This document shows, one piece after another, positions 1 to 64,000 of a DNA stretch of 64,000 nucleotides. The DNA comes from Fabrea salina (lineage: Eukaryota > Ciliophora > Heterotrichea > Heterotrichida > Fabreidae). The notes beneath the pieces were generated by a model. The model ran no database searches. It saw nothing but the letters and a program-made list of their open reading frames with translations, and was not told the DNA's origin. Where the stretch lies: assembly GCA_022984795.1 (NCBI GenBank), contig JALIHJ010000034.1, forward strand, positions 124,001 through 188,000, in the 5' to 3' direction. The position numbers and the translations under genes were made by a program. Every line of letters begins with the position of its first letter. The stretch's first letter is position 1.

Positions 1-2014
1 ATTCAATGGTTCCGATAAAATGATTAAAAGGATTCTGATTGCCAACAGAGGAGAGATTGCATGCCGAGTCATTAGGTCGGCTAAGAAGATGGGAATCGAA
101 ACAGTAGCTGTTTACTCCGAAGCAGATACCAAATCGATGCACGTGAAGATGGCAGACAAAGCTTACCTAATCGGTCCGGCTGCTGCCAACCAGAGTTACC
201 TCGACATGAACAAAATCCTCAACGTTTGCTTGGACTCTAAAACAGATGCCGTCCACCCTGGCTACGGGTTCCTTTCAGAAAACGCGAGGTTTATGGACTT
301 GCTTGACCAAAACAAAATAATCTTCATAGGTCCTAAGAAACAGGCCATCCAGGACATGGGTGACAAAATTAGGTCCAAAGAACTAGCCAAAAACGCAGGA
401 GTCAATCTTATCCCTGGGTTCATTGGTGAAGTGGGCAATGAAAAGCAAGAGATCTTAAGAGTTGCTCGCGAAATTGGCTACCCAATTATGATCAAGGCCT
501 CAGCTGGAGGAGGCGGCAAAGGAATGCGAATTGCTTACAACGACCAAGAAGTCGTTCAGAACTACAAGTTAGCCAAAGAAGAGTCCATGGCTAGTTTCGG
601 CGACGACAGAATCCTAATGGAAAAGTTCATTGAGCAACCCAGGCACATTGAAATCCAAATACTGGGAGACCAGCACGGAAACATAGTTTACCTTCCTGAA
701 AGAGAGTGCTCAATCCAAAGGAGGAACCAAAAAGTAGTGGAAGAAGCCCCCAGTCCCTTCATTGACCCAGAAACTCGCAAAAAAATGGGCGAACAAGCTG
801 TTGCTTTGGCAAAGGCTGTGGACTACGAAAGTTCCGGAACTCTGGAATTTATGGTAGACAAAAACAAGAACTTTTACTTCTTAGAAATGAACACTAGACT
901 CCAGGTAGAACACCCCATCACTGAAGAAATCACTGGAGTAGACATTGTGGAAGAAATGATCAACGTAGCTATGGGTAAGAAGTTGTCAATTACCCAAGAC
1001 CAAGTTAGAATCAAGGGCCACGCTATTGAGTCTAGAATTTACGCCGAAGACCCTTACAGAGGGTTCTTGCCTAGCATTGGGCATCTTTTGAAGTACAGAG
1101 AACCCAAACACCCCCACATTAGAATCGACACTGGCGTCAAGGAAGGAGACGAAATTTCAATGTACTACGACCCTATCATCTCCAAAACTGTAACTTGGGG
1201 ACAAAGTCGCGAAGAGTCCATTGAACTTATGAAGGAAGCCCTCGACACTTACGTTATCAGGGGTCTTGGTCACAACGTTGCTTTTTGTAGGGACGTTTTG
1301 CGCCAACCTGAATTTGTAAGAGGAAACTACACCACCAAGTTCATTGACGAAACTTACCCTGAAGGGTTCAAGCCTTCAGATCTCCAAGAAAGAACCTGCA
1401 ACCACTTAGTAGCGTTCATAGCTGCTATGTACCAAGTCAGCTGTAAGTATGCAGTGGTTCCAAGCCATGAATGGGGAGGACCCTATGTGATTCGTGTGTT
1501 CGACAGGTTCTACGCTGTTGACAAAAACGAAAAAGGCAACTTAACTGTGATCAAAGTGGACAACGAAGGAAAGGCTGAAGATGACCAGTACGAAATTACA
1601 GACTTAGACGTTAAGTGGGACAATATTGAACCCCTTATCAAAGGCAAAGTGAACGGCATCAACCACAACATGCAGTTTATAAGTCACACCCACTCAGGGT
1701 ACCAGCTTATTTACAAGGGCCACAACATCAAAGCTGACATTTTCAGTCCTAGGCAGTTTGAGTTCATGAAGTTCATGCCTCCTTCCAGTGACTTAGCCTC
1801 CATCAAAGAGTTTTTGGCACCTATGCCTGGCCAAGTGATATCCGTGGCCGTTAAAGAAGGTGACGAAGTCCAAGTAGGCCAAGAGCTGGGAGTATTGGAA
1901 GCTATGAAGATGAGAAATGCTCTTAAAGCCGAAAGGAAAGGAGTTATCAAGAAGGTCCACGCTGTTCCTGGGTCTGGTGTTCAAGTTGACCAAGTCTTAT
2001 TCGAATTTGAATAA
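1..2014 (+). CDS. PCCA: Propionyl-CoA carboxylase alpha chain (5' end outside window)
   Basis: Biotin-dependent carboxylase subunit that carboxylates biotin with ATP and bicarbonate for propionyl-CoA carboxylation, normally in the mitochondrial matrix. From the ATG at 20 it reads 664 residues: a biotin carboxylase domain (about 1-445, starting ILIANRGEIACR, with the ATP-grasp glycine loop ASAGGGGKGMR and the ECSIQRRNQK motif), a linker domain, and a C-terminal biotinyl domain with EAMKM, whose Lys is near residue 630. The frame is open upstream to the window edge (first full codon at base 2), and those residues align with human PCCA just before ILVANRGEIA. The ATG at 20 is therefore probably internal, and a targeting presequence probably lies outside the window. 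The next gene starts 13 bases after the stop. Confidence 0.93.
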   Translation, partial: FNGSDKMIKRILIANRGEIACRVIRSAKKMGIETVAVYSEADTKSMHVKMADKAYLIGPAAANQSYLDMNKILNVCLDSKTDAVHPGYGFLSENARFMDLLDQNKIIFIGPKKQAIQDMGDKIRSKELAKNAGVNLIPGFIGEVGNEKQEILRVAREIGYPIMIKASAGGGGKGMRIAYNDQEVVQNYKLAKEESMASFGDDRILMEKFIEQPRHIEIQILGDQHGNIVYLPERECSIQRRNQKVVEEAPSPFIDPETRKKMGEQAVALAKAVDYESSGTLEFMVDKNKNFYFLEMNTRLQVEHPITEEITGVDIVEEMINVAMGKKLSITQDQVRIKGHAIESRIYAEDPYRGFLPSIGHLLKYREPKHPHIRIDTGVKEGDEISMYYDPIISKTVTWGQSREESIELMKEALDTYVIRGLGHNVAFCRDVLRQPEFVRGNYTTKFIDETYPEGFKPSDLQERTCNHLVAFIAAMYQVSCKYAVVPSHEWGGPYVIRVFDRFYAVDKNEKGNLTVIKVDNEGKAEDDQYEITDLDVKWDNIEPLIKGKVNGINHNMQFISHTHSGYQLIYKGHNIKADIFSPRQFEFMKFMPPSSDLASIKEFLAPMPGQVISVAVKEGDEVQVGQELGVLEAMKMRNALKAERKGVIKKVHAVPGSGVQVDQVLFEFE

Positions 2015-2027
2015 TAAGCTTATTAAA

Positions 2028-2489
2028 ATGGTAGAACCAAATCAAGGACAAAGCAATCCTTACGCTTACCAGCCTATGGAACCACGACACCCTAATCAGT
2101 ACCAGCAACCTTATCACGCTCAAGGCATTCCAGTTGCTCAGCAACCCCAGCAAGTCCCTGGGCAGCCTCAGCAACCTCCTGTGCAGGCTTATCAAGTTCC
2201 TGGACCTTATCAACCTCCTGGACCCTATCAGCCTGTTTCAGGCTACCCAAACCAACCCTTAACTAGTTACCCCCAAAATGCTTATTGTCCTCACTGTATG
2301 ACTCAAGTATTTACATCTGTGAGGTATGAAGCTGGCCTAGGAACATGGCTGGTTGCTGGAGGAATCTGCTTCGTAGGATGCTGGTTGGGCTGCTGCCTGA
2401 TTCCTTTCTGCGTTGACTCTTTGAATGACTGCTACCACCATTGCCCTCAGTGCAATAACATTGTTGGAGTTAAAAAATTAATTAATTAA
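2028..2489 (+). CDS. LITAF/SIMPLE-domain membrane-associated protein
   Basis: A 153-residue protein. Residues 1-85 are rich in Pro, Gln and Tyr, with repeated PYQPPGPYQP-like units. A LITAF-type zinc ribbon follows: CPHC at 87-90 and HCPQC at 138-142, separated by a hydrophobic segment (about 106-130, rich in Gly, Cys and Leu) expected to dip into a membrane as an in-plane anchor. The family works at late endosomal and lysosomal membranes in animals; that role here is inference. The start is the ATG at 2028, because upstream in-frame codons overlap the PCCA gene and the Pro-rich tail typically begins such proteins. Confidence 0.85.
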   Translation: MVEPNQGQSNPYAYQPMEPRHPNQYQQPYHAQGIPVAQQPQQVPGQPQQPPVQAYQVPGPYQPPGPYQPVSGYPNQPLTSYPQNAYCPHCMTQVFTSVRYEAGLGTWLVAGGICFVGCWLGCCLIPFCVDSLNDCYHHCPQCNNIVGVKKLIN

Positions 2490-2522
2490 GTGGTAGGGTA
2501 CTTAACTAAGGGGCTATAAAGA

Positions 2523-3803
2523 ATGGGAATTAAACAACTTATGAATGTGATAAACGAAAAAGCACCTGAAAGCGTTAGGAAAAAAAGCCTAGACACCTAT
2601 TCAGGCAAGGTAATAGCATGTGACGCTTCAATGGCAATGTACCAGTTTTTGCTGTCTACAAAGTACACTTCAGGAAAGGGTTTAGGAATTCTTACAGACG
2701 AAACAGGCAACCCTACTTCTCACCTTGTTGGACTCTTCAACCGAACAGTTCAATTTATAGAAAATGGCATTAAGCCCATTTGGGTGTTTGACGGAAAACC
2801 CCCTTCCAAAAAATCTTCTACTTTGCTCCACCGAAAGTCTCTTAAAAAAGAAGCTTACAATAAACTTAAAGTTACTCAACAAAAACTCAGTCACCTCAAA
2901 GCTTCTTCTGCAAAGTTCAAACTAACCAAACAACTAAAAACTAAAGTAGAAGAAATAGAAGCTGACTTCAGAGATAAAATTTCAAAAGTAGTAGGGAGGG
3001 ATATTCCCCAAATAGTGTCTGAAGACTACGAGTGTAAAGGAGAAAGTGAAATTGAAGACTTAAGTAGCTTCAAAGAAGTTCAACAAATTATAAAGAATGT
3101 TGAAAAAAAAGCAGGCCAAGCTAAAAAAGCCCAGAAAGTAGCTAAGCAGACTGTGTGTATCACCCTCCAAATGGCAAGTGAAGCCAAAACTATGCTAAGA
3201 CTTATGGGGGTCCCTGCAATAGAAGCTCCAAGCGAAGCTGAGGCTCAGTGCGCCGAACTAGTTAAAGCAGGCAAAGCTTACGCTGTAGCTAGTGAAGACA
3301 TGGACTCGCTTTGCTTTGGAGCTGAAAAGCTTCTAAAAGGGTTCAACAACAAAAAAGAACCTATTTTAGAAATCACACTTGGTAGAGTGCTGGACCAACT
3401 AGGTTTTACACTAGCTCAATTTTTGGACTTCTGTATTTTACTAGGTTGCGACTACTGCGACTCCATTAAAGGAATTGGCCCTTCCAATGCTTACAAACTG
3501 ATTCAAGGACACTTCTGCCTTGAAAAAGTAATTCCAATAGTAAAAGCTGATTTGCCAGAAAACTTTTGCTACCAAGCAGCAAGAGAGTTGTTTTTGTGTC
3601 CAGGAGTTACCCTTTCCGGGTGCATTCAACTCGAGTGGTCAGACCCACAAGAGCCCAAACTAAAAGAGTTTTTAGTGCTGCAGAAGAACTTCAGTAACTC
3701 ACGAGTAGAAACAGGAATAGCTAAAATCGTGTCTTCAAGGAAGAAAAAAACCCAACTCAAACTAGATAGCTTTTTGTGGACAATTCCTAAGAAAAGGATC
3801 TAA
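2523..3803 (+). CDS. FEN1: Flap endonuclease 1 with enlarged helical cap
   Basis: Structure-specific nuclease that removes 5' flaps during Okazaki fragment maturation and base excision repair. The N-terminus MGIKQLMNVI fits the family, in which Gly2 binds DNA. Active-site acidic residues are visible: D34 (ACDAS), D90 (VFDGKPP), E238/E240 (SEAEA), D259/D261 (SEDMD) and the Asp of LGCDYC. The helix-hairpin-helix SIKGIGP follows. The tail TQLKLDSFLW is a PCNA-interaction box. Length is 426, against 380 in human; nearly all the excess lies between residues 95 and 235, the helical arch/cap. It lies 33 bases after the LITAF gene on the same strand. Confidence 0.95.
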   Translation: MGIKQLMNVINEKAPESVRKKSLDTYSGKVIACDASMAMYQFLLSTKYTSGKGLGILTDETGNPTSHLVGLFNRTVQFIENGIKPIWVFDGKPPSKKSSTLLHRKSLKKEAYNKLKVTQQKLSHLKASSAKFKLTKQLKTKVEEIEADFRDKISKVVGRDIPQIVSEDYECKGESEIEDLSSFKEVQQIIKNVEKKAGQAKKAQKVAKQTVCITLQMASEAKTMLRLMGVPAIEAPSEAEAQCAELVKAGKAYAVASEDMDSLCFGAEKLLKGFNNKKEPILEITLGRVLDQLGFTLAQFLDFCILLGCDYCDSIKGIGPSNAYKLIQGHFCLEKVIPIVKADLPENFCYQAARELFLCPGVTLSGCIQLEWSDPQEPKLKEFLVLQKNFSNSRVETGIAKIVSSRKKKTQLKLDSFLWTIPKKRI

Positions 3804-3812
3804 GTAATAAAT

Positions 3813-5570
3813 ATGCCAACAGTGACAGTGGTAAGAGAAGAACTCTTCAAACAGCTAGGAATAGCTATGACAGATGAAGAGTTTTCAGACTTGTGTTTTG
3901 ACTTTGGTCTGGAGTTAGACGACATCACTAGTGAAAAAGAAATAGTAGCCAAAGAACAAGGCGAAGAAGCTGCTGCTGGCCTGGATGAAACCATCCTTTA
4001 CAAAATAGAAGTCCCAGCTAACAGGTACGACTTGCTTTGTGTAGAGGGCCTTAGTCAAGCCCTCAGGGTTTTTACTGAAAGTGAGTCGCCTCCTAAGTTC
4101 CGCAAAATCGAACCAGCAGAGCTCCAAGTCATGAAGATCGAAGAACCCACTCAAAAAGTGAGACCCTACGTAGTTTGTGCTGTTTTGCGAGATGTAGTAT
4201 TCACTTCCGAGAGTTATAAAAGCTTTATTGACTTGCAAGACAAATTGCACCAAAACATTTGCAGAGGAAGAACCCTAGTTGCCATAGGTACACATGACTT
4301 GGACACTCTTAAAGGGCCTTTTACCTACACTGCCAAGCCTTTTGACCAAGTTAAGTTTAAAGCCCTGAACCAAGAAACCGAAATGACTGCTGAGGAACTC
4401 ATGCAGAAGTATAAATCCGATGTTAGGATGAAACACTACGTGCCTATTATTGAGCACTCAGACGTTTGTCCTGTGATTTACGACTCCCAAGGAATAGCTC
4501 TTTCGATGCCTCCTATAATAAACGGAGACCACTCCAAAATAACACTTGACACCAAAAATGTGTTTATAGAAATGACTGCTACTGACTTAACAAAGGCCCA
4601 CATTGTACTGCACGCAGTAGTGGCTGCTTTTTCGCAATACTGCGAAGACATTTACACAGTAGAGCCTGTGAAAGTCATCAACTCTAAAGGAGAAGCAAGC
4701 ACTACACCCATCATGGACGAAAGAGACGTAGAAGTATCGGTTAGCTACGTAAACAAAACACTAGGAGTCGAGCTTTCTCCTAAAGAAGTTTCGAATCTGC
4801 TCACAAAAATGAGCTTAGAATCCAAGGTTACTGGGGAGGACTCTGTTGGTGTGCATGTCCCCATTACCCGCCCGGACGTTCTACACCCCTGCGACGTTGC
4901 TGAGGACGTAGGCATTGCTTACAGCTATAACAAAATAGTTAAGCGCCTTCCCAAAGTGCATACATTTGCCAAGCAGAACCCTCTTAACCACTTTACAGAC
5001 TTACTTAGGGCAGAAGTTGCTCAAGCAGGGTACACAGAAATCCTTACGTTTTCCTTGCTGAGTTTCGAAGACAACTACACCAAGCTGAGGAGGAAACCTA
5101 AAGACGAAGCCGTTGAAATAGCAAACCCCAAAACAGTAGACTTCCAAATGCCCCGGACTTCTCTGCTGCCAGGTCTTTTCAAAACAATAGTGTCCAACAA
5201 AACCCACTCTCTTCCAATCCAGATCTTTGAAATATCAGACGTAGTTAAAAAACAAGGCGACCAGTGCTACAATGAAAGGAAAATGTCAGCAATGTACTGC
5301 AACAAAACTTCAGGTTTCGAAGTAGTCCATGGAGTTATGGATTTTGTTATGACGAAACTCGGTCTTAAGTTCCAACAAGATTACAGACTTGAAAAAAGCC
5401 AAGACGAAGCTTTCTTTGAAGGCAGACAAGCACAAGTGATTCTGAAGAACAAGCCTATTGGAGTGATAGGAATAGTTCACCCTGAAGTCCTTGCTAACTT
5501 TGAAATCAGGTACCCAGTGTCTGCTATGGAGTTGGACGTAGAGGCACTTATGGAGTTAAGTAATATCTAA
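3813..5570 (+). CDS. FARSB: Phenylalanyl-tRNA synthetase beta subunit, cytosolic type
   Basis: Beta chain of the heterotetrameric enzyme that charges tRNA-Phe. Its 585 residues are close to the 589 of human FARSB. It begins MPTVTVVREELF like the eukaryotic/archaeal family, then has the B3/B4 editing region (about 90-270), the B5 domain (about 300-375, HVPITRPDVLHPCDVAEDV) and the catalytic-like core (PRTSLLPGLFKTIVSNKTHS). The arrangement is the short eukaryotic form without the bacterial anticodon-binding extension. Only 9 bases separate it from FEN1. Confidence 0.95.
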   Translation: MPTVTVVREELFKQLGIAMTDEEFSDLCFDFGLELDDITSEKEIVAKEQGEEAAAGLDETILYKIEVPANRYDLLCVEGLSQALRVFTESESPPKFRKIEPAELQVMKIEEPTQKVRPYVVCAVLRDVVFTSESYKSFIDLQDKLHQNICRGRTLVAIGTHDLDTLKGPFTYTAKPFDQVKFKALNQETEMTAEELMQKYKSDVRMKHYVPIIEHSDVCPVIYDSQGIALSMPPIINGDHSKITLDTKNVFIEMTATDLTKAHIVLHAVVAAFSQYCEDIYTVEPVKVINSKGEASTTPIMDERDVEVSVSYVNKTLGVELSPKEVSNLLTKMSLESKVTGEDSVGVHVPITRPDVLHPCDVAEDVGIAYSYNKIVKRLPKVHTFAKQNPLNHFTDLLRAEVAQAGYTEILTFSLLSFEDNYTKLRRKPKDEAVEIANPKTVDFQMPRTSLLPGLFKTIVSNKTHSLPIQIFEISDVVKKQGDQCYNERKMSAMYCNKTSGFEVVHGVMDFVMTKLGLKFQQDYRLEKSQDEAFFEGRQAQVILKNKPIGVIGIVHPEVLANFEIRYPVSAMELDVEALMELSNI

Positions 5571-5602
5571 CCCTATTCATTTTATGTTGCCTAAATATAA
5601 AC

Positions 5603-6409
5603 ATGCTATGCCTGGAACCTAAGAAAAAGATTGTTTTGGACAAAAAGAAAAAGGCTTTTTTCAAAGGAGGTCCTTTACAAATCAACGAACTGTCTAGTCT
5701 CAGTCCTGTGAACTACAAAGCACATGACTCCGAAAAGAAGTTTGCAAAAGAGTATTTTGATTATTCAAAAAGGTCTATAGACGTAAGGCTACCTGTTGCT
5801 AGGGCTTCTGATTCTTCTTACGCCAGGAAGAAGCCACAACTAGTTGACAAGTGCACTGACTCTTCAGACTTCACTCAGTTATACTCTACTGAAATCGAGC
5901 TGAAGTCTGAACAACACGGTTTTTTCCAAGAACATAAAGTGACGAACGAACTGAACCTAAGAACCTTGAACCTCAAAGAAACTACTCAAAACGAAAGAAA
6001 ACAAACAGGTTATGTACTTAAAAGGTACTCTCATAAAAGAATAAGCAGCATAAGCCAGAACAAACTTGAAAAAGTAACACCTCTTCTAGAAACTAAAAGC
6101 AAACCTTTTATACTAGAAACCTCGCCAAACCACAAAAGGAAATACAGAATCATGAAATCTATAGTGAGTCCTAGTCACCACCCAGTTTACAGGTCTTCAG
6201 TTAACACTCCTAAGAAGTTTTCTCATAGAGACATATCTGGGGAGATCTACCAAAACCCTAAAAAAACTTGTCCAAACACTTCAGCCAGAGAACCTAAAAG
6301 GAAAGTCAGGTTCTTTGCGTATAAGGGCTCAGAACCCAGGGAAAGGTTAAAAATAATATCTGTTAAGACCCCTAGCGACCAACAAAGTTATAAAAAGTTT
6401 GCTTTATAA
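5603..6409 (+). CDS. Unknown basic, probably disordered protein
   Basis: A 268-residue protein rich in Lys, Arg, Ser and Thr, with no recognisable fold, signal peptide or membrane segment. It opens MLCLEPKKKIVLDKKKKAFF, contains many short basic clusters (KRYSHKR, NHKRKYR, EPKRKVRF) and looks intrinsically disordered. Codon use matches the neighbours, so it is probably a real gene. It ends 10 bases from the convergent gene on the minus strand. A nuclear, RNA-binding or cytoskeletal role would be guesswork. Confidence 0.6.
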   Translation: MLCLEPKKKIVLDKKKKAFFKGGPLQINELSSLSPVNYKAHDSEKKFAKEYFDYSKRSIDVRLPVARASDSSYARKKPQLVDKCTDSSDFTQLYSTEIELKSEQHGFFQEHKVTNELNLRTLNLKETTQNERKQTGYVLKRYSHKRISSISQNKLEKVTPLLETKSKPFILETSPNHKRKYRIMKSIVSPSHHPVYRSSVNTPKKFSHRDISGEIYQNPKKTCPNTSAREPKRKVRFFAYKGSEPRERLKIISVKTPSDQQSYKKFAL

Positions 6410-6419
6410 TTTATGTACT

Positions 6420-7559
6420 TTAAGGTGGTAAAAAAATTATCTTCCGTTTTGTATTGGATTGGCTGTCTGGAGTTTTGCCTCTCAAGTAGTTCCTGCGCAG
6501 CTTCTTGATAGTAATATTGTTTTCCATAGCTTTGAGTAAGTTGGACTTTTCTGGGCGTGGCTTAGTTTTGGGTTTACTGGTTTGACTAGGACTTTGTTTT
6601 TGTTCAGTTTTTCTTTTAGTAGTTTTATTTACAGTTGAGTGCAACTTTAGCTTTTTCAGAGAAGTAGAAAAGCTTAAAAGCACCTTTTTGGGAATAGATG
6701 GGTTTGGAAGTTGCTGTTGAGACTTAGACTCTAAAGGGTGCAAAATCTCTAGAGGTTGGTTAAAGCAACTTTCTTTGTTTCTTATGTGGCCGTTTCTGTA
6801 GAGGTACTTAGACTCTTCTTTAACTGGAGACTTCCGAGGCTTCTTCACAGATATTCCTCTCATTAACTTGTCGCACTTTTGTCCAGTAGTAGTTTTAATA
6901 GGGATTTCTTGGAGGTCAAGTGGTCGCTGAATAGGCTTTTCTAAGCAGACTTCAGGCTTTGCAATCTTTATTTGTTTTGCGTATGCAAAGTAAAAGTGGT
7001 TGTTGCTTTCTAGAAACTCTAGTTCAAGAATCATCACTCTTTTCTGGGCAAAGTCCTCTATTAGGAACATAATTGTTTTTGCCAAGTCAGAGCAAGTGTC
7101 AAGTACTTGGTTGTCGAGCAACTCTTTTTCGCCAGCTTCAGTTTGCAGTAGGAGTTTTGTGCTGTAGCCGAACCTTGTGTACTCAACTTTAAAAGTGAAA
7201 AAGTTACTAGCAGTTTCAGAGTTTTTAGGAATTTGAATCACATACGGGAAAAGGAGTGTAGAGTTCATGGTTTGCACAAAGTCAGCTCCGAAAAGCTTAG
7301 TTCTTTTTTTGTTATGAATGCTGTAGCAAACTAAGCTGTCTTTAGACTTGAATCTTGTTTTAGAGTAGAAATCGTTTAAAACTCTTTGCAGTATACTCTT
7401 TACGTCAGTGTCTTGCTTTCTCAAGTCAATGAAACTCAGCTTATCGGAAAAGTAGTAAACGCAGTTTTGGTTCTGAAAAACATAAGTCTCTAAAGTAGGG
7501 AACTCCAAGTCTTTTTTGAAGAGTAGTCGCATGAGCCAAAGGAAACTCTTATCCTCCAT
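6420..7559 (-). CDS. Unknown protein with folded N-terminal half and basic tail
   Basis: A 379-residue protein. Residues 1-215 look globular, with alternating hydrophobic strands and helices (for example MILELEFLESNNHFYFAYAK). Residues 220-379 are Lys/Ser/Thr-rich and probably disordered, including a KPKTKPRPEKS stretch. I do not recognise the family. The start sits 7 bases downstream of the stop of the PXMP4 gene, so the two are tandem minus-strand neighbours. Confidence 0.6.
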   Translation of the reverse strand: MEDKSFLWLMRLLFKKDLEFPTLETYVFQNQNCVYYFSDKLSFIDLRKQDTDVKSILQRVLNDFYSKTRFKSKDSLVCYSIHNKKRTKLFGADFVQTMNSTLLFPYVIQIPKNSETASNFFTFKVEYTRFGYSTKLLLQTEAGEKELLDNQVLDTCSDLAKTIMFLIEDFAQKRVMILELEFLESNNHFYFAYAKQIKIAKPEVCLEKPIQRPLDLQEIPIKTTTGQKCDKLMRGISVKKPRKSPVKEESKYLYRNGHIRNKESCFNQPLEILHPLESKSQQQLPNPSIPKKVLLSFSTSLKKLKLHSTVNKTTKRKTEQKQSPSQTSKPKTKPRPEKSNLLKAMENNITIKKLRRNYLRGKTPDSQSNTKRKIIFLPP

Positions 7560-7566
7560 TTATAGT

Positions 7567-8172
7567 TTAATTACTGAGTAAATTCTGAATGGTTGCTCCG
7601 AAGGGCAAGAAGTCAGCCCAGCTACTCCAGGTCTCACTGTCTTCGTACAAAAACGTCATAGAGTTCTTTAGCGAGGCTTGCAAACAAGTTTTGTCCTTTT
7701 CAAACAAGTACATAACTAAACCCCAGCAAAAAGTAGTGAGTACTGCAAAGCTTAACTTCTCTAGTGCAGGCACCTTGCCTAAATACCCTTTGGAGTAAAC
7801 AAGTTTAGCACTTGCAACTAAAACTCGCGAAAACAAGTAAAAAGTAATTTGGGAGTTCACTTGGGTTTCTTTGGAAAACATTATGTACCCTGCTAAGCAT
7901 CCTGCCACTCCACTGTTAAGGGGCGACCTCATTCCCCTTAGTTTAGTTAAAGCGCACAAAATGCTTTTGTAAATAAACACATAAGTGCCCAGTCTCAAAG
8001 AGTGTTCTGATGTGTTTTTAAAAATACTCCACAGTCTCCTTTTGGCACTGCCCTTGCCAAATAAAACCGCAATAACTATTGCGTGGGTGAACCTTACTTT
8101 GATTCCGTAAGTGATTCCGTTACTGAAGCCTTTCAAAGCAGCAGGGATGCAACTCTTATGACGGCACTCCAT
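7567..8172 (-). CDS. PXMP4: Peroxisomal membrane protein 4 (PMP24)
   Basis: A 201-residue integral membrane protein matching human PXMP4 (212 residues) along its length: ALKGFSNGITYGIKVRF near the start, LFGKGSAKRRLWSI, NSQITFYLFSRVL in the middle, and WGLVMYLFEKDKTCLQ with SMTFLYEDSETW near the end. It is related to the Tim17/PXMP4 group and has several hydrophobic helices. It is expected in the peroxisomal membrane; its biochemical function is poorly defined even in animals. Glyoxylate, fatty-acid or purine pathways could be linked to it, but nothing here shows that. Confidence 0.85.
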   Translation of the reverse strand: MECRHKSCIPAALKGFSNGITYGIKVRFTHAIVIAVLFGKGSAKRRLWSIFKNTSEHSLRLGTYVFIYKSILCALTKLRGMRSPLNSGVAGCLAGYIMFSKETQVNSQITFYLFSRVLVASAKLVYSKGYLGKVPALEKLSFAVLTTFCWGLVMYLFEKDKTCLQASLKNSMTFLYEDSETWSSWADFLPFGATIQNLLSN

Positions 8173-8199
8173 CTTTTCTGAAGTTAATCTTATTTTAAA

Positions 8200-8760
8200 T
8201 TAAATATTCCTTGAAAAATGAACTAAACTCTGGTCAGAATTCCGAAAAGAAGACCCAGCAGCTGAAACAGTTTCGTTAGAGTCCACTGAAGCTCTAAGGG
8301 AGTCTTGGTATTTTTCAGTTTTTATTTCGGGGGATTCGTTTCTTATCATTTGCAAAAGTTTGTTTTTGCAATCTCTTTTCCTAATTTCAAGTTTCTGTTT
8401 TTCTTTGGTTTCGTTCATAAGGATGTTTTGCATAGCAAATTGAAGGTCTAGGTTTTGAGTTTCTTCGTACTCGTCAGATTCTTCTCCTAAAGGAGACAAA
8501 CAGTCCTGGTTAGAAGAGTCATAATCTAAAGAATGTCTTGGACGTCTTGATAACTGACTCCGCAGGTACTGAATTGTTTTGCTCTTAAATTGGTCAAAAG
8601 GAACAGGCTTAGGGCTTTCGAAGCTGTTTGAAGATGAAGTGTATGAAGATGAGCTAAGGTCTTTGTAGGTCAACTGTACTTTGGTAGACTTATGAAACTC
8701 TTCTTCTTGAAGTAAAGTGTCGGCTTGTGGAAGTGAAATTGTCCTTCTGCTTTTATGCAT
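8200..8760 (-). CDS. Unknown Ser-rich protein
   Basis: A 186-residue protein that is mostly low complexity: Ser-rich in the first 110 residues (SSSSYTSSSNSFES) and acidic around 105-120 (GEESDEYEETQ). A predicted helical stretch follows at about 125-150 (LQFAMQNILMNETKEKQKLE). No known domain. Codon use and tight spacing (27 bases to PXMP4, 37 to RPP30) support a real gene. Many Ser residues followed by Pro or acidic residues suggest phosphorylation, as inference. Confidence 0.55.
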   Translation of the reverse strand: MHKSRRTISLPQADTLLQEEEFHKSTKVQLTYKDLSSSSYTSSSNSFESPKPVPFDQFKSKTIQYLRSQLSRRPRHSLDYDSSNQDCLSPLGEESDEYEETQNLDLQFAMQNILMNETKEKQKLEIRKRDCKNKLLQMIRNESPEIKTEKYQDSLRASVDSNETVSAAGSSFRNSDQSLVHFSRNI

Positions 8761-8797
8761 ATTTATATTAGGATCATTGATTTTAATCGTTTTTATG

Positions 8798-9439
8798 TTA
8801 TTGGTTTTTTCTATGTTCTAAAGCAAGTTTAGGGTTTTGTGTTATGGCCTTGTGGGATTGATCTAAGGTAAGTCCTAAAACAGACCCTAAGTTCACAACG
8901 TCATAGGGAGCTCTTTGATCGTAAAAATCTTTGGTTCCACTGCTTATCACAATGTTTCTAGAAGCTGTTGTAGAGATAAGTTTAGCAGAGTTTGAAACAA
9001 AGAACCTTCTAGAGTTTGTGTCTCTGATTGAAGAAGCATAGCACATTTCAAACATGATTCCTAGTCTTAATGCTTGGTCAATGCAGTCATTTCTCAAATG
9101 GAAACCCAACGGCTCGTGGAGTCTTAAACTGATTAGGTCCACGTGAGTGCATCCGCAGCAAAACTCAAAGTCTGCAGCAGTTTGGGGCCTAACTGACACT
9201 AAGTCGTAGTTATTCAAAGTTTCCACCTTGCTTAGGTTGTACTGTATGTTTTGCTTAATAGTAACTCTTTTAGGCAGACTTAGGTCTCCAAGACTAGGCA
9301 ACTGGTCCCCGTAAACTGAGTAGTTAAGAACTTGGGTGCTGTACTCGGACTCCTGGAGGAGTTCTTGGAGTTTCTGGTCTTCCAGAGAGGCTTGTTTCCT
9401 GTCTGAGCTCCATTTAACATACAAATCATAAAAGTCCAT
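8798..9439 (-). CDS. RPP30: RNase P/MRP protein subunit p30
   Basis: Protein subunit of RNase P and RNase MRP, which process tRNA precursors and rRNA in the nucleus. The 213 residues match human RPP30 from YDLVSVRPQT onward: CTHVDLISL, LGIMFEMCYASSIRD, SRRFFVSNSAKLIS, RNIVISSGTKD and PYDVVNLGSVLGL, the TIM-barrel-like fold of the family. The first 80 residues are divergent but about the right length. It is shorter than human (268) because the C-terminal tail is absent. It sits 6 bases from the importin gene. Confidence 0.88.
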   Translation of the reverse strand: MDFYDLYVKWSSDRKQASLEDQKLQELLQESEYSTQVLNYSVYGDQLPSLGDLSLPKRVTIKQNIQYNLSKVETLNNYDLVSVRPQTAADFEFCCGCTHVDLISLRLHEPLGFHLRNDCIDQALRLGIMFEMCYASSIRDTNSRRFFVSNSAKLISTTASRNIVISSGTKDFYDQRAPYDVVNLGSVLGLTLDQSHKAITQNPKLALEHRKNQ

Positions 9440-9445
9440 TGTTTA

Positions 9446-10993
9446 TTAAAATGTGAAGTCTTTAGTGATTAAGTCAATCAGGCCTTTAGATTCGTCTTCT
9501 TCCACTCCAAAGTAAGTTTCAATGATTTTCAAAGCCTTGTTATAAATATTATTGTTAGGGTTCATCTGCAGTTTTTCTAAAGTAACTAAGCCTCCACATT
9601 CCTCTACAATTCTAGTGTAAGGGTTCTCTGCTTCTTCCCTTTCAATACAAACATTGCCCACTCTCAGCACACAACTTAGTCCTTCTAGCGCTACTGAGAT
9701 TAGTTTTGTGTCTTCTAGTTGCAAAAGGAAGCAAAGTGCCTCTATAGCGTTTTGCTGCACAAGCATGTCTACTTGCTCAGGCTTTCCGTTTGACACAGCG
9801 TTTGCAATGGCCCACACTACTTCTTTTTGAATTACTCTGTCTTCTATAGAAGCTATTTCTATCAGTTTGCGTGTTACTTGCTTTTCAATCAAGTACTGGA
9901 GTTGCTCTTTGGTCCCTGCGCAGAGGTTTGAAAGGGCCCAAACAGCTTCTTTCCGGAGGTTTTTGAGTTTGATGTCTAGTAAAGAAGCAAGGGCTTCAAC
10001 ACCTCCTGCTTCCACTACAGCTTGAGCCTGGATGTCGTAACCCGAAATGATGTTGCCTAGACAACGTGCTCCAGGAAGTTGCACTCTGTAGTTGTCAGCT
10101 TTGGTGAGTTCAGTGACCTTAGGAAGAGCTCCACTGTCTATGATCATCTGGACACCTTCTGGGTTCCCGTCCGACAAACAACTTAAAGCCCACAGCAAGT
10201 CTGGAAGAATCTCTTCGTCTGGAAATTCGTAAAGTGCCTTTGTAATGACGGGAATACTTTCTTTCACAAACTCAAACTGAGGCATTGGCTTGCCCCTGCA
10301 CAAATTGCTGATGGTCCACAAGCCCTGCTTCTTAGTTATTTTCCTTTGAGAAGTTTCGCTAGCGTTGATTAAGCCCCTCATGGCGCCAAACTGCAAGATA
10401 AGGTCTCTGCAGTGAGCAGAGTCCGCTCCTATGTTTCCAAGGGTCCAAATGCTTTGTTCCTTGAGTTCGTCTAAAGGGGAACTAAGCATGTTCACGAGTA
10501 CAGGAACTGCTCCTTTTTCAATGATGGCAAGGGTTTGCATGTGGTTACCTGAGGCTATGTTAGTTAAGCACCAAGAAGCTTCATACTGAAGCTGAGGGTA
10601 GTCTGAGCGTTGGATCCAAGTGATCAAGAAAGGAATCACTCCAGCGTCTATTACGTTTTGGATGGGAGGGTTTACTTTGATTGAAAGGAGTTTGCGGAAG
10701 CCCTGAGCTGCCATCAAAAGATCTGTATCCTGGGAAGAATTTGCAGCTTCGAGCAAAGAACTAAGGTCCTCCATAGTGTAGGACTCCTTAAAGTGTTCGT
10801 TGACTGGAATCCACTCTTTTTCTGGGACTGCAAGGTTCCGTCTTTTAATTGCTAAGTCGGCGCGTTTGGATTTGCGAAGTTCTACTTCGTGTTGGTCCTT
10901 TCTTTTTTTGTAGTCGTCTGAAGCAAAGGGGTTTGAGTAAGCTTTTGACCGCTCATCGATCCTTTGGGCGAATTCTGTGTTTTCAGATTCCAT
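9446..10993 (-). CDS. Importin subunit alpha
   Basis: Nuclear import adaptor that binds classical nuclear localisation signals and hands cargo to importin beta. The 515 residues hold an N-terminal importin-beta-binding segment (about 12-55, basic, with KKRKDQHEVELRKSKRAD) followed by about ten armadillo repeats. The cargo-binding Trp/Asn ladder is clear: WCLTNIASG, WTLGNIGAD, WTISNLCRG, WALSCLSDG, WALSNLCAG and WAIANAVSNG, with the third-helix Asn replaced in some repeats as is normal. Length and order are typical. Confidence 0.95.
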   Translation of the reverse strand: MESENTEFAQRIDERSKAYSNPFASDDYKKRKDQHEVELRKSKRADLAIKRRNLAVPEKEWIPVNEHFKESYTMEDLSSLLEAANSSQDTDLLMAAQGFRKLLSIKVNPPIQNVIDAGVIPFLITWIQRSDYPQLQYEASWCLTNIASGNHMQTLAIIEKGAVPVLVNMLSSPLDELKEQSIWTLGNIGADSAHCRDLILQFGAMRGLINASETSQRKITKKQGLWTISNLCRGKPMPQFEFVKESIPVITKALYEFPDEEILPDLLWALSCLSDGNPEGVQMIIDSGALPKVTELTKADNYRVQLPGARCLGNIISGYDIQAQAVVEAGGVEALASLLDIKLKNLRKEAVWALSNLCAGTKEQLQYLIEKQVTRKLIEIASIEDRVIQKEVVWAIANAVSNGKPEQVDMLVQQNAIEALCFLLQLEDTKLISVALEGLSCVLRVGNVCIEREEAENPYTRIVEECGGLVTLEKLQMNPNNNIYNKALKIIETYFGVEEDESKGLIDLITKDFTF

Positions 10994-11041
10994 ATATAAT
11001 TAGTGTGCTTAATACAGATTCGGTTCTAGAATTTATTTAAG

Positions 11042-11308
11042 TTACCACTGTATCTTGTTATGCATTCCGTCGCAGTAAGGCTTGTTGTTGGAGTACTTGC
11101 ACCCACAAATAGAGTAGGTCTTCGATTCTGGAACAGTGAATGAAATAGGAGTAAAAGGAGTTCCTTGGTGGGAACCGTCGCAAAAGGGTTGGTTCTGCGA
11201 CCTACCACAGTCACAGAAGTGGTAGTTAGTTCCTGCTTCTAGTTCTACTCTAAAAGGTCCCTTTTTACACTTAACTCTCTCGTCCATCGGAACACTAGCT
11301 GCCTCCAT
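11042..11308 (-). CDS. CDGSH iron-sulfur protein with tandem motifs (CISD3-like)
   Basis: An 88-residue protein with two CDGSH-type 2Fe-2S sites: CDCGRSQNQPFCDGSH (about 32-47) and CGCKYSNNKPYCDGMH (about 68-83). In each, three Cys and one His would ligate the cluster. The tandem arrangement in one soluble chain is that of mitochondrial CISD3 (Miner2). Human CISD3 has an extra N-terminal targeting sequence that is not evident here. It is head-to-head with AK7, the start codons being 30 bases apart. Confidence 0.88.
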   Translation of the reverse strand: MEAASVPMDERVKCKKGPFRVELEAGTNYHFCDCGRSQNQPFCDGSHQGTPFTPISFTVPESKTYSICGCKYSNNKPYCDGMHNKIQW

Positions 11309-11338
11309 TTAATTATAGTTGATTTTTAATAACTGAAA

Positions 11339-13351
11339 ATGGCTCGAGTGTTCATCAATAACATAAACTCATACGTAGGACTAGCTTTGCTTGAAGAATT
11401 CAGAGGAGACCCTGAAAACGACTCTCCTGTGTTCATTACAACTTTAGACCCAAACTCTTCAGTACCTAGGCCTCCGGGACTTAAAAAGTGTTTGAATGTA
11501 ATCACTACTTAGAGAGCTAAACCTAAACTATTCCGCAAGTACCTTTTGGACTGTGAAACTATAGTTTACGATCTGCACCATGCAGACTTTGAAGAAGTCA
11601 AAGAAAAACTTAACGTAATCAGCGCGGGACCCAATGAGGATCCCAAAACTGTAATACTGATTTCAAGTTTGCAAGCCTGGGGAAACACTCCTCCCAAGCA
11701 AGTCCAGGAAGCTCCTCCTAAGCAAGAAGACCCCGAAGAAGACCCTCCAGAAAAAGAAGAGTCTCAGGAACTCCAAGAAGAGCCTCAGGAATCAGAGGAA
11801 CATCAAGAACTCCAGGAACCTCGAGAACCCACACCTCCTAAGTACATTACAGTGCCTTTTGAAGAAACTGACTACCAAACTAGAGTAGCTCCCGAAAAGT
11901 ACCAAGCTTGGAAAGAACTTGAAGACCTTGTGTTGGAAATGCGCGAAAAAGAAAACTTAACATGCTATGTAATCAGTTCAGGTTTTCTCTATGGAAACGG
12001 AGAAAACCTTTTAGAACAGCACCTTCGTATGGCTTGGCTAGAAAACCCACCTAAACTTCCCTACGTATCCTCCGGTTCAAACTTACTCCCTACAATCCAC
12101 GTCAAAGACTTAGCCAAAGCTACCAAGTATATTTCAGAGGCCAAACCTGAATCTCCTTACATCTTTGCAGTGGACGACACTCAAGACAGACAGCAAAAAA
12201 GCATAGTTAAAGGAATTTCTTCAGGAATAGGCACAGGAGAAATAGAACAAGTTGAAACCGGCTGGGAAGAACTTAAACTGGACTTGTGGCTAAGCACTTC
12301 TTCAGTGTTGATTCCTAAGTCAGACGAAGAAGAAAAAACTATGCCTTTTGAGTGGCACTGCATTGAAGGAATCTCTGAAGGAATCAAAAAACTCAACCAA
12401 GAATTCAACCAAGCCAGACAACTTAGGCCCATTAGAATCCTTATTACTGGTCCTCCTTATATCGGAAAAACTGCTTACGCTGAAAAACTTGCACAGCACT
12501 ATAACGTTCACCTTGTAACTAAAAAAAGTGCAATTGAACACTTTAAAAGCTTAGGAAAACACTTAGAAGAAAATGACGACTCAATTGCAGAAGCTATAAG
12601 AACAAAACTTGAATGCAACGCTTGCAGAAACAGAGGCTACGTGCTAGTTGGGTGGCCTTTAAGCTACGAACAAGCTAAACTTGTATTCACACAAGAAGCT
12701 CCTCCTCAAGAAGAGGAAGAAGAAACTGAGGAACCCCCCAAAACTTATGCAATCAGAGAACAAATCATACCCCACTCAGTAGTGATTCTAAGGGCTTCTG
12801 ACGAGTTCATTACCCAGAAAGTGCAGTCTGAAGGGGTTGCTCAGAAACTTGACCTTTACAGAAGCTTTATTTCGAAGACTTTGATCCTAGACGACTTTTT
12901 TGCTGAAAACAAAATTGATCCCTTTGAGCAGGAATGCGGCTCAGAAGAACTAGAAATCATTGAGAACCTGAGAATTTACATTGAAAGAAACGGAAGACCT
13001 TACAACTACCTAGCTTCCACAGAAGAAATCGAAGAAACCCGAAGAGCAGTTCTGAACGAAAGGATCCAGCAAGAAGTCACTCAACAACAAAACGAAGCTT
13101 CAGTGAAAAGTCAGCAAATTCAACAACAAAAACTCCAAGAAGAACAAGCTGCCTACGAGCTACTGCAGCAACTCAAAGCTCACAGTGAACTGTTTCAAGA
13201 AACAAACAGTTTAAGCTTGAGGCAGTACTTAATGGAGTACGTGATGCCTTACTTAGCAGAAGGCATGCTAGAAGTATGCAGGGCTTTGCCCAGTGACCCC
13301 GTTGACTACTTAGCTGAGTTTTTGTGGGAACAGTCGAACTCGCAGAAGTAA
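11339..13351 (+). CDS. AK7: Adenylate kinase 7 (axonemal)
   Basis: Two exons, 11339-11497 and 11513-13351, joined across a 15-base intron give 665 residues. The order matches human AK7. An N-terminal Rossmann-like domain (MARVFINNINSYVG) runs on through YVISSGFLYGNGE and LPTIHVKDLAKA. An adenylate kinase domain follows, with P-loop GPPYIGKT and CRNRGYVLVGWP. A charged helix and a C-terminal DPY-30 motif (LRQYLMEYVMPYL and DPVDYLAEFL) end the protein. AK7 balances ATP, ADP and AMP in motile cilia. An acidic, Pro/Glu-rich insert (about 85-155) interrupts the first domain. Without the intron the first exon would end in a TAG stop. Confidence 0.93.
11498..11512 (+). other. 15-base intron in AK7
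   Basis: Sequence gtaatcactacttag, phase 0 between codons 53 and 54. It contains the in-frame TAG that would otherwise end the protein. Position 10 is A. Confidence 0.93.
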
Positions 13352-13361
13352 CTGGAATAAA

Positions 13362-16300
13362 TTATTTACTTTCTTTACTTTCTTTGCTTTCTTTGCTTTC
13401 AGAGTTGTAAGAGCACTGGCTGTTGCGTCTGCTTCTATTATGCATCATTGGACTTACAGCTCTACGGGGCACTTTAGGACTTGGTTCTTCCACTGTGGTG
13501 GATCCTCCAGGAGTTAGGGCTCCGTTTCTTTCTTCTTTTTCTTTAGAAAACTCTTCAAAAGAAATCCCAGAGTTGTTCAAAAACCCTCCAACTCCTTGTC
13601 TGAACTGCTGGGAACTGTCGGGACGCCTTGCAAACAGTCCTGCTGCGTTACGTCTTGCTCCTCTGTCTGCTCTTAGTTTCTCGTTTTCTCTGAGTAAGCT
13701 TTCTTTGCGTTTTTCAAGTCTTTCAAGGGCGTCTTGGGCCTCGTTTTTCTGGGAAACTAAGTGGTCTCTTTCAAGGTTCCACTTAGCTCTTTCTTTTTCG
13801 TGTTCTAAGAAGTACTGGCCCCTGGCAGCTTCAGCTTCTTTAGCGCGTTTTTCGTACTCGGTGAGTTTGTGTTTGAGGTTTTCTTTTTCGTAGTTGAACT
13901 GTTCTTGTAGTTCTTCAAGTTCGTTTTCTTTATCTTTTTTGAGTTTAGCTATTTCAGCGTTGAGTTTTTGTTCACTTTCTTCGTAATCTTGGAGTTTCTT
14001 TTCAAGGGTTCCTGAGTCAGAGTTCCTTGCTCTTCTTTCAAGTTCGTATTGTTCTTTGAGTTCTCTGAGTTCTTTTTCGAGTTTTTTGTTTTTTTCTGAG
14101 TACTCTTGAATAGCAGCAGAGTGGTTTTCTTGCAAGTCTTTGATCTGAGTGTTGTAGCGGGACTCCAGTGAGGATATCAAAGAAGATGTTGCGCTTTCCA
14201 TCTTTTCTTTGTCGGCACTTCCTCTTTTTTGGATCTGTTCTAGAGTGGCGTCGAACTTCTTTTGGGCGTCAACTAAGTCGTTTTTGGCTTGGTCTCTTTG
14301 CTGTACTAAGAAGTTGAACTTGTTTTCCCAAAGCACGCGTTCTCTTTCGTAAGCAGCGTTTTTCTCAGACATCTCTTTTTCAGTTTCTTGGAGAAGAGTT
14401 TTGAGTCTTTCGTTTTCTAGGTGGACAGACATGTGGTCGTTACTTTCACGTTCACTTTTTTCTTTTAACTGAGAATGGAGGCCTTCAATTTCCCGTTTCA
14501 AGTAGCTTTCAGACTCAGTTTTTTTGTTTTCAAGGTTAGAGTACTTCTCAGCAAGAACTGCTCTTTCTTTTTCAAGAGCTGAAATTTGCTTGTTGCTGGA
14601 ACTAGCTAGTTCTTTAAGGGCTTTTCTTTTTTGTTCAAGTTTGATTTCTAGGCTTTCTTTGTCCTTAGTGAGTTTTTCAACTGTAGTGGAGAGTTCTTGT
14701 CCAGACTGGTCTTTTAAGCTTTTAACAGTTTCGTTGTACTTTTCTTCGGCTTCTTGTAAAGACTGTTCTAAGTCTTTGATTCTTTTAGCTTTAAACTCGT
14801 TTTCTTGGGTCGAAAGTGCCATTTCGCGTTTGAAGTCGCTTTGTTTTTGAGTGTACTCGTCACAAACCTTTTGGTGGTTTTTCTTAAGAGTTTCAAGTCT
14901 TTCAGTGAGTATTTTCTTTTCGCTGTTTAAGCTTTGTTTGAACTCTTCAAGTTCGTTTTCTTTGTTTTCGAGTTGAGTTTTTAGTTGTTCATTTTTGTAG
15001 TTCACAGACGTGAGTTCTCTGTCTTTTGAAGAGACTTCGTTAGCAAGTTTCTCGATTTTCTGGGAAAGGTTGCTGCGTTCAGTGTTGATTCTTTCTTGTT
15101 GTTGTTCTAAAGCTTGTGAGTGTGCGTTCTGCATAGCTTCTATTTGTTCTTTGGTTTCTTTAAGGTACTTTTCTAAGCTTTCGATTTTTTGTTTGTCTAG
15201 TCCAGACTGGTGCTTGAGTACATTGATTTCTTCGTTGTAGTAAGCTTCTAAGTCAGCTACTTCGTCTTCTTTTTCAGCAAGTTTTTCTTCGTAGGCGTCT
15301 TCTTCGTTTTTGAGTCTTTCTTCGTACTCTTCACACATGTTGTTGTACTTCTTTTCACTGCGTTCTTTTTCTTCTTGTAGTTTTTGGTTGAGTCTGACTT
15401 TTTCTTGTTCGTAGAACTCTTTGAGCTGCTGTAGGTTCTGCTCAGCTTGGGAATTGGCGTTTTGGAGTTCTTCAGAGTTGCGAGTGCTGGCTTCTTCTAG
15501 TTGTCTTTCGAGAGTTTTGACTTTTTTGCGGAGTTTGTCTTCAGCTTCTTTGGTGAGTGAGTTGTAGTTGTTTTGTAAGTGGTCAAGTTGTTCCTGCAAC
15601 CTAGTTTTTTCAGTAGTTAGGACTTCTAAGCTTTCACTGAGTTTTTTGTTTTCTTGGGCTGTTTCGTTGTTTTCTAGTTTGAGTTTGAGTTCTAAGTCGT
15701 TGTTTTTCTGCATAAGTTCTTCAATTTGGGAGATGTAAGACTTTTTCTGGGCTTCGTAGTCTTCTTCCATGCGTTTTAGGTCTTCGAAGTACTTTTGTTG
15801 GAACTTTTCAAATTCTTTAGCAGCTTCTTGCTTGGCACTGTCGCTGGAAGCAGATTGGATGCTGTTCATCATGGACTCGTGGTTCCTCCTTTCGTTTTCT
15901 AGTTGTTTTTTGATTTCGTCTAACTGGGTGTTTGAGAAGTCTAGGTTTTGAGTCAGCACTGCGTTTTCGCTTTGGAGTTCATTGACCTTTTTGCTGAGGG
16001 TTTCTTCTCTTTCCCTAAGTTTAGTTTCTAGGTCTTCTACCTTTTTCTGGAGTTTGCCAGTAGAGTTCTTGGTTTCTTTAGACTGTTCAGCTAGTTTCTT
16101 TTTGAGCTCAGATTCTTTTCTTTCGAGTTTTTGTTTGAAAGTTTCGATTTGCTGAGTGAGGTCTTCAATCATAGACTTGTACTTAAGTTCGGCTTCTTCC
16201 CACTTTGAAGAGTCTCTGTCGTAAATGGCTTCTTTTTCTTCCAGTTGCCTTTCGAGTTCAGTAATTCTTTCGTTTTCAGACTCTAGTCTTGTTTGGAAGT

Positions 16301-18323
16301 TCTTGATTTGCGAGTCGTACCTGCTATGAAGGTCCTTTACGGAGTCAGTGTGCTCTTTTTTCTGGGACTTCAGTTCGTTCATGTACTCTCTTTCTCTTTT
16401 CCGGGTTTCTTCTAAGGTTTTTTCTAGGTACTTCACTTTTTGTTCGTGGAGTTCGTTTTGTTCCTCGAGTTCGCTTTGTTTGGAAGAGAGTTGTCTTTCT
16501 AGTTCCTTCATTTTCTCTTCGAACTCCCAGGCTTTGGAGTTAGCTTGCTCTATTTCCTTTGCACTTTCACTCCGGGCTGTTTTGGCAGAGGCCCGCATTT
16601 CTTTTTCGATTTGGTCTCTTTCTTGCTTGAGAGTGTTTACTTGCTCTCTTAAGCTTTGCTCCTTAGCTGCGAGTTCTGTGCGTTCGCTTTCTACTGAAGT
16701 CATTTTGCGACTTAGTTCGTCTTTTTCGCGAAGTGAGTCTTCTTTGAGTTCCCTTAGTTCGTTTTCCAGACGAGAAACACTTTCTTGGCTCATTTGTTGT
16801 TGGAGTTCAAGTTCGTTCGAAACGTGAGTTAAGAAGTAGTCCCCAGCTGAAGCCATTTTGGAGTGACAAAACTCAAGCAAGATCTCCCTTCGGTAAGGAC
16901 CCTGTGGTCCGTGCTCCATAAAGTACCTTTCGAACACCCGCATTTCTTTTTCGAACTCCACAAACTTAGTGAATTCCCCAGCTTTAAGCTTCTTCTCTAT
17001 CACAGAGTAGTTTTCGTTCAAAAAAGTGTTGCAGAGTCTTTGAGCTTCGGCTTCGTTGTCTGACCTGAGACCCAAGAACTTTTCAGAGAGTCTTTCTTTA
17101 AGGTCCTTCAGGTAGTTTTCTTTGTTGTCTCCTACTCCTTTATGTTTGAAGTGCTCTAAAGCAGCTTCTTTGGCTTCTTTGTGGAAAAGCTTCAGCTCGT
17201 CCTCGTTAATAGGGAACCTGTGCGAAATGGAGCTTGAAAGAATCCGCTCGTAAATGTCCTGACTGTCTTCAAAGGCTTTGCTGCACTCGTTCTTACAAAT
17301 GTAAGTCCAGGCACTTTCAATGTTGGGCACTGCGCCTGAGTTAATTGCAGACACGTAAGCTTCAACTAAGTTAGCAAGCATGTCTCCGTTAAGCAGCCTT
17401 CCGTTAAGAGTTTTAGGCTTCACCCTACCAATGATTCTTTTCCGCAACTGGACAATTTGCTCCACGAACTCTAGTCTGAGGTCGTCTAGTTCTAGGTTTT
17501 CTAGGTTCTGCAGGTCTTCTTCTTTGGTTGTCGGTCTGACTAAAGTAAAGCAGTCTCTGTCTTTAAAGAAGTCTTTCAGAAGTCTGCGGATTCGGTTTTT
17601 GTCCTCTACGGTGTCGCTGAAGCCTTTTTGGGGCTGCAGAGCCCTTTCCAAGTAGTCTTTTGGAGAGATCATTTCTCCATCTGAGTCCACAAGTTGCAGT
17701 GCAAAGTCCCTCACCACCCACAGAAAAGAAGGGAAGTACGCTGCGTAGTCTTCACTGTCTACTTCTTCGTTTTGCTGGGACTTAATGTGGATGTGCTTTG
17801 TCAAGTTCACCACTAAGCTTAGGTTCTGCAGAGCGTTTTCGTCAATAGCGCCTACTGAGTTATACACAAAGAAGGAACTAATCAGAACAGCAAAGGCAAA
17901 GATTCTGGAGTCGTGGTCACTGTCTTCGTCAAGGGCTCCAATTCCCTCTGAGTCTAGAACAATAACTGAGCAGTTCTGGCCCTCAGCTGTAGTACCCTGT
18001 ACAGGCTTTCCCCAAACCCAAATGCCTTTAGTGCAGGGGTTCACGGTAGGACCCACACCAAAACCGCTGGGCTTGTTCAGCAGAACTCTGTTGAGGAAGT
18101 AAGACTTTCCTGTGCGGTACATGCCTGCAACGCCTACAACAGCTAAAGGACTTTGGAGGGAGCGCAAAAACGCCAATGCTTGCGGGTTTACTTGGAAACT
18201 TAGATCTTGGGTGTTGTAGGTAATGAGTTCAATGGGTTCTTCTATGTAGTCGAAATGCTCAGGGCTGGAGAGTCCGGAAACTGGAGTGTCAGGTCGCGAG
18301 ATGTCAGAGTTGGTATCTTGCAT
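13362..18323 (-). CDS. Giant GBP-like GTPase with long coiled coil
   Basis: A 1653-residue protein. The N-terminal GB1/RHD3-type GTPase domain has P-loop GMYRTGKS (67-74), the DSEGIGALDEDSDHD switch/G3 region and the guanine-recognition LWVVRDF motif. A GBP-type helical domain follows to about residue 500, then roughly 1050 residues of nearly continuous heptad coiled coil and a Ser-rich tail of SKE repeats. GBP and atlastin relatives act on membranes by GTP-driven oligomerisation. Ordinary GBPs are about 600 residues, so the coiled coil is a large extension. No C-terminal CaaX box or transmembrane pair is seen. A smaller relative lies at 56013-58715. Confidence 0.85.
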   Translation of the reverse strand: MQDTNSDISRPDTPVSGLSSPEHFDYIEEPIELITYNTQDLSFQVNPQALAFLRSLQSPLAVVGVAGMYRTGKSYFLNRVLLNKPSGFGVGPTVNPCTKGIWVWGKPVQGTTAEGQNCSVIVLDSEGIGALDEDSDHDSRIFAFAVLISSFFVYNSVGAIDENALQNLSLVVNLTKHIHIKSQQNEEVDSEDYAAYFPSFLWVVRDFALQLVDSDGEMISPKDYLERALQPQKGFSDTVEDKNRIRRLLKDFFKDRDCFTLVRPTTKEEDLQNLENLELDDLRLEFVEQIVQLRKRIIGRVKPKTLNGRLLNGDMLANLVEAYVSAINSGAVPNIESAWTYICKNECSKAFEDSQDIYERILSSSISHRFPINEDELKLFHKEAKEAALEHFKHKGVGDNKENYLKDLKERLSEKFLGLRSDNEAEAQRLCNTFLNENYSVIEKKLKAGEFTKFVEFEKEMRVFERYFMEHGPQGPYRREILLEFCHSKMASAGDYFLTHVSNELELQQQMSQESVSRLENELRELKEDSLREKDELSRKMTSVESERTELAAKEQSLREQVNTLKQERDQIEKEMRASAKTARSESAKEIEQANSKAWEFEEKMKELERQLSSKQSELEEQNELHEQKVKYLEKTLEETRKREREYMNELKSQKKEHTDSVKDLHSRYDSQIKNFQTRLESENERITELERQLEEKEAIYDRDSSKWEEAELKYKSMIEDLTQQIETFKQKLERKESELKKKLAEQSKETKNSTGKLQKKVEDLETKLREREETLSKKVNELQSENAVLTQNLDFSNTQLDEIKKQLENERRNHESMMNSIQSASSDSAKQEAAKEFEKFQQKYFEDLKRMEEDYEAQKKSYISQIEELMQKNNDLELKLKLENNETAQENKKLSESLEVLTTEKTRLQEQLDHLQNNYNSLTKEAEDKLRKKVKTLERQLEEASTRNSEELQNANSQAEQNLQQLKEFYEQEKVRLNQKLQEEKERSEKKYNNMCEEYEERLKNEEDAYEEKLAEKEDEVADLEAYYNEEINVLKHQSGLDKQKIESLEKYLKETKEQIEAMQNAHSQALEQQQERINTERSNLSQKIEKLANEVSSKDRELTSVNYKNEQLKTQLENKENELEEFKQSLNSEKKILTERLETLKKNHQKVCDEYTQKQSDFKREMALSTQENEFKAKRIKDLEQSLQEAEEKYNETVKSLKDQSGQELSTTVEKLTKDKESLEIKLEQKRKALKELASSSNKQISALEKERAVLAEKYSNLENKKTESESYLKREIEGLHSQLKEKSERESNDHMSVHLENERLKTLLQETEKEMSEKNAAYERERVLWENKFNFLVQQRDQAKNDLVDAQKKFDATLEQIQKRGSADKEKMESATSSLISSLESRYNTQIKDLQENHSAAIQEYSEKNKKLEKELRELKEQYELERRARNSDSGTLEKKLQDYEESEQKLNAEIAKLKKDKENELEELQEQFNYEKENLKHKLTEYEKRAKEAEAARGQYFLEHEKERAKWNLERDHLVSQKNEAQDALERLEKRKESLLRENEKLRADRGARRNAAGLFARRPDSSQQFRQGVGGFLNNSGISFEEFSKEKEERNGALTPGGSTTVEEPSPKVPRRAVSPMMHNRSRRNSQCSYNSESKESKESKESK
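13365..13400 (+). repeat. 9-base tandem repeat, four copies, in GBP tail
   Basis: Four adjacent 9-base units, tttactttc twice then tttgctttc twice. On the minus strand they encode the Ser-Lys-Glu tail just before the stop codon. This is a coding microsatellite, likely to vary in length. Confidence 0.85.
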
Positions 18324-18404
18324 ATTTAAATTTAAGCCTATGGCTTTATGAATTCTTAAAGCTCAGCTACTTAAGTAATATTAACTAGATTTAAGGCCAT
18401 TATA

Positions 18405-19430
18405 ATGAGTTTATTCAAAAGTTTATCAATTACCCCGGCACCCGAAAAAGAAGACGAGAGGCGCAAAGCTGAAGCAGAACAACCCAACATTCCCGAAAGA
18501 TTAAAAGAGTTGTACTCCAGCTACAAAGACGCCGAAGACAACTACAATGAGCAAGGAATCAGGGACGTCCTAATAGAAATAGGGGACTATTTCTTCGAGC
18601 AAAACAACTTAGAGCGAGCAGTGAATAACTTCCTGCTTGCCTACAACAGAGCAGGCACTTCTGACATCAAAATAGACATTACGCTCAAACTCATTTTAGT
18701 AGGCTTCAGAATCAAGGACTTGGACCTTCTCAAGAAGCAAGTTGAACAGGCCAACTACCTCTTTGAAGAAGGAGGCGACTGGGAACGCAAAAACAGGTTC
18801 AAGGCCTACGAAGCCTGCTACCTCATGCTGATACGCGACTTCAAACAAGCTGCACTGAACTTCCTAGACATTCTAGCTACTTTTAACTCTACTGAGTTGT
18901 TTTCTTTCCAGGACTTCATTAAGTACACTGTACTTATGAGTTTAGTGTCTCTTGAAAGAGCTTCCATCAGGTCCAAAGTAGTCCACGCCCCCGAAATTCT
19001 TTCTGTGATCAGAGAAATGCCTGACATCCAGCAGTTTTTAGACTCACTGTTTAAGTGCGACTACAAAAACTTCTTCCACTCCTTTGTGAAGATGATGGAC
19101 CTTGTAGCTCAAGACGAGTACCTTGGACACCATGCTCGTTTTTGGTCCCGTGAAATGCGTGTAGTGGCTTACTCGCAGTTTTTAGAAAGTTACAGAAGCG
19201 TGACTTTGCAGAGCATGGCTGAAAGCTTTGGAGTAGGTCTGGACTTTTTGGACAAAGAACTCTGTGAGTTCATTTCTTTAGGAAGACTTGCTTGCAAGAT
19301 AGACAAGGTAAACGGAGTGATTGAGTCTTGCAGGCCAGACACTCGGTCTTCTTACTACCAAAACATCGTGAAACACGGAGACTTCTTGCTGAACCGTCTC
19401 CAGAAACTAGCTAGGATGATGGACGTTTGA
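18405..19430 (+). CDS. RPN7: 26S proteasome lid subunit RPN7/PSMD6
   Basis: A 341-residue lid subunit of the 19S regulatory particle, with TPR-like helices then a PCI domain. It matches human PSMD6: EGGDWERKNRFKAYEA, IRDFKQAALNFLD, TVLMSLVSLERA, REMRVVAYSQFLESYRSVTL, GVGLDFLDKEL, GRLACKIDKVNGVIE and the C-terminal LLNRLQKLARMMDV helix used in the lid helical bundle. It is about 45 residues shorter than human at the N-terminus. COP9 subunit CSN1 is a distant relative, but the close tail match favours RPN7. Its stop is TGA. Confidence 0.92.
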   Translation: MSLFKSLSITPAPEKEDERRKAEAEQPNIPERLKELYSSYKDAEDNYNEQGIRDVLIEIGDYFFEQNNLERAVNNFLLAYNRAGTSDIKIDITLKLILVGFRIKDLDLLKKQVEQANYLFEEGGDWERKNRFKAYEACYLMLIRDFKQAALNFLDILATFNSTELFSFQDFIKYTVLMSLVSLERASIRSKVVHAPEILSVIREMPDIQQFLDSLFKCDYKNFFHSFVKMMDLVAQDEYLGHHARFWSREMRVVAYSQFLESYRSVTLQSMAESFGVGLDFLDKELCEFISLGRLACKIDKVNGVIESCRPDTRSSYYQNIVKHGDFLLNRLQKLARMMDV

Positions 19431-19445
19431 ATTTTAAAATAATTC

Positions 19446-20312
19446 TTAGTTCTTATAAATTAAACCACAAAAGTCAAACCCAAGTCCTATGGGGCAATGG
19501 TCACTTACGTTCAAAACTTTATCGTAGATTGAGGCTTTCTGCAAGCAGTTGCTTAGTGTGCTCCAAACCAGTGCGTAGTCAACTCTGCTTCTTACGGGAA
19601 TCAAAAAAGGGTTTCCGTTCATTCTGAAGCTTCTCCAAGTGAACTTTACTTTTTCAGGGTGGAAGTACCTGTAGGAGTCTATGAATCCTCCATCAAAGTG
19701 TCCTTGCATAACTTGCATTTCTTGTTCTGAACACCCAGAAAACAAACTTCGTCCTTGTTGGTAGTCAATGTTTTCAGCTACAATATTGAAGTCGCCTACC
19801 CAAACAACTGGCTTAGTTTTGCTCATCTCAGTCAAGTTACTTCTGAGTGTTAGGTGCCAAGTTTCAGCGTTTTGGAAAGTTCGGAAAACAGGACAGTAAG
19901 AGTTGCAAAGCCATATGTGCTCAAACTCTACAGAAATGACTCTGCCTACTGAGTCTTGGAGGTTGTGGAAGCCTTGTTTGACAGAAAAGGCTTCTCCTTT
20001 ACTCAGAACAGCTACTCCTGCTTTGCGTGTGTCTGGAAACCCCCAGTACTGGAAAGGGTACTCAGGAAAGTCTGACTTGTATTTTGAAAAACTTGACATC
20101 ATGACTTTGGTTTCTTGGAAGCACAGCACTTCAGGTTTGGTTTTTGAAAGAAACTCTCGGAAGTTAGGTTCGTTTTTAGCTGTTCTAAGAGAGTTAATGT
20201 TCCAGGAAACTATATTCATAATATTTGATTCAAACCTTAGAGGAAAGGTGGCTTTAGACCTTTTGATTGAGTCTAGAATCTCAGAAATACTTGCTTTTGG
20301 GTTACTTTCCAT
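19446..20312 (-). CDS. AP endonuclease, exonuclease III/APE1 family
   Basis: DNA repair nuclease that nicks DNA at abasic sites. The core starts at MNIVSWNINSLR (residue 31). Catalytic landmarks are visible: Asn in SWNINS, metal Glu in CFQETK, the Asp/Asn pair in VGDFNIV, SRVDYAL and the final SDHCPIG. Length is 288, close to human APE1 (318). A 30-residue leader could be a targeting or regulatory tail, or translation could start at the internal Met. The redox Cys65 region of APE1 is not obvious. It ends 15 bases from RPN7, convergent. Confidence 0.88.
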   Translation of the reverse strand: MESNPKASISEILDSIKRSKATFPLRFESNIMNIVSWNINSLRTAKNEPNFREFLSKTKPEVLCFQETKVMMSSFSKYKSDFPEYPFQYWGFPDTRKAGVAVLSKGEAFSVKQGFHNLQDSVGRVISVEFEHIWLCNSYCPVFRTFQNAETWHLTLRSNLTEMSKTKPVVWVGDFNIVAENIDYQQGRSLFSGCSEQEMQVMQGHFDGGFIDSYRYFHPEKVKFTWRSFRMNGNPFLIPVRSRVDYALVWSTLSNCLQKASIYDKVLNVSDHCPIGLGFDFCGLIYKN

Positions 20313-20356
20313 AGCCCCCTAATTATTTAAAGATATTGTAGAATAATTCATAAAAA

Positions 20357-22003
20357 ATGAACTCATTATTTTGGCATAAACTTAAATCAAAAGGAGATTT
20401 GCCCACTCCGAGGGAAGGACTCAGCTTTATCCACTCACCGCGTCTCAACAAGTGGATAATATTTGGAGGAACTGGCGAAAAACTAAGCTCAGAAGTCTTC
20501 AGTTACGATCCTCAGTCCAAAACTTTTGAAGCAATCACTACAAAAGGACACTCTCCTAGACCCCGGGCTCACCACTGTGCTTGGATAGACGAAATTCACA
20601 ATGTTATGTTTGTCCACGCTGGACAAGGCGACAAGCGCGACTCTTTAGGCGACATCTATGCACTTGACCTGGACAACTGGCTTTGGAAGAAACTTTATAT
20701 AATTGACCAGCCTTGTGGGCGCACAAACTCTGCCATATGCAAGGCCCGAGACAAGGTGTTTCTTTATGGAGGTTGCAGTTTGCCTGAGAACTTGATGCTG
20801 GGGGACTTGTGGTCCTTTCAGTACCTAGACATTCACTGGGGTGCTTCGGGCACAGAAGTTCCAGCTCCAGGGTGGGTGATGCACAAAACCACAGGGACTT
20901 CTCCAGGACCGCGCAAAGGCCACAGTATTTTTAGTCACGGAAACAGCTTGTTTTTGTTCGGAGGAATCTCCAGTCAGAAGTACACTGCTGAGTTGTTTAC
21001 ACTAGACTTAGAGAAAATGAAGTGGCAAAAAGCACAAACCAAAGGCAGAGGGCCTTCACCCAGGGCTTTTCACTCGTTAGCTATAATTGACACCGTGAAT
21101 GTAGCTATTTTTGGAGGAGTGGAGAGCCTTAAAGAAGGAAGGGCTGAAAGAATGAACATACTTAATGACTTCTACATACTAGACATGCTAGAAATGCACT
21201 GGAGCTGTCCGGTGATAGGTGGCTACTGGCCTTCAAGACGCTACGGACACGCTATGTGCTGGGGATACAACTCAGAAGGCAGGCCCGAACTGCTGCTTTT
21301 AGGTGGACTAGACATTAACTACTGCAGCCCGGACGTATACTCACTTCAACAAACTGAAACTCCTGAAGGAAAAGCCTGGACTGTCCCACAAAAAACCCAG
21401 CTAGAACTGCCCTCTAAAAACAAAGCTGAGTCTACTTTACAAGACCAGTTCAAAAAGATCAGGGAGTTACAAACCCAAGTTTCAGTTAACAGAGACAAAA
21501 TTGTGGTGCTGGAAAATGAAAACGCAAACTTAACTGACACCTTAGAGCAAGAAACCAAAAAGATCCAAGAAGAAGAAAACTTTTTGAAAAAGGAAATAAT
21601 TAGCCTAGAGGAGAGTGAAACCTTAAACAAACAACAAGTCAAAAAACTCAAAAAAGACATTCAAAGCTTAGAAAGCACAGGTGAAAAACACAAAGCTAAA
21701 GTAGAGGCTTTAGAAGACCTAGTTAAGAAAGCCGAAACCTTGCTGATAACTCTAGACCACTCTTTGCACGAAGTGATGACTGTTAACTCGCAGCAGAGAA
21801 TTAGAGGCTTGAGCAATAAAAGAATCCAAGAAATCAACGAAAGAAGACAAAAACATTACCAAGCCTTAATCAAACTACGGGACACCTACGAAGGCTACCT
21901 AAAAGAGTCCCAAGCAATCGAAGAACAACTCAAAGCTGAACAGTACTCACCTATTCCTGAAGCCGACGACAGTTTAGAAGATTCTTTAGACAGTAATGTT
22001 TAA
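20357..22003 (+). CDS. Kelch-repeat protein with C-terminal coiled coil
   Basis: A 548-residue protein. Residues 1-330 form about six kelch blades, recognisable from glycine pairs and spaced aromatics (IIFGGTGEKL, VFLYGGCSL, LFLFGGISSQ, VAIFGGVES, LLLLGGLDINY). Residues 360-475 and 485-525 are strongly heptad coiled coil. Kelch-coiled-coil proteins such as Rab9 effectors and yeast Kel1 are scaffolds in vesicle traffic or polarity; the role here is not known. It is head-to-head with the AP endonuclease, 44 bases between start codons. Confidence 0.8.
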   Translation: MNSLFWHKLKSKGDLPTPREGLSFIHSPRLNKWIIFGGTGEKLSSEVFSYDPQSKTFEAITTKGHSPRPRAHHCAWIDEIHNVMFVHAGQGDKRDSLGDIYALDLDNWLWKKLYIIDQPCGRTNSAICKARDKVFLYGGCSLPENLMLGDLWSFQYLDIHWGASGTEVPAPGWVMHKTTGTSPGPRKGHSIFSHGNSLFLFGGISSQKYTAELFTLDLEKMKWQKAQTKGRGPSPRAFHSLAIIDTVNVAIFGGVESLKEGRAERMNILNDFYILDMLEMHWSCPVIGGYWPSRRYGHAMCWGYNSEGRPELLLLGGLDINYCSPDVYSLQQTETPEGKAWTVPQKTQLELPSKNKAESTLQDQFKKIRELQTQVSVNRDKIVVLENENANLTDTLEQETKKIQEEENFLKKEIISLEESETLNKQQVKKLKKDIQSLESTGEKHKAKVEALEDLVKKAETLLITLDHSLHEVMTVNSQQRIRGLSNKRIQEINERRQKHYQALIKLRDTYEGYLKESQAIEEQLKAEQYSPIPEADDSLEDSLDSNV

Positions 22004-22007
22004 GTAT

Positions 22008-22757
22008 TTACAAGTCACCCCTCCACTGCTTAGTTTTGTCAGTTAAAGGCACGTAAGATACTCCTATATCTCTGCGAGTGTGGACATTTCCATGCTGGTC
22101 TTTATCAACAATAAGGATGTACTGGGAGCGCCCTTGAGGCCCCACAGGTATAACCATTCTGCCTCCGTTATCAAGTTGGTCTATTAAATTCTGGGGAACC
22201 TTTTCGGCTGCAGCTCCTACGTGGATAGCTTTGAAAGCCCCTCCCCAGCCCATTCTTCCGTCCCCCACGTGGATTTCTATCAAGCCCCTTTCAATAGCTT
22301 CCGGACAAGCTTTGTTTATGTTGGCAATAGAGTTTTGCACTAGTTGAGGAATGTGCTCAACCCCCACCACTTTTCCAGTGAAGTGCATCATGTGCGAAAA
22401 AGCCAGTGTGAGGTACCCACTTCCGCTTCCTACGTCAAGGACTCTAGAGCCAGGAGTCAAGTGGTTCTTAAGCTTCTCTAGTGCGTAAGCGTGCATATGG
22501 GGTGCTGAAATGGTAGCTGAGCATCCTATGCTTTGGGGCGAATCTGCATAAGAGTAAATGTCTTCTCTCGGAGTGAAAAGGCCCCTGTCTACTTCTTTAA
22601 GAGTGTTAGCGACTGACTCTGACTTAACTATTCCTTTTCTCAAGAGTTCATCGACTAAGCGGGCTTGCTTTGGGTTTACAGAAAGTCTCATTATATTTTG
22701 ACTTATCTCAGAAAAGCCTTTGTGAAGCAAAAGAACTAGTAGTAAGTTAATTAGCAT
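22008..22757 (-). CDS. PCMT1: Protein-L-isoaspartate O-methyltransferase
   Basis: Repairs damaged isoaspartyl residues by S-adenosylmethionine-dependent methylation. It matches human PCMT1: YADSPQSIGCSATISAPHMH, the AdoMet motif LDVGSGSGYLT, VGDGRMG, AIHVGAAAEKVP, GGRMVIPVGP and YVPLTDKTKQW. The longest reading starts MLINLLLVLLLHKGF, which looks like a short signal peptide and would send it to the secretory pathway. A second Met (MRLSVNPKQ, residue 23) would give the usual cytosolic enzyme. Only 3 bases separate the first ATG from the upstream gene's stop. Confidence 0.92.
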   Translation of the reverse strand: MLINLLLVLLLHKGFSEISQNIMRLSVNPKQARLVDELLRKGIVKSESVANTLKEVDRGLFTPREDIYSYADSPQSIGCSATISAPHMHAYALEKLKNHLTPGSRVLDVGSGSGYLTLAFSHMMHFTGKVVGVEHIPQLVQNSIANINKACPEAIERGLIEIHVGDGRMGWGGAFKAIHVGAAAEKVPQNLIDQLDNGGRMVIPVGPQGRSQYILIVDKDQHGNVHTRRDIGVSYVPLTDKTKQWRGDL

Positions 22758-22760
22758 TAT

Positions 22761-24203
22761 TTAGACCGTGAAGGTTTGATTTTGTTTAAGTTCTAGTTTT
22801 TCATTGTACATGTCGCACAAAGAAGCTAAGTGGTTTTCTTTTTTTATGCTAGCAAAAATAAAAGCTTTTCTGTTGCTAGAAATCTGAGGAGTGGTGTTAA
22901 CTGGAGCGTCAAAAGAAACAGCGTCTGACTTGATGTTGAACTTTGTTACATTTTTAGTAGAGGACTTTAAAGGACTGTCAGTCCTTACTCCTATGCAGGT
23001 GCTGATGCTGCTAATAACTCCGTACTTGGTTTGTCTGGGCAAGCTCAAGCCTACTCTTTTGTAAGAAGTTTCTGGGTTTTGGGACATTCTTCTGTAGTTT
23101 AGGGACTTGTGGTCTTTGATAACTTCGTTGATCTTTCTCGACTTTAGTTTGGTTCTTCTAAGTTCGTCTCGGCTTTTGCCTACTATGAAGCCTTTTTTCC
23201 TGGAAACTTTTTGACTACGGATGATTTCTTGGTAGTGGCTGTTGAGTTCTTTGTGGAGTCTAGACTCGGCTCTTTGCATGTTGATCATAAGCTGGTTGTA
23301 CTTAGTCATGTTTTTTATTTGCATTTGGCGGGTTTGTTTTTTGTGTTTGGCTAAAAGTTTAGTTCTTTTCTTTTCTTGGCTTTCAAAAGCTGAGTTAAGC
23401 ACTCTGGACTGTTCGGAGTTTTCTAGGCACTTGAGTTCGTTTCTGATGTCTTTGGCTTCAGCGTACCTTTCATGGATGGCTACTAGTTTTTCTTGTTTTT
23501 GCAGGTCTTTTAGGATAGGCTTGGGCTTTATTTTTAAGTAGTCAAGGTTTTGTTCTTGGTCGAATTCTTCAAGTTCTTTTTCTTGTTGGTCTTTTAGTTG
23601 TTGGAATTTTTTCCTAGACTCAATTTCGAACTTTTCAAAGGTCTTTTCCCACTCCTGTGTGAACTCATCTAGTTTTTGGGCTTTGAACTCTTGGTACAAC
23701 TCAACTTCTTTTCCATGAGTTTTAGTCCGCAAGTGGTCTTGGTACTGCAGAATTTGTGCTTCTAAGAGTCTGATTTCTTTCATTACAGATTTGTAAAGGC
23801 TGTATTCGTGGATAGAACAAAGTTCTTCGGCGGTAGTCTGCATTCTTTCTTTAACAGTTGAAAACAAAAGAATCTGTTCGTCTTCGTTCAAAAACCCATC
23901 TTCGTCTTCGTCTAGTAAGTACAGCACATCCTCTGCTGTTTTGACCAGCAAAAGCTCCTGCAGAGTCTTGGAGTGTTGGTTCAGTAGTTCCTGGATTCCT
24001 GTTTCCCCGATTTTGCCCTCTTTTCTAAAGTCCACGGTTAGAAGAGTTTGCCAGATGTTTTTGCACTTTGTGTGAGCTCCTATGAAAGGAAAGGCTTCTC
24101 CAAGTACCTTTGCCCTTCTTTGGGCACTTACGTTTGTGCTGAAGTTGGTGTATTCAGTTGGCAACTTTTTCGTTATTGAGGTGTCTGCAGTTTTAGATTT
24201 CAT
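22761..24203 (-). CDS. EF-hand and coiled-coil protein
   Basis: A 480-residue protein. A canonical calcium loop DEDEDGFLNEDE lies near residue 105, with acidic residues at positions 1, 3, 5, 9 and 12 and Gly at 6. A weaker partner is visible about 35 residues earlier (FRKEGKIGETGIQELL). Residues 130-330 are largely charged coiled coil, and the rest is basic and Ser-rich. Likely a calcium-responsive cytoskeletal or ciliary protein, by composition only. I do not recognise an orthologue. Confidence 0.7.
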   Translation of the reverse strand: MKSKTADTSITKKLPTEYTNFSTNVSAQRRAKVLGEAFPFIGAHTKCKNIWQTLLTVDFRKEGKIGETGIQELLNQHSKTLQELLLVKTAEDVLYLLDEDEDGFLNEDEQILLFSTVKERMQTTAEELCSIHEYSLYKSVMKEIRLLEAQILQYQDHLRTKTHGKEVELYQEFKAQKLDEFTQEWEKTFEKFEIESRKKFQQLKDQQEKELEEFDQEQNLDYLKIKPKPILKDLQKQEKLVAIHERYAEAKDIRNELKCLENSEQSRVLNSAFESQEKKRTKLLAKHKKQTRQMQIKNMTKYNQLMINMQRAESRLHKELNSHYQEIIRSQKVSRKKGFIVGKSRDELRRTKLKSRKINEVIKDHKSLNYRRMSQNPETSYKRVGLSLPRQTKYGVISSISTCIGVRTDSPLKSSTKNVTKFNIKSDAVSFDAPVNTTPQISSNRKAFIFASIKKENHLASLCDMYNEKLELKQNQTFTV

Positions 24204-24212
24204 TTATATTAG

Positions 24213-26966
24213 TTATCTCATTTTAGTGAGGTTCCTTTGCTTCTCTGCGTGGATAACTAGTTTGTCGTCAGTAGGTATACCTTTTCTTCTTCTAACGTTG
24301 TTCATGTACACCTTGGGCAGGTTGTCGAGTTGGGGCTGTTCCCCGAACTCTTCAAGTTCTTCTTGAGTTGTTGGTACGTAGAAAGGGTCTTCTTGTATTA
24401 CTTCCCAGTGAGAAAAAGCTAACTGGGGCATTACAGCTCCACTGGTCATTTGCCGCAGCTCGTTGGAAAAGCCAAAACTCTCAGCTACTGGAAGAGTAGT
24501 TTTAACTACAAAGGTGTTGGTGCCTTCTTGGAGCAGTTCTTCGCAAACCTTTCCTCTGCGTTTATTAAGCACTGCGTAGAGCTTCCCAATGTAGTCCTGT
24601 GTTGTTTGGAGAGTGCACTCGTACACACCTTCTACAAGTCTTGGAGAGTTAGCTAGCACGCTTTGTCTGCAGGCATCTCTGAGAGTTGACAAGAATTGCC
24701 CTTGGAAAGGACCGTAAGTGTCTTTGTATTCTTCATTCGAAGAGAACTCAATGCTTTCTATCACAAAGCAAACTCCTCGTAAGGGTTCCGCACAAAGCGG
24801 TCCAGAGTTAGTTGCTAAGTCGAAGCCTGCAATCATAGAACTAAACAGGTCAAACTCGGCTGAGCGCGAAGCTGAAGTGCTGTTTTCGCTTTCATTTTCA
24901 CTTTCGGAGTCCTGAGCAACTTCTTTAAACTCTTTACTAAGAATGCTTTCTGCTCCTAAGTAAACAAGCAAGTTGCAGCCTGACTTTTTGGGGCCGAAGG
25001 CTTGAAGGTGCTCAATAATCATTTTCCTGAGTTTGGGTTTGCAGTCTTTAAGGGCTTCTATTAGCTCTTTGTTGAACTCCTCTCTTAAGCTTGGAGGAGG
25101 AACTGCCACTCCGTAGACTCTAGCTATTATTGGTTGTTTCTTTGCTATGAAGTCAATGAGTGAGTGAGGAATAGGATAAGCCTTAACTGTAATAGAACAC
25201 CTTTGGTTGGGAGTAACATCTGTTACAGTTTTGTCTCCAGTTGCTACTGTTTCTCTGAAACTTACAATGGGTTCTGAAACCTCAACTTCAACTTTAGCAA
25301 AGGCTTCTTCAAGGTCTTTAATGCATCTTTGAAGGTGCACTTCGCCACAAACAGCCAGTATGTTTTCTCCGTTTTCCTGCACAAAGTACTCTACTGAATT
25401 GTCTGACCTGTGCAACAACTTAAGCCCCTGGACCATATTGTTCATTTCGTGGAGGTACTTAGGCTGGACCGACACCTTCACTATAGGAGTTGCTTTTAAA
25501 GAAATAGGAGTGAAAGAAGGGCAGTTTGGATCTGAAGAAATAGTGGCAGTTTTCAAAACAATATCTTGGAGTCCTCCCAGTCCCACAATGTTCCCTGCTG
25601 TGGCTACTTCTACAGGTATTAAGTACTGCCCCATCAGTATGTAAATGTGACTAACTATACACTCGAAAACGTCTCCTTTGTTGTCTACTACGCATATTGG
25701 CGAGTTGGGATTTATAGTGCCTGAAAAAACCCTAGCAAACGCTATAAGTGAGTCGTGTTGTGAGGTGTCTCCAGGAACTCGGGTTACGTGAACTTCAGGT
25801 TCAATAGGCATCATTTTGGAAATAAAAGCTGAAAAAGGTCCCTCTGAGCTGCAGTGTTGGACAGCCCCAAAAATGTCAGGGTTCTTGTCAAACAAATTAG
25901 GCGCCAACAAAGAAGTGCGTTTGTTCTGGGCCTGCACAGGACTAGGCAGAAACATAGTGATCATAGCCAGGATTGACTTGTCAAGAGGGAGCCAAGAGTT
26001 CATTGCGGCTTGGAGTGTCATCATGGGGTCAGACTGGAGGTACTTTAGTTCTCGCTGTGTAACAGTGACATTTACTTGTTCAAGCATTTTTGCAACTTTT
26101 TCTTGGCTTTTTGAGTTAAGGATTATGTTGTGTAGTTTCCATATTGGGTTTAAAATAAACTGGACAAACATAGGTTCTGCTTTGGGCGAAAAAGGTTTCT
26201 TGACTACTTTTTTAGCTTTAGGGTTGTAGTAGTACTCTCCCCAAAGGCACGAACACAAAGCTTTTGGGTTAAAGCCCATCTTTTTCGAGTAGATTTTAGC
26301 GAATTCTCGCAGAGTGAAGCCCCACCTGTCAATAGCCGAAGAAAACGCTACGTTGCCTTTTTCTGGAATGAAAAAGTAACTTTGCTCGTCGTCTTCAACT
26401 TGGTCAGAACCATAAGTTTCGAAATAAAACCCAGAAATAATAGCATTGGCGTGTTCAATAATCCCCATCAAGTACTTGTAAGCGTCCATGGGCTCCATCC
26501 TTAACTCATTGATCAACCGGTCGATCTTATTAAGCACTAAAACTAGCTTGACGCCTTCTTCCCAGCTCTGACGCAGCACTGTGTAGGTTTGTGTGCAGAC
26601 TCCTTCGACGACGTCAATCACCAGAAGTCCCCCGTCACAGACTCGCAAAGCAGAAGCTACCTCGCTTGAAAAGTCAACATGGCCAGGGGAGTCTATTAAG
26701 TTGACTAGGTAGTTCTGTTTTTCTGTGGGGTAAATCAGTGAAATCGAACTTGACTTCATAGTGATGCACCTTTCTTGTTCGTCAGGTCTGGAGTCCAAGT
26801 ACCTAAGTTTGCCTGCTAGTTTGGGAGATATTATTTGGTTTGAAGAGATCAAGCTGTCTGAAATCGATGTTTTGCCGTGGTCAACGTGGGCAAGAATTGA
26901 CACGTTGCGTATAAGATCGGGCTGGGAACGAATTTCCAGAATTTCGTCTGTCTTTTTCCAGTTCAT
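24213..26966 (-). CDS. EFL1: Elongation factor-like GTPase 1 (ribosome assembly)
   Basis: EF-2-like GTPase that, with SBDS, releases eIF6 from late 60S subunits. Motifs: G1 AHVDHGKT, G3 DSPGHVDF, G4 NKID, and ISPKLAGKLRYLDSR, which is characteristic of EFL1 rather than EF-2. EF-2-like domains follow, with the C-terminal PLCAEPLRGVCF and a tail ending in VHAEKQRNLTKMR like EFL1. In switch I the usual RGIT is RCIT. The ATG at 26966 (MNWKKTDEIL) is preferred; an in-frame ATG at 26999 would add a leader unlike the family. An EF-hand gene follows 9 bases downstream. Confidence 0.93.
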   Translation of the reverse strand: MNWKKTDEILEIRSQPDLIRNVSILAHVDHGKTSISDSLISSNQIISPKLAGKLRYLDSRPDEQERCITMKSSSISLIYPTEKQNYLVNLIDSPGHVDFSSEVASALRVCDGGLLVIDVVEGVCTQTYTVLRQSWEEGVKLVLVLNKIDRLINELRMEPMDAYKYLMGIIEHANAIISGFYFETYGSDQVEDDEQSYFFIPEKGNVAFSSAIDRWGFTLREFAKIYSKKMGFNPKALCSCLWGEYYYNPKAKKVVKKPFSPKAEPMFVQFILNPIWKLHNIILNSKSQEKVAKMLEQVNVTVTQRELKYLQSDPMMTLQAAMNSWLPLDKSILAMITMFLPSPVQAQNKRTSLLAPNLFDKNPDIFGAVQHCSSEGPFSAFISKMMPIEPEVHVTRVPGDTSQHDSLIAFARVFSGTINPNSPICVVDNKGDVFECIVSHIYILMGQYLIPVEVATAGNIVGLGGLQDIVLKTATISSDPNCPSFTPISLKATPIVKVSVQPKYLHEMNNMVQGLKLLHRSDNSVEYFVQENGENILAVCGEVHLQRCIKDLEEAFAKVEVEVSEPIVSFRETVATGDKTVTDVTPNQRCSITVKAYPIPHSLIDFIAKKQPIIARVYGVAVPPPSLREEFNKELIEALKDCKPKLRKMIIEHLQAFGPKKSGCNLLVYLGAESILSKEFKEVAQDSESENESENSTSASRSAEFDLFSSMIAGFDLATNSGPLCAEPLRGVCFVIESIEFSSNEEYKDTYGPFQGQFLSTLRDACRQSVLANSPRLVEGVYECTLQTTQDYIGKLYAVLNKRRGKVCEELLQEGTNTFVVKTTLPVAESFGFSNELRQMTSGAVMPQLAFSHWEVIQEDPFYVPTTQEELEEFGEQPQLDNLPKVYMNNVRRRKGIPTDDKLVIHAEKQRNLTKMR

Positions 26967-27264
26967 ATTGTGTATAAAAATAAATGTCCAACAAGTCAAG
27001 TGTCTAAATTCCTAGTTCAAAAGCAGAACTTATAAAAACTGTACTTTTAAGTAACTACCTGATGGTTATAACTCTTTCTAAACTAAAAGTTTGTAAGTAG
27101 TCTACACACTTTTTCATTAGATAATAGCTAAATTAATTAAAATCATAAGTAACTAACCTGGAATTCTTCTTATAGCCAGGTTTTTTGTATAGTTTTTGGA
27201 TTAAAGGGGTTCAATAATAGTTTAATTAATCAAAGAAATCTGCTAGCAATGGTATAATAAATAA

Positions 27265-28044
27265 ATGGCTGACAACCAAGACAGGGTTAAATACATTAAA
27301 CACCCAGGGATCAACGATAGAGTTTTGCGTTCTATCACAAACAACTTACCTACCCACCAGAACTCTGTCTTTAACTTAGCAAAAGCTGCAGAAAACCACG
27401 AAAAGAACTACTCCAAAGCTGAGCAGCTTTACAAAAAAGCAATTTTGACTGGGGACAAAGTCCAAAGTGCAATAAAGGACCTTGCAAGTCTAATGCACCG
27501 CACTGGGAGGTCATTAGAAGCCATTCAACTGCTAAAGACTTACGAAAAACAATTCTACTACGACTACCAAAAGTTCCAAAATTTGCTTTTAAAAATACAA
27601 AAAAGCATCCTTAAAAAGCGACCAACAAGAATCAAAGTCTCAGGACTGAACCCAGAAACCCAAGAAACAGAAGTCAGAAACCTTTTTAAAAATCCAAGAA
27701 GAATTGCTTCAGTTTGGATTAACTTAGAAAGGAAACAGGAGTGTGAAAATTACTTTTCAATTATAGAATTTCATACCCACTCAGCGGCCCGCAAAACACT
27801 GGAGAGTTTTTCCAGTTGGGACTATTATACAGTTGAGTGGATTTCTGACCAGGGGGAAGCATCTAGAGTCAGCCAGTATTTTAAAGTGAACCCCATCTTT
27901 GAGGCGTTTTTTAGCCCGAAGGGGTCTGTATTTAGTTTGCCCATAGACAGGAATTGCTCTGTTGATTGCCTGGAAGAGGAAGATAACAACTCTTTGAGTT
28001 TTTTACTCGGAAGAGGCCTTTTTCAGTCCATAAATAATTTATAG
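27265..28044 (+). CDS. TPR-like and RRM-like protein
   Basis: A 259-residue protein. Around 35-105 there are two TPR-like helical pairs (YSKAEQLYKKAIL; SLEAIQLLKTYEKQF). Residues 118-200 resemble an RRM: strand RIKVSGLN, a helix (ETEVRNLF), and NYFSIIEFHTHSAARKTLE as the RNP1 strand and second helix. The tail is unremarkable. An RNA-binding role is plausible but the match is weak, and no orthologue is recognised. It uses TAG as stop and is convergent with the next gene, 13 bases away. Confidence 0.55.
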   Translation: MADNQDRVKYIKHPGINDRVLRSITNNLPTHQNSVFNLAKAAENHEKNYSKAEQLYKKAILTGDKVQSAIKDLASLMHRTGRSLEAIQLLKTYEKQFYYDYQKFQNLLLKIQKSILKKRPTRIKVSGLNPETQETEVRNLFKNPRRIASVWINLERKQECENYFSIIEFHTHSAARKTLESFSSWDYYTVEWISDQGEASRVSQYFKVNPIFEAFFSPKGSVFSLPIDRNCSVDCLEEEDNNSLSFLLGRGLFQSINNL

Positions 28045-28057
28045 CCTATTATGGAGT

Positions 28058-28849
28058 TTAATTATAAGACTCAGTACTTTCAGTTCCTTCTTTCTTCACC
28101 TTTTTTAGCGGTAAAGACTGCGCATTTACTTTGCGAGCTTTAATGATGAAATTTTCAATGATGAGGGGCTTTATATGGCTGGCTTGCTTAGGCATAATTA
28201 CTAGAAAGAAGCAACCGTTGCGGAAGTGCGAAGTGACTTCTTTGATAACTATTTTTCTAAAAAGCAAAGCACTAGTAGTTTCTATTTCAACAGTCCCACG
28301 CATTATTTTGTCTCCTCCTGTGTTAGTTTTCATTAGCTTAGGAGGACTCTCAGTAGTAAACAACAAAATCTTGAAAAACACCGAACTGGGCAAAGTAGCA
28401 TTGTTTCCGTCCTTGTCAACTATTTGGGCCAGCAAAGGGAACGCCCTTTCTTTGTACGCTGGCGAAGGCACTTCACTGATTAACTTCAAAAAGTACTGGA
28501 ACTCTGTATTCTGCCCACACAAAATTTCGCAAAGCCTACTGGAAGAAGTCACTTCTTCGTAGGGCACAATAACGGGGGACGAACCGTCCTGTGTAGAGTT
28601 CAAGTGTTGGAGTTGGTTTGAAATCGAAGAAAGTTTTTCAATAACAGTCTTTCCTTGTTCAGAAAGCAACTTAATTGCTTCGGACTGTTGTTGCAAGAGA
28701 CGGAATAATGGGAAGTAAAAGTTGTTCTGTAGGGGCTGAGTGGGTCGCGGGCAGGCTAAATCTGGGTTTACTTTAAAAGCCGAGGTTCGCTTTTTCATGC
28801 AATTGCAGGACCCGTCTTGAACTTCACATTCAGTGTTGAAGCGACACAT
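28058..28849 (-). CDS. Unknown protein with Cys-rich start and beta-rich C-terminal domain
   Basis: A 263-residue protein. Five Cys lie in the first 35 residues (CRFNTECEVQDGSCNCMKKR). A helix rich in Gln, Leu and Ser sits at about 50-85. Residues 150-250 look like a beta-sandwich (FFKILLFTTESPPKL, GTVEIETTSALLF, GCFFLVIMPKQ, ENFIIKARK). The fold hints at a DNA- or protein-binding immunoglobulin-like domain, but I cannot assign a family. Confidence 0.55.
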   Translation of the reverse strand: MCRFNTECEVQDGSCNCMKKRTSAFKVNPDLACPRPTQPLQNNFYFPLFRLLQQQSEAIKLLSEQGKTVIEKLSSISNQLQHLNSTQDGSSPVIVPYEEVTSSSRLCEILCGQNTEFQYFLKLISEVPSPAYKERAFPLLAQIVDKDGNNATLPSSVFFKILLFTTESPPKLMKTNTGGDKIMRGTVEIETTSALLFRKIVIKEVTSHFRNGCFFLVIMPKQASHIKPLIIENFIIKARKVNAQSLPLKKVKKEGTESTESYN

Positions 28850-29189
28850 TTATTTTTATATTTTGTGAATCTCAGGGCTTCTAGCAAAGTCCAGGGAGAA
28901 ATGCTAAGTATAGCTGCAGTTTAGGAGTGATTAAAGGCTTTAGTAAAGGAACCGTTAATTATCAATGAATTTAAAAAAAAAGAGAAATGACTCTGGCTCT
29001 TCTGTCTAATTAGCCCTAGGTTAAGTTTTTTCTGAATTGGAATTAGAATTAATATTGGCCATTTCTTTAGCTTAGCTTTAATCATGGATAATTGTTCTAA
29101 AAGAAAATGAACCCAGCTTTTCTTTGGATGCTCAAGCTAGGCTATTGCTCTCCCAAATAACTTTATAAAATGCCACTAAGTTATGATAA
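28850..29189. other. Intergenic region, nothing recognised
   Basis: This 340-base gap lies between divergent genes and is AT-rich. I see no open frame with neighbour-like codon use, tRNA or repeat. It has an A9 run near 28975 and is long for this genome, so it may hold regulatory sequence for both neighbours. Confidence 0.4.
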
Positions 29190-29924
29190 ATGGAAGGACT
29201 TCAAAGACTGAAAGAATTGCGCAAAGCAGTTTTCAAAGTAAAAATATCAGGGGTAATAACCTCAAAAACTTTGAACAAGCTCAACAAAGACCTTAAGAAA
29301 GAGACATGGCGCCAACCAGTTGCACTAGCTCTAGTAGTTAACTCCCCTGGAGGAAGTGCTGCTCAAAGCAGTCTTCTTCGTCAACGATTGATGGCTTACA
29401 GCACCCAGCATAAAGTCCCAATTTACACCTTTGCAGAAGACATAGCAGCTTCAGGCGGGTACTACGTAATGCTAGCTGGTGAAGAGCTTTACGTGTCACA
29501 GCCTTCACTCGTGGGAAGCATAGGAGCTCGGCTTAATTTTGTGGGGCTGAAAGATTTGGCCGCCAAATACGGTATTGAAAGAAGGAGCTGGAGCACTTCG
29601 CCCCTTGCACTAGAAGAACGCCTGGACCCCCTCAGAGACCTGAGTTCTGAAGCTGAAAAGTGGGTAAAAAGCATGCTTGAGCAAACTCACAACGAATTCA
29701 AAGAAGTAGTTGAAGAGTCCCGTGGGGAAAAACTCAGAGGCAAGACTGAAGAACTGTTTTCAGGAGACGTTTTCACAGCAGAGCGGGCTTTGGAAATGGG
29801 ACTTGTGGACAAACTCGGAGAGTGCGACCAAGTGATGAAGGAAATGTTCCCTGAATATAAGATTGTAGAGTTGTCTAAGGAGTCCTGGTTGTCCCAAATG
29901 AGAAGTAAGTATATTGGAAGTTAA
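29190..29924 (+). CDS. S49 family signal-peptide-peptidase-like protein
   Basis: A 244-residue single-domain S49 protein of the SppA/SohB clan. The core is clear: VALALVVNSPGGSAAQSS, YTFAEDIAASGGYYVMLAG (nucleophile Ser in the AASGG motif), PSLVGSIGARLNF and the C-terminal AERALEMGLVDKLGE. In active homologues a Lys about 50 residues after the Ser completes the dyad (for example in GERKAMLDP). Here the equivalent stretch reads LALEERLDP, with Glu where the Lys should be. No transmembrane anchor or clear targeting peptide is seen. Eukaryotic versions often derive from organelles. Confidence 0.82.
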   Translation: MEGLQRLKELRKAVFKVKISGVITSKTLNKLNKDLKKETWRQPVALALVVNSPGGSAAQSSLLRQRLMAYSTQHKVPIYTFAEDIAASGGYYVMLAGEELYVSQPSLVGSIGARLNFVGLKDLAAKYGIERRSWSTSPLALEERLDPLRDLSSEAEKWVKSMLEQTHNEFKEVVEESRGEKLRGKTEELFSGDVFTAERALEMGLVDKLGECDQVMKEMFPEYKIVELSKESWLSQMRSKYIGS

Positions 29925-29956
29925 TCTTAAACTTCTAGTTTAGCTAATTACTAAAA

Positions 29957-30433
29957 ATGCAAGATTCAGAGAAAGAGTGTCCTTTCTGGTAAGACCTATA
30001 CAGTAAGTCCCAGATACCTTTAATTTCCTTTGAGTTACACAAAGTACACTGTGAAAGATTCTTAACTAAATGCCAAATCTGCAGTGAAACTCTTCCCAAA
30101 TCTAAACTTGAACAACACAACTCAGACGAACACCCTAAAGTGCAGTGCACTAGATGCAAACAAACCTTTCCTAAAGAAAAGCAGACTCAGCACGAACAAA
30201 ACTGTGTTGAAAAACTAAAAGTGTGTCAGTACTGCAGTGCTGAGTTCAGCTTGAGAAACTTGTTAGATCACGAAGAAGAATGTGGAGCTCGGACTGAGCC
30301 CTGTGAAACCTGTGGCAAGTACGTCAGAAATAGTGATATGCCTGTCCACATAGTAGAGTGCACTCAGAAAAAAAGACCCGTAAGGTCACAGGGACCCAGA
30401 CCTAGTAAAAAAAGGAAAACTAAACAAAAGTAA
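29957..30433 (+). CDS. TRAF-type zinc-finger protein
   Basis: Exons 29957-29988 and 30004-30433 join across a 15-base intron to give 153 residues. Splicing completes the first zinc motif CPFCKSQIPL (the second Cys codon is split by the intron). Repeated Cys2-His-Cys fingers follow: CERFLTKCQICSETL, VQCTRCKQTF, VCQYCSAEFS and CETCGKYV, each followed by H...C. This resembles TRAFD1/XAF1 TRAF-type fingers without RING or MATH domains. The tail is strongly basic (KKRPVRSQGPRPSKKRKTK), possibly a nuclear localisation signal. Confidence 0.82.
29989..30003 (+). other. 15-base intron in TRAF-type zinc-finger gene
   Basis: Sequence gtaagacctatacag, phase 2. It is the only one of the set ending CAG rather than TAG. 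Splicing restores a Cys codon in a CxxC motif, which supports the exact borders. Position 10 is A. Confidence 0.9.
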
Positions 30434-30465
30434 CTTTGTAGCTATTAGGATTAAGCTTACTAAAT

Positions 30466-32142
30466 ATGAAAGAAGGAGCATTTGGAATTCTCTGTGAGAA
30501 AGTAGTTTTAAAAGGGTAGGTACTATTTAGTTTTGATAGCCCACAGAGAGCCCTCATTCTTGTTAAAGGTCAGAAGTTCCTAGAAGTAGTTCCAATTCTT
30601 ACTGATGAATCAGTAAACTTGTCTGAGATACGACTTAGTTTTCCTTCAGTCCCTATTGAGCATTACCAAGACTGTTATATATTGCCAGGCTTGGTAGATT
30701 TTAACGTCAGAACCAACGGGGAGTGGTGTGGAATAGAGCATGCTACCAGGGCTGCTCTAGCGGGAGGTGTTACTTTAATTTGTAGTGAAGATAGCTTTTA
30801 CGATTTACAAGAGACCCATGGAAAGCTTTTTTGTGATGTAGGAAGAATTGCAAGAGTTCATTCAGCTGAGGACTTCAATAAAGTGGACTGTGCTTTAGGT
30901 GTTAAAACATACTTAACTCCTCAGCACTCCACAATGCGGCCTCTAAGTGAGTTTTCAGAAGTTATTAGCTGTTTAGGAACCAGGCCTTTGATAGTGGACC
31001 CTTCTTTTTGTTCTCCAAGGTTTTTGCATGTAGCTTCTCCGTACAGAAGAGAAACACTGGAGCACAGAACTGCCAACTGTAGACTGAATCCTATTGGAGA
31101 CTACAACTGGTCTGTAGATTTAAGTATAGACGTGGAAAGGTCACCTCTTGGTAACTTTGAAAAGGAAAACCAAAGTGAACAAATAGTAAAGTCGCCTGAC
31201 CCCGACTTCGGGAAAAGGTCTGCCAATATCAGAAAGAGCTTACAAGAACTCACAAAAGCTGAACTCGAAACTTACAATCATGCTGGGTCAACTGACTTCT
31301 CAGCTCCAAGTCAGAACTTTAGGAGTGCTTCTTTCGAGTTGAGCACAAGCAACTTAGCTTCCAGAAGGATAAGGTCGCCTGTTTTAAGGCCCTTACAAAT
31401 CAGAAGAAGTACTTATGACGAAACTAGTTACAGGAACTACCTAGTGAATGTTCCTTACACCTGGGAAGTTTCAGGCATTCAGAAAACTTTAGACTCAGTT
31501 TCTGGAGTACCTGTTCATTTCTGCAACGTGTCTTCGCCCGAAGCTATAACTAAAATCCTAGAAGCAAAGCAAAATAACCCAAACATAACTTTCGAACTAA
31601 GTCCTCACTCAGTATTTTTCAGTGAAAAAAACGTGAAGCCTGGAGACACTCGCTTTAAAAACTGCCCTCCCATTCAGTTTATACACAACCAAGAACAACT
31701 AAAAAACTGCTTGGAAAGAGGAATTGCTGACATAGTTACTTCACAAAACAACCCAGTCCACCCTGCTTACAAAGTGGATGAGTTCAGGAGAGCGCTTAGT
31801 GGAATAGAGAGTTTAGGGCACACTCTACGTGCTGTTTGGACTGCTTTGAGTAAAGGGAGTTCTGAGGACTACATAGTTAAACTAGCAGACTGGATGAGTC
31901 ACAACCCTGCAAAGCTTCTGGGGCTGAGGAAAAGAGGAGGAATTTGCCAAGGAAAGTTTGCTGACTTCTTTGTTTGGAAGCCCTTTGAGTGGGAGTTTGA
32001 AAAGTGTCACTCCAAGTACCCAGAAACTTGTGTGTACCAAGGCTTAGAAATGAAAGGCAAGGTTGAAAAGGTTTTTTTAAAAGGCAACTTAGTGTATGAC
32101 TCAGGAGTTATGAAGGATAAGGGTAATTACGTTCTTAGTTAA
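30466..32142 (+). CDS. Allantoinase/dihydroorotase-fold protein lacking metal ligands
   Basis: Exons 30466-30515 and 30531-32142 join across a 15-base intron to give 553 residues. The amidohydrolase fold is clear: LPGLVDFNVR, THATRAALAGGVT-like (HATRAALAGGVT), GVKTYLTP, VPVHFCNVSSPEA, FELSPHSVFFSE, FKNCPPI, HNPAKLLGLRKRGGICQGKFADFFVW and MKGKVEKVFLKGNLVYDSG. This fits the allantoinase subfamily. The HxH ligands after the first strand are N75/R77, the later ligand His is Asn (HFCN), and the catalytic Asp site reads SQNNP. A Ser-rich insert of about 100 residues sits mid-protein. Probably a non-enzymatic relative, comparable with CRMP proteins. Confidence 0.82.
30516..30530 (+). other. 15-base intron in allantoinase-like gene
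   Basis: Sequence gtaggtactatttag, phase 2 within a Gly codon. Unspliced, the frame meets TAG at once. Position 10 is A. Confidence 0.9.
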
Positions 32143-33794
32143 TTTTTATGGATCCTTTCAAGTTTCAAGAATTCGTTTTCTTTGCAAAGTATTTTTCTAG
32201 AGATTATGTTCGTAGCAATGGCGTTCCAAGGGTAGAACTTTTCACCTTTAAGTTGGTTTTTGAGTTGCATGTACAGTTCAGGCATGAAGCCTTTTTCTAA
32301 GTTCCATTCCTCTGCCCACTCGTAAGGGTTGAAGTTGTCTAAGAACTGTCTTAGGTTCCTGACTGCAATGTCCATTTCTGCAAAGTTCCTGTTGTAGGTT
32401 TTGTGAGTTCTTTTCATAGTTCTTCTGGCTGCTTCGGTTTTGTCAATAAGTACTTTGTTGCTTGACTTGTTAATTATGGAGTATAGTCTCATGTCTAACT
32501 GGTTCATGATTGGGTTTCTGGGTTTGAAGAAGTACACTGCTTGGGGCAAGAACTCTATTAACTCCAGAGCTCGTTCTAAGTTGTCGCTTTCTAGGAACAT
32601 GTTTATCTGAGTAGTAATCATTAGCACAAAGATGTTGTAAGCTTCGTGCATATCACTTGATAATATTAACTTGTTGTAGCAAGTTTTGAACTGAAGGTAC
32701 ACGGTTTCAAAAGCATTCTGGAAATCCCGCTTCTGAAGAAACCTTATAAAGTATACGTAAGTCCAGCACTCACTGTGGACTTCTTTAAACTTTTCAAGGT
32801 AAAAACTAATCTCTGATCGGAACTTGTGGCGGATTTTAAGTTCTAGTTCATGCTTGTTGGCTAGAGTTTTCAGTAAGTTGTCTTGCTCGTCTAGGTCAAA
32901 TATGCCTTTTTTGGAAGGGTGCTCTTCTTTTAGGGTAGAATCAATGGTGTACCACACACTTAGGGTATGCTCGTTTCTGTACTTAAGAAACATTCCGAAG
33001 TTGCTGACTGCGTAGTTGATCAATTTAAGGTTTTTGTTGAAAAACTCAAAGTTTCTTTGGAGTTCACTAAGGCGGGTGTCAACTTTTGCAAGCAAATTTG
33101 GGTAGGGAGCTGGGAGTGTTCTTTGAGGTGGATCCTTTTTGGGAGGCTTTTTAACAGGAGTGTTGGAACGGTACTTTTTGAACAGTTGTTTAACTGAGGG
33201 ACTTAACTCGGGTTCTGATACCACAGAGCTGATTTCTAGGTCCTTTTTGATGCAAGGCGATAGTTTCTGGATGCTTTCTGAAACAACTAACTCTCCTGTT
33301 TCGTCTATTAAAAGGTTTTTGGGCAGTTTCAGACACTTCTTGAGCGAAGTTTTTAGTTTTACGGTTGTTTGTTTGAATTCAGGGGCTGTCCAAAGCTTGA
33401 TTTTTTCGAAGTAGTTTGTTTGGATAAAGCCAGCCAGCTGTTTGTTCACTCGTAATTCTGAGTAGGACAAGCTCTTTAGGTACTCTATGAGTACGTCGCA
33501 TTCTTCTGACCACTGGTTGACTGTCTCTATAGTTTGGCTTAATTCTTTTTCGATGAGTTCAAAGAGTTGTGAGCAGGTTTGTACAGCGTGGGTTTTGGTT
33601 TGCAGTACTTCTTTTTTGAGCTGTAAGACTGCTTCTATGGCGTGTTGCTTAAATGTATCGTTGATTGAGTGGTTGCCTCCTGTAGTTATGTGGAGCTGCA
33701 TATGCTCCTGACAAAGACTTGCTTTTTGGGAAAGACACTCACACTTGAAGTATCCAATTTTCTGACAACCTTTTAAGCTGCATAAACTTAGCAT
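32139..33794 (-). CDS. B-box-like zinc-finger and helical protein
   Basis: A 551-residue protein. The first 45 residues hold a Cys/His cluster: CSLKGCQKIGYFKCEC, then LCQEHMQLH and a further His, compatible with a B-box-like zinc finger. Residues 50-170 are helical and probably coiled coil, followed by a Pro/Lys-rich linker (about 225-245). Residues 250-551 are mostly alpha helix, rich in Leu, Phe and Tyr (MFLESDNLERALELIEFLPQ), like a helical-repeat scaffold. Function unknown. Its stop codon overlaps the stop of the convergent allantoinase-like gene. Confidence 0.65.
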   Translation of the reverse strand: MLSLCSLKGCQKIGYFKCECLSQKASLCQEHMQLHITTGGNHSINDTFKQHAIEAVLQLKKEVLQTKTHAVQTCSQLFELIEKELSQTIETVNQWSEECDVLIEYLKSLSYSELRVNKQLAGFIQTNYFEKIKLWTAPEFKQTTVKLKTSLKKCLKLPKNLLIDETGELVVSESIQKLSPCIKKDLEISSVVSEPELSPSVKQLFKKYRSNTPVKKPPKKDPPQRTLPAPYPNLLAKVDTRLSELQRNFEFFNKNLKLINYAVSNFGMFLKYRNEHTLSVWYTIDSTLKEEHPSKKGIFDLDEQDNLLKTLANKHELELKIRHKFRSEISFYLEKFKEVHSECWTYVYFIRFLQKRDFQNAFETVYLQFKTCYNKLILSSDMHEAYNIFVLMITTQINMFLESDNLERALELIEFLPQAVYFFKPRNPIMNQLDMRLYSIINKSSNKVLIDKTEAARRTMKRTHKTYNRNFAEMDIAVRNLRQFLDNFNPYEWAEEWNLEKGFMPELYMQLKNQLKGEKFYPWNAIATNIISRKILCKENEFLKLERIHKN

Positions 33795-34095
33795 ATTTAC
33801 TGGGTCGGTGCGAAGAAGTTATTAAGTGCTTTACTCTTAACTAAGTAAGTTTTTTGGGAAAGAGCTCAGACATCTGCTTAGTAACTTATTAGCTTTGCGA
33901 AGCATAAAGGACTTCAGTTCGAGCTTTGTTTTATTAAGCATTTTGGCTGTTGAGATGCAACTACTTGGGAACCTCAAAAGGCTTTTTAAAGGTCTAAGTT
34001 CTGGGAAACTTAAATCAAATCAGAGTGTTTGAAGCTCTGAGTGAATTTATCCATATTGGTGAACTCTTGGACCGTTCATTAAGTTTTTAAATAAA
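33795..34095. other. Intergenic region upstream of DOMON gene
   Basis: This 301-base gap between divergent genes has no open frame with gene-like codon use and no RNA gene. The last 46 bases form the conserved leader listed separately; nothing is recognised in the rest. Confidence 0.4.
34050..34095 (+). promoter_or_regulatory. Conserved 46-base leader of DOMON gene, copy 1
   Basis: Immediately before the ATG, 46 bases align without gaps to the equivalent bases of the second DOMON gene (44783-44828), with 37 of 46 identical. It starts TCCATATTG and ends AATAAA before the ATG. It probably carries core promoter or 5' untranslated signals, or reflects recent duplication or conversion. Confidence 0.55.
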
Positions 34096-34749
34096 ATGGG
34101 AAGACCACTCTCAGGCATTTGCATATTGGCTGCATTGGTTGCTGCCGGAGCACAAATGGTTCGTGAGTCTGAAAATGGTTCAATTAGAGGATATGGAGTT
34201 CAGGACGTCTACAGTTATCAGTCAGATATGGGTAATGTCAATCTCAAAGGTGCGACATTTTCTTACATAGTCAATAGTACCCTTAAAGAAGCTATATTCG
34301 GTCTTGAAATACAACAAAACGTAGTGGATAACTATGATTGGTACGGAGTTGCTCTGAAAAAACAATCTGACTCAATTTCAATGATTGACGCAGACTTTAC
34401 TGTAGTTGTTTTTAATAACTATGCTACTGAAGCTATGAACACCTTCGGCGCTAAGACTAATGGCCGTCCCAATAAGAATACTAAAAATCCTATTCAACTT
34501 TCTGAGGTCAGTCTTGGCAAAACCAGGGCATTCTGGTACAGAGCTCTAGATACTCCTAGTGATGAAACCATCACCCTAAAAGAAGGTCAAAAATACACCT
34601 TGCTTTATGCTTATGGAAAAGTGATTAACGGCACAATCCAGAAGCACGAGAGTGCAAACAGAGGGTATACAACAATCACTCTATCAAATGACAGTGCGTT
34701 CAACCTCTGCACTTTACTGATTCTATCAGTTCTCCAACTCCTTTTTTAA
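34096..34749 (+). CDS. DOMON-like secreted or GPI-anchored surface protein, copy 1
   Basis: A 217-residue protein. Residues 1-20 are a signal peptide ending near AAGAQM. The middle resembles a DOMON domain: DWYGVAL, a strand with DADFTVVVF, WYRALDTP and the final YTLLYAYG. The last 18 residues are hydrophobic (LCTLLILSVLQLLF) directly after SNDSA, which fits a GPI-anchor signal. DOMON domains bind haem or sugar on the cell surface; the ligand here is unknown. The first 40 residues closely match the minus-strand copy at 44108-44782. A decayed third copy follows downstream. Confidence 0.75.
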   Translation: MGRPLSGICILAALVAAGAQMVRESENGSIRGYGVQDVYSYQSDMGNVNLKGATFSYIVNSTLKEAIFGLEIQQNVVDNYDWYGVALKKQSDSISMIDADFTVVVFNNYATEAMNTFGAKTNGRPNKNTKNPIQLSEVSLGKTRAFWYRALDTPSDETITLKEGQKYTLLYAYGKVINGTIQKHESANRGYTTITLSNDSAFNLCTLLILSVLQLLF

Positions 34750-34858
34750 GTAAAACTACTAATTCCGATATGTCTTTTTAGTTATTTTGTTTTACCTGGG
34801 TCAAGAAATTCTAAAGCACGCAGCCCTGCGTTAGAAAATTTCAGATTATGCAGCAGTG

Positions 34859-35180
34859 TTTAACTTAACACTTGACTTGAAAACACACTTTTTTGTGACT
34901 GGTACGGAGTTTCACTCTGGAACTGTTTGAATAACCAACAGACTTTCCTGGAGCAATGATTAAGAACTAAACCCTATTACACTTGAACACTTTTGGTTAC
35001 AGAGACAATGGGCGTCTCAAAACAGCAATCAATGCAGCTTTACACAAGCAATCACACTCTCCAATACCTTTTCTGGAAGAGCTCAGATTTCACCTGACCG
35101 GTTAGCCCAAGAAACTCTAAAGCAAGACCAGGTTCAGTGGAAATTGGTACTTAAGCAACAACCCTCAAAACTATGCTAAA
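34859..35180 (+). pseudogene. Decayed third copy of the DOMON surface-protein gene
   Basis: Fragments in shifting frames match the two intact DOMON genes in the right order. FNLTLDL (34859 on) resembles LNLTIDS of copy 2. DWYGVSL (34897 on) resembles DWYGVAL of copy 1. NTFGYRDNGR (34986 on) resembles the NTF...GR motif of both. SKTRF...WYL near 35120 resembles GKTRAFWYRAL. No single frame is open through it, and the signal peptide and tail are not recognisable. Its position directly after copy 1 in the same orientation suggests an old tandem duplication. Confidence 0.7.
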
Positions 35181-35227
35181 AAGTACTTGAATAGAGTTTC
35201 TCTTCTAATTAAATTACGTGATTTAAA

Positions 35228-37297
35228 ATGGTAGAAGGTTACAGACAAATAAAACTACTTGGCGAAGGGGCTTTTGGGAAGTGCTACTTAGTAGAGAGCC
35301 CACAAGACGGGTCTAGGTGGGTTGTCAAGCAAATCGACATCTCGAAAATGACACAAAAAGAAAAGAAAGAAGCCTACCACGAAGCCAAAATAATGTCCGC
35401 CTTCGACCACCCCAACATCATTCGCTTCAGAGACATCTACACCACCACAAACGCCAAACTCAACATTGTTATGGACTACGCAGACGGAGGAGACTTGTCT
35501 GCTAAGATCAAGGCGCAGCGAGGACGCTTCTTTTCGGAAAACGAAATTCTGGGATGGTTCGTGCAGATCTGCTTGGCTATGAAGCATGTGCACGACAGAA
35601 AGGTACTCCACAGAGACATCAAGGGCCAAAACATCTTTTTGATGCGGAACGGAATGGTTAAGTTGGGCGACTTCGGAATTGCTCGTGTGCTGAGCAACAC
35701 TGTTGAAAAGGCTCGGACTATGGTGGGAACTCCTTACTACTTATCGCCTGAAATCATTGAAAACAAGCCTTACAACTTCAAGTCCGATGTGTGGTCTATA
35801 GGAGTGGTGCTTTACGAACTGTGTACTTTGAAACCGCCTTTTGACGGGTCTTCACTGCACAACCTTGCACTTAAAATAGTTAGAGGCAACTACAGTCCAC
35901 TTCCTCCGCATTTTTCAAGGGAAGTCAAAGACCTAGTTTCCAAGATGCTTGCTACAGACCCTAGTAGACGTCCTACAGTCACTCAGATTTTGAGAATGCC
36001 TTTCATTAAGTCACGCATCCAAAACTACTTGTCTGAAAGTATCCGCAAAGAAGAGTTTTCGCACACTATTTTGCACAGACAAGACTTGTTCAGTGCTAAC
36101 CAGAACAAAGCTAAAAAAGAAGCTGAAGAAAAGAAAAAAAAACAAGTTGACGACAGGAAAAGGAAGGAGGCTGAACTCAAAGCTAGAGAAGAAGCTAGAC
36201 TCAAAAGAGAAGCTGAAATCAAAGCTAGGGAAGAAATGAGAGCTAACCAAAAAGCACGCGAAGACCAAAAACAGAGAGAAGCTGAAATCAAAGCTAAAGA
36301 GATGGAAAACTTAAGGAGACAAATAGCCTCTAGAGACAGACCTAGAGAACTTGCTAGAGAACCTTTCAGAGAACCCCCTAAAGCACCTCCACTTAAAGAA
36401 ATTCCTCCTTTCAGAGGAAACTCTCCAAGGAACCAAGAACGCATAGAATTTCCTCAAAGAGCCAACTACGAACCTCAAAGAATTAACTACGAACCCCCAA
36501 GACCCAAGCCTGAAGACCCAAGCCCCAGAGCAGTACGGCCTCCAAAGATGCCAGACCCCCCTGCAGGGAGGCTTGAAGACTTCTTCAGGCCAGTAGCTCC
36601 CCCCAACAGAAGACGTTCAGAAGACAAAAGTGAAGTTAGCAAGTGCAAAAAGAAAAAACCCGGAAAAAAAGTAGAAGACGTAAGGCAACAGTGGGAAAAA
36701 GAAGAACAAGAACGCCAGGAACGCCAGGAAGAAGCCAACCGCATACGCGAAGAAAGAGCTAAAGACCGGGAAGCTAAGCGCCAAGAAATGCTGAAAGACA
36801 TCAAAAAGAAAAAAAAGAACATGAAAAAAAAGAAAAAACAAGTAGAAGTAGAGTGGCTAGGCGATTACCCCTCACTTGTACAAGAAGACCAAGAACGCAT
36901 GTACCAAGAAATGCAAGAAGCAGTGCTAGCTGAAGACGAAGGCGAAGAAGAGACCCAGGAACTTATTGAGTCCCCTGCTATTGAAGAAGAACTTGTAGAC
37001 CGAGAAGACGAAATTGCTAACCAAGAAATACTGCCTATGGAAACCACTCCTACCGAAGAAACTTCTAACTTCGACAGACTGGAAGCTTTGAGACTCTACT
37101 TGGAAGAAAAACTTGGAATAGACGAACTGTACTTAGCTTACAACGCAGTGAAGGAGAACTCAGACATCGACATAAACGACGAGCACTTAAACTTGTGCAT
37201 TGAAAAACTCAAAGGCAAAATAGAAGACCAGTTACTAAGTGAGTACTTGCCGCTAGTGCAAACTTTGATTTTCTTAGAAAACTACGCTTACGAGTAA
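35228..37297 (+). CDS. NIMA-related (NEK) protein kinase
   Basis: A 689-residue protein kinase. The kinase domain is at about 5-262: Gly loop LGEGAFGKCYLV, ATP-binding Lys in WVVKQID, catalytic HRDIKGQNI, DFGIARVL and activation segment TMVGTPYYLSPE, all typical of the NEK1/NEK4/NEK5 branch. Residues 275-380 are an Arg/Lys/Glu-rich helix. A Pro-rich section and a second charged helix with poly-Lys follow, then a small helical C-terminal domain (about 620-689). NEKs of this type regulate cilia and basal bodies. The last 10 bases overlap the 3' end of the convergent PTH gene. Confidence 0.92.
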   Translation: MVEGYRQIKLLGEGAFGKCYLVESPQDGSRWVVKQIDISKMTQKEKKEAYHEAKIMSAFDHPNIIRFRDIYTTTNAKLNIVMDYADGGDLSAKIKAQRGRFFSENEILGWFVQICLAMKHVHDRKVLHRDIKGQNIFLMRNGMVKLGDFGIARVLSNTVEKARTMVGTPYYLSPEIIENKPYNFKSDVWSIGVVLYELCTLKPPFDGSSLHNLALKIVRGNYSPLPPHFSREVKDLVSKMLATDPSRRPTVTQILRMPFIKSRIQNYLSESIRKEEFSHTILHRQDLFSANQNKAKKEAEEKKKKQVDDRKRKEAELKAREEARLKREAEIKAREEMRANQKAREDQKQREAEIKAKEMENLRRQIASRDRPRELAREPFREPPKAPPLKEIPPFRGNSPRNQERIEFPQRANYEPQRINYEPPRPKPEDPSPRAVRPPKMPDPPAGRLEDFFRPVAPPNRRRSEDKSEVSKCKKKKPGKKVEDVRQQWEKEEQERQERQEEANRIREERAKDREAKRQEMLKDIKKKKKNMKKKKKQVEVEWLGDYPSLVQEDQERMYQEMQEAVLAEDEGEEETQELIESPAIEEELVDREDEIANQEILPMETTPTEETSNFDRLEALRLYLEEKLGIDELYLAYNAVKENSDIDINDEHLNLCIEKLKGKIEDQLLSEYLPLVQTLIFLENYAYE

Positions 37298-37803
37298 TTC
37301 TGTTTAACTAGTAATAAGTCCATAGCTTTAGGAAACACTTGTTCGTGCAGCAACTCTAACTCAAAGGGTTCCCACTCAGACAGCACATAAGAAGGAACTA
37401 GTGCTTTGGACTCAGGTCTGCCTATTCCTATACGCAGTCTAGCGAACTCGTTTGTTCCAATTTGCGAAATTACACTTAAAAGGCCGTTGTGGCCGTTTGC
37501 AGATCCTCCGTGCTTGACTTTGAAGCGTCCTGGTTCTAGGTCGAGTTCGTCGTGGGCAATTAGGATGTTTTCTGAAGAAAGGTTCAATTCTTTCATTGCC
37601 TTTTTAGTGCTGTGTCCGCTTAAGTTCATGTAGCAACTAGGTTTGTAAAGCAAGGTCCCATTTAACTCAGCTATTTCTCCCTGGAGTTTCTTTGAGTACG
37701 AAAAGCTTTTGGTTAAAAAGTCCAGAAACAACTGCCCTACACTGTGCTTTGTTTTTATATAAGAAGGGGGGTTGCCCAATCCTATTATTGCTTTTGGTTT
37801 CAT
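37288..37803 (-). CDS. PTRH1: Peptidyl-tRNA hydrolase, bacterial/mitochondrial type
   Basis: Releases peptides from stalled peptidyl-tRNA. The 171 residues carry all active-site residues: Asn in IGLGNPP, catalytic His in TKHSVGQ, Asp in AHDELDL and Asn in GHNGLLSV, plus KPSCYMNLSG and RLRIGIGRP. The form is the bacterial Pth type used by mitochondria, slightly shorter than the usual 190 residues. No clear presequence. The coding end overlaps the NEK gene by 10 bases. Confidence 0.92.
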   Translation of the reverse strand: MKPKAIIGLGNPPSYIKTKHSVGQLFLDFLTKSFSYSKKLQGEIAELNGTLLYKPSCYMNLSGHSTKKAMKELNLSSENILIAHDELDLEPGRFKVKHGGSANGHNGLLSVISQIGTNEFARLRIGIGRPESKALVPSYVLSEWEPFELELLHEQVFPKAMDLLLVKQNYS

Positions 37804-37832
37804 AGAATTATTAGTTATTAATTAATTAATTG

Positions 37833-38060
37833 TTATGTTAGCGAGCCCTTAGGCCTTTTTAAGAATACAGGGAGCGTTGACTTTGTTGCAGGCCTTTTAA
37901 GTTTGTTACAGTTTCTTCTTCTGTAAACCCAGTCAACAAAGTTTTTGATGGCTCCGTCTATTTGTTGTGCTTTTTGGTTTGGCCATTTAGCATGTTCTTC
38001 GAATTTTTTGCTGCAGAGGACGATGTCGTATAGGTCTATGTTCTCGTCAAGAATTATTAG
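37833..38060 (-). pseudogene. Orphan C-terminal coding fragment
   Basis: An open stretch of 75 codons ending in TAA at 37833, without a Met. It translates as a natural-looking C-terminus (ENIDLYDIVLCSKKFEEH, then KNFVDWVYRRRNCNKL) with codon choice like functional genes here. It follows the broken helical-repeat gene in another frame. It may be the displaced end of that gene or the remnant of a separate one. Family not recognised. Confidence 0.5.
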
Positions 38061-38076
38061 TTATTGATTTGCTTTA

Positions 38077-40069
38077 TTAAATCTTCTTCAAAAGTTCTTT
38101 AGTAAATATGACTTTTTCAGGAACTGCTTCAATGTTTTTTTGGTGCATTTGATAAGTGCCTTCCAACTTCCAGGGTTTTCAAATCCTCGTTGAACCATAG
38201 TGAAACACAGTCTAGAGGGAGCATTTTAGTTTCGCCAAGTATATTAGCAATCAATACACCTTTTTGAAACGATCAATTGTTGTTTTTCGTTTCCAAGTAA
38301 GTTCTCAAGATTCTCAAGAATTTATAAGATTTGTTCACTAGGCCGTGAAGTTTTATTAACTGCCACAGATTTCTATGGACTTCTCTGAACAAGTATTTAC
38401 TGCAGGTTTCTGGAGTGGCTTTGCTTAGGTGGCAAAGGAACTCTTCAATCTCGTGCTTTGGAGTTTCAGTACTTAGCATTTTAGCAACATTTATTAAGAC
38501 AGTGTTAGTAGGAGTTCCTAGATGGTCTAATATGAAATTGAAAACTCTAAAGTCCAGGTTTGGTCTTAAACTTCTGATAATGAATTCAATTTTTGTGTCT
38601 CCAAGCTGATCTAGGTGATTTTTTGAAAGCCTTAAGTACTCATCTTTGCACTCAGGAAGGGCTTCAGCTCCAATAGAAATAAATTCAATAGAATTCATAG
38701 ACTCAAGTTTATTCAAGAATGCAAACAAATGAGGCTTCATAAACTTTCTGAATTCTTTATGTGGAGACCAAGGCATTAGTGTTAGAACACTATTTGTATC
38801 TGTCTTGGTTAGATAACTAGATTCAATACTCTTTACTTGGCTAAGTAATATTACCTTTTAAGTATTTTTTCAAAGACATTTTGGAGTTCTTGGATTTTGA
38901 ATATCAGCAAAGACTGAGCGTATCTGATTAAGATGTTCTTTTTGACTTGCAGATTGGGAATGCTATCTGAGTAGTTTTCAACAGAGGAAAGATAAGGCTC
39001 GTATAAACTAGGAATGCCTAGAATAATCCCACTTTTTATTGCCATGAGGTTATCTATTGCGCTTGCTTTCTCCCCGACTTCTACTTTCTGTACTATTAAG
39101 TCTTTTAAGTTTTGTGGAATGCTTTCAAAGGCACTCAAGGATTCCAGAAAAATAGACAGTGAATTAGGTCTTAGACTGGAATTTTCGAGTTTCTCAATAA
39201 TGATCGGGTGCATGAGTTTGAGTGTTTCTTGGTCAACTTCTATACCATTGGACTTCAATGATATAATTTTGTGCAGAATTCTAGTTATAGTTTCGAGATC
39301 CAGTTCCTCATTGGGCTCCTGGAGTAAAGTTCTTAAGTCCGAAAAGTTCTTTTTAACAAGTTTTTTATCAGGAAATTTGTAACAGATATCAAAGACCAAC
39401 TTGATTAAACTAAATCGAGGCAAGTCATCGTCTAAAATTATCCTTCTGAGTCTCTTAAACTGAGCGTCAGTTTCAAAGGTTCTTTGTTTTCTGCGTATAG
39501 AATTCAGATTTAAAAAAGTACGCGCAGCCAATAAAGGTTCAGTTAAGCTGTTGAGTTTTGAGCAAAGAAAGTTTAAAAGTTCTTCACTGTAAATGATTTG
39601 TGAACTCGCGATTGGAAAAAAAACATAACGAGCATCTTTTTGTGACTTTTCTCCTTCAAGGTTGTAGAGTTCTTTTATCAATCCTTCGGTAATAGTTAAA
39701 TCAGAAATCCTTAGGAAACTTAATTGAATGGAGAAGAGAAAAGTTAGACGAGTGTTTAAGGCTTGCTTCTCAACTAAGTACTTAACTAGGTATTCATTCT
39801 CCCAAATTACTCTAGTCCAGGTGATTAGGGTTGCCAAATCTCCAGCGCTCATTTTCTCAATGTTATTGAGCGCGTGCTTAACTAATTTCCAGAAAGCATG
39901 TGCCTTAAAGTTTGCTTGTCGCTTTGTTTTTTTTCAATAAGTTCACTTGGAATTTTGGAGCACTCTACTGTTAGTTCTAAGTCTATTTGGTTATTTTGAA
40001 TAAAATTGTTAGCTTAGCAAAGGAATCGCAATCCTGAAGGTTAAGTCGTGGCTGGATTAGTTCAAGCAT
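38077..40069 (-). pseudogene. Broken helical-repeat gene, possibly OPR/FASTK-like
   Basis: Coding similarity runs from an ATG at 40069 to TAATAA near 38077 but in changing frames. There are shifts near 40018 and in an eight-A run near 39930, a 14-base intron-like sequence (gtaatattacttag, 38841-38854), an in-frame TGA at 38273-38275, and another shift near 38165. The largest intact pieces are 333 and 167 codons. The protein is all-helical and Leu/Ile-rich, resembling octotricopeptide or FASTK-type RNA-binding proteins of organelles (tentative). It uses more T- and A-ending codons such as AAT than its neighbours, as expected after loss of selection. Confidence 0.7.
38841..38854 (-). other. 14-base intron-like remnant in broken helical-repeat gene
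   Basis: Sequence gtaatattacttag. Removing it joins the 333- and 167-codon frames exactly. It is one base short of the 15-base introns elsewhere, with the presumed branch A still five bases before the end. Confidence 0.6.
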
Positions 40070-40181
40070 TTCGAAGCCGTTGTTACTTATTCCTAAGAAG
40101 TCACTGAAAACTCTTCTTGTAGACGATCTAGCGCTAACAGAACGAAACATTTACTATAAGTCATTACACAGAGTGTTAGAA

Positions 40182-40577
40182 ATGGGTTGTTTTGAGAGCA
40201 AACAAAGTTTGAAAAAATACCACGAAACTTTCAAACACTTAGAAAACAAAGTAAAAACCTTAGAAACTTGGATCGAAAACTTAGACAAGCAAGCTTCAGA
40301 AGAACTCCAAAAACAAATAACTAAAAAAGAAAAAGTCGACCAACTGCAAACCTGGCGTCAGACTTCTAATAAAAGACTTGACGAGATCGAAGAAGAAATC
40401 ACTGAGATACACCAAAAAATCCAAGCTGCCAAAGACAAGCAAAGCCTACCTGACTTTGACCCTGAAGACGAAGGCCATGACCTAGAGGACCTTGAGCTGA
40501 TCATAACTGCTCACCAAGACAAAATACTTTCTTACCTGGAAGAACTCAAGCAAGAGAACTCCCAGTTGTTTTCTTAA
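40182..40577 (+). CDS. Putative N-myristoylated coiled-coil protein
   Basis: The frame is open from 40080, but the ATG at 40182 is preferred: it gives MGCFESKQSLKK, a textbook N-myristoylation start (Gly2, Ser6, Lys7) with Cys3 available for palmitoylation, and it avoids the upstream region shared with the broken gene. The 131-residue product is mostly charged coiled coil (about 15-90) with an acidic segment DFDPEDEGHDLEDLE near 100. It probably sits on the inner face of a membrane. Family not recognised. Confidence 0.65.
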   Translation: MGCFESKQSLKKYHETFKHLENKVKTLETWIENLDKQASEELQKQITKKEKVDQLQTWRQTSNKRLDEIEEEITEIHQKIQAAKDKQSLPDFDPEDEGHDLEDLELIITAHQDKILSYLEELKQENSQLFS

Positions 40578-40608
40578 TGTCCCAGTAAGCGCTGCTTCAA
40601 TATTTTAA

Positions 40609-42729
40609 ATGGCAAACAGACTTACCGTCTCTTGTCCTTCAGGCAGAATATTTCCTAGCAAGGCTCTAACCAACCAAGAAGGCTTGATTTTAGAAATAGA
40701 ATTTTGGAAAGGAATCAAAGCAACAGCTTTCTACGTGGATGAATCTGGCCAAGAAATGATTGCGGGAGACTCAAAAGGTTCTTTGACTCAGTTTTTACTA
40801 GGGCACAACAGGTTCACTTCCCTTGTAAAGGCTATAGAGGAGCCTGAACTTGTTTTTTCTTCTGGTAACTTGTTAGTTGTGGCTTCTAAGTCAGGCAAAC
40901 TAAGTGTTTTTTCTAAGTCTGGAAAGCAATTGCCAACTTTCAACCCCCACAAGCACAGAGTTAAAGGGTTTGACTTGAACTACCTCAAAAAGTACGCGCT
41001 TTCTTTTTCAGAGGACTGTGTGGCTATATGGGACCTGCAAAACTGGAAAAAGGTCAGAAACATGCTGACTAAAGGCCCTAAGTACACTATGGCTAGGTTT
41101 AGCGTAGATGGGAGTTCTGTGCTGACTTGCTTTGACGACGGAAAGCTTTACAGGTGGAACTTAAGTAACAACGAGCTTGAAAGGAACTTTGTAGGAAGTA
41201 ACTTATACGATTTTGTGGAAATAGAAGGAAGCAAAGTACTTGGAATAGGAAAGGACCAGAAGTTCTATGTTTGGGGCAGTGATAAAACCCGTATAGAGTA
41301 CTCTCTTGACCAAGTGCCTGGAACCAGAACCTTCACTAGAGTCCAACACTACCAAGGCAACGTTTTGTTTTCAGCTGACAACGGACGTCTTTATGTGCTT
41401 AACATCGAAAATGCCCGCATTGAAGCTGAACTCCAGGTAGGCACTAGCACCTTGGACTTTTTCCAAGTGAAAGGAGAGTACTTGTACACTTTGTTTTCAA
41501 ACGGAGTTATAAGAGTCCACCACTTCAAGAAGTTCCTTGACTCCCAAATCAGAGCTAGAACTAAAAAGCTTAGTTTGGGTTTAGAAGAAAACTTAGTTTA
41601 CACCTACTTAGACAAGTCCACTGACTTTGAGTCTTACAACTTCGACTTGCAAACTCCAGACCAAAGCCAGCTTAAGTCAAAAGAAGATGTTGTTTTTAAA
41701 AAGCTTTCTAGAACTAGCGTCAGTTCTACCAGTTCCGAAGCCCCCTCTGAAACTCACTCATTTAAGAACTTGCTTAGCAAGGCTGGAACTCAGAAGCTCT
41801 CAACTTGGCAACTGCGCTTAACTCTGCACCATACTTCTGAGTACCCTGAAAAGTACCGTCCACTAATTTGGAGGTTCATACTACAGCTGCCCGGAAACTC
41901 TAGTGCATTCATTGGTTTGGCAGGTAAAGGCACTCACCCCTGCTTTGTAAATGCTATAAGTTCTTTGCCCAAACTGCCCAAAACAGTGTTTTCAAAAGTA
42001 GACACAGTAGTTTCAGCACTAGCTTACTGGAGCCCACTGTTTGCAGAGTTGTCTTGGTTGCCACACTTAGTAACGCCATTTGCAATGGTGTTTAAAGGAG
42101 ACGACTTGAGTTGTTTTGAAACTGTAATGTGCATAGTTACCCACTGGTTGCAGCACTGGTTTGACTTTTTTCCCAGCCCAGCTGTAGTGAACATCCAGAG
42201 TGTAGAAAACATACTAGAAGCTACCGACAATGAACTTTACCTCTACCTTAAAAGAATACCTAAGTTATCTGAGATCATTGCTGAGATGCTAAACACCTTT
42301 TTGTACAGTGTAGTCCAGCACAAAAACTGGGCCAAACTTATGGACTTCATAATTACAGAGTGGGAAAAGCCACAACTGCACCTTTACTGCGCAGCAGAGT
42401 ATTTTTTGTTCCACAAAAACAAAATACTGTCTCTCAAAAAGAAGTCAGAAGCACTGCAGTTCTTTGAAACCAAAAAAGCACTTAGTGTAGACCAGTTCAT
42501 GAAAGGCGTTTTTGAGTTGTACGAAAAAGCCGAAAACAAAGCCTCAGTAGTAGGTTATGACTTAAAGTTGCCCATTCCAGAAGGCCAGTACCCAGTGTTT
42601 AAAAACTACCCCAAGTACACTTTGCAGACTAAAGAAGACATTGCTAGGGAACTCTACCAAGAACAAGTGGACTCTGAAAAAATGTTCTTACTACAACTCC
42701 CTTTTCAAAGACTTAGTCAGGGACTCTGA
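40609..42729 (+). CDS. TBC1D31: TBC1D31 (WDR67) homologue, WD40 and TBC part
   Basis: A 706-codon frame. Residues 30-330 form WD40 repeats (GDSKGSLTQFLLGH; LSFSEDCVAIWDLQNW). Residues 400-620 are a TBC-like domain very close to human TBC1D31: ALAYWSPLFAELSWLPHL, WLQHWFDFFPSPA, VENILEATDNELY and GQYPVFKNYPKY. Human TBC1D31 works at centriolar satellites and cilia and continues into a long coiled coil. Here that coiled coil is found in the next frame (42683-44065). The last 15 or so residues of this frame (MFLLQLPFQRLSQGL) are probably out of register. Confidence 0.9.
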   Translation: MANRLTVSCPSGRIFPSKALTNQEGLILEIEFWKGIKATAFYVDESGQEMIAGDSKGSLTQFLLGHNRFTSLVKAIEEPELVFSSGNLLVVASKSGKLSVFSKSGKQLPTFNPHKHRVKGFDLNYLKKYALSFSEDCVAIWDLQNWKKVRNMLTKGPKYTMARFSVDGSSVLTCFDDGKLYRWNLSNNELERNFVGSNLYDFVEIEGSKVLGIGKDQKFYVWGSDKTRIEYSLDQVPGTRTFTRVQHYQGNVLFSADNGRLYVLNIENARIEAELQVGTSTLDFFQVKGEYLYTLFSNGVIRVHHFKKFLDSQIRARTKKLSLGLEENLVYTYLDKSTDFESYNFDLQTPDQSQLKSKEDVVFKKLSRTSVSSTSSEAPSETHSFKNLLSKAGTQKLSTWQLRLTLHHTSEYPEKYRPLIWRFILQLPGNSSAFIGLAGKGTHPCFVNAISSLPKLPKTVFSKVDTVVSALAYWSPLFAELSWLPHLVTPFAMVFKGDDLSCFETVMCIVTHWLQHWFDFFPSPAVVNIQSVENILEATDNELYLYLKRIPKLSEIIAEMLNTFLYSVVQHKNWAKLMDFIITEWEKPQLHLYCAAEYFLFHKNKILSLKKKSEALQFFETKKALSVDQFMKGVFELYEKAENKASVVGYDLKLPIPEGQYPVFKNYPKYTLQTKEDIARELYQEQVDSEKMFLLQLPFQRLSQGL

Positions 42730-44065
42730 CGAAACCGAAGACCAGTTCAAAGAAAAAATTGCTAGACTAATGCGGTTTGACTCTGAAAAGCTAAAACAAA
42801 TCAGGTCCGAAGAACAAGCCCGACTAGAAGCCTTATCAAGCTTCGATGCTCAGCACAGAAAGAAAAAAGCTGACCAAATCAAAAACTTGGAATGCGAAGA
42901 CATGTTTGACTTGCAAGAAAACATACGCAAAAACGAACTGAACAAACTCAACCAAGAAATGAAAGCAGCCGAAGAAAGACAAAACTACTACAAAAACTCC
43001 CAACTAGAAAACGAAGCCCTAAACATGCTTGAGTATAAAGCCAGCGAAAAACTATTCCAAACACTTGACCACCAACAAAAAAAGCTCACCCAAGAAGCTA
43101 TGGGCTTCCAAGATCCCCAAGAACTCAACCAACTCAAAGACATGATACTGAGACTCCAGTTCGAACAAGAAGACGCCGAAAGAGGCATTAAACGAAAAAG
43201 CTACATGCAACTTAAACACGCAGAGTCCAACTTGTTTTCTGAAGAAGAAAACAGAGCTAAAGAAGAGTACCAAAGAAAAATCAGTGAACTCCAAAGAGAA
43301 CTTAAAGTCATGGAAGTCCAAAAAGAACGCAAAATGAGAGAAGTAACCGAAGAAGAAGTAGCCAAGCACACTGAGTACCTAGAACTCATTGCCCAAAAAG
43401 AACAGTCCATGAAAGTAGTTGAACAAAACAAACTCAGAGAAGCCAAAGACCAAGAACACACCCGCAGACTCAACCAAAAAATCCAAGACAACGCTTTAGT
43501 AGCCCAAGAAAAAAGGAACCTACTACAAGAACGCCTCGAAGGCCAGAAAGAAGCTATAAAAGACCAAATCAAAGATTCCAACCGAGAAATGGAAGAAAGG
43601 ATTCTAACTCTAAGAAAAGAACAACAAGAAAAAGCTCTCCAAGAACAAAGAGACCTACAACAAACCTTACTTGAGTTCGAAAAAGAAAGAGCTTCAAGCA
43701 GACAAGCCCAACAAGACCTTCAGTTCACACAAGACGAGTACAGAGAAAAGTCTATATTCGAAACAGTACTTCGTGAAACTGAAAGCAAGCTAAAACAGGA
43801 CTACACTCAGCAGTCTCAAAGTTTCAAAGACAAACTCAGGGAAGAACTTGAAGACTTCGAAAGGTCTTCAAAAGAAAGTTCTAAGCAAGCCAGTGCTTTA
43901 GACGAAGCTAATCAGCTACTGAAGCAACATAAGTCCCAGTATAGTTACTCTAGCGAGTACTCTGACAGTTACCGTCCCAGCTACTACCCTCAGACTGATG
44001 AGTCACTCACTTTTTCTAACTCAGAAGCCAGTTCTGCTGAAAAGCCTTCTTTTAAAACTTCTTAA
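42683..44065 (+). CDS. TBC1D31: TBC1D31 homologue, C-terminal coiled coil in shifted frame
   Basis: About 460 codons that continue the TBC1D31 protein in the +1 frame after a six-A run at 42677-42682. The product is a charged helix rich in Glu, Lys and Gln (DETEDQFKEKIARLMRF onward), comparable with the human coiled-coil tail, ending in a Ser/Tyr-rich tail (SSEYSDSYRPSYYPQ). There is no GT-AG intron of 15 or 16 bases at the junction. As a separate gene its first ATG would be near 42770. I favour one gene with a one-base indel or assembly error. Confidence 0.75.
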   Translation, partial: CSYYNSLFKDLVRDSDETEDQFKEKIARLMRFDSEKLKQIRSEEQARLEALSSFDAQHRKKKADQIKNLECEDMFDLQENIRKNELNKLNQEMKAAEERQNYYKNSQLENEALNMLEYKASEKLFQTLDHQQKKLTQEAMGFQDPQELNQLKDMILRLQFEQEDAERGIKRKSYMQLKHAESNLFSEEENRAKEEYQRKISELQRELKVMEVQKERKMREVTEEEVAKHTEYLELIAQKEQSMKVVEQNKLREAKDQEHTRRLNQKIQDNALVAQEKRNLLQERLEGQKEAIKDQIKDSNREMEERILTLRKEQQEKALQEQRDLQQTLLEFEKERASSRQAQQDLQFTQDEYREKSIFETVLRETESKLKQDYTQQSQSFKDKLREELEDFERSSKESSKQASALDEANQLLKQHKSQYSYSSEYSDSYRPSYYPQTDESLTFSNSEASSAEKPSFKTS

Positions 44066-44107
44066 TTTTTTAAGGTGCTAAGTTATCCAAAACTAGGTTA
44101 ATTGGAC

Positions 44108-44782
44108 TTAAAAGAAGAGCTGCAGAAGTGATAGAAGTAGTACGCTGTAGATAGCTGTAGCACTGCTGTCGTTGGCTAACTTAATAGTTTTAGAGCTACA
44201 GTTATTGCCGTGATCTTGAATAATCTCATTTTTCATAATTCCGTAAGCGTACAACAGAGTGTAACTGTTTCCTACAGTCATGTTGAGGGTTTGGCCCTTA
44301 ACTGTAGTATTCAAGTTTTTAGACCACACTATGTTGAGGTCTCCATTCTTTAGAACAGTGGGTCCAACACTAATAGTAGGATTAGGAGCAGAGGTATCGT
44401 TTGAAGGACGGCCTCCTTTATCTTTGAGACTGAAGGTGTTCATGTGCTGGAATTGTGCGTTAGAAAGGTTCTTAAACACAAAGAACTCTCCGTTTTGCAT
44501 TCCCTGGCCTGAATTAGGGTCTTTGAGCCCAATTCCATACCACATGTCTTTTGAAACTATGCTTGAATCTATGGTAAGATTTAAGGTTATGCTGGTGTTT
44601 GAGTACTTCCAGTTCAAAGTTGCATCTTTCAATTTCTCAGTCATCCAGCCTGTAGCTTGGTAATCGTAGACGTCCTGAACTCCATATCCTCTAATTGAAC
44701 CATGTTCAGACTCATAAGCCACTTGTGCTCCGGCAACAGCTAATAAAGCCACTAGGCAAATACCCGAAAAGGTCTTTTCCAT
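44108..44782 (-). CDS. DOMON-like secreted or GPI-anchored surface protein, copy 2
   Basis: A 224-residue paralogue of the gene at 34096. The signal peptide ends at VAGAQ, followed by the near-identical SEHGSIRGYGVQDVYDY. A DOMON-like domain follows (MWYGIGLKD, GEFFVFKNLS, IVWSKNLNTT, YTLLYAYG) with several N-glycosylation sequons (NTS, NLT, NLS, NDT, NTT, NMT). The hydrophobic tail (YSVLLLSLLQLFF) after ANDSSA fits a GPI signal. The ATG at 44782 is chosen over one seven codons upstream because it aligns with copy 1. Confidence 0.75.
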   Translation of the reverse strand: MEKTFSGICLVALLAVAGAQVAYESEHGSIRGYGVQDVYDYQATGWMTEKLKDATLNWKYSNTSITLNLTIDSSIVSKDMWYGIGLKDPNSGQGMQNGEFFVFKNLSNAQFQHMNTFSLKDKGGRPSNDTSAPNPTISVGPTVLKNGDLNIVWSKNLNTTVKGQTLNMTVGNSYTLLYAYGIMKNEIIQDHGNNCSSKTIKLANDSSATAIYSVLLLSLLQLFF

Positions 44783-44828
44783 TTTATTCAACAACCTAAT
44801 CAACGGCCTAAGAGTTAGTCAATATGGA
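44783..44828 (-). promoter_or_regulatory. Conserved 46-base leader of DOMON gene, copy 2
   Basis: Minus-strand partner of 34050-34095, ungapped, with 9 differences in 46 bases. It runs from TCCATATTG to AATAAA at the start codon. Confidence 0.55.
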
Positions 44829-44881
44829 GTAGACCCTGGTTTATGTGCAAAACAGTTAATTCTTTAAACCTTGGTGAATAA

Positions 44882-45136
44882 ATGTTTAGACCCATGGCCA
44901 AAATCCCGGTTGACATGAAAGCTTCTCACCTTGCGCTAATAAATGACAGAATAACCCAGAACCACCTAACCCAGGAGAACTACCTAATGAAAACAGAGTT
45001 CGAAAGGTGGAGAGTAAAAAGGTTTGGGTTTAGGTACGGAATGCTGATGCTAGGAGTTACTTGGAGTTTAGTATTCACCTACGGAAGACTCACTAGAGTT
45101 TTAGATTACTTTGAATACGATTTATACATAAAGTAA
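44882..45136 (+). CDS. Small single-pass membrane protein, unknown
   Basis: An 84-residue protein with a basic N-terminal half (FERWRVKRFGFR) and one hydrophobic segment at about 52-68 (YGMLMLGVTWSLVFTY), then a short polar tail. Size and shape resemble accessory subunits of mitochondrial inner-membrane complexes, but that is only a guess. Its stop codon directly abuts the stop of the convergent CFAP99 gene (45136/45137). Confidence 0.55.
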   Translation: MFRPMAKIPVDMKASHLALINDRITQNHLTQENYLMKTEFERWRVKRFGFRYGMLMLGVTWSLVFTYGRLTRVLDYFEYDLYIK

Positions 45137-45931
45137 TTAAGCCGACTTACGGGGGTAGAGTCTTTTGATAAGGTCATCTTCGCCGGAGTATTTTTCAACC
45201 GTAGACTCTAAAAGTTTTTTTTTTCTTTCTTGTTTTTTAGCTTTGAGGGTTTCTAACGAGTACTTGAACAAGTTAGGACTTATAGGAGAAGCCCTGACTT
45301 CGACAGGGATTTCCAAAGGAACCGGGAGCTTCCTTGGCTTGGGCCTTGTAAGGTTGAAAGGTTGGGGCGTGGTGAATGTTTTTTTGGAAGACTGTTCAGA
45401 GCGCTTTGTTTCCAAAGCTGTGTTGGTTGCAGTTGAAGCTAAGTGGTTGAGGAGCTCCTGGGCTTCGGTAGCTCTGGTTTCTAGTTTGGCAATGATTTCT
45501 TGATGCACGTACTTGTAGTCGTAGAGTTCGCACCACTTGTGGGCAACGTGCTCTCTAAGCAAGTCTGGGTTGAACAGAAAATTCAGAAGAACATGCATCT
45601 TCAAAGGCTGCTGAGTTTCAACTAACCTGGCGAAGTTCTTGAGCCCCAGTTCGTCGAACCTAAAAATCCCCAGGTAACTGAAGATCATAAACGGGTAAGT
45701 GTCGTTGCTGTTGGTAGAGGTAGCATGGACTCTAAATATAGCTTTGGTCAAAGCCCTCAAGAATTCTCGGTAACGGTTTACTCCGTAAAAGACCTGCTGA
45801 ATAAAAGTAGATGCGTTCTCGTCAGTGATTCTGTGCTCGTGCTTTTCAAAGTGGGTGTCGACAGAGTCCGTCACAGGATTATAAGTACTTAAGACTTCTA
45901 TGCAAAACGGAATTAAACTCTCCCAACTCAT
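45137..45931 (-). CDS. CFAP99: Cilia- and flagella-associated protein 99
   Basis: A 264-residue protein whose first 170 residues match the N-terminal helical region of CFAP99: FIQQVFYGVNRYREFL, then MIFSYLGIFRFDELGLKNF, LKMHVLLNFLFNP and HKWCELYDYKYV. The rest is a Pro/Lys-rich tail. Vertebrate CFAP99 is longer, with a coiled-coil tail. It is an axonemal protein of motile cilia, consistent with a ciliate. It is head-to-head with the ankyrin kinase, 81 bases apart. Confidence 0.78.
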   Translation of the reverse strand: MSWESLIPFCIEVLSTYNPVTDSVDTHFEKHEHRITDENASTFIQQVFYGVNRYREFLRALTKAIFRVHATSTNSNDTYPFMIFSYLGIFRFDELGLKNFARLVETQQPLKMHVLLNFLFNPDLLREHVAHKWCELYDYKYVHQEIIAKLETRATEAQELLNHLASTATNTALETKRSEQSSKKTFTTPQPFNLTRPKPRKLPVPLEIPVEVRASPISPNLFKYSLETLKAKKQERKKKLLESTVEKYSGEDDLIKRLYPRKSA

Positions 45932-46012
45932 ATTTAAAGCTACAACTTTTAAGCTTTGAAAAAGCTAGAATAACTGTTAATATCGCGCCGTGGAGCACGC
46001 ACAATAATTAAG

Positions 46013-47947
46013 ATGGAAGGTAACCTTCTGAAAGGATTAAGGAACTTGTTAGAAAATTTAGTATGCAGCCAAACCCAACCCAACTCCCCACTAGGGCGCA
46101 CAATGTCAACAGCAAGTCAAGACACCAGCATGGATATTAAACTCACTCCCTCTGATACAGATGAAATTTCGCCAATGGGGTCCATCAGCGAGGGCATTCC
46201 AGCCCAAACCCCTCACACCTCAGCCATTCCCAAACTGAATTCTTTGTTCCACCTGAAAAACGTGAATACAGGCGAACATCTTAACTTAGACGACAAAGAA
46301 GAAAGCTTCGTGGAAAGAATGTCTTTATTACTCCAAAAAGAAGACTACCCCCAAGCACTCTCAGAATTTAATAAGCAAAAAAGAAGAATGAACGATGCTC
46401 TTTGGCAAGCAGTGCGTCAAAACGAGTCTGAACTTTGCAAGTTACTTCTAGACAAGCAGCACTACGGAGACTTAGTTGCAGAAGCAAGTTATGAAAAAGA
46501 GGGGTTTTGCCCTATGCACTTAGCTGCCAGTTTGGGCTTCAACAAAGTCTGCGAAGTGCTTTTGGATTACGGCGAAATAGCTGACTTGAACCAAAGAGAC
46601 CACGAACAACGCACAGCTCTGCACCTAGCGTGTTTTGGAGGGCACTTGTCTGTAGCGCAGCTACTTGTAAGGTCAGGAGCTCACTTAAACGCTACTGACA
46701 AAGAAAACAACACTCCTTTACACTACGCCATTCAAAACGGAAACTATGAGCTTGTAAAGTGGATCTTAGGTAGGTTTCCAGACCTTGAAATCACTAACTC
46801 TGAAGGAAAAACTCCGCTTGAAATGAACAATAGAGAAAGCATTGCTGAAATCATATCGAGTCGAGTGATCCCTCCACCAGCTGTTGATATGACTCCTAGA
46901 CGTGTACAAATACACAAGTCCAACCAAGATGCACTCAACATGATGCTGCAACCTACTAAGCAGGCAACCCAAACTTCTGAAGAGTCCAAAAAAATAACTC
47001 CAATGGACTTCCAAGCACTCACTCAATTGGGAAAAGGTAGTTTTGGAGAAGTTTACTTAGTTGAAAAAAGAGGAACTAACGAATTGTACGCTATGAAAGT
47101 ACTTCACAAAAACAAGATTATGGGACAAAACCTAGTTAAGTATGCTATGACTGAAAGAAACGTGCTTAGTTACATCAAGCACCCTTTTATAGTTGGTTTG
47201 AATTTTGCCTTCCAAACTTCAGACCGATTGTTTTTGATACTAGACTACTGTCCAGGGGGCGACTTAGGCAGTTTGCTTTCACAAGAAAAGCGACTTAGTG
47301 AAACCATAGCGCGTATTTACACCTGCGAAATCACGTGTGCTATAGAAGAACTGCACAAACGAGACATCATTTTCAGAGACTTGAAGCCCGACAATGTAGT
47401 GCTTGACTCAGACGGCCACGCAATGCTGACTGACTTCGGACTGTCTAAAGAAGGAGTTACTGACAATTCTAAAGCTCAGTCTTTCTGTGGGTCAGTGGCT
47501 TACTTAGCTCCAGAAATCCTCAAAAGAAAAGGCCACGGGAAAGCTGTAGACTGGTACTTGTTAGGAGTGCTGCTGTACGAAATGCTGGTGGGGCAGCCTC
47601 CTTACTACTCGCACAACCGTGACGAGCTGTTCATGAACATCCAAAGAGGAAAACTCAGAATTCCTTCTTGTTTATCAGCAAACGTTAAAAGTCTCTTAAA
47701 GGCCCTTTTACAAAGAGACCCTTCAAAGCGACTTGGGAGCAGAGCAGACGCTGAAGAAATCAAAGAACACCCTTTCTTCTACGGAATAAACTGGGACGGA
47801 GTACTTAGAAAAGAAATGAGACCCCCAAAACCTAAACTCAAGACTTTCCCAGGCCCAGGAGTTCCTCAAGAAAAGGTTTTAGGAAGGGAAAGCACTTTTG
47901 ACTCGCAGTTCTCTAAGGTCACTGGTTGGACTTTTGTTTCGGAGTAA
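46013..47947 (+). CDS. Ankyrin-repeat AGC protein kinase
   Basis: A 644-residue protein. Residues 120-290 carry four or five ankyrin repeats (GFCPMHLAASLGFNKVCEVL; RTALHLACFGGHLSVAQLL; NTPLHYAIQNGNYELVKWIL). Residues 330-590 are an AGC kinase: LGKGSFGEVYLV, YAMKVLHK, FRDLKPDNVVLD, TDFGLSKEG and T-loop SFCGSVAYLAPE. A C-terminal AGC tail ends near a degenerate hydrophobic motif (TGWTF). The kinase resembles the S6K/AKT/SGK branch, where PDK1 phosphorylates the T-loop; here the site is Ser rather than Thr. The substrate is unknown. Confidence 0.9.
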   Translation: MEGNLLKGLRNLLENLVCSQTQPNSPLGRTMSTASQDTSMDIKLTPSDTDEISPMGSISEGIPAQTPHTSAIPKLNSLFHLKNVNTGEHLNLDDKEESFVERMSLLLQKEDYPQALSEFNKQKRRMNDALWQAVRQNESELCKLLLDKQHYGDLVAEASYEKEGFCPMHLAASLGFNKVCEVLLDYGEIADLNQRDHEQRTALHLACFGGHLSVAQLLVRSGAHLNATDKENNTPLHYAIQNGNYELVKWILGRFPDLEITNSEGKTPLEMNNRESIAEIISSRVIPPPAVDMTPRRVQIHKSNQDALNMMLQPTKQATQTSEESKKITPMDFQALTQLGKGSFGEVYLVEKRGTNELYAMKVLHKNKIMGQNLVKYAMTERNVLSYIKHPFIVGLNFAFQTSDRLFLILDYCPGGDLGSLLSQEKRLSETIARIYTCEITCAIEELHKRDIIFRDLKPDNVVLDSDGHAMLTDFGLSKEGVTDNSKAQSFCGSVAYLAPEILKRKGHGKAVDWYLLGVLLYEMLVGQPPYYSHNRDELFMNIQRGKLRIPSCLSANVKSLLKALLQRDPSKRLGSRADAEEIKEHPFFYGINWDGVLRKEMRPPKPKLKTFPGPGVPQEKVLGRESTFDSQFSKVTGWTFVSE

Positions 47948-47980
47948 TTGAATATATAAATTAACTAAACTTAGTAAATA

Positions 47981-48934
47981 ATGCACAGAGGACTGGAACT
48001 AGACGAACCGCAGGTTTTTGAGTCTGAAGGAATGATGGACTTAGAAGAACCCCAGCAGCCGAACCCCCAAGAAGAACTAGTTTACATACCCCTTGCGCAA
48101 GACCGGTCTTCACTTCCTCCTAAAGCAAGACTTAACTTGCTCATGCAAGAACTTTCACAAATCAACGCTGACCTTTGTGAAGAGAAACCTTCTACTGAGA
48201 AACCTCCTAGATACTACTCTTCTTTGCTGAACACCACTCAGCAGGCAGAGGACTTAATGCGTAACGAAGGCCACAAAATCCAAGGCGACTTGGGAATAGG
48301 CTCAAATGTGTCCAGAAAACTAGGACAGTCCTTGTTGAAGCTACTGCCAATCTCCAAAGCAGGCACTCTGGAACTAAGTGAAGCCTACCCAGAAGAGTAC
48401 CAAGAAGGCCAAAACAGAGACTTAGCCGTGGTGGCAAACCTCAGTTCTAGAATTGCCAAACTAGAAGAGATGCTTGGAGTCTGGGAACCCAAACACGGCT
48501 ACTACAACATAGTCCAATCACTTACCTCTATTAAAAAAAGAATACAAGGACTGAACCCCAAGAAGATTGAAGCCCTCAACACCCAAGCTGAAGATGTCAA
48601 CGCTGAACTAGACATGGTAAAAAACCAACTAGAGATGCTTCAGTCAGCCAGCAGCGAACAAAAGGCTATTGATGAGTTGTATGACTTACTAGGCATAGTC
48701 CAAGAAGTAGCTCCAGCACTCCCGCCTATCATAGAGCGCCTTGAAGCTGTGAAAAAAGTCCACGACGAAGGAGCCAGGTTCAACGAAAGAGTCCAAGAAA
48801 TCAAAAACAGACAAGCTAAAATCGAGCAAAAGCTAAAAGAACTGAATTCCCAAGAGATGGTTGAGGAGTGGAATGCCTTCAAGCAACAAGTTGCCTCTCG
48901 TTTTCAAGAATTCGAAAACAAATTTAAAAGGTAA
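47981..48934 (+). CDS. DCTN2: Dynamitin (dynactin subunit 2)
   Basis: A 317-residue coiled-coil protein resembling dynamitin, which builds the dynactin shoulder and links dynein to cargo. The N-terminal acidic region has a short conserved start. AKLEEMLGVWEP in the middle matches the family's EQRLARVESVLG block. LYDLLGIVQEVAPALPPIIERLEAVKKVHDE matches the conserved region around the human TLPELVQRLVTIKQLHEQ. It ends with a helix to the C-terminus. Human DCTN2 is 401 residues, so the linker is shorter here. Confidence 0.78.
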   Translation: MHRGLELDEPQVFESEGMMDLEEPQQPNPQEELVYIPLAQDRSSLPPKARLNLLMQELSQINADLCEEKPSTEKPPRYYSSLLNTTQQAEDLMRNEGHKIQGDLGIGSNVSRKLGQSLLKLLPISKAGTLELSEAYPEEYQEGQNRDLAVVANLSSRIAKLEEMLGVWEPKHGYYNIVQSLTSIKKRIQGLNPKKIEALNTQAEDVNAELDMVKNQLEMLQSASSEQKAIDELYDLLGIVQEVAPALPPIIERLEAVKKVHDEGARFNERVQEIKNRQAKIEQKLKELNSQEMVEEWNAFKQQVASRFQEFENKFKR

Positions 48935-49014
48935 TTTATGTAACTAAAACTAGAAACAAGCAGAGTGCTGTTAAGAGGTAGGTCAATCAATGGCAGTAAT
49001 AATATTTACTAGGA

Positions 49015-49311
49015 ATGGTAAGGACCACTTAGACAAAAGGTACACCCAGCTTTGGTAAAAGAAACAATCACACCCACACCAATTGCAGGCGTTGCGGCAA
49101 GACTTCTTTCCACAAACAAAAGAAGACTTGTGCTTCCTGCGGATTCCCCAACCCCAAGATGCGCAAATTCAACTGGGCTACCAAAGCCAGCAGACGACGC
49201 GGAGAAGGCACAGGACGTATGAAGTACCTCAAAACTATTCCTCGTAGGGCTAAGAACGGCTTCCGCTCTGGAACCACTCCCTCTGAGCGTACTAAGCACA
49301 TAAAGAAATAA
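49015..49311 (+). CDS. RPL37: Ribosomal protein eL37
   Basis: Missed by simple ORF calling. The ATG at 49015 is followed at once by a 15-base intron; exon 2 starts at 49033. The 93-residue product begins [17 protein letters not shown] and has the zinc site CRRCG...CASCG (two CxxC pairs), [20 protein letters not shown] and [14 protein letters not shown]. It matches eL37 of the large subunit over its full length. Codon use is C-rich, as expected for a very highly expressed gene. It lies 9 bases upstream of the next gene. Confidence 0.96.
49018..49032 (+). other. 15-base intron directly after the eL37 start codon
   Basis: Sequence gtaaggaccacttag. Exon 1 contributes only the ATG codon. Position 10 is A. 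Splicing restores the universal N-terminus MTKGT. Confidence 0.95.
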
Positions 49312-49320
49312 GGCTTAATA

Positions 49321-50505
49321 ATGCATTCAGTGGAGTTTTCTCAAAGGTGCTTTGGGGAGTTGTCTAAAGGAGTAGTAGAAAGGCGACTAGCTTTGGACTA
49401 CTTGAGATCCTTGAATTCCAGGTTCAGAGTTTCAGAGACTTTGGAAGAATGGAAGGAGTTCCAGGAAACCCTTGTTTTGTGGGACGACTGGACACTAGGC
49501 ATATCTTTAAAAGTCAAAGAGTCCTTAGAAGTGTTTCTTGTTTACACTGACAAACAAAAAGCCAACATACCCAAAAAGGTTTTACAACTGCAAAAACTCA
49601 CCACTCAAGTAAAGGAATTGCAGTTGGCTGCTAGCTTTTCCAAGTCACTTGTAATTACTTCTGCAGCAAGATTTTTAGTTATGGACAGCTGTAACGGAAT
49701 TCCTAGTATTATGATAAGACTATGTGGTGCTTCAACTCAGAACTACGCACTTAAAACCTTTAGAGAAACCTTGTCTTTTGCTTACTCAAAATCCAAAGTT
49801 ACTTCAAAAGACCTTTTGAACTCTGTAAAGACTCTTGAAACCAACCACCCAGACAAGCTTTTTCTAAACGCAACTATTGGCTACTTAACAAATATTAAGT
49901 CTTCCGAATTCAAAGTTACTCCAAACCAAAGCACAGAAATTGAAGTTAGAATTAAGCCAAAACTTCAAAAGAACTGTCCACAACACGTAAACATGACTAT
50001 TCCAGAAGCCAGTCCAGACGAAGAAGAGTCCCAAGAACTCATGAGTTCCCAAGAAAGAATTTACTCAGGAAAGTCCCAACAAGAATTTGACCTTTTCAAA
50101 ATCCTACCTGACGAAGAGACTTCACAGAAGTGCTTCCAAAGCGGGTCAAGTGACTATGATTCCAGAGATGATATTTCTCAACTGCACGACTCTATGCTAG
50201 ATAACCGTTCGGAAGAAGACTGCTCTCCTTCTTTGCTGAGTCTAGGCGAAACTTCTTTTAGGAACCAGTTTCACTCACAAGAAGAAGTACCCAAACTCAT
50301 AAAGTTAGGGTCTAAAGAAAACCACTCAGAAGAATGCCTTCCTTCAATTTTGAGTTTGAACGAAGTTTCTTTCGGGAACCAGGTGTTTCCACAAGAAGCC
50401 CTAAAATCAGAACCTAATGAAATAGATTGCAACGAACTGATTGTTCTTGAGTCCGATGAAAACAAAGGTAAAAGCTGCCAGTGTGATATTTGTCTTATCT
50501 TTTAA
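49321..50505 (+). CDS. Unknown protein with C-terminal CaaX-like box
   Basis: A 394-residue protein. The first 205 residues look folded and helical (LALDYLRSLNSRF; FLVMDSCNGIPSIMIRL). Residues 225-380 are acidic, Ser-rich and probably disordered, and contain two copies of a motif of about 30 residues (SEEDCSPSLLSLGETSFRNQ and SEECLPSILSLNEVSFGNQ). The protein ends CQCDICLIF. The last four residues, Cys-Leu-Ile-Phe, form a CaaX prenylation box, with two nearby Cys that could be palmitoylated. Membrane attachment is therefore likely. Family unknown. Confidence 0.6.
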   Translation: MHSVEFSQRCFGELSKGVVERRLALDYLRSLNSRFRVSETLEEWKEFQETLVLWDDWTLGISLKVKESLEVFLVYTDKQKANIPKKVLQLQKLTTQVKELQLAASFSKSLVITSAARFLVMDSCNGIPSIMIRLCGASTQNYALKTFRETLSFAYSKSKVTSKDLLNSVKTLETNHPDKLFLNATIGYLTNIKSSEFKVTPNQSTEIEVRIKPKLQKNCPQHVNMTIPEASPDEEESQELMSSQERIYSGKSQQEFDLFKILPDEETSQKCFQSGSSDYDSRDDISQLHDSMLDNRSEEDCSPSLLSLGETSFRNQFHSQEEVPKLIKLGSKENHSEECLPSILSLNEVSFGNQVFPQEALKSEPNEIDCNELIVLESDENKGKSCQCDICLIF

Positions 50506-50525
50506 AGTCTAAGTTATATTACTAT

Positions 50526-51197
50526 TTAACCATGAGAACAGTTACTTGTAGAATCGATTGGATTGATTAAGTCCAGACAAAGGAAGTAATCGTACACAAA
50601 GTACTGCATGATTAAAAACAACATCAAGTTCAAAATCAAGTGTGTCAAGCAGATGCACCTGGACTTCTTGATGTTGTGGTACCAAGCCAGAAACTCGTTA
50701 TTGTAAACCATAAACATAATCTTGCCTTCGTAGTTGCGCTGTCTAGCTTTTAAGTTAGCTTTGACTTCAGGTAAGAACCTGAAAGACTCTAGTTGCTCTT
50801 CGTCTACTTCAAAGTACAAGTAAGGGGCAGAGTACCTTTCGCACATAATGGGCGAATACACCATGTGCTGGAAAGGGTCCTCCATTCTGCGTTGGTTGGA
50901 GTTGGCCACGCGTATAGCTGACTCCTGAACAATTAAGGTCAGAAGGTTCATGAGGAAGGTTAGTACATTTAAGTAGGGAATTACGTATATAAACAAAAAG
51001 CACAGCACTATTTTGAGTTGAAGTATTATCCAGCACCTGTAGAAAAAGACACTGCAAGCTTTTTTGAGGTATATTTCTTTTTCTCGGTTGATTGGGTCGT
51101 TGTAGTTCTCAACTACTTTGTTGTAGCGGGAAATTGGGTCGTACCTCCTTTTTATTTGTTCACCTAGTTGGTTAATTCCTGTTCGCAGTCTGTTCAT
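50526..51197 (-). CDS. Unknown multi-pass membrane protein
   Basis: A 223-residue protein with a polar N-terminus of about 45 residues. Two or more hydrophobic helices follow at about 57-95 (IILQLKIVLCFLFIYVI; VLTFLMNLLTLIV). A soluble middle region comes next (residues 95-180), and a C-terminal helix at about 183-207 (LTHLILNLMLFLIMQYF). No signal peptide or known family. The start codon is 7 bases from that of the divergent gene at 51205. Confidence 0.6.
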   Translation of the reverse strand: MNRLRTGINQLGEQIKRRYDPISRYNKVVENYNDPINREKEIYLKKACSVFFYRCWIILQLKIVLCFLFIYVIPYLNVLTFLMNLLTLIVQESAIRVANSNQRRMEDPFQHMVYSPIMCERYSAPYLYFEVDEEQLESFRFLPEVKANLKARQRNYEGKIMFMVYNNEFLAWYHNIKKSRCICLTHLILNLMLFLIMQYFVYDYFLCLDLINPIDSTSNCSHG

Positions 51198-51204
51198 ATT
51201 TACT

Positions 51205-51432
51205 ATGATTTTGGTTCTGGTGTTTTTAACGGTCCAAGCAAAGCTCGAAGACTACGGTTCAAAGGGGTGCTTTGAGTGTGAGTACTGTTGCTTGTCAACT
51301 AACACTTGCGGTTCCCAGGAGTACTGCCAAGAAAGACTGCCTTTGGTGATTTATCTGCAACTGTTATTTGGTTTAGTGAGTATACTGTTTTTAGGAGTCA
51401 CAATGTGGCATGTTTTAAAAAAGATCAATTAA
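51205..51432 (+). CDS. Small Cys-rich type I membrane protein
   Basis: A 75-residue protein: signal peptide (MILVLVFLTVQA), a small extracytoplasmic loop of about 32 residues with six Cys (CFECEYCCLSTNTCGSQEYC contains all but none beyond it), one membrane helix (about 46-68) and a short basic tail VLKKIN. Some multi-pass SMIM-like or receptor-accessory proteins look alike, but no family is assigned. It shares a 7-base spacer with the divergent membrane-protein gene, so the two may be co-expressed. Confidence 0.6.
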   Translation: MILVLVFLTVQAKLEDYGSKGCFECEYCCLSTNTCGSQEYCQERLPLVIYLQLLFGLVSILFLGVTMWHVLKKIN

Positions 51433-51444
51433 TAGTTTAAATAG

Positions 51445-52209
51445 CTAGATGCTTTTTCTAGGAATTTGGGGAGTAATTCTTAAGGCGGCTTTAAGCGACT
51501 CGGGTTTTAGGGTTTTTAGGGGCCTTTTGAACTTATAGTTTTTCCTATAAGGAAAAGGAGTTGAGGTTTTCATAGTGATGTTTTTGAGGTTCTTATTGTA
51601 TCCTCCAGAAAGCGAACTCCTTGGTTGGAGTTTTGTAGAAAAGGTCAGTTTTCCTGAGTCTAGAAGGTTGCCTTTAAGGGAAGCTTCAAAACTTTCAGAG
51701 GCTTTAGAAAAGATCTTTTTGACTTGAAGGTCTTCAGTGAGTTCTGAAGATCCTTGGTAAGTGCTTAGCATTCTTTTTGGGGAGCTTCTTACGTAGGCCA
51801 TAGCACTTTTAGGCTTGTTGATGATTTTCTTGTTTGGACTTAGCTTTTTAATGAGCTGATCGGAGATTTTGTTTAAGTCAGGAAAGGTTTGGTTTGTGCC
51901 TTGGTTTAGAGACTCTGTTCTTTTAGTGTACCAGTTGTCGATTTTAGCAAGTAGTTTTTGCTGGATGCCTTGATCTTTAGTCTGCACAACTTGTGCTAAA
52001 TAAGAGTGCAGTGAAGTGTGCACAGAGTCGTTTGGTTCAAAAGAAGTTTGGGATTTAGTTTTATAGTAGTTTTCGAGTTTTTGCTTCAAGTTAACGAAAA
52101 TAGGGTTCTGTGCCAATCGGCGTCCTCCTTGGGAGTAAAGGGGTCTGAAAGCTTCTGAGTTAGGGGATTCTTCTCTTTGGAAAGAGAGTCCTTTAACATA
52201 TAGTTCCAT
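51445..52209 (-). CDS. Unknown basic protein
   Basis: A 254-residue protein. It is helical at about 30-125 (FVNLKQKLENYYKTKS; QKLLAKIDNWYTKR) and basic and disordered after that. No membrane segment or known domain. It lies directly downstream of SF-assemblin (8 bases) on the same strand and could be a cytoskeletal partner by position only. It uses a TAG stop. Confidence 0.55.
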   Translation of the reverse strand: MELYVKGLSFQREESPNSEAFRPLYSQGGRRLAQNPIFVNLKQKLENYYKTKSQTSFEPNDSVHTSLHSYLAQVVQTKDQGIQQKLLAKIDNWYTKRTESLNQGTNQTFPDLNKISDQLIKKLSPNKKIINKPKSAMAYVRSSPKRMLSTYQGSSELTEDLQVKKIFSKASESFEASLKGNLLDSGKLTFSTKLQPRSSLSGGYNKNLKNITMKTSTPFPYRKNYKFKRPLKTLKPESLKAALRITPQIPRKSI

Positions 52210-52217
52210 TTTGCTAA

Positions 52218-53030
52218 TTAATATGAGTAAAAACTCTGAGAATTCATGCCTGACTCAACTCTTTGGCAAGTTTCTTCTAGTAGCCGAATAAGGGTTTCTT
52301 CAGTGCGTTCGCGTTCTTTGGTTTCTGACCTAATGTCTTCAAGGATTCTGTCCTTCATAGAGTCGACTGCTTGGAATATTTGCAAGTGGGTTTCTTCCCT
52401 TTGCTTTTTTTCCCAGTCAAGCTGGTCATACATTCTTTGGAACTCTTCGCCTATTTTTCTAAGAGCTTTTTCAAAAGCTTCTTCTCTGTAGTAAGTTTCG
52501 TTGGAAACAGACTCATGAAGACTCAGCACTTGGTCGTTGAAAGTTTGCATTTGGGCTTCTTCGTTTTCTTCTCTGATTTTTTTTTCTTTAGAAACTTCGA
52601 GTTTAATAGAAAACAGTTTCTCGTCCACTGCCTTTGAGATTTTAGACTCGGCTTCTTTTCTGGTTTGCCTTTCGTTTTGAAGGTCTATTTGGAAGTTGTT
52701 TTCTACTAGTTTGATTTCTTTGGCTTTGCGCTCTTCAAGTATGTCCCTGGCATTTCTTTCAGTGTCTATGTTTTCTTCAAGTCTGGCAATTTGTTCACAG
52801 ATTATCTAAGTAAAGCTTACGTTGAACTTTGAGTTATTGGACACTTGGAGTTTGTGGAGTTTTTCATCAAGTTGTTTTGAGCGGTAAGTAAAAGCTTCTT
52901 GTCTGGACTGCTTTTCTGTTTCGTAGTCGTGTTGCATAGAAGACAGTTTCAGTCCTAGCTGCTGCATCTTCATTTTAGAAAGGGTTTCTGACTTGTTTTC
53001 TAGGTACTTTTGCTCAAAAAAGTCTTCCAT
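52218..53030 (-). CDS. SF-assemblin (striated fibre protein)
   Basis: Exons 53030-52821 and 52805-52218 (minus strand) join across a 15-base intron to give 265 residues, close to the roughly 276 of algal SF-assemblin. The N-terminus includes MQQLGLKLSSMQHDYETEKQ. The whole rod is coiled coil with the family's eight-heptad rhythm of short skips and ends RLLEETCQRVESG like SF-assemblins. The protein polymerises into striated rootlets at basal bodies and is common in ciliates as part of the kinetodesmal or rootlet system. The ATG at 53030 is preferred over one three codons upstream because of its TAAA context. Confidence 0.85.
52806..52820 (-). other. 15-base intron in SF-assemblin
   Basis: On the minus strand it reads gtaagctttacttag, phase 0, with A at position 10. 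It joins two coiled-coil frames that otherwise look like separate ORFs. Confidence 0.92.
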
Positions 53031-53053
53031 TAAATACAATCCCCCTAATAAAG

Positions 53054-54484
53054 ATGAATTCTGCCTCGCGGTTTGTGCACCGAAACTTCAGTGTCCAGTT
53101 CAGTGACTTAGGAAGGTCAGAGTTATTTAACGTAACTTCAGCTTCTCGCAGAACTAAAAAAGGCGACCCTACTTCTATAAGTGTTTCTGCGTTGCCTGTT
53201 ATAAAAAGAGAGGTCAAAAACAAACTCACCCGCAAAGAGCTTTGCAACTTGCAAGACTACGAACTAGAAACCTACATTATTGAGTTAGCTTTGTTGGACT
53301 ACGCGTACTACAAGAGTGAGTTTTAATTAGGCACCAGTGCCCAAGAGTTCGTTACTGGAATAGTTAAAACTCTTAGAAAAGACAAGAAGTTTTGGATCAG
53401 TGGGTCAGAAGTTTATAACTACATACAGGAGCACGGGGAATTCTTTGCCCCGGAAGAGTCACTTATGAACGGACACTGCAACAACCTTGAAAAGGACAAA
53501 CACATTCCTTACGTTGCTTTGAAAGCCCACATTGACCAGTACACTTCCGACTGCGTATTTGCTGCTAATAGGTTTATGAGGATACCTAGACTGCCCTTAG
53601 TAATATTCCCTATGATTTTCCAGTTCATCAGTCAAAAGACAAAAGTCCCTGAAGAGTCTAAGCCATACGCTCACTTTTTTCTGCAGAACATGATTTACAC
53701 TTGCTTGCTCAGAGCTAAACACCACCACAAAATAGAACTTAACGAACGCGAGCACAACAACTTCCAAAAAAACGCTAAGTTCCGCCGCACAGTCAAACTT
53801 AAAGGCGAAGTCCAGCTGAAGTCTTCAGACTTCAAAAACCTAGGCGAAGAAACTTACAACATGACTTTGGAGTTTGTGGAGTTTTGCAAAGAAGAAGGCA
53901 TGAACGTTGCTTTAATATTTGACAAGTACAACGAACTCAAAGTCCAGGAACAAGAAATCCTAGGAGCTACTCTTAGGTACTGTTACTACGGGTACTTAAA
54001 CTTTTTGGCCTCGGAAAACATCTCTGCAGAAAGGATCCTTAAAACTGACCACAGACAACTAGACCCCAACATAGCTTTTTTCCAGTACGACATTTCAACT
54101 GTGCCCCAAGTCAGAGACCGCCCAGTGGACCCTCAAAAAGTAGAGGCACTAAAAGCTTTTCTGTGGAACCAACACAAAAGCACCTCTGTGTTTCCACAAC
54201 AAATGTTTTACCAAGAAAAACTTGACCTGATGGCAACTAGGTTCCTGGAGTTCTATGAAAGCTCTGAAGAGAAGAAAAAAAGGAGCTACAGGTATTTTTC
54301 AGAAGACAGACCTGAATGGACTGAAAAGGACTTTGAAAGGTTCTACAAAGCTATTGAGAAGTTCAACAACGAACCACTTGCTAACAAAAGAATTGCTAAG
54401 TATATGGGAAAGCATATCGACCCCAACCATGTAAGGTACGAAAGACAACTTTACAATAAAAAACGCAAACTAGAAGAGAACTAA
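53054..54484 (+). CDS. Unknown protein with SANT/Myb-like C-terminus
   Basis: Exons 53054-53315 and 53331-54484 join across a 15-base intron to give 471 residues. The N-terminal 90 residues are polar. The middle (about 95-350) is helical. The C-terminus, WTEKDFERFYKAIEKF with KRIAKYMG and HVRYERQLYNKKRK, resembles a SANT/Myb-like three-helix unit followed by a basic tail. It is probably nuclear and chromatin-related, but the family is not identified. It is head-to-head with SF-assemblin, 23 bases between starts, and ends one base from the CENP-C gene's stop. Confidence 0.65.
53316..53330 (+). other. 15-base intron in SANT-like gene
   Basis: Sequence gtgagttttaattag, phase 1. It is the only member beginning GTG rather than GTA. 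Position 10 is A. Confidence 0.9.
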
Positions 54485-54485
54485 T

Positions 54486-55691
54486 TCACTTTTTTACAGT
54501 TAACTCTATTTTGGCGTCCATTTTATTAGACAAGTTTTTTAAGGAAAAACTGTTTTTTGAAGGAATGATGAAAGTACTCCACTGGTTCAGCACAAACTCA
54601 GACTGGTCTAGGTAAAGCAAGAGTTGCTGTGTTTGGGCTCTTATCACAAACCCTATTACTTCTTTGTTGTAGTGTGTGTCTGAAGTACTTTCTAGGGGCT
54701 TTAGGTCTAAAATGTAAGAGTTAAGCTGTTTGCCCTTAGCTACCTCTGCTATGTTCTTTCCTTCAGATCTTTGAAAGCTCCAAAGTTCTTTTTCAAAGCA
54801 AACTTGTTTACTTACGAACTTGTGCAGTTGGGTGTCCCAGACCTTTGCAGTGGTTTCTTGTGGCAGGTGCTTTTTGGGTTTATGTTTTTGAGTTGGTTCT
54901 TCGGGTTTAGTGACTCTTACAGCAACTAACTTTTCGTCTTTATATACAAGTTGCTCGCCCTTCCAGTGCTGCACAGGCTGAGCTCTGTTTCTCCGGGAAT
55001 ACTTAAAAGGGTTTTGGTTTTGTTTTATAGGTTTGGTTTTAAGTAGGTGAGGAGAAGCTCCTAAAAAAGAAGGAGTGTTTTGTTCAAGCAAGTGAGAAGA
55101 AGCACCTGCTATCGAGGAAAGGTCTTGGTCTTCTTCAATGTCCATAGCTTCTTGTATTGGGTGGACGCTATAGTTGGAGTTAGGTAAGCTCTGAGACTTA
55201 GGGAACTCGCCTTCACTGTCAGAGATGATTTGTGAAACGTAAGTGTTTTTAAGAGTGTTGTAGTTAGTTTTCAAGTCCCAATCTTCTTCGTCTGTGAAGT
55301 CTAAGTTGGACAAAGGCGAGGACTCGTTAGAGTTGATTATCTGTGAAAGGTTCTTTACAGTGTCCTGGAAAGGAACTGGGGTAGGCTGTGTAGGTTGGTC
55401 TTCTAAGATACTTTTTTTGTCGGAGGATTTGGTTAGTTTTTTAGAGGATACTTGGTGGAACAGCTCTGAACTGTCTTTAGTGAGTTCGTGCATAGTTGAA
55501 GACTCAGAAGTAGAAGACTCAGGGGAAGACTTGCTGGCGTCGATTTCAAAGCGTTTCTGTTGCATGACTGGGTACTGGCAGGGTTCACTATATATAAGAT
55601 ACTAGGCTGAAATGTAGTTAGAAGACGAGGAAACTCGGGATTCCACAAAGATCTCCCAGTCAGAGGGCATAAGGCTTGTTTTTCTAGACAT
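54486..55691 (-). CDS. CENPC: CENP-C/Mif2 centromere protein
   Basis: Exons 55691-55603 and 55587-54486 (minus strand) join across a 15-base intron to give 396 residues. Most of the first 210 residues are acidic, Ser-rich and disordered. A CENP-C signature follows: SRRNRAQPVQHWKGE, comparable with RRTKRTRLKPLEYWRGE of human CENP-C; it binds the CENP-A nucleosome. The last 80 residues (VIGFVIRAQTQQLLLYL, NQWSTFIIPS, FSLKNLS) fit the cupin dimerisation domain. Exon 1 adds MSRKTSLMPSDWEIF and is visible only after intron removal. Expected to serve micronuclear centromeres. Confidence 0.8.
55588..55602 (-). other. 15-base intron in CENP-C gene
   Basis: On the minus strand it reads gtatcttatatatag, phase 2, with A at position 10. 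Its first base belongs to the TAG stop that otherwise ends exon 1. Splicing replaces this with a Tyr codon and opens the frame. Confidence 0.8.
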
Positions 55692-55699
55692 TCTAATAA

Positions 55700-55993
55700 A
55701 TGGTAAAAATAGTGAACGGACAAGTAGTGTCGGACGAAGAAGCCCAGAGACTGCTTAGAAGAGGAGCAACTCTCAACAGAACAGCGCCTATTCCTAGAGC
55801 TAGGCGGTTGTTTCCTTCCACTGAAAACAAATTTGGGTCGCTTTCACAAAGTTTGTACTTTCTTGGGTTTGAGGTAGAAATTATTTGGCTAGTGTTTTTG
55901 GGAGTGGCTTTGTACTGCTTTGGGGTAAAGGGTTTCTTAGTTTTGGGGTTTTTAGCGGCGCTCTACGAAAACAACTCCCAGTCAAGAAGATAA
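55700..55993 (+). CDS. FAM241/DUF4605-like small membrane protein
   Basis: A 97-residue protein. It starts MVKIVNGQVVSDEEAQ, like FAM241B (MVRILANGEIVQDDDP), then a basic linker, then FGSLSQSLYFLGFE. One hydrophobic segment at about 63-88 (IWLVFLGVALYCFGVKGFLVL) is like the family's C-terminal anchor, with its central GVRGL-type motif. FAM241 proteins are small membrane proteins of unclear function in endolysosomes. Its start codon is 8 bases from that of CENP-C. Confidence 0.6.
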   Translation: MVKIVNGQVVSDEEAQRLLRRGATLNRTAPIPRARRLFPSTENKFGSLSQSLYFLGFEVEIIWLVFLGVALYCFGVKGFLVLGFLAALYENNSQSRR

Positions 55994-56012
55994 CATAATG
56001 TATTACAAGTAG

Positions 56013-58715
56013 TTAATTATCAGTCCTCCTTTTGGTTTTAATAGGAGACTTCTCAGGGCTTTCGCCTCCAAAGTAGTGATCTACAGATAAAAACTTCCTA
56101 AAGAGTTCAGAGTTCTTCACACTTGGAATGGCACTGAGGTCCATTAAGTACTGCTGGCAAGCTTTTCTCCTTTCGTCAAGGACCATTGGCCTGCGGGCAC
56201 TGAACAAAGACCCTGAGTTTTGACTGAACAAAGCCCCTCCTGAACTTGGCATTTCTATTTCAGGGAACTGCTCTTGTAGGTTTTCGTGTAGTTCACAGAA
56301 CAGTTTGTACCTCCTGGTTACTGTCCAGGTTTTGTTTTTGTGAGTAACTGTAATTGCGTACTCAGTGTAAGGTTTAGAGTCAGGAGTTTCCCGAACTATG
56401 GTTTGAGGCACCACTATACTGTACACTGCGTTGTCTTTGTTGATCTTTTCTAGTTCTTTTGTGCATATTGAAATGTGTGCAGAAAACACACTGCAACTAA
56501 TAACCTTGCCACAGAGTTTACACTGCAGAGCAGAAGAACTTTGCACCATTCTTTGGAAGCGTTTGAGTCTTTCTACTTTTTGGTCTAGTTGTTGGCACCT
56601 TTCTTCCATTTTTTCAAGTGCAAAAGACAAGTGCTTGGAAGTTTCTGAGGCTTCAGAAGAAGGCACGTGGCGTGCTTGGAGTGCAGAAACAAGTGACTCC
56701 TGTACACTTTTGTTGTCTTCAATTTGTGACTTTAGTGACTCTATTTGTGTTTTAAAAAAGTTCCTTTCAGAAGCCCAGTCTTCAGGTTCAGGACGGTTGC
56801 GACGAGTTTCGGAGGAGTCAAGTTCTTCTTGGGCTAGACGGAGCTGGGCTCTGATTTCTTTAAAGTCAGTTTCGAGTTCTTCCTTTTTAGACTTGAGTTC
56901 TTTAACTTCTTGACTGCGCCAACTAGCTTCTTGCTGAGCTAGAGCAAGTTGTTTTTCTAAGTTGCTGATTTCTGAGTTGTGTTTTTGGAGAAGTTCACTG
57001 TAAGAGTGTTGTAGTTCTTCGTATTTTTGTTTGTACTCGTTGTTTTTTTCTTTTTGTGAAGACTTAAGAGAGTTGAGTTTTTCTTTTTCAGCTTTGATTT
57101 CTTGGACTTTCATTTCAAGTGAAGTTTTTTCAGCTTTTAGTTGGTAGTTTTCAGACTCTAAGCTGCGGAGTCTTTGTTGGAAGTAGTCTTTTTCTTGGTG
57201 GAATTCTTCCTTTTTAGTGTCAAGTGCAGACTTTAAGAATTCTAGTTGTTGGGTTAGTTTTCGGTTTTGGTTATTTTGTTCCATTATGGTGCTTCTGTTG
57301 ATATAGTCAGCAGCTTCGCTTAGCAGTTCAGTAGCCATTTCTTTAATTTTGCTTTCTATCATTTCTGAGTGGGTTTGGTCCTTTCTTAGTTTTTTGCACT
57401 CTTCTTCAAAGTCTTTTTTGAACTGTTGGAAGTCAGAGTACTCTCCACTTCTGAGTTTCAGAGTCATTTCTCTTTGCAGTTCGTTGCAGATGTCTTCGCA
57501 CTTGTCTCCTAGTTTTTTGTCGTTTTTCTTTCTGATAAATTCAAACCTTTCGTTGATTAGTTTTATAAGTTTTTCTTCGTACTGCTGGGACTGGTCCCCA
57601 ATAGCTTTGTCTTTGAAGCTCTTAATGACTTTGCTTTTTAGTTGTTTGTGGATTGACTTTAGTTTAGAGGGACTCATTGGCTCTGAAGGAACTGACTCTA
57701 GAAGGAACTCTTGGTACTCTTTAGCAGTGACTTCTACTTGTTTCTGGCATTCAGCCTTGCAAACAGATTCCCAAGCCCCTTCAATCGTGGGCACTGCTCC
57801 TTTGTTAATGGCTTCTACGTAGGCTTGGGCTAGTTTGCCAAACATTTCTCCGTTTAAGCTTTGTCCGTTGAAAGACTTCACCCTTACTTTTTTAAACACG
57901 TTTTTATGCAGACTGTTGATTTGTCTGACAAACTCAGGTCTGAGTTGGGAGTCTTCAGCATGCTGAAGGTCCTGGAGAGCAGTTTCATTTTCAGTAGGTC
58001 GCACCATAACGAAACAGTCTCTTTCGCGGAAAAAGTGCTTGATGAGCTTTCTTACTCTGTTTTTGCTTTCCACAGAATCACTAACTCCTTTTTGGGGCTG
58101 GAGTGAGTTTTCTAAGTACTCTTTTGCAGAAATTTTGTTGCCAGAAGAATCAATGAGTTGCAGAGAAAAGTCTCTGATAACCCACAAGAAGCTAGGGAAG
58201 TACAGAGAAACCTCGTCTACGTCTAGTTCTGAGTCACTAGCTCTGACTTGCAGGTTTTTAGTCAAGTTAACAATCAAAGACATGTTGTTAAGGGCATTTT
58301 CGTCAATGCTGCCTAAAGAGTTGTAGATGAAGTAAGAACTAAGTAAAACAGACAACATGAAAATCCGAGTGTCGTGGTTAGCGTCTTCGTCTATTGCTCC
58401 AAGGCCTTCTGAGTCTATGATTAAGCAACTGGCTTCTTCGCCGTCACCAGTTCTGACTTCAATCGGTTTACTCCAAATCCACAAGCCTTTCGTGCAAGCG
58501 TTGATGGTAGGTCCTACTCCAAAGCCCTTATCCTTAGAGTCCAACAGCACCCTATTGAGCAGGTAGCTTTTGCCTGTTCTGTACTTGCCAGCTACAGCTA
58601 CTACTGCTACCTTTTTAGTGACACTGTTGAGGAACTCAAGGGCTTCTTCAGTTACTTTGAAGCCCTCTCTTTCTTTGTAAACGATGAAAGGAATAGCTCT
58701 TTCTGTGCTCTCCAT
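56013..58715 (-). CDS. GBP-like GTPase fused to zinc finger and PX domain
   Basis: A 900-residue protein. A GB1-type GTPase domain comes first: P-loop GKYRTGKS (43-50), DSEGLGAIDEDANHD and LWVIRDF. A GBP helical domain to about 480 and a coiled coil to about 725 follow. Next is a C2HC-like zinc finger (CKLCGKV then HISIC, about 732-751) and a C-terminal PX domain at about 765-885 with TEYAITV, the lipid-contact RRYKLFCELH, a Pro-rich loop and RRKACQQYLMDL. PX domains usually bind PI3P on endosomes. It is a paralogue of the giant GBP gene at 13362-18323. Confidence 0.85.
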   Translation of the reverse strand: MESTERAIPFIVYKEREGFKVTEEALEFLNSVTKKVAVVAVAGKYRTGKSYLLNRVLLDSKDKGFGVGPTINACTKGLWIWSKPIEVRTGDGEEASCLIIDSEGLGAIDEDANHDTRIFMLSVLLSSYFIYNSLGSIDENALNNMSLIVNLTKNLQVRASDSELDVDEVSLYFPSFLWVIRDFSLQLIDSSGNKISAKEYLENSLQPQKGVSDSVESKNRVRKLIKHFFRERDCFVMVRPTENETALQDLQHAEDSQLRPEFVRQINSLHKNVFKKVRVKSFNGQSLNGEMFGKLAQAYVEAINKGAVPTIEGAWESVCKAECQKQVEVTAKEYQEFLLESVPSEPMSPSKLKSIHKQLKSKVIKSFKDKAIGDQSQQYEEKLIKLINERFEFIRKKNDKKLGDKCEDICNELQREMTLKLRSGEYSDFQQFKKDFEEECKKLRKDQTHSEMIESKIKEMATELLSEAADYINRSTIMEQNNQNRKLTQQLEFLKSALDTKKEEFHQEKDYFQQRLRSLESENYQLKAEKTSLEMKVQEIKAEKEKLNSLKSSQKEKNNEYKQKYEELQHSYSELLQKHNSEISNLEKQLALAQQEASWRSQEVKELKSKKEELETDFKEIRAQLRLAQEELDSSETRRNRPEPEDWASERNFFKTQIESLKSQIEDNKSVQESLVSALQARHVPSSEASETSKHLSFALEKMEERCQQLDQKVERLKRFQRMVQSSSALQCKLCGKVISCSVFSAHISICTKELEKINKDNAVYSIVVPQTIVRETPDSKPYTEYAITVTHKNKTWTVTRRYKLFCELHENLQEQFPEIEMPSSGGALFSQNSGSLFSARRPMVLDERRKACQQYLMDLSAIPSVKNSELFRKFLSVDHYFGGESPEKSPIKTKRRTDN

Positions 58716-58766
58716 TTATACAATATTTACTATAGTTTAGCTAAAAGATTATAACGACTTAGTAAT

Positions 58767-59636
58767 ATGGACTTGCTTTCAGAGTTAATCAGCAAAAAAA
58801 AGAGAGAAAGAACTGGACAACTCTGGTTCAAACCTAGTCAAGTCCAAGAAACTCCAGAAACTCCTGTTAAAAAACCAAAGTTTTCTGTTTGCAAGCCTCC
58901 TCCTCAAACTGAGCAGTTGACCAAAGAAGAAGTAGTTTTTCGCCTAAGAAAGCTTAAACAGCCTGCAATCTACTTTGGAGAAGACTTAGAAGACCAAGCA
59001 AAACGACTCAGAAAAACAGAAGAAATGATACTTGAACAGGGAGCAGGGTTCCTTAAGAACAAAGAAGAGTCACTGGAGTCTTTAGAAAAGTCTTTAGAGG
59101 GAGACCTTTGTTTGTACGAGTCCAGTGAGTACATTTCAGAGGCTTTGCAAATAGAAGAATTCGAAGACCAAGGAAAAGTCTGGAAAAAAGGCAAGTGGGA
59201 ACACCCATTTGTCACTGAAAGCAAAACTTACTCCTACTCCCAAAAAACACTCATAGTTCTGACTTGGTGCAAAAAGACACTTGAAAACTGGGACGGTAAA
59301 ACCTAGCTAGGAAACAGCAAACTCTTAGAAGAATGCAGAAGTTACTTAGTTAAACTGTTCAAAGCTTTAAAAGCCCAGGCAGTAGCCCAAGAAGCCCTAG
59401 AGTACTTGTTTGTTATAACTAGATTCTGCCAAATTAAAAGTTACGTTAAAGCCCACAATTACTACTTAAAGCTAGCCTCAGGAAATATTCCCTGGGCCAA
59501 GACTCCTCACAGTAACTCTTACTCAGAACTAGTATCTGAAGCCCTTACTCGCAAGTACACTCAAAACCTCAAGCGCCTCATAACAGTCGCCCAACGTACA
59601 TTCCCCAACTTGCCTTCGAAAACAGTTATAGCATAA
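58767..59636 (+). CDS. PRPF18: Pre-mRNA splicing factor PRP18, loop-deleted
   Basis: Exons 58767-59295 and 59311-59636 join across a 15-base intron to give 284 residues (human 342). The N-terminus is MDLLSELISKKKRER, the PRP4-like motif is LRKLKQPAIYFGED, and the C-terminal helical domain has SYVKAHNYYLKLASGNIPW and RKYTQNLKRLITVAQRTFP. PRP18 acts with SLU7 in exon ligation. Between GNIPW and RKYTQ there are 18 residues, against 32 in human; the highly conserved loop region (PIGVTMVGIHARTGREKI in human) is missing. Confidence 0.9.
59296..59310 (+). other. 15-base intron in PRP18
   Basis: Sequence gtaaaacctagctag, phase 1 within a Gly codon, with A at position 10. It contains two TAG triplets. 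Confidence 0.92.
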
Positions 59637-59640
59637 TTAA

Positions 59641-62121
59641 ATGGAACATAGCATGTCGCAAATTGAAGACTTCAGTGACTTCTCTGAAAACGGAGAACTG
59701 GAAAACCAACTAAGGCAAAAAGTCAAGTCCCAGGCAAAGCGGCTTCGCTCCTTAGAAAACTACTCAGCTTTATGCGAACAAAGAATTCAAGAACTAAGCC
59801 CGCAACACTCCTTCCCAGTTAAGCAACAGCACTTAGGAACAGGTTCTTCTCTAGAAACTGAGCTTCAAAAAGCCAGACAAGAAATTCAAAAACTACGCAA
59901 ACTACACAAAAGCTCAGGAGAAGACAAACTCAGTGCTGAACTTGAAGAGGCCAAACAAGACAAACTCGACCTTGAAGAAAGCCTAAGAGCCGAAATGCTT
60001 ATGAACGAACAACAAAGTATCTACATCCAAGTCCTCAAGCAAACCTTAGAAGCCAAAATGGACAATTTAGGATTGTCAGGGAACCCAGCGGACCACTTTG
60101 TGGACTTTATTCAGTCAAGAAACCAACTCGAAGGAAGCAAAAGACTCAGTAACAAACTTAAATCACAAGAAGCTTACATAGAAGAACTTACGCAAAAGAT
60201 TAAGTCTTTACACAGCGAAAACGAAGAACTCAAAAAGGAAAAAGAAGAAAACGAAACTTACATGAAAGAAGCTGCTGAAACTATTGAAAACGCCGAAGAA
60301 GAAGTCCAAAAACTAGAACAGGAAAAAGAAAACTTACTGGAATACGTAGACCAACACGACCAAATGGAAACTTCTCTTAAAGAAGAACTCAAACAAACCA
60401 GTCAGAAACTTGAGTCCACCCAAATTAGCTTGAAGGTGCTTAAAGACAAACACTCTTGTTGTGAAGCCACTATTCAAAACCTACAAAACCAAGTAAAATC
60501 CCAAGACAGTCAAATAAACGAACTCCAAAACGCCTACGAAGAAACTGAAGTTAAACTTGAACAAAAAAACAACACAGTCATCCAGCTAGAAGAAGACATT
60601 TCACAACTAAGCGCTAAAACCCAAAACACACACTTCAACCATGCTGCACTCTCAGAAACTCTTAAAGAAACCCAAACAGAACTTGAAAACTTACAACTGA
60701 AAACAGAAGAACTCACTAAAGAACTCGAAACTTACAAAGAAAAGTGCCAAGCAAAACAAGACGTAATCCAAAAACTCCAACAAGAAAAGGAAAACACCCT
60801 GTCTGTGTTTGCTCTTAAAGAACAAAACAAACAAGAAACAGAACTCTCTAAGAAGTTAGTTGAACTCACCAAAGAAAGAGACGAACTCAAAGACTGCTTA
60901 ACTAAAAAAGAAGAAGAACTAGCTCAAGTGTCCCAAAACAATGACAGCTTACTCAATGAACTCAATAAACTCCAGTCTAGCTTTTTCTCAGACCAAGTAC
61001 TTAACGACGAAAACTCAGAACTCAGAAAGCAAGTACAAGAACTAAACAAAACTATCAGCGAAAAAACCTGTGAAGAATGCCAACAACTAAAAGAAGAAGC
61101 CCAACTGCTTAAAGACAAGTACGAACAAGAACGCACTGAAAAGTTTGAATACTCTGATAAAATCAAAGCTGTTTACTCTAAACTAGAAGACTACAAAGCT
61201 TCAACTAAAAACTTAACTGAGTTCAAACAAAACTCAAGACACGAGATTTTTAGTTTGAAACACTTAGTTTTAGAGTACTTAGAACACGAAGAACTCCAAA
61301 GCTTCAAAAGTTACTTTTTTAAATACACCAAAAAAGAAGACATTCACTTAGAAGACTTGCACACATTCATCAAAACAGTTGCTGAAAACCTCATTCCTCT
61401 CTTAACTAAAATTCAGTCACTAAAAAAACAAACAACTCAGAACCAAACACAAAAAGAAAACTTAGAAACCCAACTAAAAGAAACCATTGAGCAACTCCAA
61501 AACACCCAAGCAAAAAACAAAAAGCTCACTCAAGAAGTAAAAAGCTTTTCTGAAGACTTAGAACACTCCAAACAAACAAATAACCAAAAAGTTTTAGCTC
61601 TACAGAAGCAAATAACTTCACTCAGAGAACAAGTACAGAAACTCAACGAAGAAAACTTAGAACTCTCTGAAAAGCTAAAAGCTACAAACAACCAAACTCT
61701 TAAGTGGAAGTACACTGCTCAAACAGACACCTTTACTATAAAGTCTTTAGAGGCCCGCTTAAACTTAGTTGCTAAAGAAAAGCACGAACTCGAAAACTTA
61801 CTAACTAGAGTGCAGAGTTTCGTTTACCACTCTAACATCCAAAAACTTATATTTGAGTTTTTAAGAGTTAGAGGCGACTTAGAACTCTTTGAAAGAGAAA
61901 AGTTAAGGATTCAAAACCAACAAATGCGGTTCAGTGACACTTCGAGTGAAGAGTACTTGCAGCTTGAAGAGCAACTTGAACAGTGTGAGTATCAAATTGA
62001 ACTTGTACAGAGCAAAATGGAAGCTTTGGATGACGAAATCCAAGAAATTGAAGAAACTGAACGCAAAAGAACTTATGAGTACTATGCTGAAAAAAAGCCT
62101 CCCTCCGAAAACGTTAGTTAA
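59641..62121 (+). CDS. Long coiled-coil protein
   Basis: An 826-residue protein. After a short acidic start (MEHSMSQIEDFSDFSENGEL) it is almost entirely heptad coiled coil, with possible breaks at about 145-165 (LGLSGNPADHFVDF) and about 535-580 (a small Leu/Phe-rich helical patch, YLEHEELQSFKSYFFKY). This layout is common in centrosomal, basal-body and golgin proteins, but no orthologue can be named. It starts 4 bases after the PRP18 stop and ends 9 bases from the convergent RING gene. Confidence 0.7.
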   Translation: MEHSMSQIEDFSDFSENGELENQLRQKVKSQAKRLRSLENYSALCEQRIQELSPQHSFPVKQQHLGTGSSLETELQKARQEIQKLRKLHKSSGEDKLSAELEEAKQDKLDLEESLRAEMLMNEQQSIYIQVLKQTLEAKMDNLGLSGNPADHFVDFIQSRNQLEGSKRLSNKLKSQEAYIEELTQKIKSLHSENEELKKEKEENETYMKEAAETIENAEEEVQKLEQEKENLLEYVDQHDQMETSLKEELKQTSQKLESTQISLKVLKDKHSCCEATIQNLQNQVKSQDSQINELQNAYEETEVKLEQKNNTVIQLEEDISQLSAKTQNTHFNHAALSETLKETQTELENLQLKTEELTKELETYKEKCQAKQDVIQKLQQEKENTLSVFALKEQNKQETELSKKLVELTKERDELKDCLTKKEEELAQVSQNNDSLLNELNKLQSSFFSDQVLNDENSELRKQVQELNKTISEKTCEECQQLKEEAQLLKDKYEQERTEKFEYSDKIKAVYSKLEDYKASTKNLTEFKQNSRHEIFSLKHLVLEYLEHEELQSFKSYFFKYTKKEDIHLEDLHTFIKTVAENLIPLLTKIQSLKKQTTQNQTQKENLETQLKETIEQLQNTQAKNKKLTQEVKSFSEDLEHSKQTNNQKVLALQKQITSLREQVQKLNEENLELSEKLKATNNQTLKWKYTAQTDTFTIKSLEARLNLVAKEKHELENLLTRVQSFVYHSNIQKLIFEFLRVRGDLELFEREKLRIQNQQMRFSDTSSEEYLQLEEQLEQCEYQIELVQSKMEALDDEIQEIEETERKRTYEYYAEKKPPSENVS

Positions 62122-62130
62122 ATATGTGTA

Positions 62131-62748
62131 TTAAAACTCTTGCATAGAGGCTTCCAAAACCTGCTTAAGGATTTCATCGTCGTTTTTTTCAAAGTCAGTG
62201 TAAGTGTCCAGGTCGTACTTGTGCCTTAAACTCAGATGAGCAAACAAGTTGTGACTCACATAGTTAGGGTTGCCCCAAGGCATCACTGCACAAATAGGAC
62301 ACACAGCTGCTGATCCTTGGTGATTTTGGCCAAAGTGCGTGATTAAAGCACTCCTGTCTAAGTGGTTCAAGTCGCAGCAAGGACATTTGAAAGTACCCCT
62401 GTTCACAGTGCGAGTGCTGGACTTTTTGGTGTTCTGGACAGCTTCTTGGATGGTTCGGTGCATATAAGCGCAGGAGTCTTGATGTGCGTTGTACCTTGAA
62501 TACAACATAGACTCTCCGCATTTGCACAGGTACTCAGATCGCGATATTTGAGATTCAAGGCTTTGGTCCGTCAAAAGCGAGTCTTTATTTAGTTCACTTC
62601 TGCAAACAGGACAAGAACTACTTACTTGCAAAAGACTGTTAATGCACTTTGAACAAAAATAGTTGTTACAAGCTAGGTGGAATTGGGGAGTTTCTAGAAC
62701 ATAGTAACAGATTTTGCACTGGAATTCATGCTTGAGTTCGCTCTCCAT
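62131..62748 (-). CDS. RNF114-like RING E3 ubiquitin ligase
   Basis: A 205-residue protein with the RNF114/125/138/166 layout. The RING is at about 11-50 (CKICYYVLETP, CNNYFCSKCI, CPVCRSE). A C2HC finger follows (CKCGESMLYSRYNAH), then a Di19-type pair (FKCPCCDLNHL, HFGQNH, CPICAVMPWGNPNY, HLSLRHKYD). A ubiquitin-interacting helix ends the protein (DEILKQVLEASMQEF). It should transfer ubiquitin with an E2; substrates are unknown. Confidence 0.88.
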   Translation of the reverse strand: MESELKHEFQCKICYYVLETPQFHLACNNYFCSKCINSLLQVSSSCPVCRSELNKDSLLTDQSLESQISRSEYLCKCGESMLYSRYNAHQDSCAYMHRTIQEAVQNTKKSSTRTVNRGTFKCPCCDLNHLDRSALITHFGQNHQGSAAVCPICAVMPWGNPNYVSHNLFAHLSLRHKYDLDTYTDFEKNDDEILKQVLEASMQEF

Positions 62749-62768
62749 TTATGGTTATTTACAAATAT

Positions 62769-64000
62769 TTAAAGGCACTGAACTACACTGTTAACTATCT
62801 CCGAAACAGTTGAAGGTTTAGGCAAGTACTTGTTCATTCCACTTTCAAAGCACTTTTTCACATCTTTTTCAGAGTTTAAAGCTGTGTATCCTATTATTTC
62901 GGGTTTTGACTTTATTCTTCCTTGGAAAAACAACTTGTTAATAGTTCTTGAAGCTTCCCACCCGTCCATCACGGGCATTCCACAGTCAAGTATAATAACT
63001 TTAAAAGGCTTTTGGAGTTGGTCGCATTCAGTGACTTTGTCTACAGCTTCTTTGCCATTACAAGCTTCTTCGCAGTCTATGTTTTCTTTTTTCAAAATAG
63101 AACAAACAGCTAGTCTGTTGATTTCGTTATCATCCACTACAAGTACAGGAACGTACCTTTTCTTCTGAAAAGGAGTGAAAAAGTCAACTTTAACAGGAAG
63201 AATTTCCTCTGAAATGCCTATGCCTATGTCACTTCCACTGGAGTGCTCTTCGGTGGGCTCGCAGATTTGAACAGTAAACGTAAATTCACACCCTACTGAA
63301 GGTTTGGATTTCACTGAAAGTCCACCTCCTAGTTTTTCAATGAGTAGTTTTGTAATGTGGAGTCCTAGTCCAATACAAGTTAAGTCGGGGTTCAGGTCTT
63401 TTCTGAGTTCCAAAAGTATGTTTTCGGGCAGTCCGTAGCAGCTGTCTTTCACAGTAACTTTAAGTAGCTGGCGAGAGTCTATAAAAGCAGCTAACTCAAT
63501 TCCATTTGTTCTTGAAAACTTTACAGCGTTCCTCATCAGCTTAAGTACTACTTGCTTAAGTCGGTTTCTGTCTGTAAAAACAGTTTCAGGCAAGCTTTTG
63601 TGAAACCTTTTGCAGATTTTCAAGCCTTTCTTCTGAATTTGGACTTCTAAGAGCTCAAAGACTTCGTCTACTAAACTCAAAAAGTTAAATTCTGACTTTT
63701 GCAGATAAAAACTCCCTGAAACGATTTTGGAAAAATCCAGAAAATCGTTAATAATATTCATCAGAATGTTAGCTGACACATAAATCATTCTAAAACTAGT
63801 TTTTTGGTACTTTTCTTTGTTTTTGAGTTTGCTTGAAAAGGAGATGATAGGGTTCATAGGTGTTTTGAGTTCGTGTGAAATAGTTTTTGCTAGCAAAGAC
63901 TTACAGTGTTCTTGTGACTGGGCTTTTTCTGTGTCTAAAGAATACTTGATGTCAGTGAAACTTATGAAACCCTTAACTCCGTCCGAGTATTCTACTTTAA
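62769..64000 (-). CDS. Hybrid histidine kinase (5' end outside window)
   Basis: At least 410 codons, open to the window edge. It shows SFTDIKYSLD (possible end of a PAS or linker), then the dimerisation H-box SHELKTPMNPI with phospho-acceptor His. A HATPase domain follows, with N-box LMRNAVKFS and G-boxes CIGLGLHI and VKSKPSVGCEFTF. The C-terminal receiver domain has VLVVDDNEINR and phospho-acceptor Asp in IILDCGMPVMDGW, with the conserved Lys in YLPKPSTV. Two-component hybrid kinases are known in ciliates. The sensor part lies outside the window, so the signal is unknown. Confidence 0.92.
   Translation of the reverse strand, partial: KVEYSDGVKGFISFTDIKYSLDTEKAQSQEHCKSLLAKTISHELKTPMNPIISFSSKLKNKEKYQKTSFRMIYVSANILMNIINDFLDFSKIVSGSFYLQKSEFNFLSLVDEVFELLEVQIQKKGLKICKRFHKSLPETVFTDRNRLKQVVLKLMRNAVKFSRTNGIELAAFIDSRQLLKVTVKDSCYGLPENILLELRKDLNPDLTCIGLGLHITKLLIEKLGGGLSVKSKPSVGCEFTFTVQICEPTEEHSSGSDIGIGISEEILPVKVDFFTPFQKKRYVPVLVVDDNEINRLAVCSILKKENIDCEEACNGKEAVDKVTECDQLQKPFKVIILDCGMPVMDGWEASRTINKLFFQGRIKSKPEIIGYTALNSEKDVKKCFESGMNKYLPKPSTVSEIVNSVVQCL

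What the first reader, a model, noticed from the sequence alone, without database searches (positions are those of the whole stretch)
58767..59636. PRP18 lacks its conserved splice-site loop in a genome with 15-base introns
Seen: between the matching blocks GNIPW and RKYTQ there are 18 residues, where human PRPF18 has 32; the block equivalent to human PIGVTMVGIHARTGREKI is absent. Known: in yeast this loop (the PRP18 conserved region) reaches the spliceosome centre and aids exon ligation and 3' splice-site choice, and PRP18/SLU7 become dispensable when the branch point is close to the 3' splice site. Inference: with the presumed branch A only five bases from the intron end, the loop may have become unnecessary or sterically unwelcome. 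This would be co-evolution of spliceosome and intron size.
Basis: partly seen in the sequence, partly recalled or inferred. Interest (0 to 1): 0.78.

Follow-up and report, generated by a model that had tools for sequence, protein, structure and literature searches.

The report
Splicing factor missing its measuring loop
A single-celled organism whose genes are cut by 15-letter introns carries a splicing protein, PRP18, that lacks the loop which in yeast reaches toward the end of the intron and is thought to set a minimum distance there, suggesting that machine and intron size changed together.

Summary
The gene at 58767-59636 is PRP18 (Prp18 domain E 2.6e-18, SFM/PRP4 motif E 2.4e-7), the only copy found. 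Only 54 bases lie between GNIPW and RKYTQ, so at most 18 residues fit where human has 32 (recalled sequence). Missing is yeast P194-I211, 18 of the 25 residues of the conserved region. The stretch also contains GTAACTCTTACTCAG, which fits the genome's 15-base intron motif (620 matches against 33 for the reversed control); if spliced, 13 residues remain. Partners are kept: PRP8 is 485/556 identical to human over the relevant segment and retains Q1594, P1984 and L1988; SLU7 is present but ends early. The presumed branch A lies 5 bases from the intron end, below the 7-base minimum reported for yeast without Prp18. Best reading: PRP18 still docks on PRP8 with SLU7, but its 3'-splice-site ruler was lost because fixed tiny introns leave no room or need for it. 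The decisive comparison, PRP18 of ciliates with ordinary introns, could not be made here; inherited loss unrelated to intron size is the main rival.

The parts
58767..59295 (+). PRP18 exon 1 (N-terminal part, SFM/PRP4 motif, start of the helical domain)
   Evidence: open frame; splices to exon 2; Pfam PF08799 and PF02840
58941..59015 (+). SFM/PRP4-like motif, residues 59-83
   Evidence: PF08799 E 2.4e-7; PDB 2dk4, named Pre-mRNA-splicing factor 18, E 0.028
59296..59310 (+). 15-base intron 1, GTAAAACCTAGCTAG, in-frame stop, presumed branch A at position 10
59311..59511 (+). PRP18 exon 2 up to the probable second intron
   Evidence: PF02840
59481..59495 (+). GNIPW block: retained first part of the yeast conserved region, includes the residue equivalent to yeast N190 that contacts Prp8
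   Evidence: contact from a PMC10711555 passage
59496..59549 (+). Site of the missing loop: 54 bases, at most 18 residues, where human has 32
59512..59526 (+). Probable second 15-base intron GTAACTCTTACTCAG, in frame, no stop
   Evidence: motif GTAANNNNTACTNAG: 620 genome matches vs 33 reversed control; 10 matches in 228 kb, reversed control 0; profile score leans slightly the other way (66.9 bits unspliced, 65.0 spliced)
59527..59636 (+). PRP18 last exon: helix 5 region (RKYTQNLKRLITVAQ) and C-terminus

Best explanation
This is the genome's single PRP18, a second-step splicing factor, in a natural form that resembles the yeast prp18 conserved-region deletion. Shown: the helical domain and SFM motif are kept, the 3'-splice-site loop is gone, the introns that this spliceosome removes are 15 bases with the presumed branch A 5 bases from the end, PRP8 keeps the residue that reads the -3 pyrimidine and the two residues that touch Prp18, and SLU7 is kept in shortened form. 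[quoted passage not shown] With the branch A only 5 bases from the splice site the loop would occupy the place of the branch region itself, and its tasks (imposing a minimum distance, choosing among several AG) disappear when only one AG is in reach. Selection to keep it ended, or favoured its removal; the 3' splice site is recognised by PRP8 and by pairing with the intron start and branch A.
For: Prp18 domain over cut-off with a 14-position gap; gap placed exactly on the conserved region; single copy, no loop found elsewhere. Intron motif 620 vs 33. -3 base in the first 100 of 620 listed matches: T 76, C 19, A 4, G 1, so pyrimidine-AG is kept without the loop, matching conserved PRP8 Q1594. 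PRP8 segment 485/556 identical to human, with P1984 and L1988 kept; PRP18 keeps the N190 equivalent. SLU7 E 4.2e-49 to PDB 5xjc SLU7, EIE element (yeast 215-217) read as ELS by hand from the alignment. Literature passages: loop near -3/-4, ruler role, shortest distance 7 in prp18-null yeast, dispensability at short distance (PMC10711555); [quoted passage not shown] First-step parallel: Cwc25 here begins MGLAFLNKKSWH where human is MGGGDLNLKKSWH (recalled); the same glycine-motif loss is reported for Stentor and read as clash avoidance (PMC9505925).
Against: No ciliate with longer introns was compared, so the link to intron size rests on one species. The loop could have been lost earlier for another reason. 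PRP8 shows no compensating change. In yeast the loop deletion is harmful: growth fails above 34 C and one non-consensus site was used even more than in the null (PMC10711555 passages). Human PRPF18 keeps the loop although human C* and P complexes lack PRPF18 (PMC10711555 Discussion), so loop conservation is not simply explained by constant use at the 3' splice site. PRP18 Q181, another Prp8 contact, reads N here (D in human). The branch A is presumed from position, not mapped. No expression data. The structure model was too weak to use (mean pLDDT 62.5; no PDB match at E <= 0.001).
Confidence: 0.55

Rival explanations
1. Inherited loss unrelated to intron size: the loop was lost in an ancestor (all ciliates or a larger group) and tiny introns came later or independently.
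For: No ciliate with ordinary introns could be examined. PRP18 is named among splicing factors of Paramecium bursaria (PMC12862383 passages) but the passages do not describe its loop. BLAST failed to find PRP18 in Stentor (PMC9505925 Table 1), which says nothing direct about the loop.
Against: The loop is present at about full length in the three other PRP18 compared: human (recalled), yeast and the chain in PDB 9if7, so ancestral presence is likely. No direct test within ciliates.
Confidence: 0.27
2. General protein shrinkage in a streamlined genome removed the loop as dispensable sequence.
For: PRP18 is 284 or 279 aa against 342 in human (recalled); SLU7 is 284 aa and its match ends at residue 380 of the 586-residue chain of 5xjc. 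Stentor spliceosomal proteins are described as slightly reduced in size (PMC9505925 abstract).
Against: Shrinkage should spare the most conserved block first, yet exactly that block is gone (human-yeast 13/18 identical there, 25/80 columns elsewhere). PRP8 is not shortened in the segment compared.
Confidence: 0.1
3. PRP18 is decaying or reused for another task, and exon ligation proceeds without it, as in Cyanidioschyzon merolae, reported to lack both Prp18 and Slu7.
For: The loop is the part described as reaching the active site; C. merolae lacks both proteins (PMC10711555 Discussion).
Against: Intact frames, intact N-terminal motif, kept GN..W and helix 5 region, SLU7 kept.
Confidence: 0.05
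4. Artefact: misassembly, missed exon or sequencing error hides the loop.
For: No reads or transcripts were examined.
Against: A clean in-frame loss of at least 42 bases with both flanks conserved; only 54 bases between the flanks; no loop found elsewhere in the assembly.
Confidence: 0.03

Closest known systems
PRP18 / PRPF18 (Pfam PF02840; yeast Prp18)
   Same: Prp18 helical domain, N-terminal SFM/PRP4 motif, GN..W block, helix 5 region with KR; one copy found, with one SLU7 gene on another contig.
   Different: Lacks 18 of the 25 residues of the conserved region; linker of 18 or 13 residues instead of 32.
Yeast laboratory allele prp18-deltaCRt (S187-I211 deleted; PMC10711555 passage)
   Same: The same loop is removed (the allele also removes 187-193); the allele still binds Slu7.
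   Different: Natural rather than engineered; works on introns with a 5-base branch-to-end distance; pyrimidine-AG appears to be kept, whereas the yeast allele loses 3'-splice-site fidelity and grows poorly above 34 C.
Tiny-intron spliceosome of Stentor coeruleus (PMC9505925)
   Same: 15-base introns with branch A at position 10; Cwc25 glycine plug lost; Isy1 N-terminus diverged (here against a recalled human sequence); clash avoidance proposed there.
   Different: That paper's Table 1 lists PRP18 and SLU7 as not found; here both are found.
Reduced spliceosome of Cyanidioschyzon merolae (as cited in PMC10711555)
   Same: Prp18/Slu7 function reduced.
   Different: There both proteins are reported absent; here the loop and the C-terminal part of SLU7 are missing.

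Membership tests
PRP18 (PF02840) | Prp18 domain profile over curated cut-off | tested here: met
   66.9 bits (cut-off 32.5) with one intron removed, 65.0 bits with two
PRP18 (PF02840) | N-terminal SFM/PRP4-like motif | tested here: met
   PF08799 30.6 bits, cut-off 25
PRP18 (PF02840) | Conserved-region loop between helices 4 and 5 (a hallmark; the curated family definition is the profile score) | tested here: not met
   Yeast P194-I211 missing, 187-193 kept. Hence filed as an orthologue that lacks the loop, not as a canonical PRP18
PRP18 (PF02840) | Prp8-contact residues (yeast Prp18 N190, Q181; Prp8 P1984, L1988) | tested here: inconclusive
   3 of 4 kept: Prp18 N190, Prp8 P1984 and L1988 (positions mapped through the ranges with one assumed gap); Q181 reads N by hand (D in human)
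PRP18 (PF02840) | Slu7-binding helix 2 residues (yeast R151 R152) | tested here: inconclusive
   K and A in this protein, R and K in human, by hand
PRP18 (PF02840) | Acts in exon ligation in the spliceosome | not testable with these tools
   needs biochemistry
SLU7 (PF11708) | Slu7 profile and zinc knuckle CX2CX4HX4C | tested here: met
   E 5.2e-42, 3.1e-42 over profile 2-200 of 253; CTNCGAMTHKVKDC present
SLU7 (PF11708) | End of the Slu7 profile and the part beyond residue 380 of the 586-residue human chain | tested here: not met
   frame ends at LEDKYGKQSDHEDLL; no 15- or 16-base GTR..AG candidate in the gene; a 17-base GT..AG over the stop meets another stop eight codons on (read). Yeast SLU7 has 382 residues, so the loss is large against human, smaller against yeast
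Heterotrich ciliate tiny introns | 15-base GT-AG introns with A at position 10 | tested here: met
   motif 620 vs 33; 10 of 15 frame-rescue candidates of length 15 have A at position 10; counts by length alone show no peak at 15
Fabrea salina (source organism) | macronuclear genome of about 18 Mb | tested here: inconclusive
   assembly 18,328,466 bp in 103 contigs; the published size is recalled and the genome paper is not held

The most novel reading that the evidence does not exclude
Tiny-intron spliceosomes are natural loop-deleted (prp18-deltaCR-like) machines: removal of the PRP18 ruler loop is what permitted the branch point to sit 5 bases from the 3' splice site, together with trimming of SLU7's C-terminal part and of the Cwc25 plug, so that the lower limit of intron length is set by a few protein loops.
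Probability: 0.3. Interest if true: 0.82.

Novelty: new variant of a known kind. Interest (0 to 1): 0.62.

Why it matters
How the spliceosome handles introns as short as 15 bases is an open question. A PRP18 that keeps its domain and partners but lacks its ruler loop is a natural experiment that separates scaffold from ruler. It gives a direct test: put the loop state or the intron geometry into yeast and read the minimum branch-to-3'-splice-site distance. It may also explain why BLAST did not find PRP18 in Stentor (PMC9505925): the most recognisable part may be missing there too. In nine literature searches no listed title or abstract start describes a PRP18 without this loop; several lists were capped (20 of 60, 20 of 51, 20 of 21, 20 of 94, 15 of 155), the library lacks most subscription journals, and the Fabrea genome paper is not held.

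Tried and rejected
Restoring the loop by another frame or a local exon: 54 bases only, nothing in six readings. Second gene: none found. Matching change in PRP8: looked for and not found, 485/556 identical to human. Relaxed 3' splice site: not seen, 95 of the first 100 listed motif matches are YAG, but the motif was itself chosen from intron candidates and only the first 100 of 620 were listed. Deciding intron 2 by profile score: 66.9 bits unspliced against 65.0 spliced does not decide and leans slightly against splicing. Census of introns by frame rescue in 228 kb: 15 candidates at length 15, no peak over other lengths (8: 13, 10: 17, 16: 18, 31: 29); 10 of the 15 have A at position 10, 5 do not. 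The case for 15-base introns therefore rests on the motif search and on the published heterotrich introns. FAM192A/Fyv6 and FAM32A gave no match, but no control genome rang, so absence is not shown. Structure model (single sequence, both introns read through, TAG as Q) and fold search were uninformative. Relatives in bacterial/archaeal genome contigs and viral contigs: none confirmed. phmmer of the whole protein against PDB found only 2dk4 at E 0.028, and exon 2 alone found no PRP18 up to E 10.

Full report
What is there. The gene runs from ATG at 58767 to TAA ending at 59636. Exon 1 (58767-59295) and the following exon are joined by a 15-base intron, GTAAAACCTAGCTAG (59296-59310), which carries an in-frame stop; the product is 284 residues. 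Pfam names it clearly: Prp18 domain, 66.9 bits against a cut-off of 32.5, and the N-terminal PRP4/SFM motif, 30.6 against 25. The search of the whole assembly (18,328,466 bases, 103 contigs) with the Prp18 family finds this gene only; a search with a loop-bearing, human-like query also finds only this place. Both searches score only the best first-look candidates.

The missing loop. The alignment puts the gap directly after the invariant tryptophan. In yeast numbering, residues 187-193 of the conserved region are kept and 194-211 are missing. This is the best conserved part: human and yeast agree at 13 of 18 positions there and at 25 of 80 columns in the rest of the stretch compared. No frame of the intervening DNA resembles the loop.

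A second intron inside the scar. The stretch contains GTAACTCTTACTCAG (59512-59526). In 228 kb (window plus 17 loci) there are 15 frame-rescue candidates of length 15; 10 of them have A at position 10 and several agree closely with GTAA....TACTTAG, 5 do not; by count alone length 15 does not stand out from other lengths. The pattern GTAANNNNTACTNAG occurs 620 times in the genome, its reversed control 33 times. In the 228 kb there are 10 matches and no control match; in the best of three phases each of the 10 lies between frames open for at least 24 codons on both sides; 6 of 10 contain an in-frame stop, 4 of 10, this one included, do not. So this 15-mer is probably an intron, and the real linker is AKTPHKLVSEALT, 13 residues, in a protein of 279. 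The profile score does not decide (65.0 bits against 66.9). Either way the loop is absent.

The partners. PRP8 is found once in one open frame of 2297 codons. Over the segment equal to human 1478-2032 it is 485 of 556 identical to human. Mapped through the match ranges with one assumed gap, it keeps yeast Q1594, said to read the -3 pyrimidine, and P1984 and L1988, which touch Prp18 N190 and Q181 (passages of PMC10711555). PRP18 keeps the asparagine equal to N190; Q181 reads N. SLU7 is found once (E 5.2e-42; PDB 5xjc SLU7 E 4.2e-49). Its zinc knuckle is present and its Prp18-binding EIE element reads ELS by hand alignment, but the match ends at residue 380 of the 586-residue chain and the frame stops there, with no 15- or 16-base intron candidate to pass the stop; yeast SLU7 is itself only 382 residues. 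U2 snRNA is found with the branch-binding GTAGTA intact. Cwc25 starts MGLAFLNKKSWH where human has a glycine plug (recalled). Isy1 is present with a diverged N-terminus (human recalled). A Saf4/Yju2 family gene is found. FAM192A/Fyv6 and FAM32A were not found, without a working control.

How it most likely works. [quoted passage not shown] the protein is described as a ruler for the minimum branch-to-splice-site distance; prp18-null cells use sites down to 7 bases; Prp18 and Slu7 are dispensable when the distance is short (PMC10711555, passages and Discussion). In the Ci intermediate the loop is disordered while the helical domain is already bound (PMC8022279 passages). Counted the same way, the presumed branch A here is 5 bases from the intron end. 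Bases -4 and -3 are then the second and third base after the branch A: the loop would have to share the place of the branch region. I infer that PRP18 here keeps the scaffold task and has given up the ruler task. The 3' splice site remains pyrimidine-AG: T 76, C 19, A 4, G 1 in the first 100 of 620 motif matches, in agreement with the conserved PRP8 glutamine. In yeast, by contrast, deleting the loop lowers fidelity and stops growth above 34 C; fixed geometry may be what makes the loss harmless here.

What is and is not known. For Stentor, PMC9505925 (abstract, sections 2.1, 2.4 and 2.6, first of two parts of figures and tables) reports 15- and 16-base introns with branch A mostly at position 10 or 11, loss of the Cwc25 plug and a diverged Isy1, and proposes clash avoidance for first-step factors; its Table 1 lists PRP18 and SLU7 as not found. 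Blepharisma also has mostly 15 and 16 bp introns (PMC9942806 passage). The present case extends the pattern to the second step. It is one species only.

Weak points. No ciliate with ordinary introns could be compared, so the cause is not shown. PRP8 has no matching change. No transcript, no branch mapping. The AlphaFold model was made from a single sequence with both introns read through (mean pLDDT 62.5) and found no PDB match at E <= 0.001, so it adds nothing.

Noticed in passing
window 56013-58715 (-): Neighbouring gene encodes a guanylate-binding-protein GTPase (GBP E 8.1e-67, GBP_C E 2.7e-20) joined to a C-terminal PX domain (E 1.3e-13), with a C2H2-like stretch between them seen by eye (CKLC...H...C); an unusual-looking fusion.
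   Followed up: partly
window 59641-62121 (+): Long, apparently coiled-coil protein of 826 aa directly downstream of PRP18; only sub-threshold Pfam matches (Rab11-FIP3 E 1.3e-4, AIP3 E 0.0047).
   Followed up: partly
L005 967-1821: SLU7 here stops at the equivalent of residue 380 of the 586-residue human chain; the published Stentor table lists SLU7 as not found.
   Followed up: partly
L025 (G000:C21:209371-210081, minus strand): Second Saf4/Yju2 match (E 8.7e-17) has seven in-frame stops (1 TGA, 4 TAG, 2 TAA) within about 700 bases: either a gene rich in tiny introns or a decayed copy.
   Followed up: no
L021 (minus strand): Cwc25 begins MGLAFLNKKSWH: the glycine-rich plug of human CWC25 (recalled) is lost, as reported for Stentor.
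   Followed up: partly
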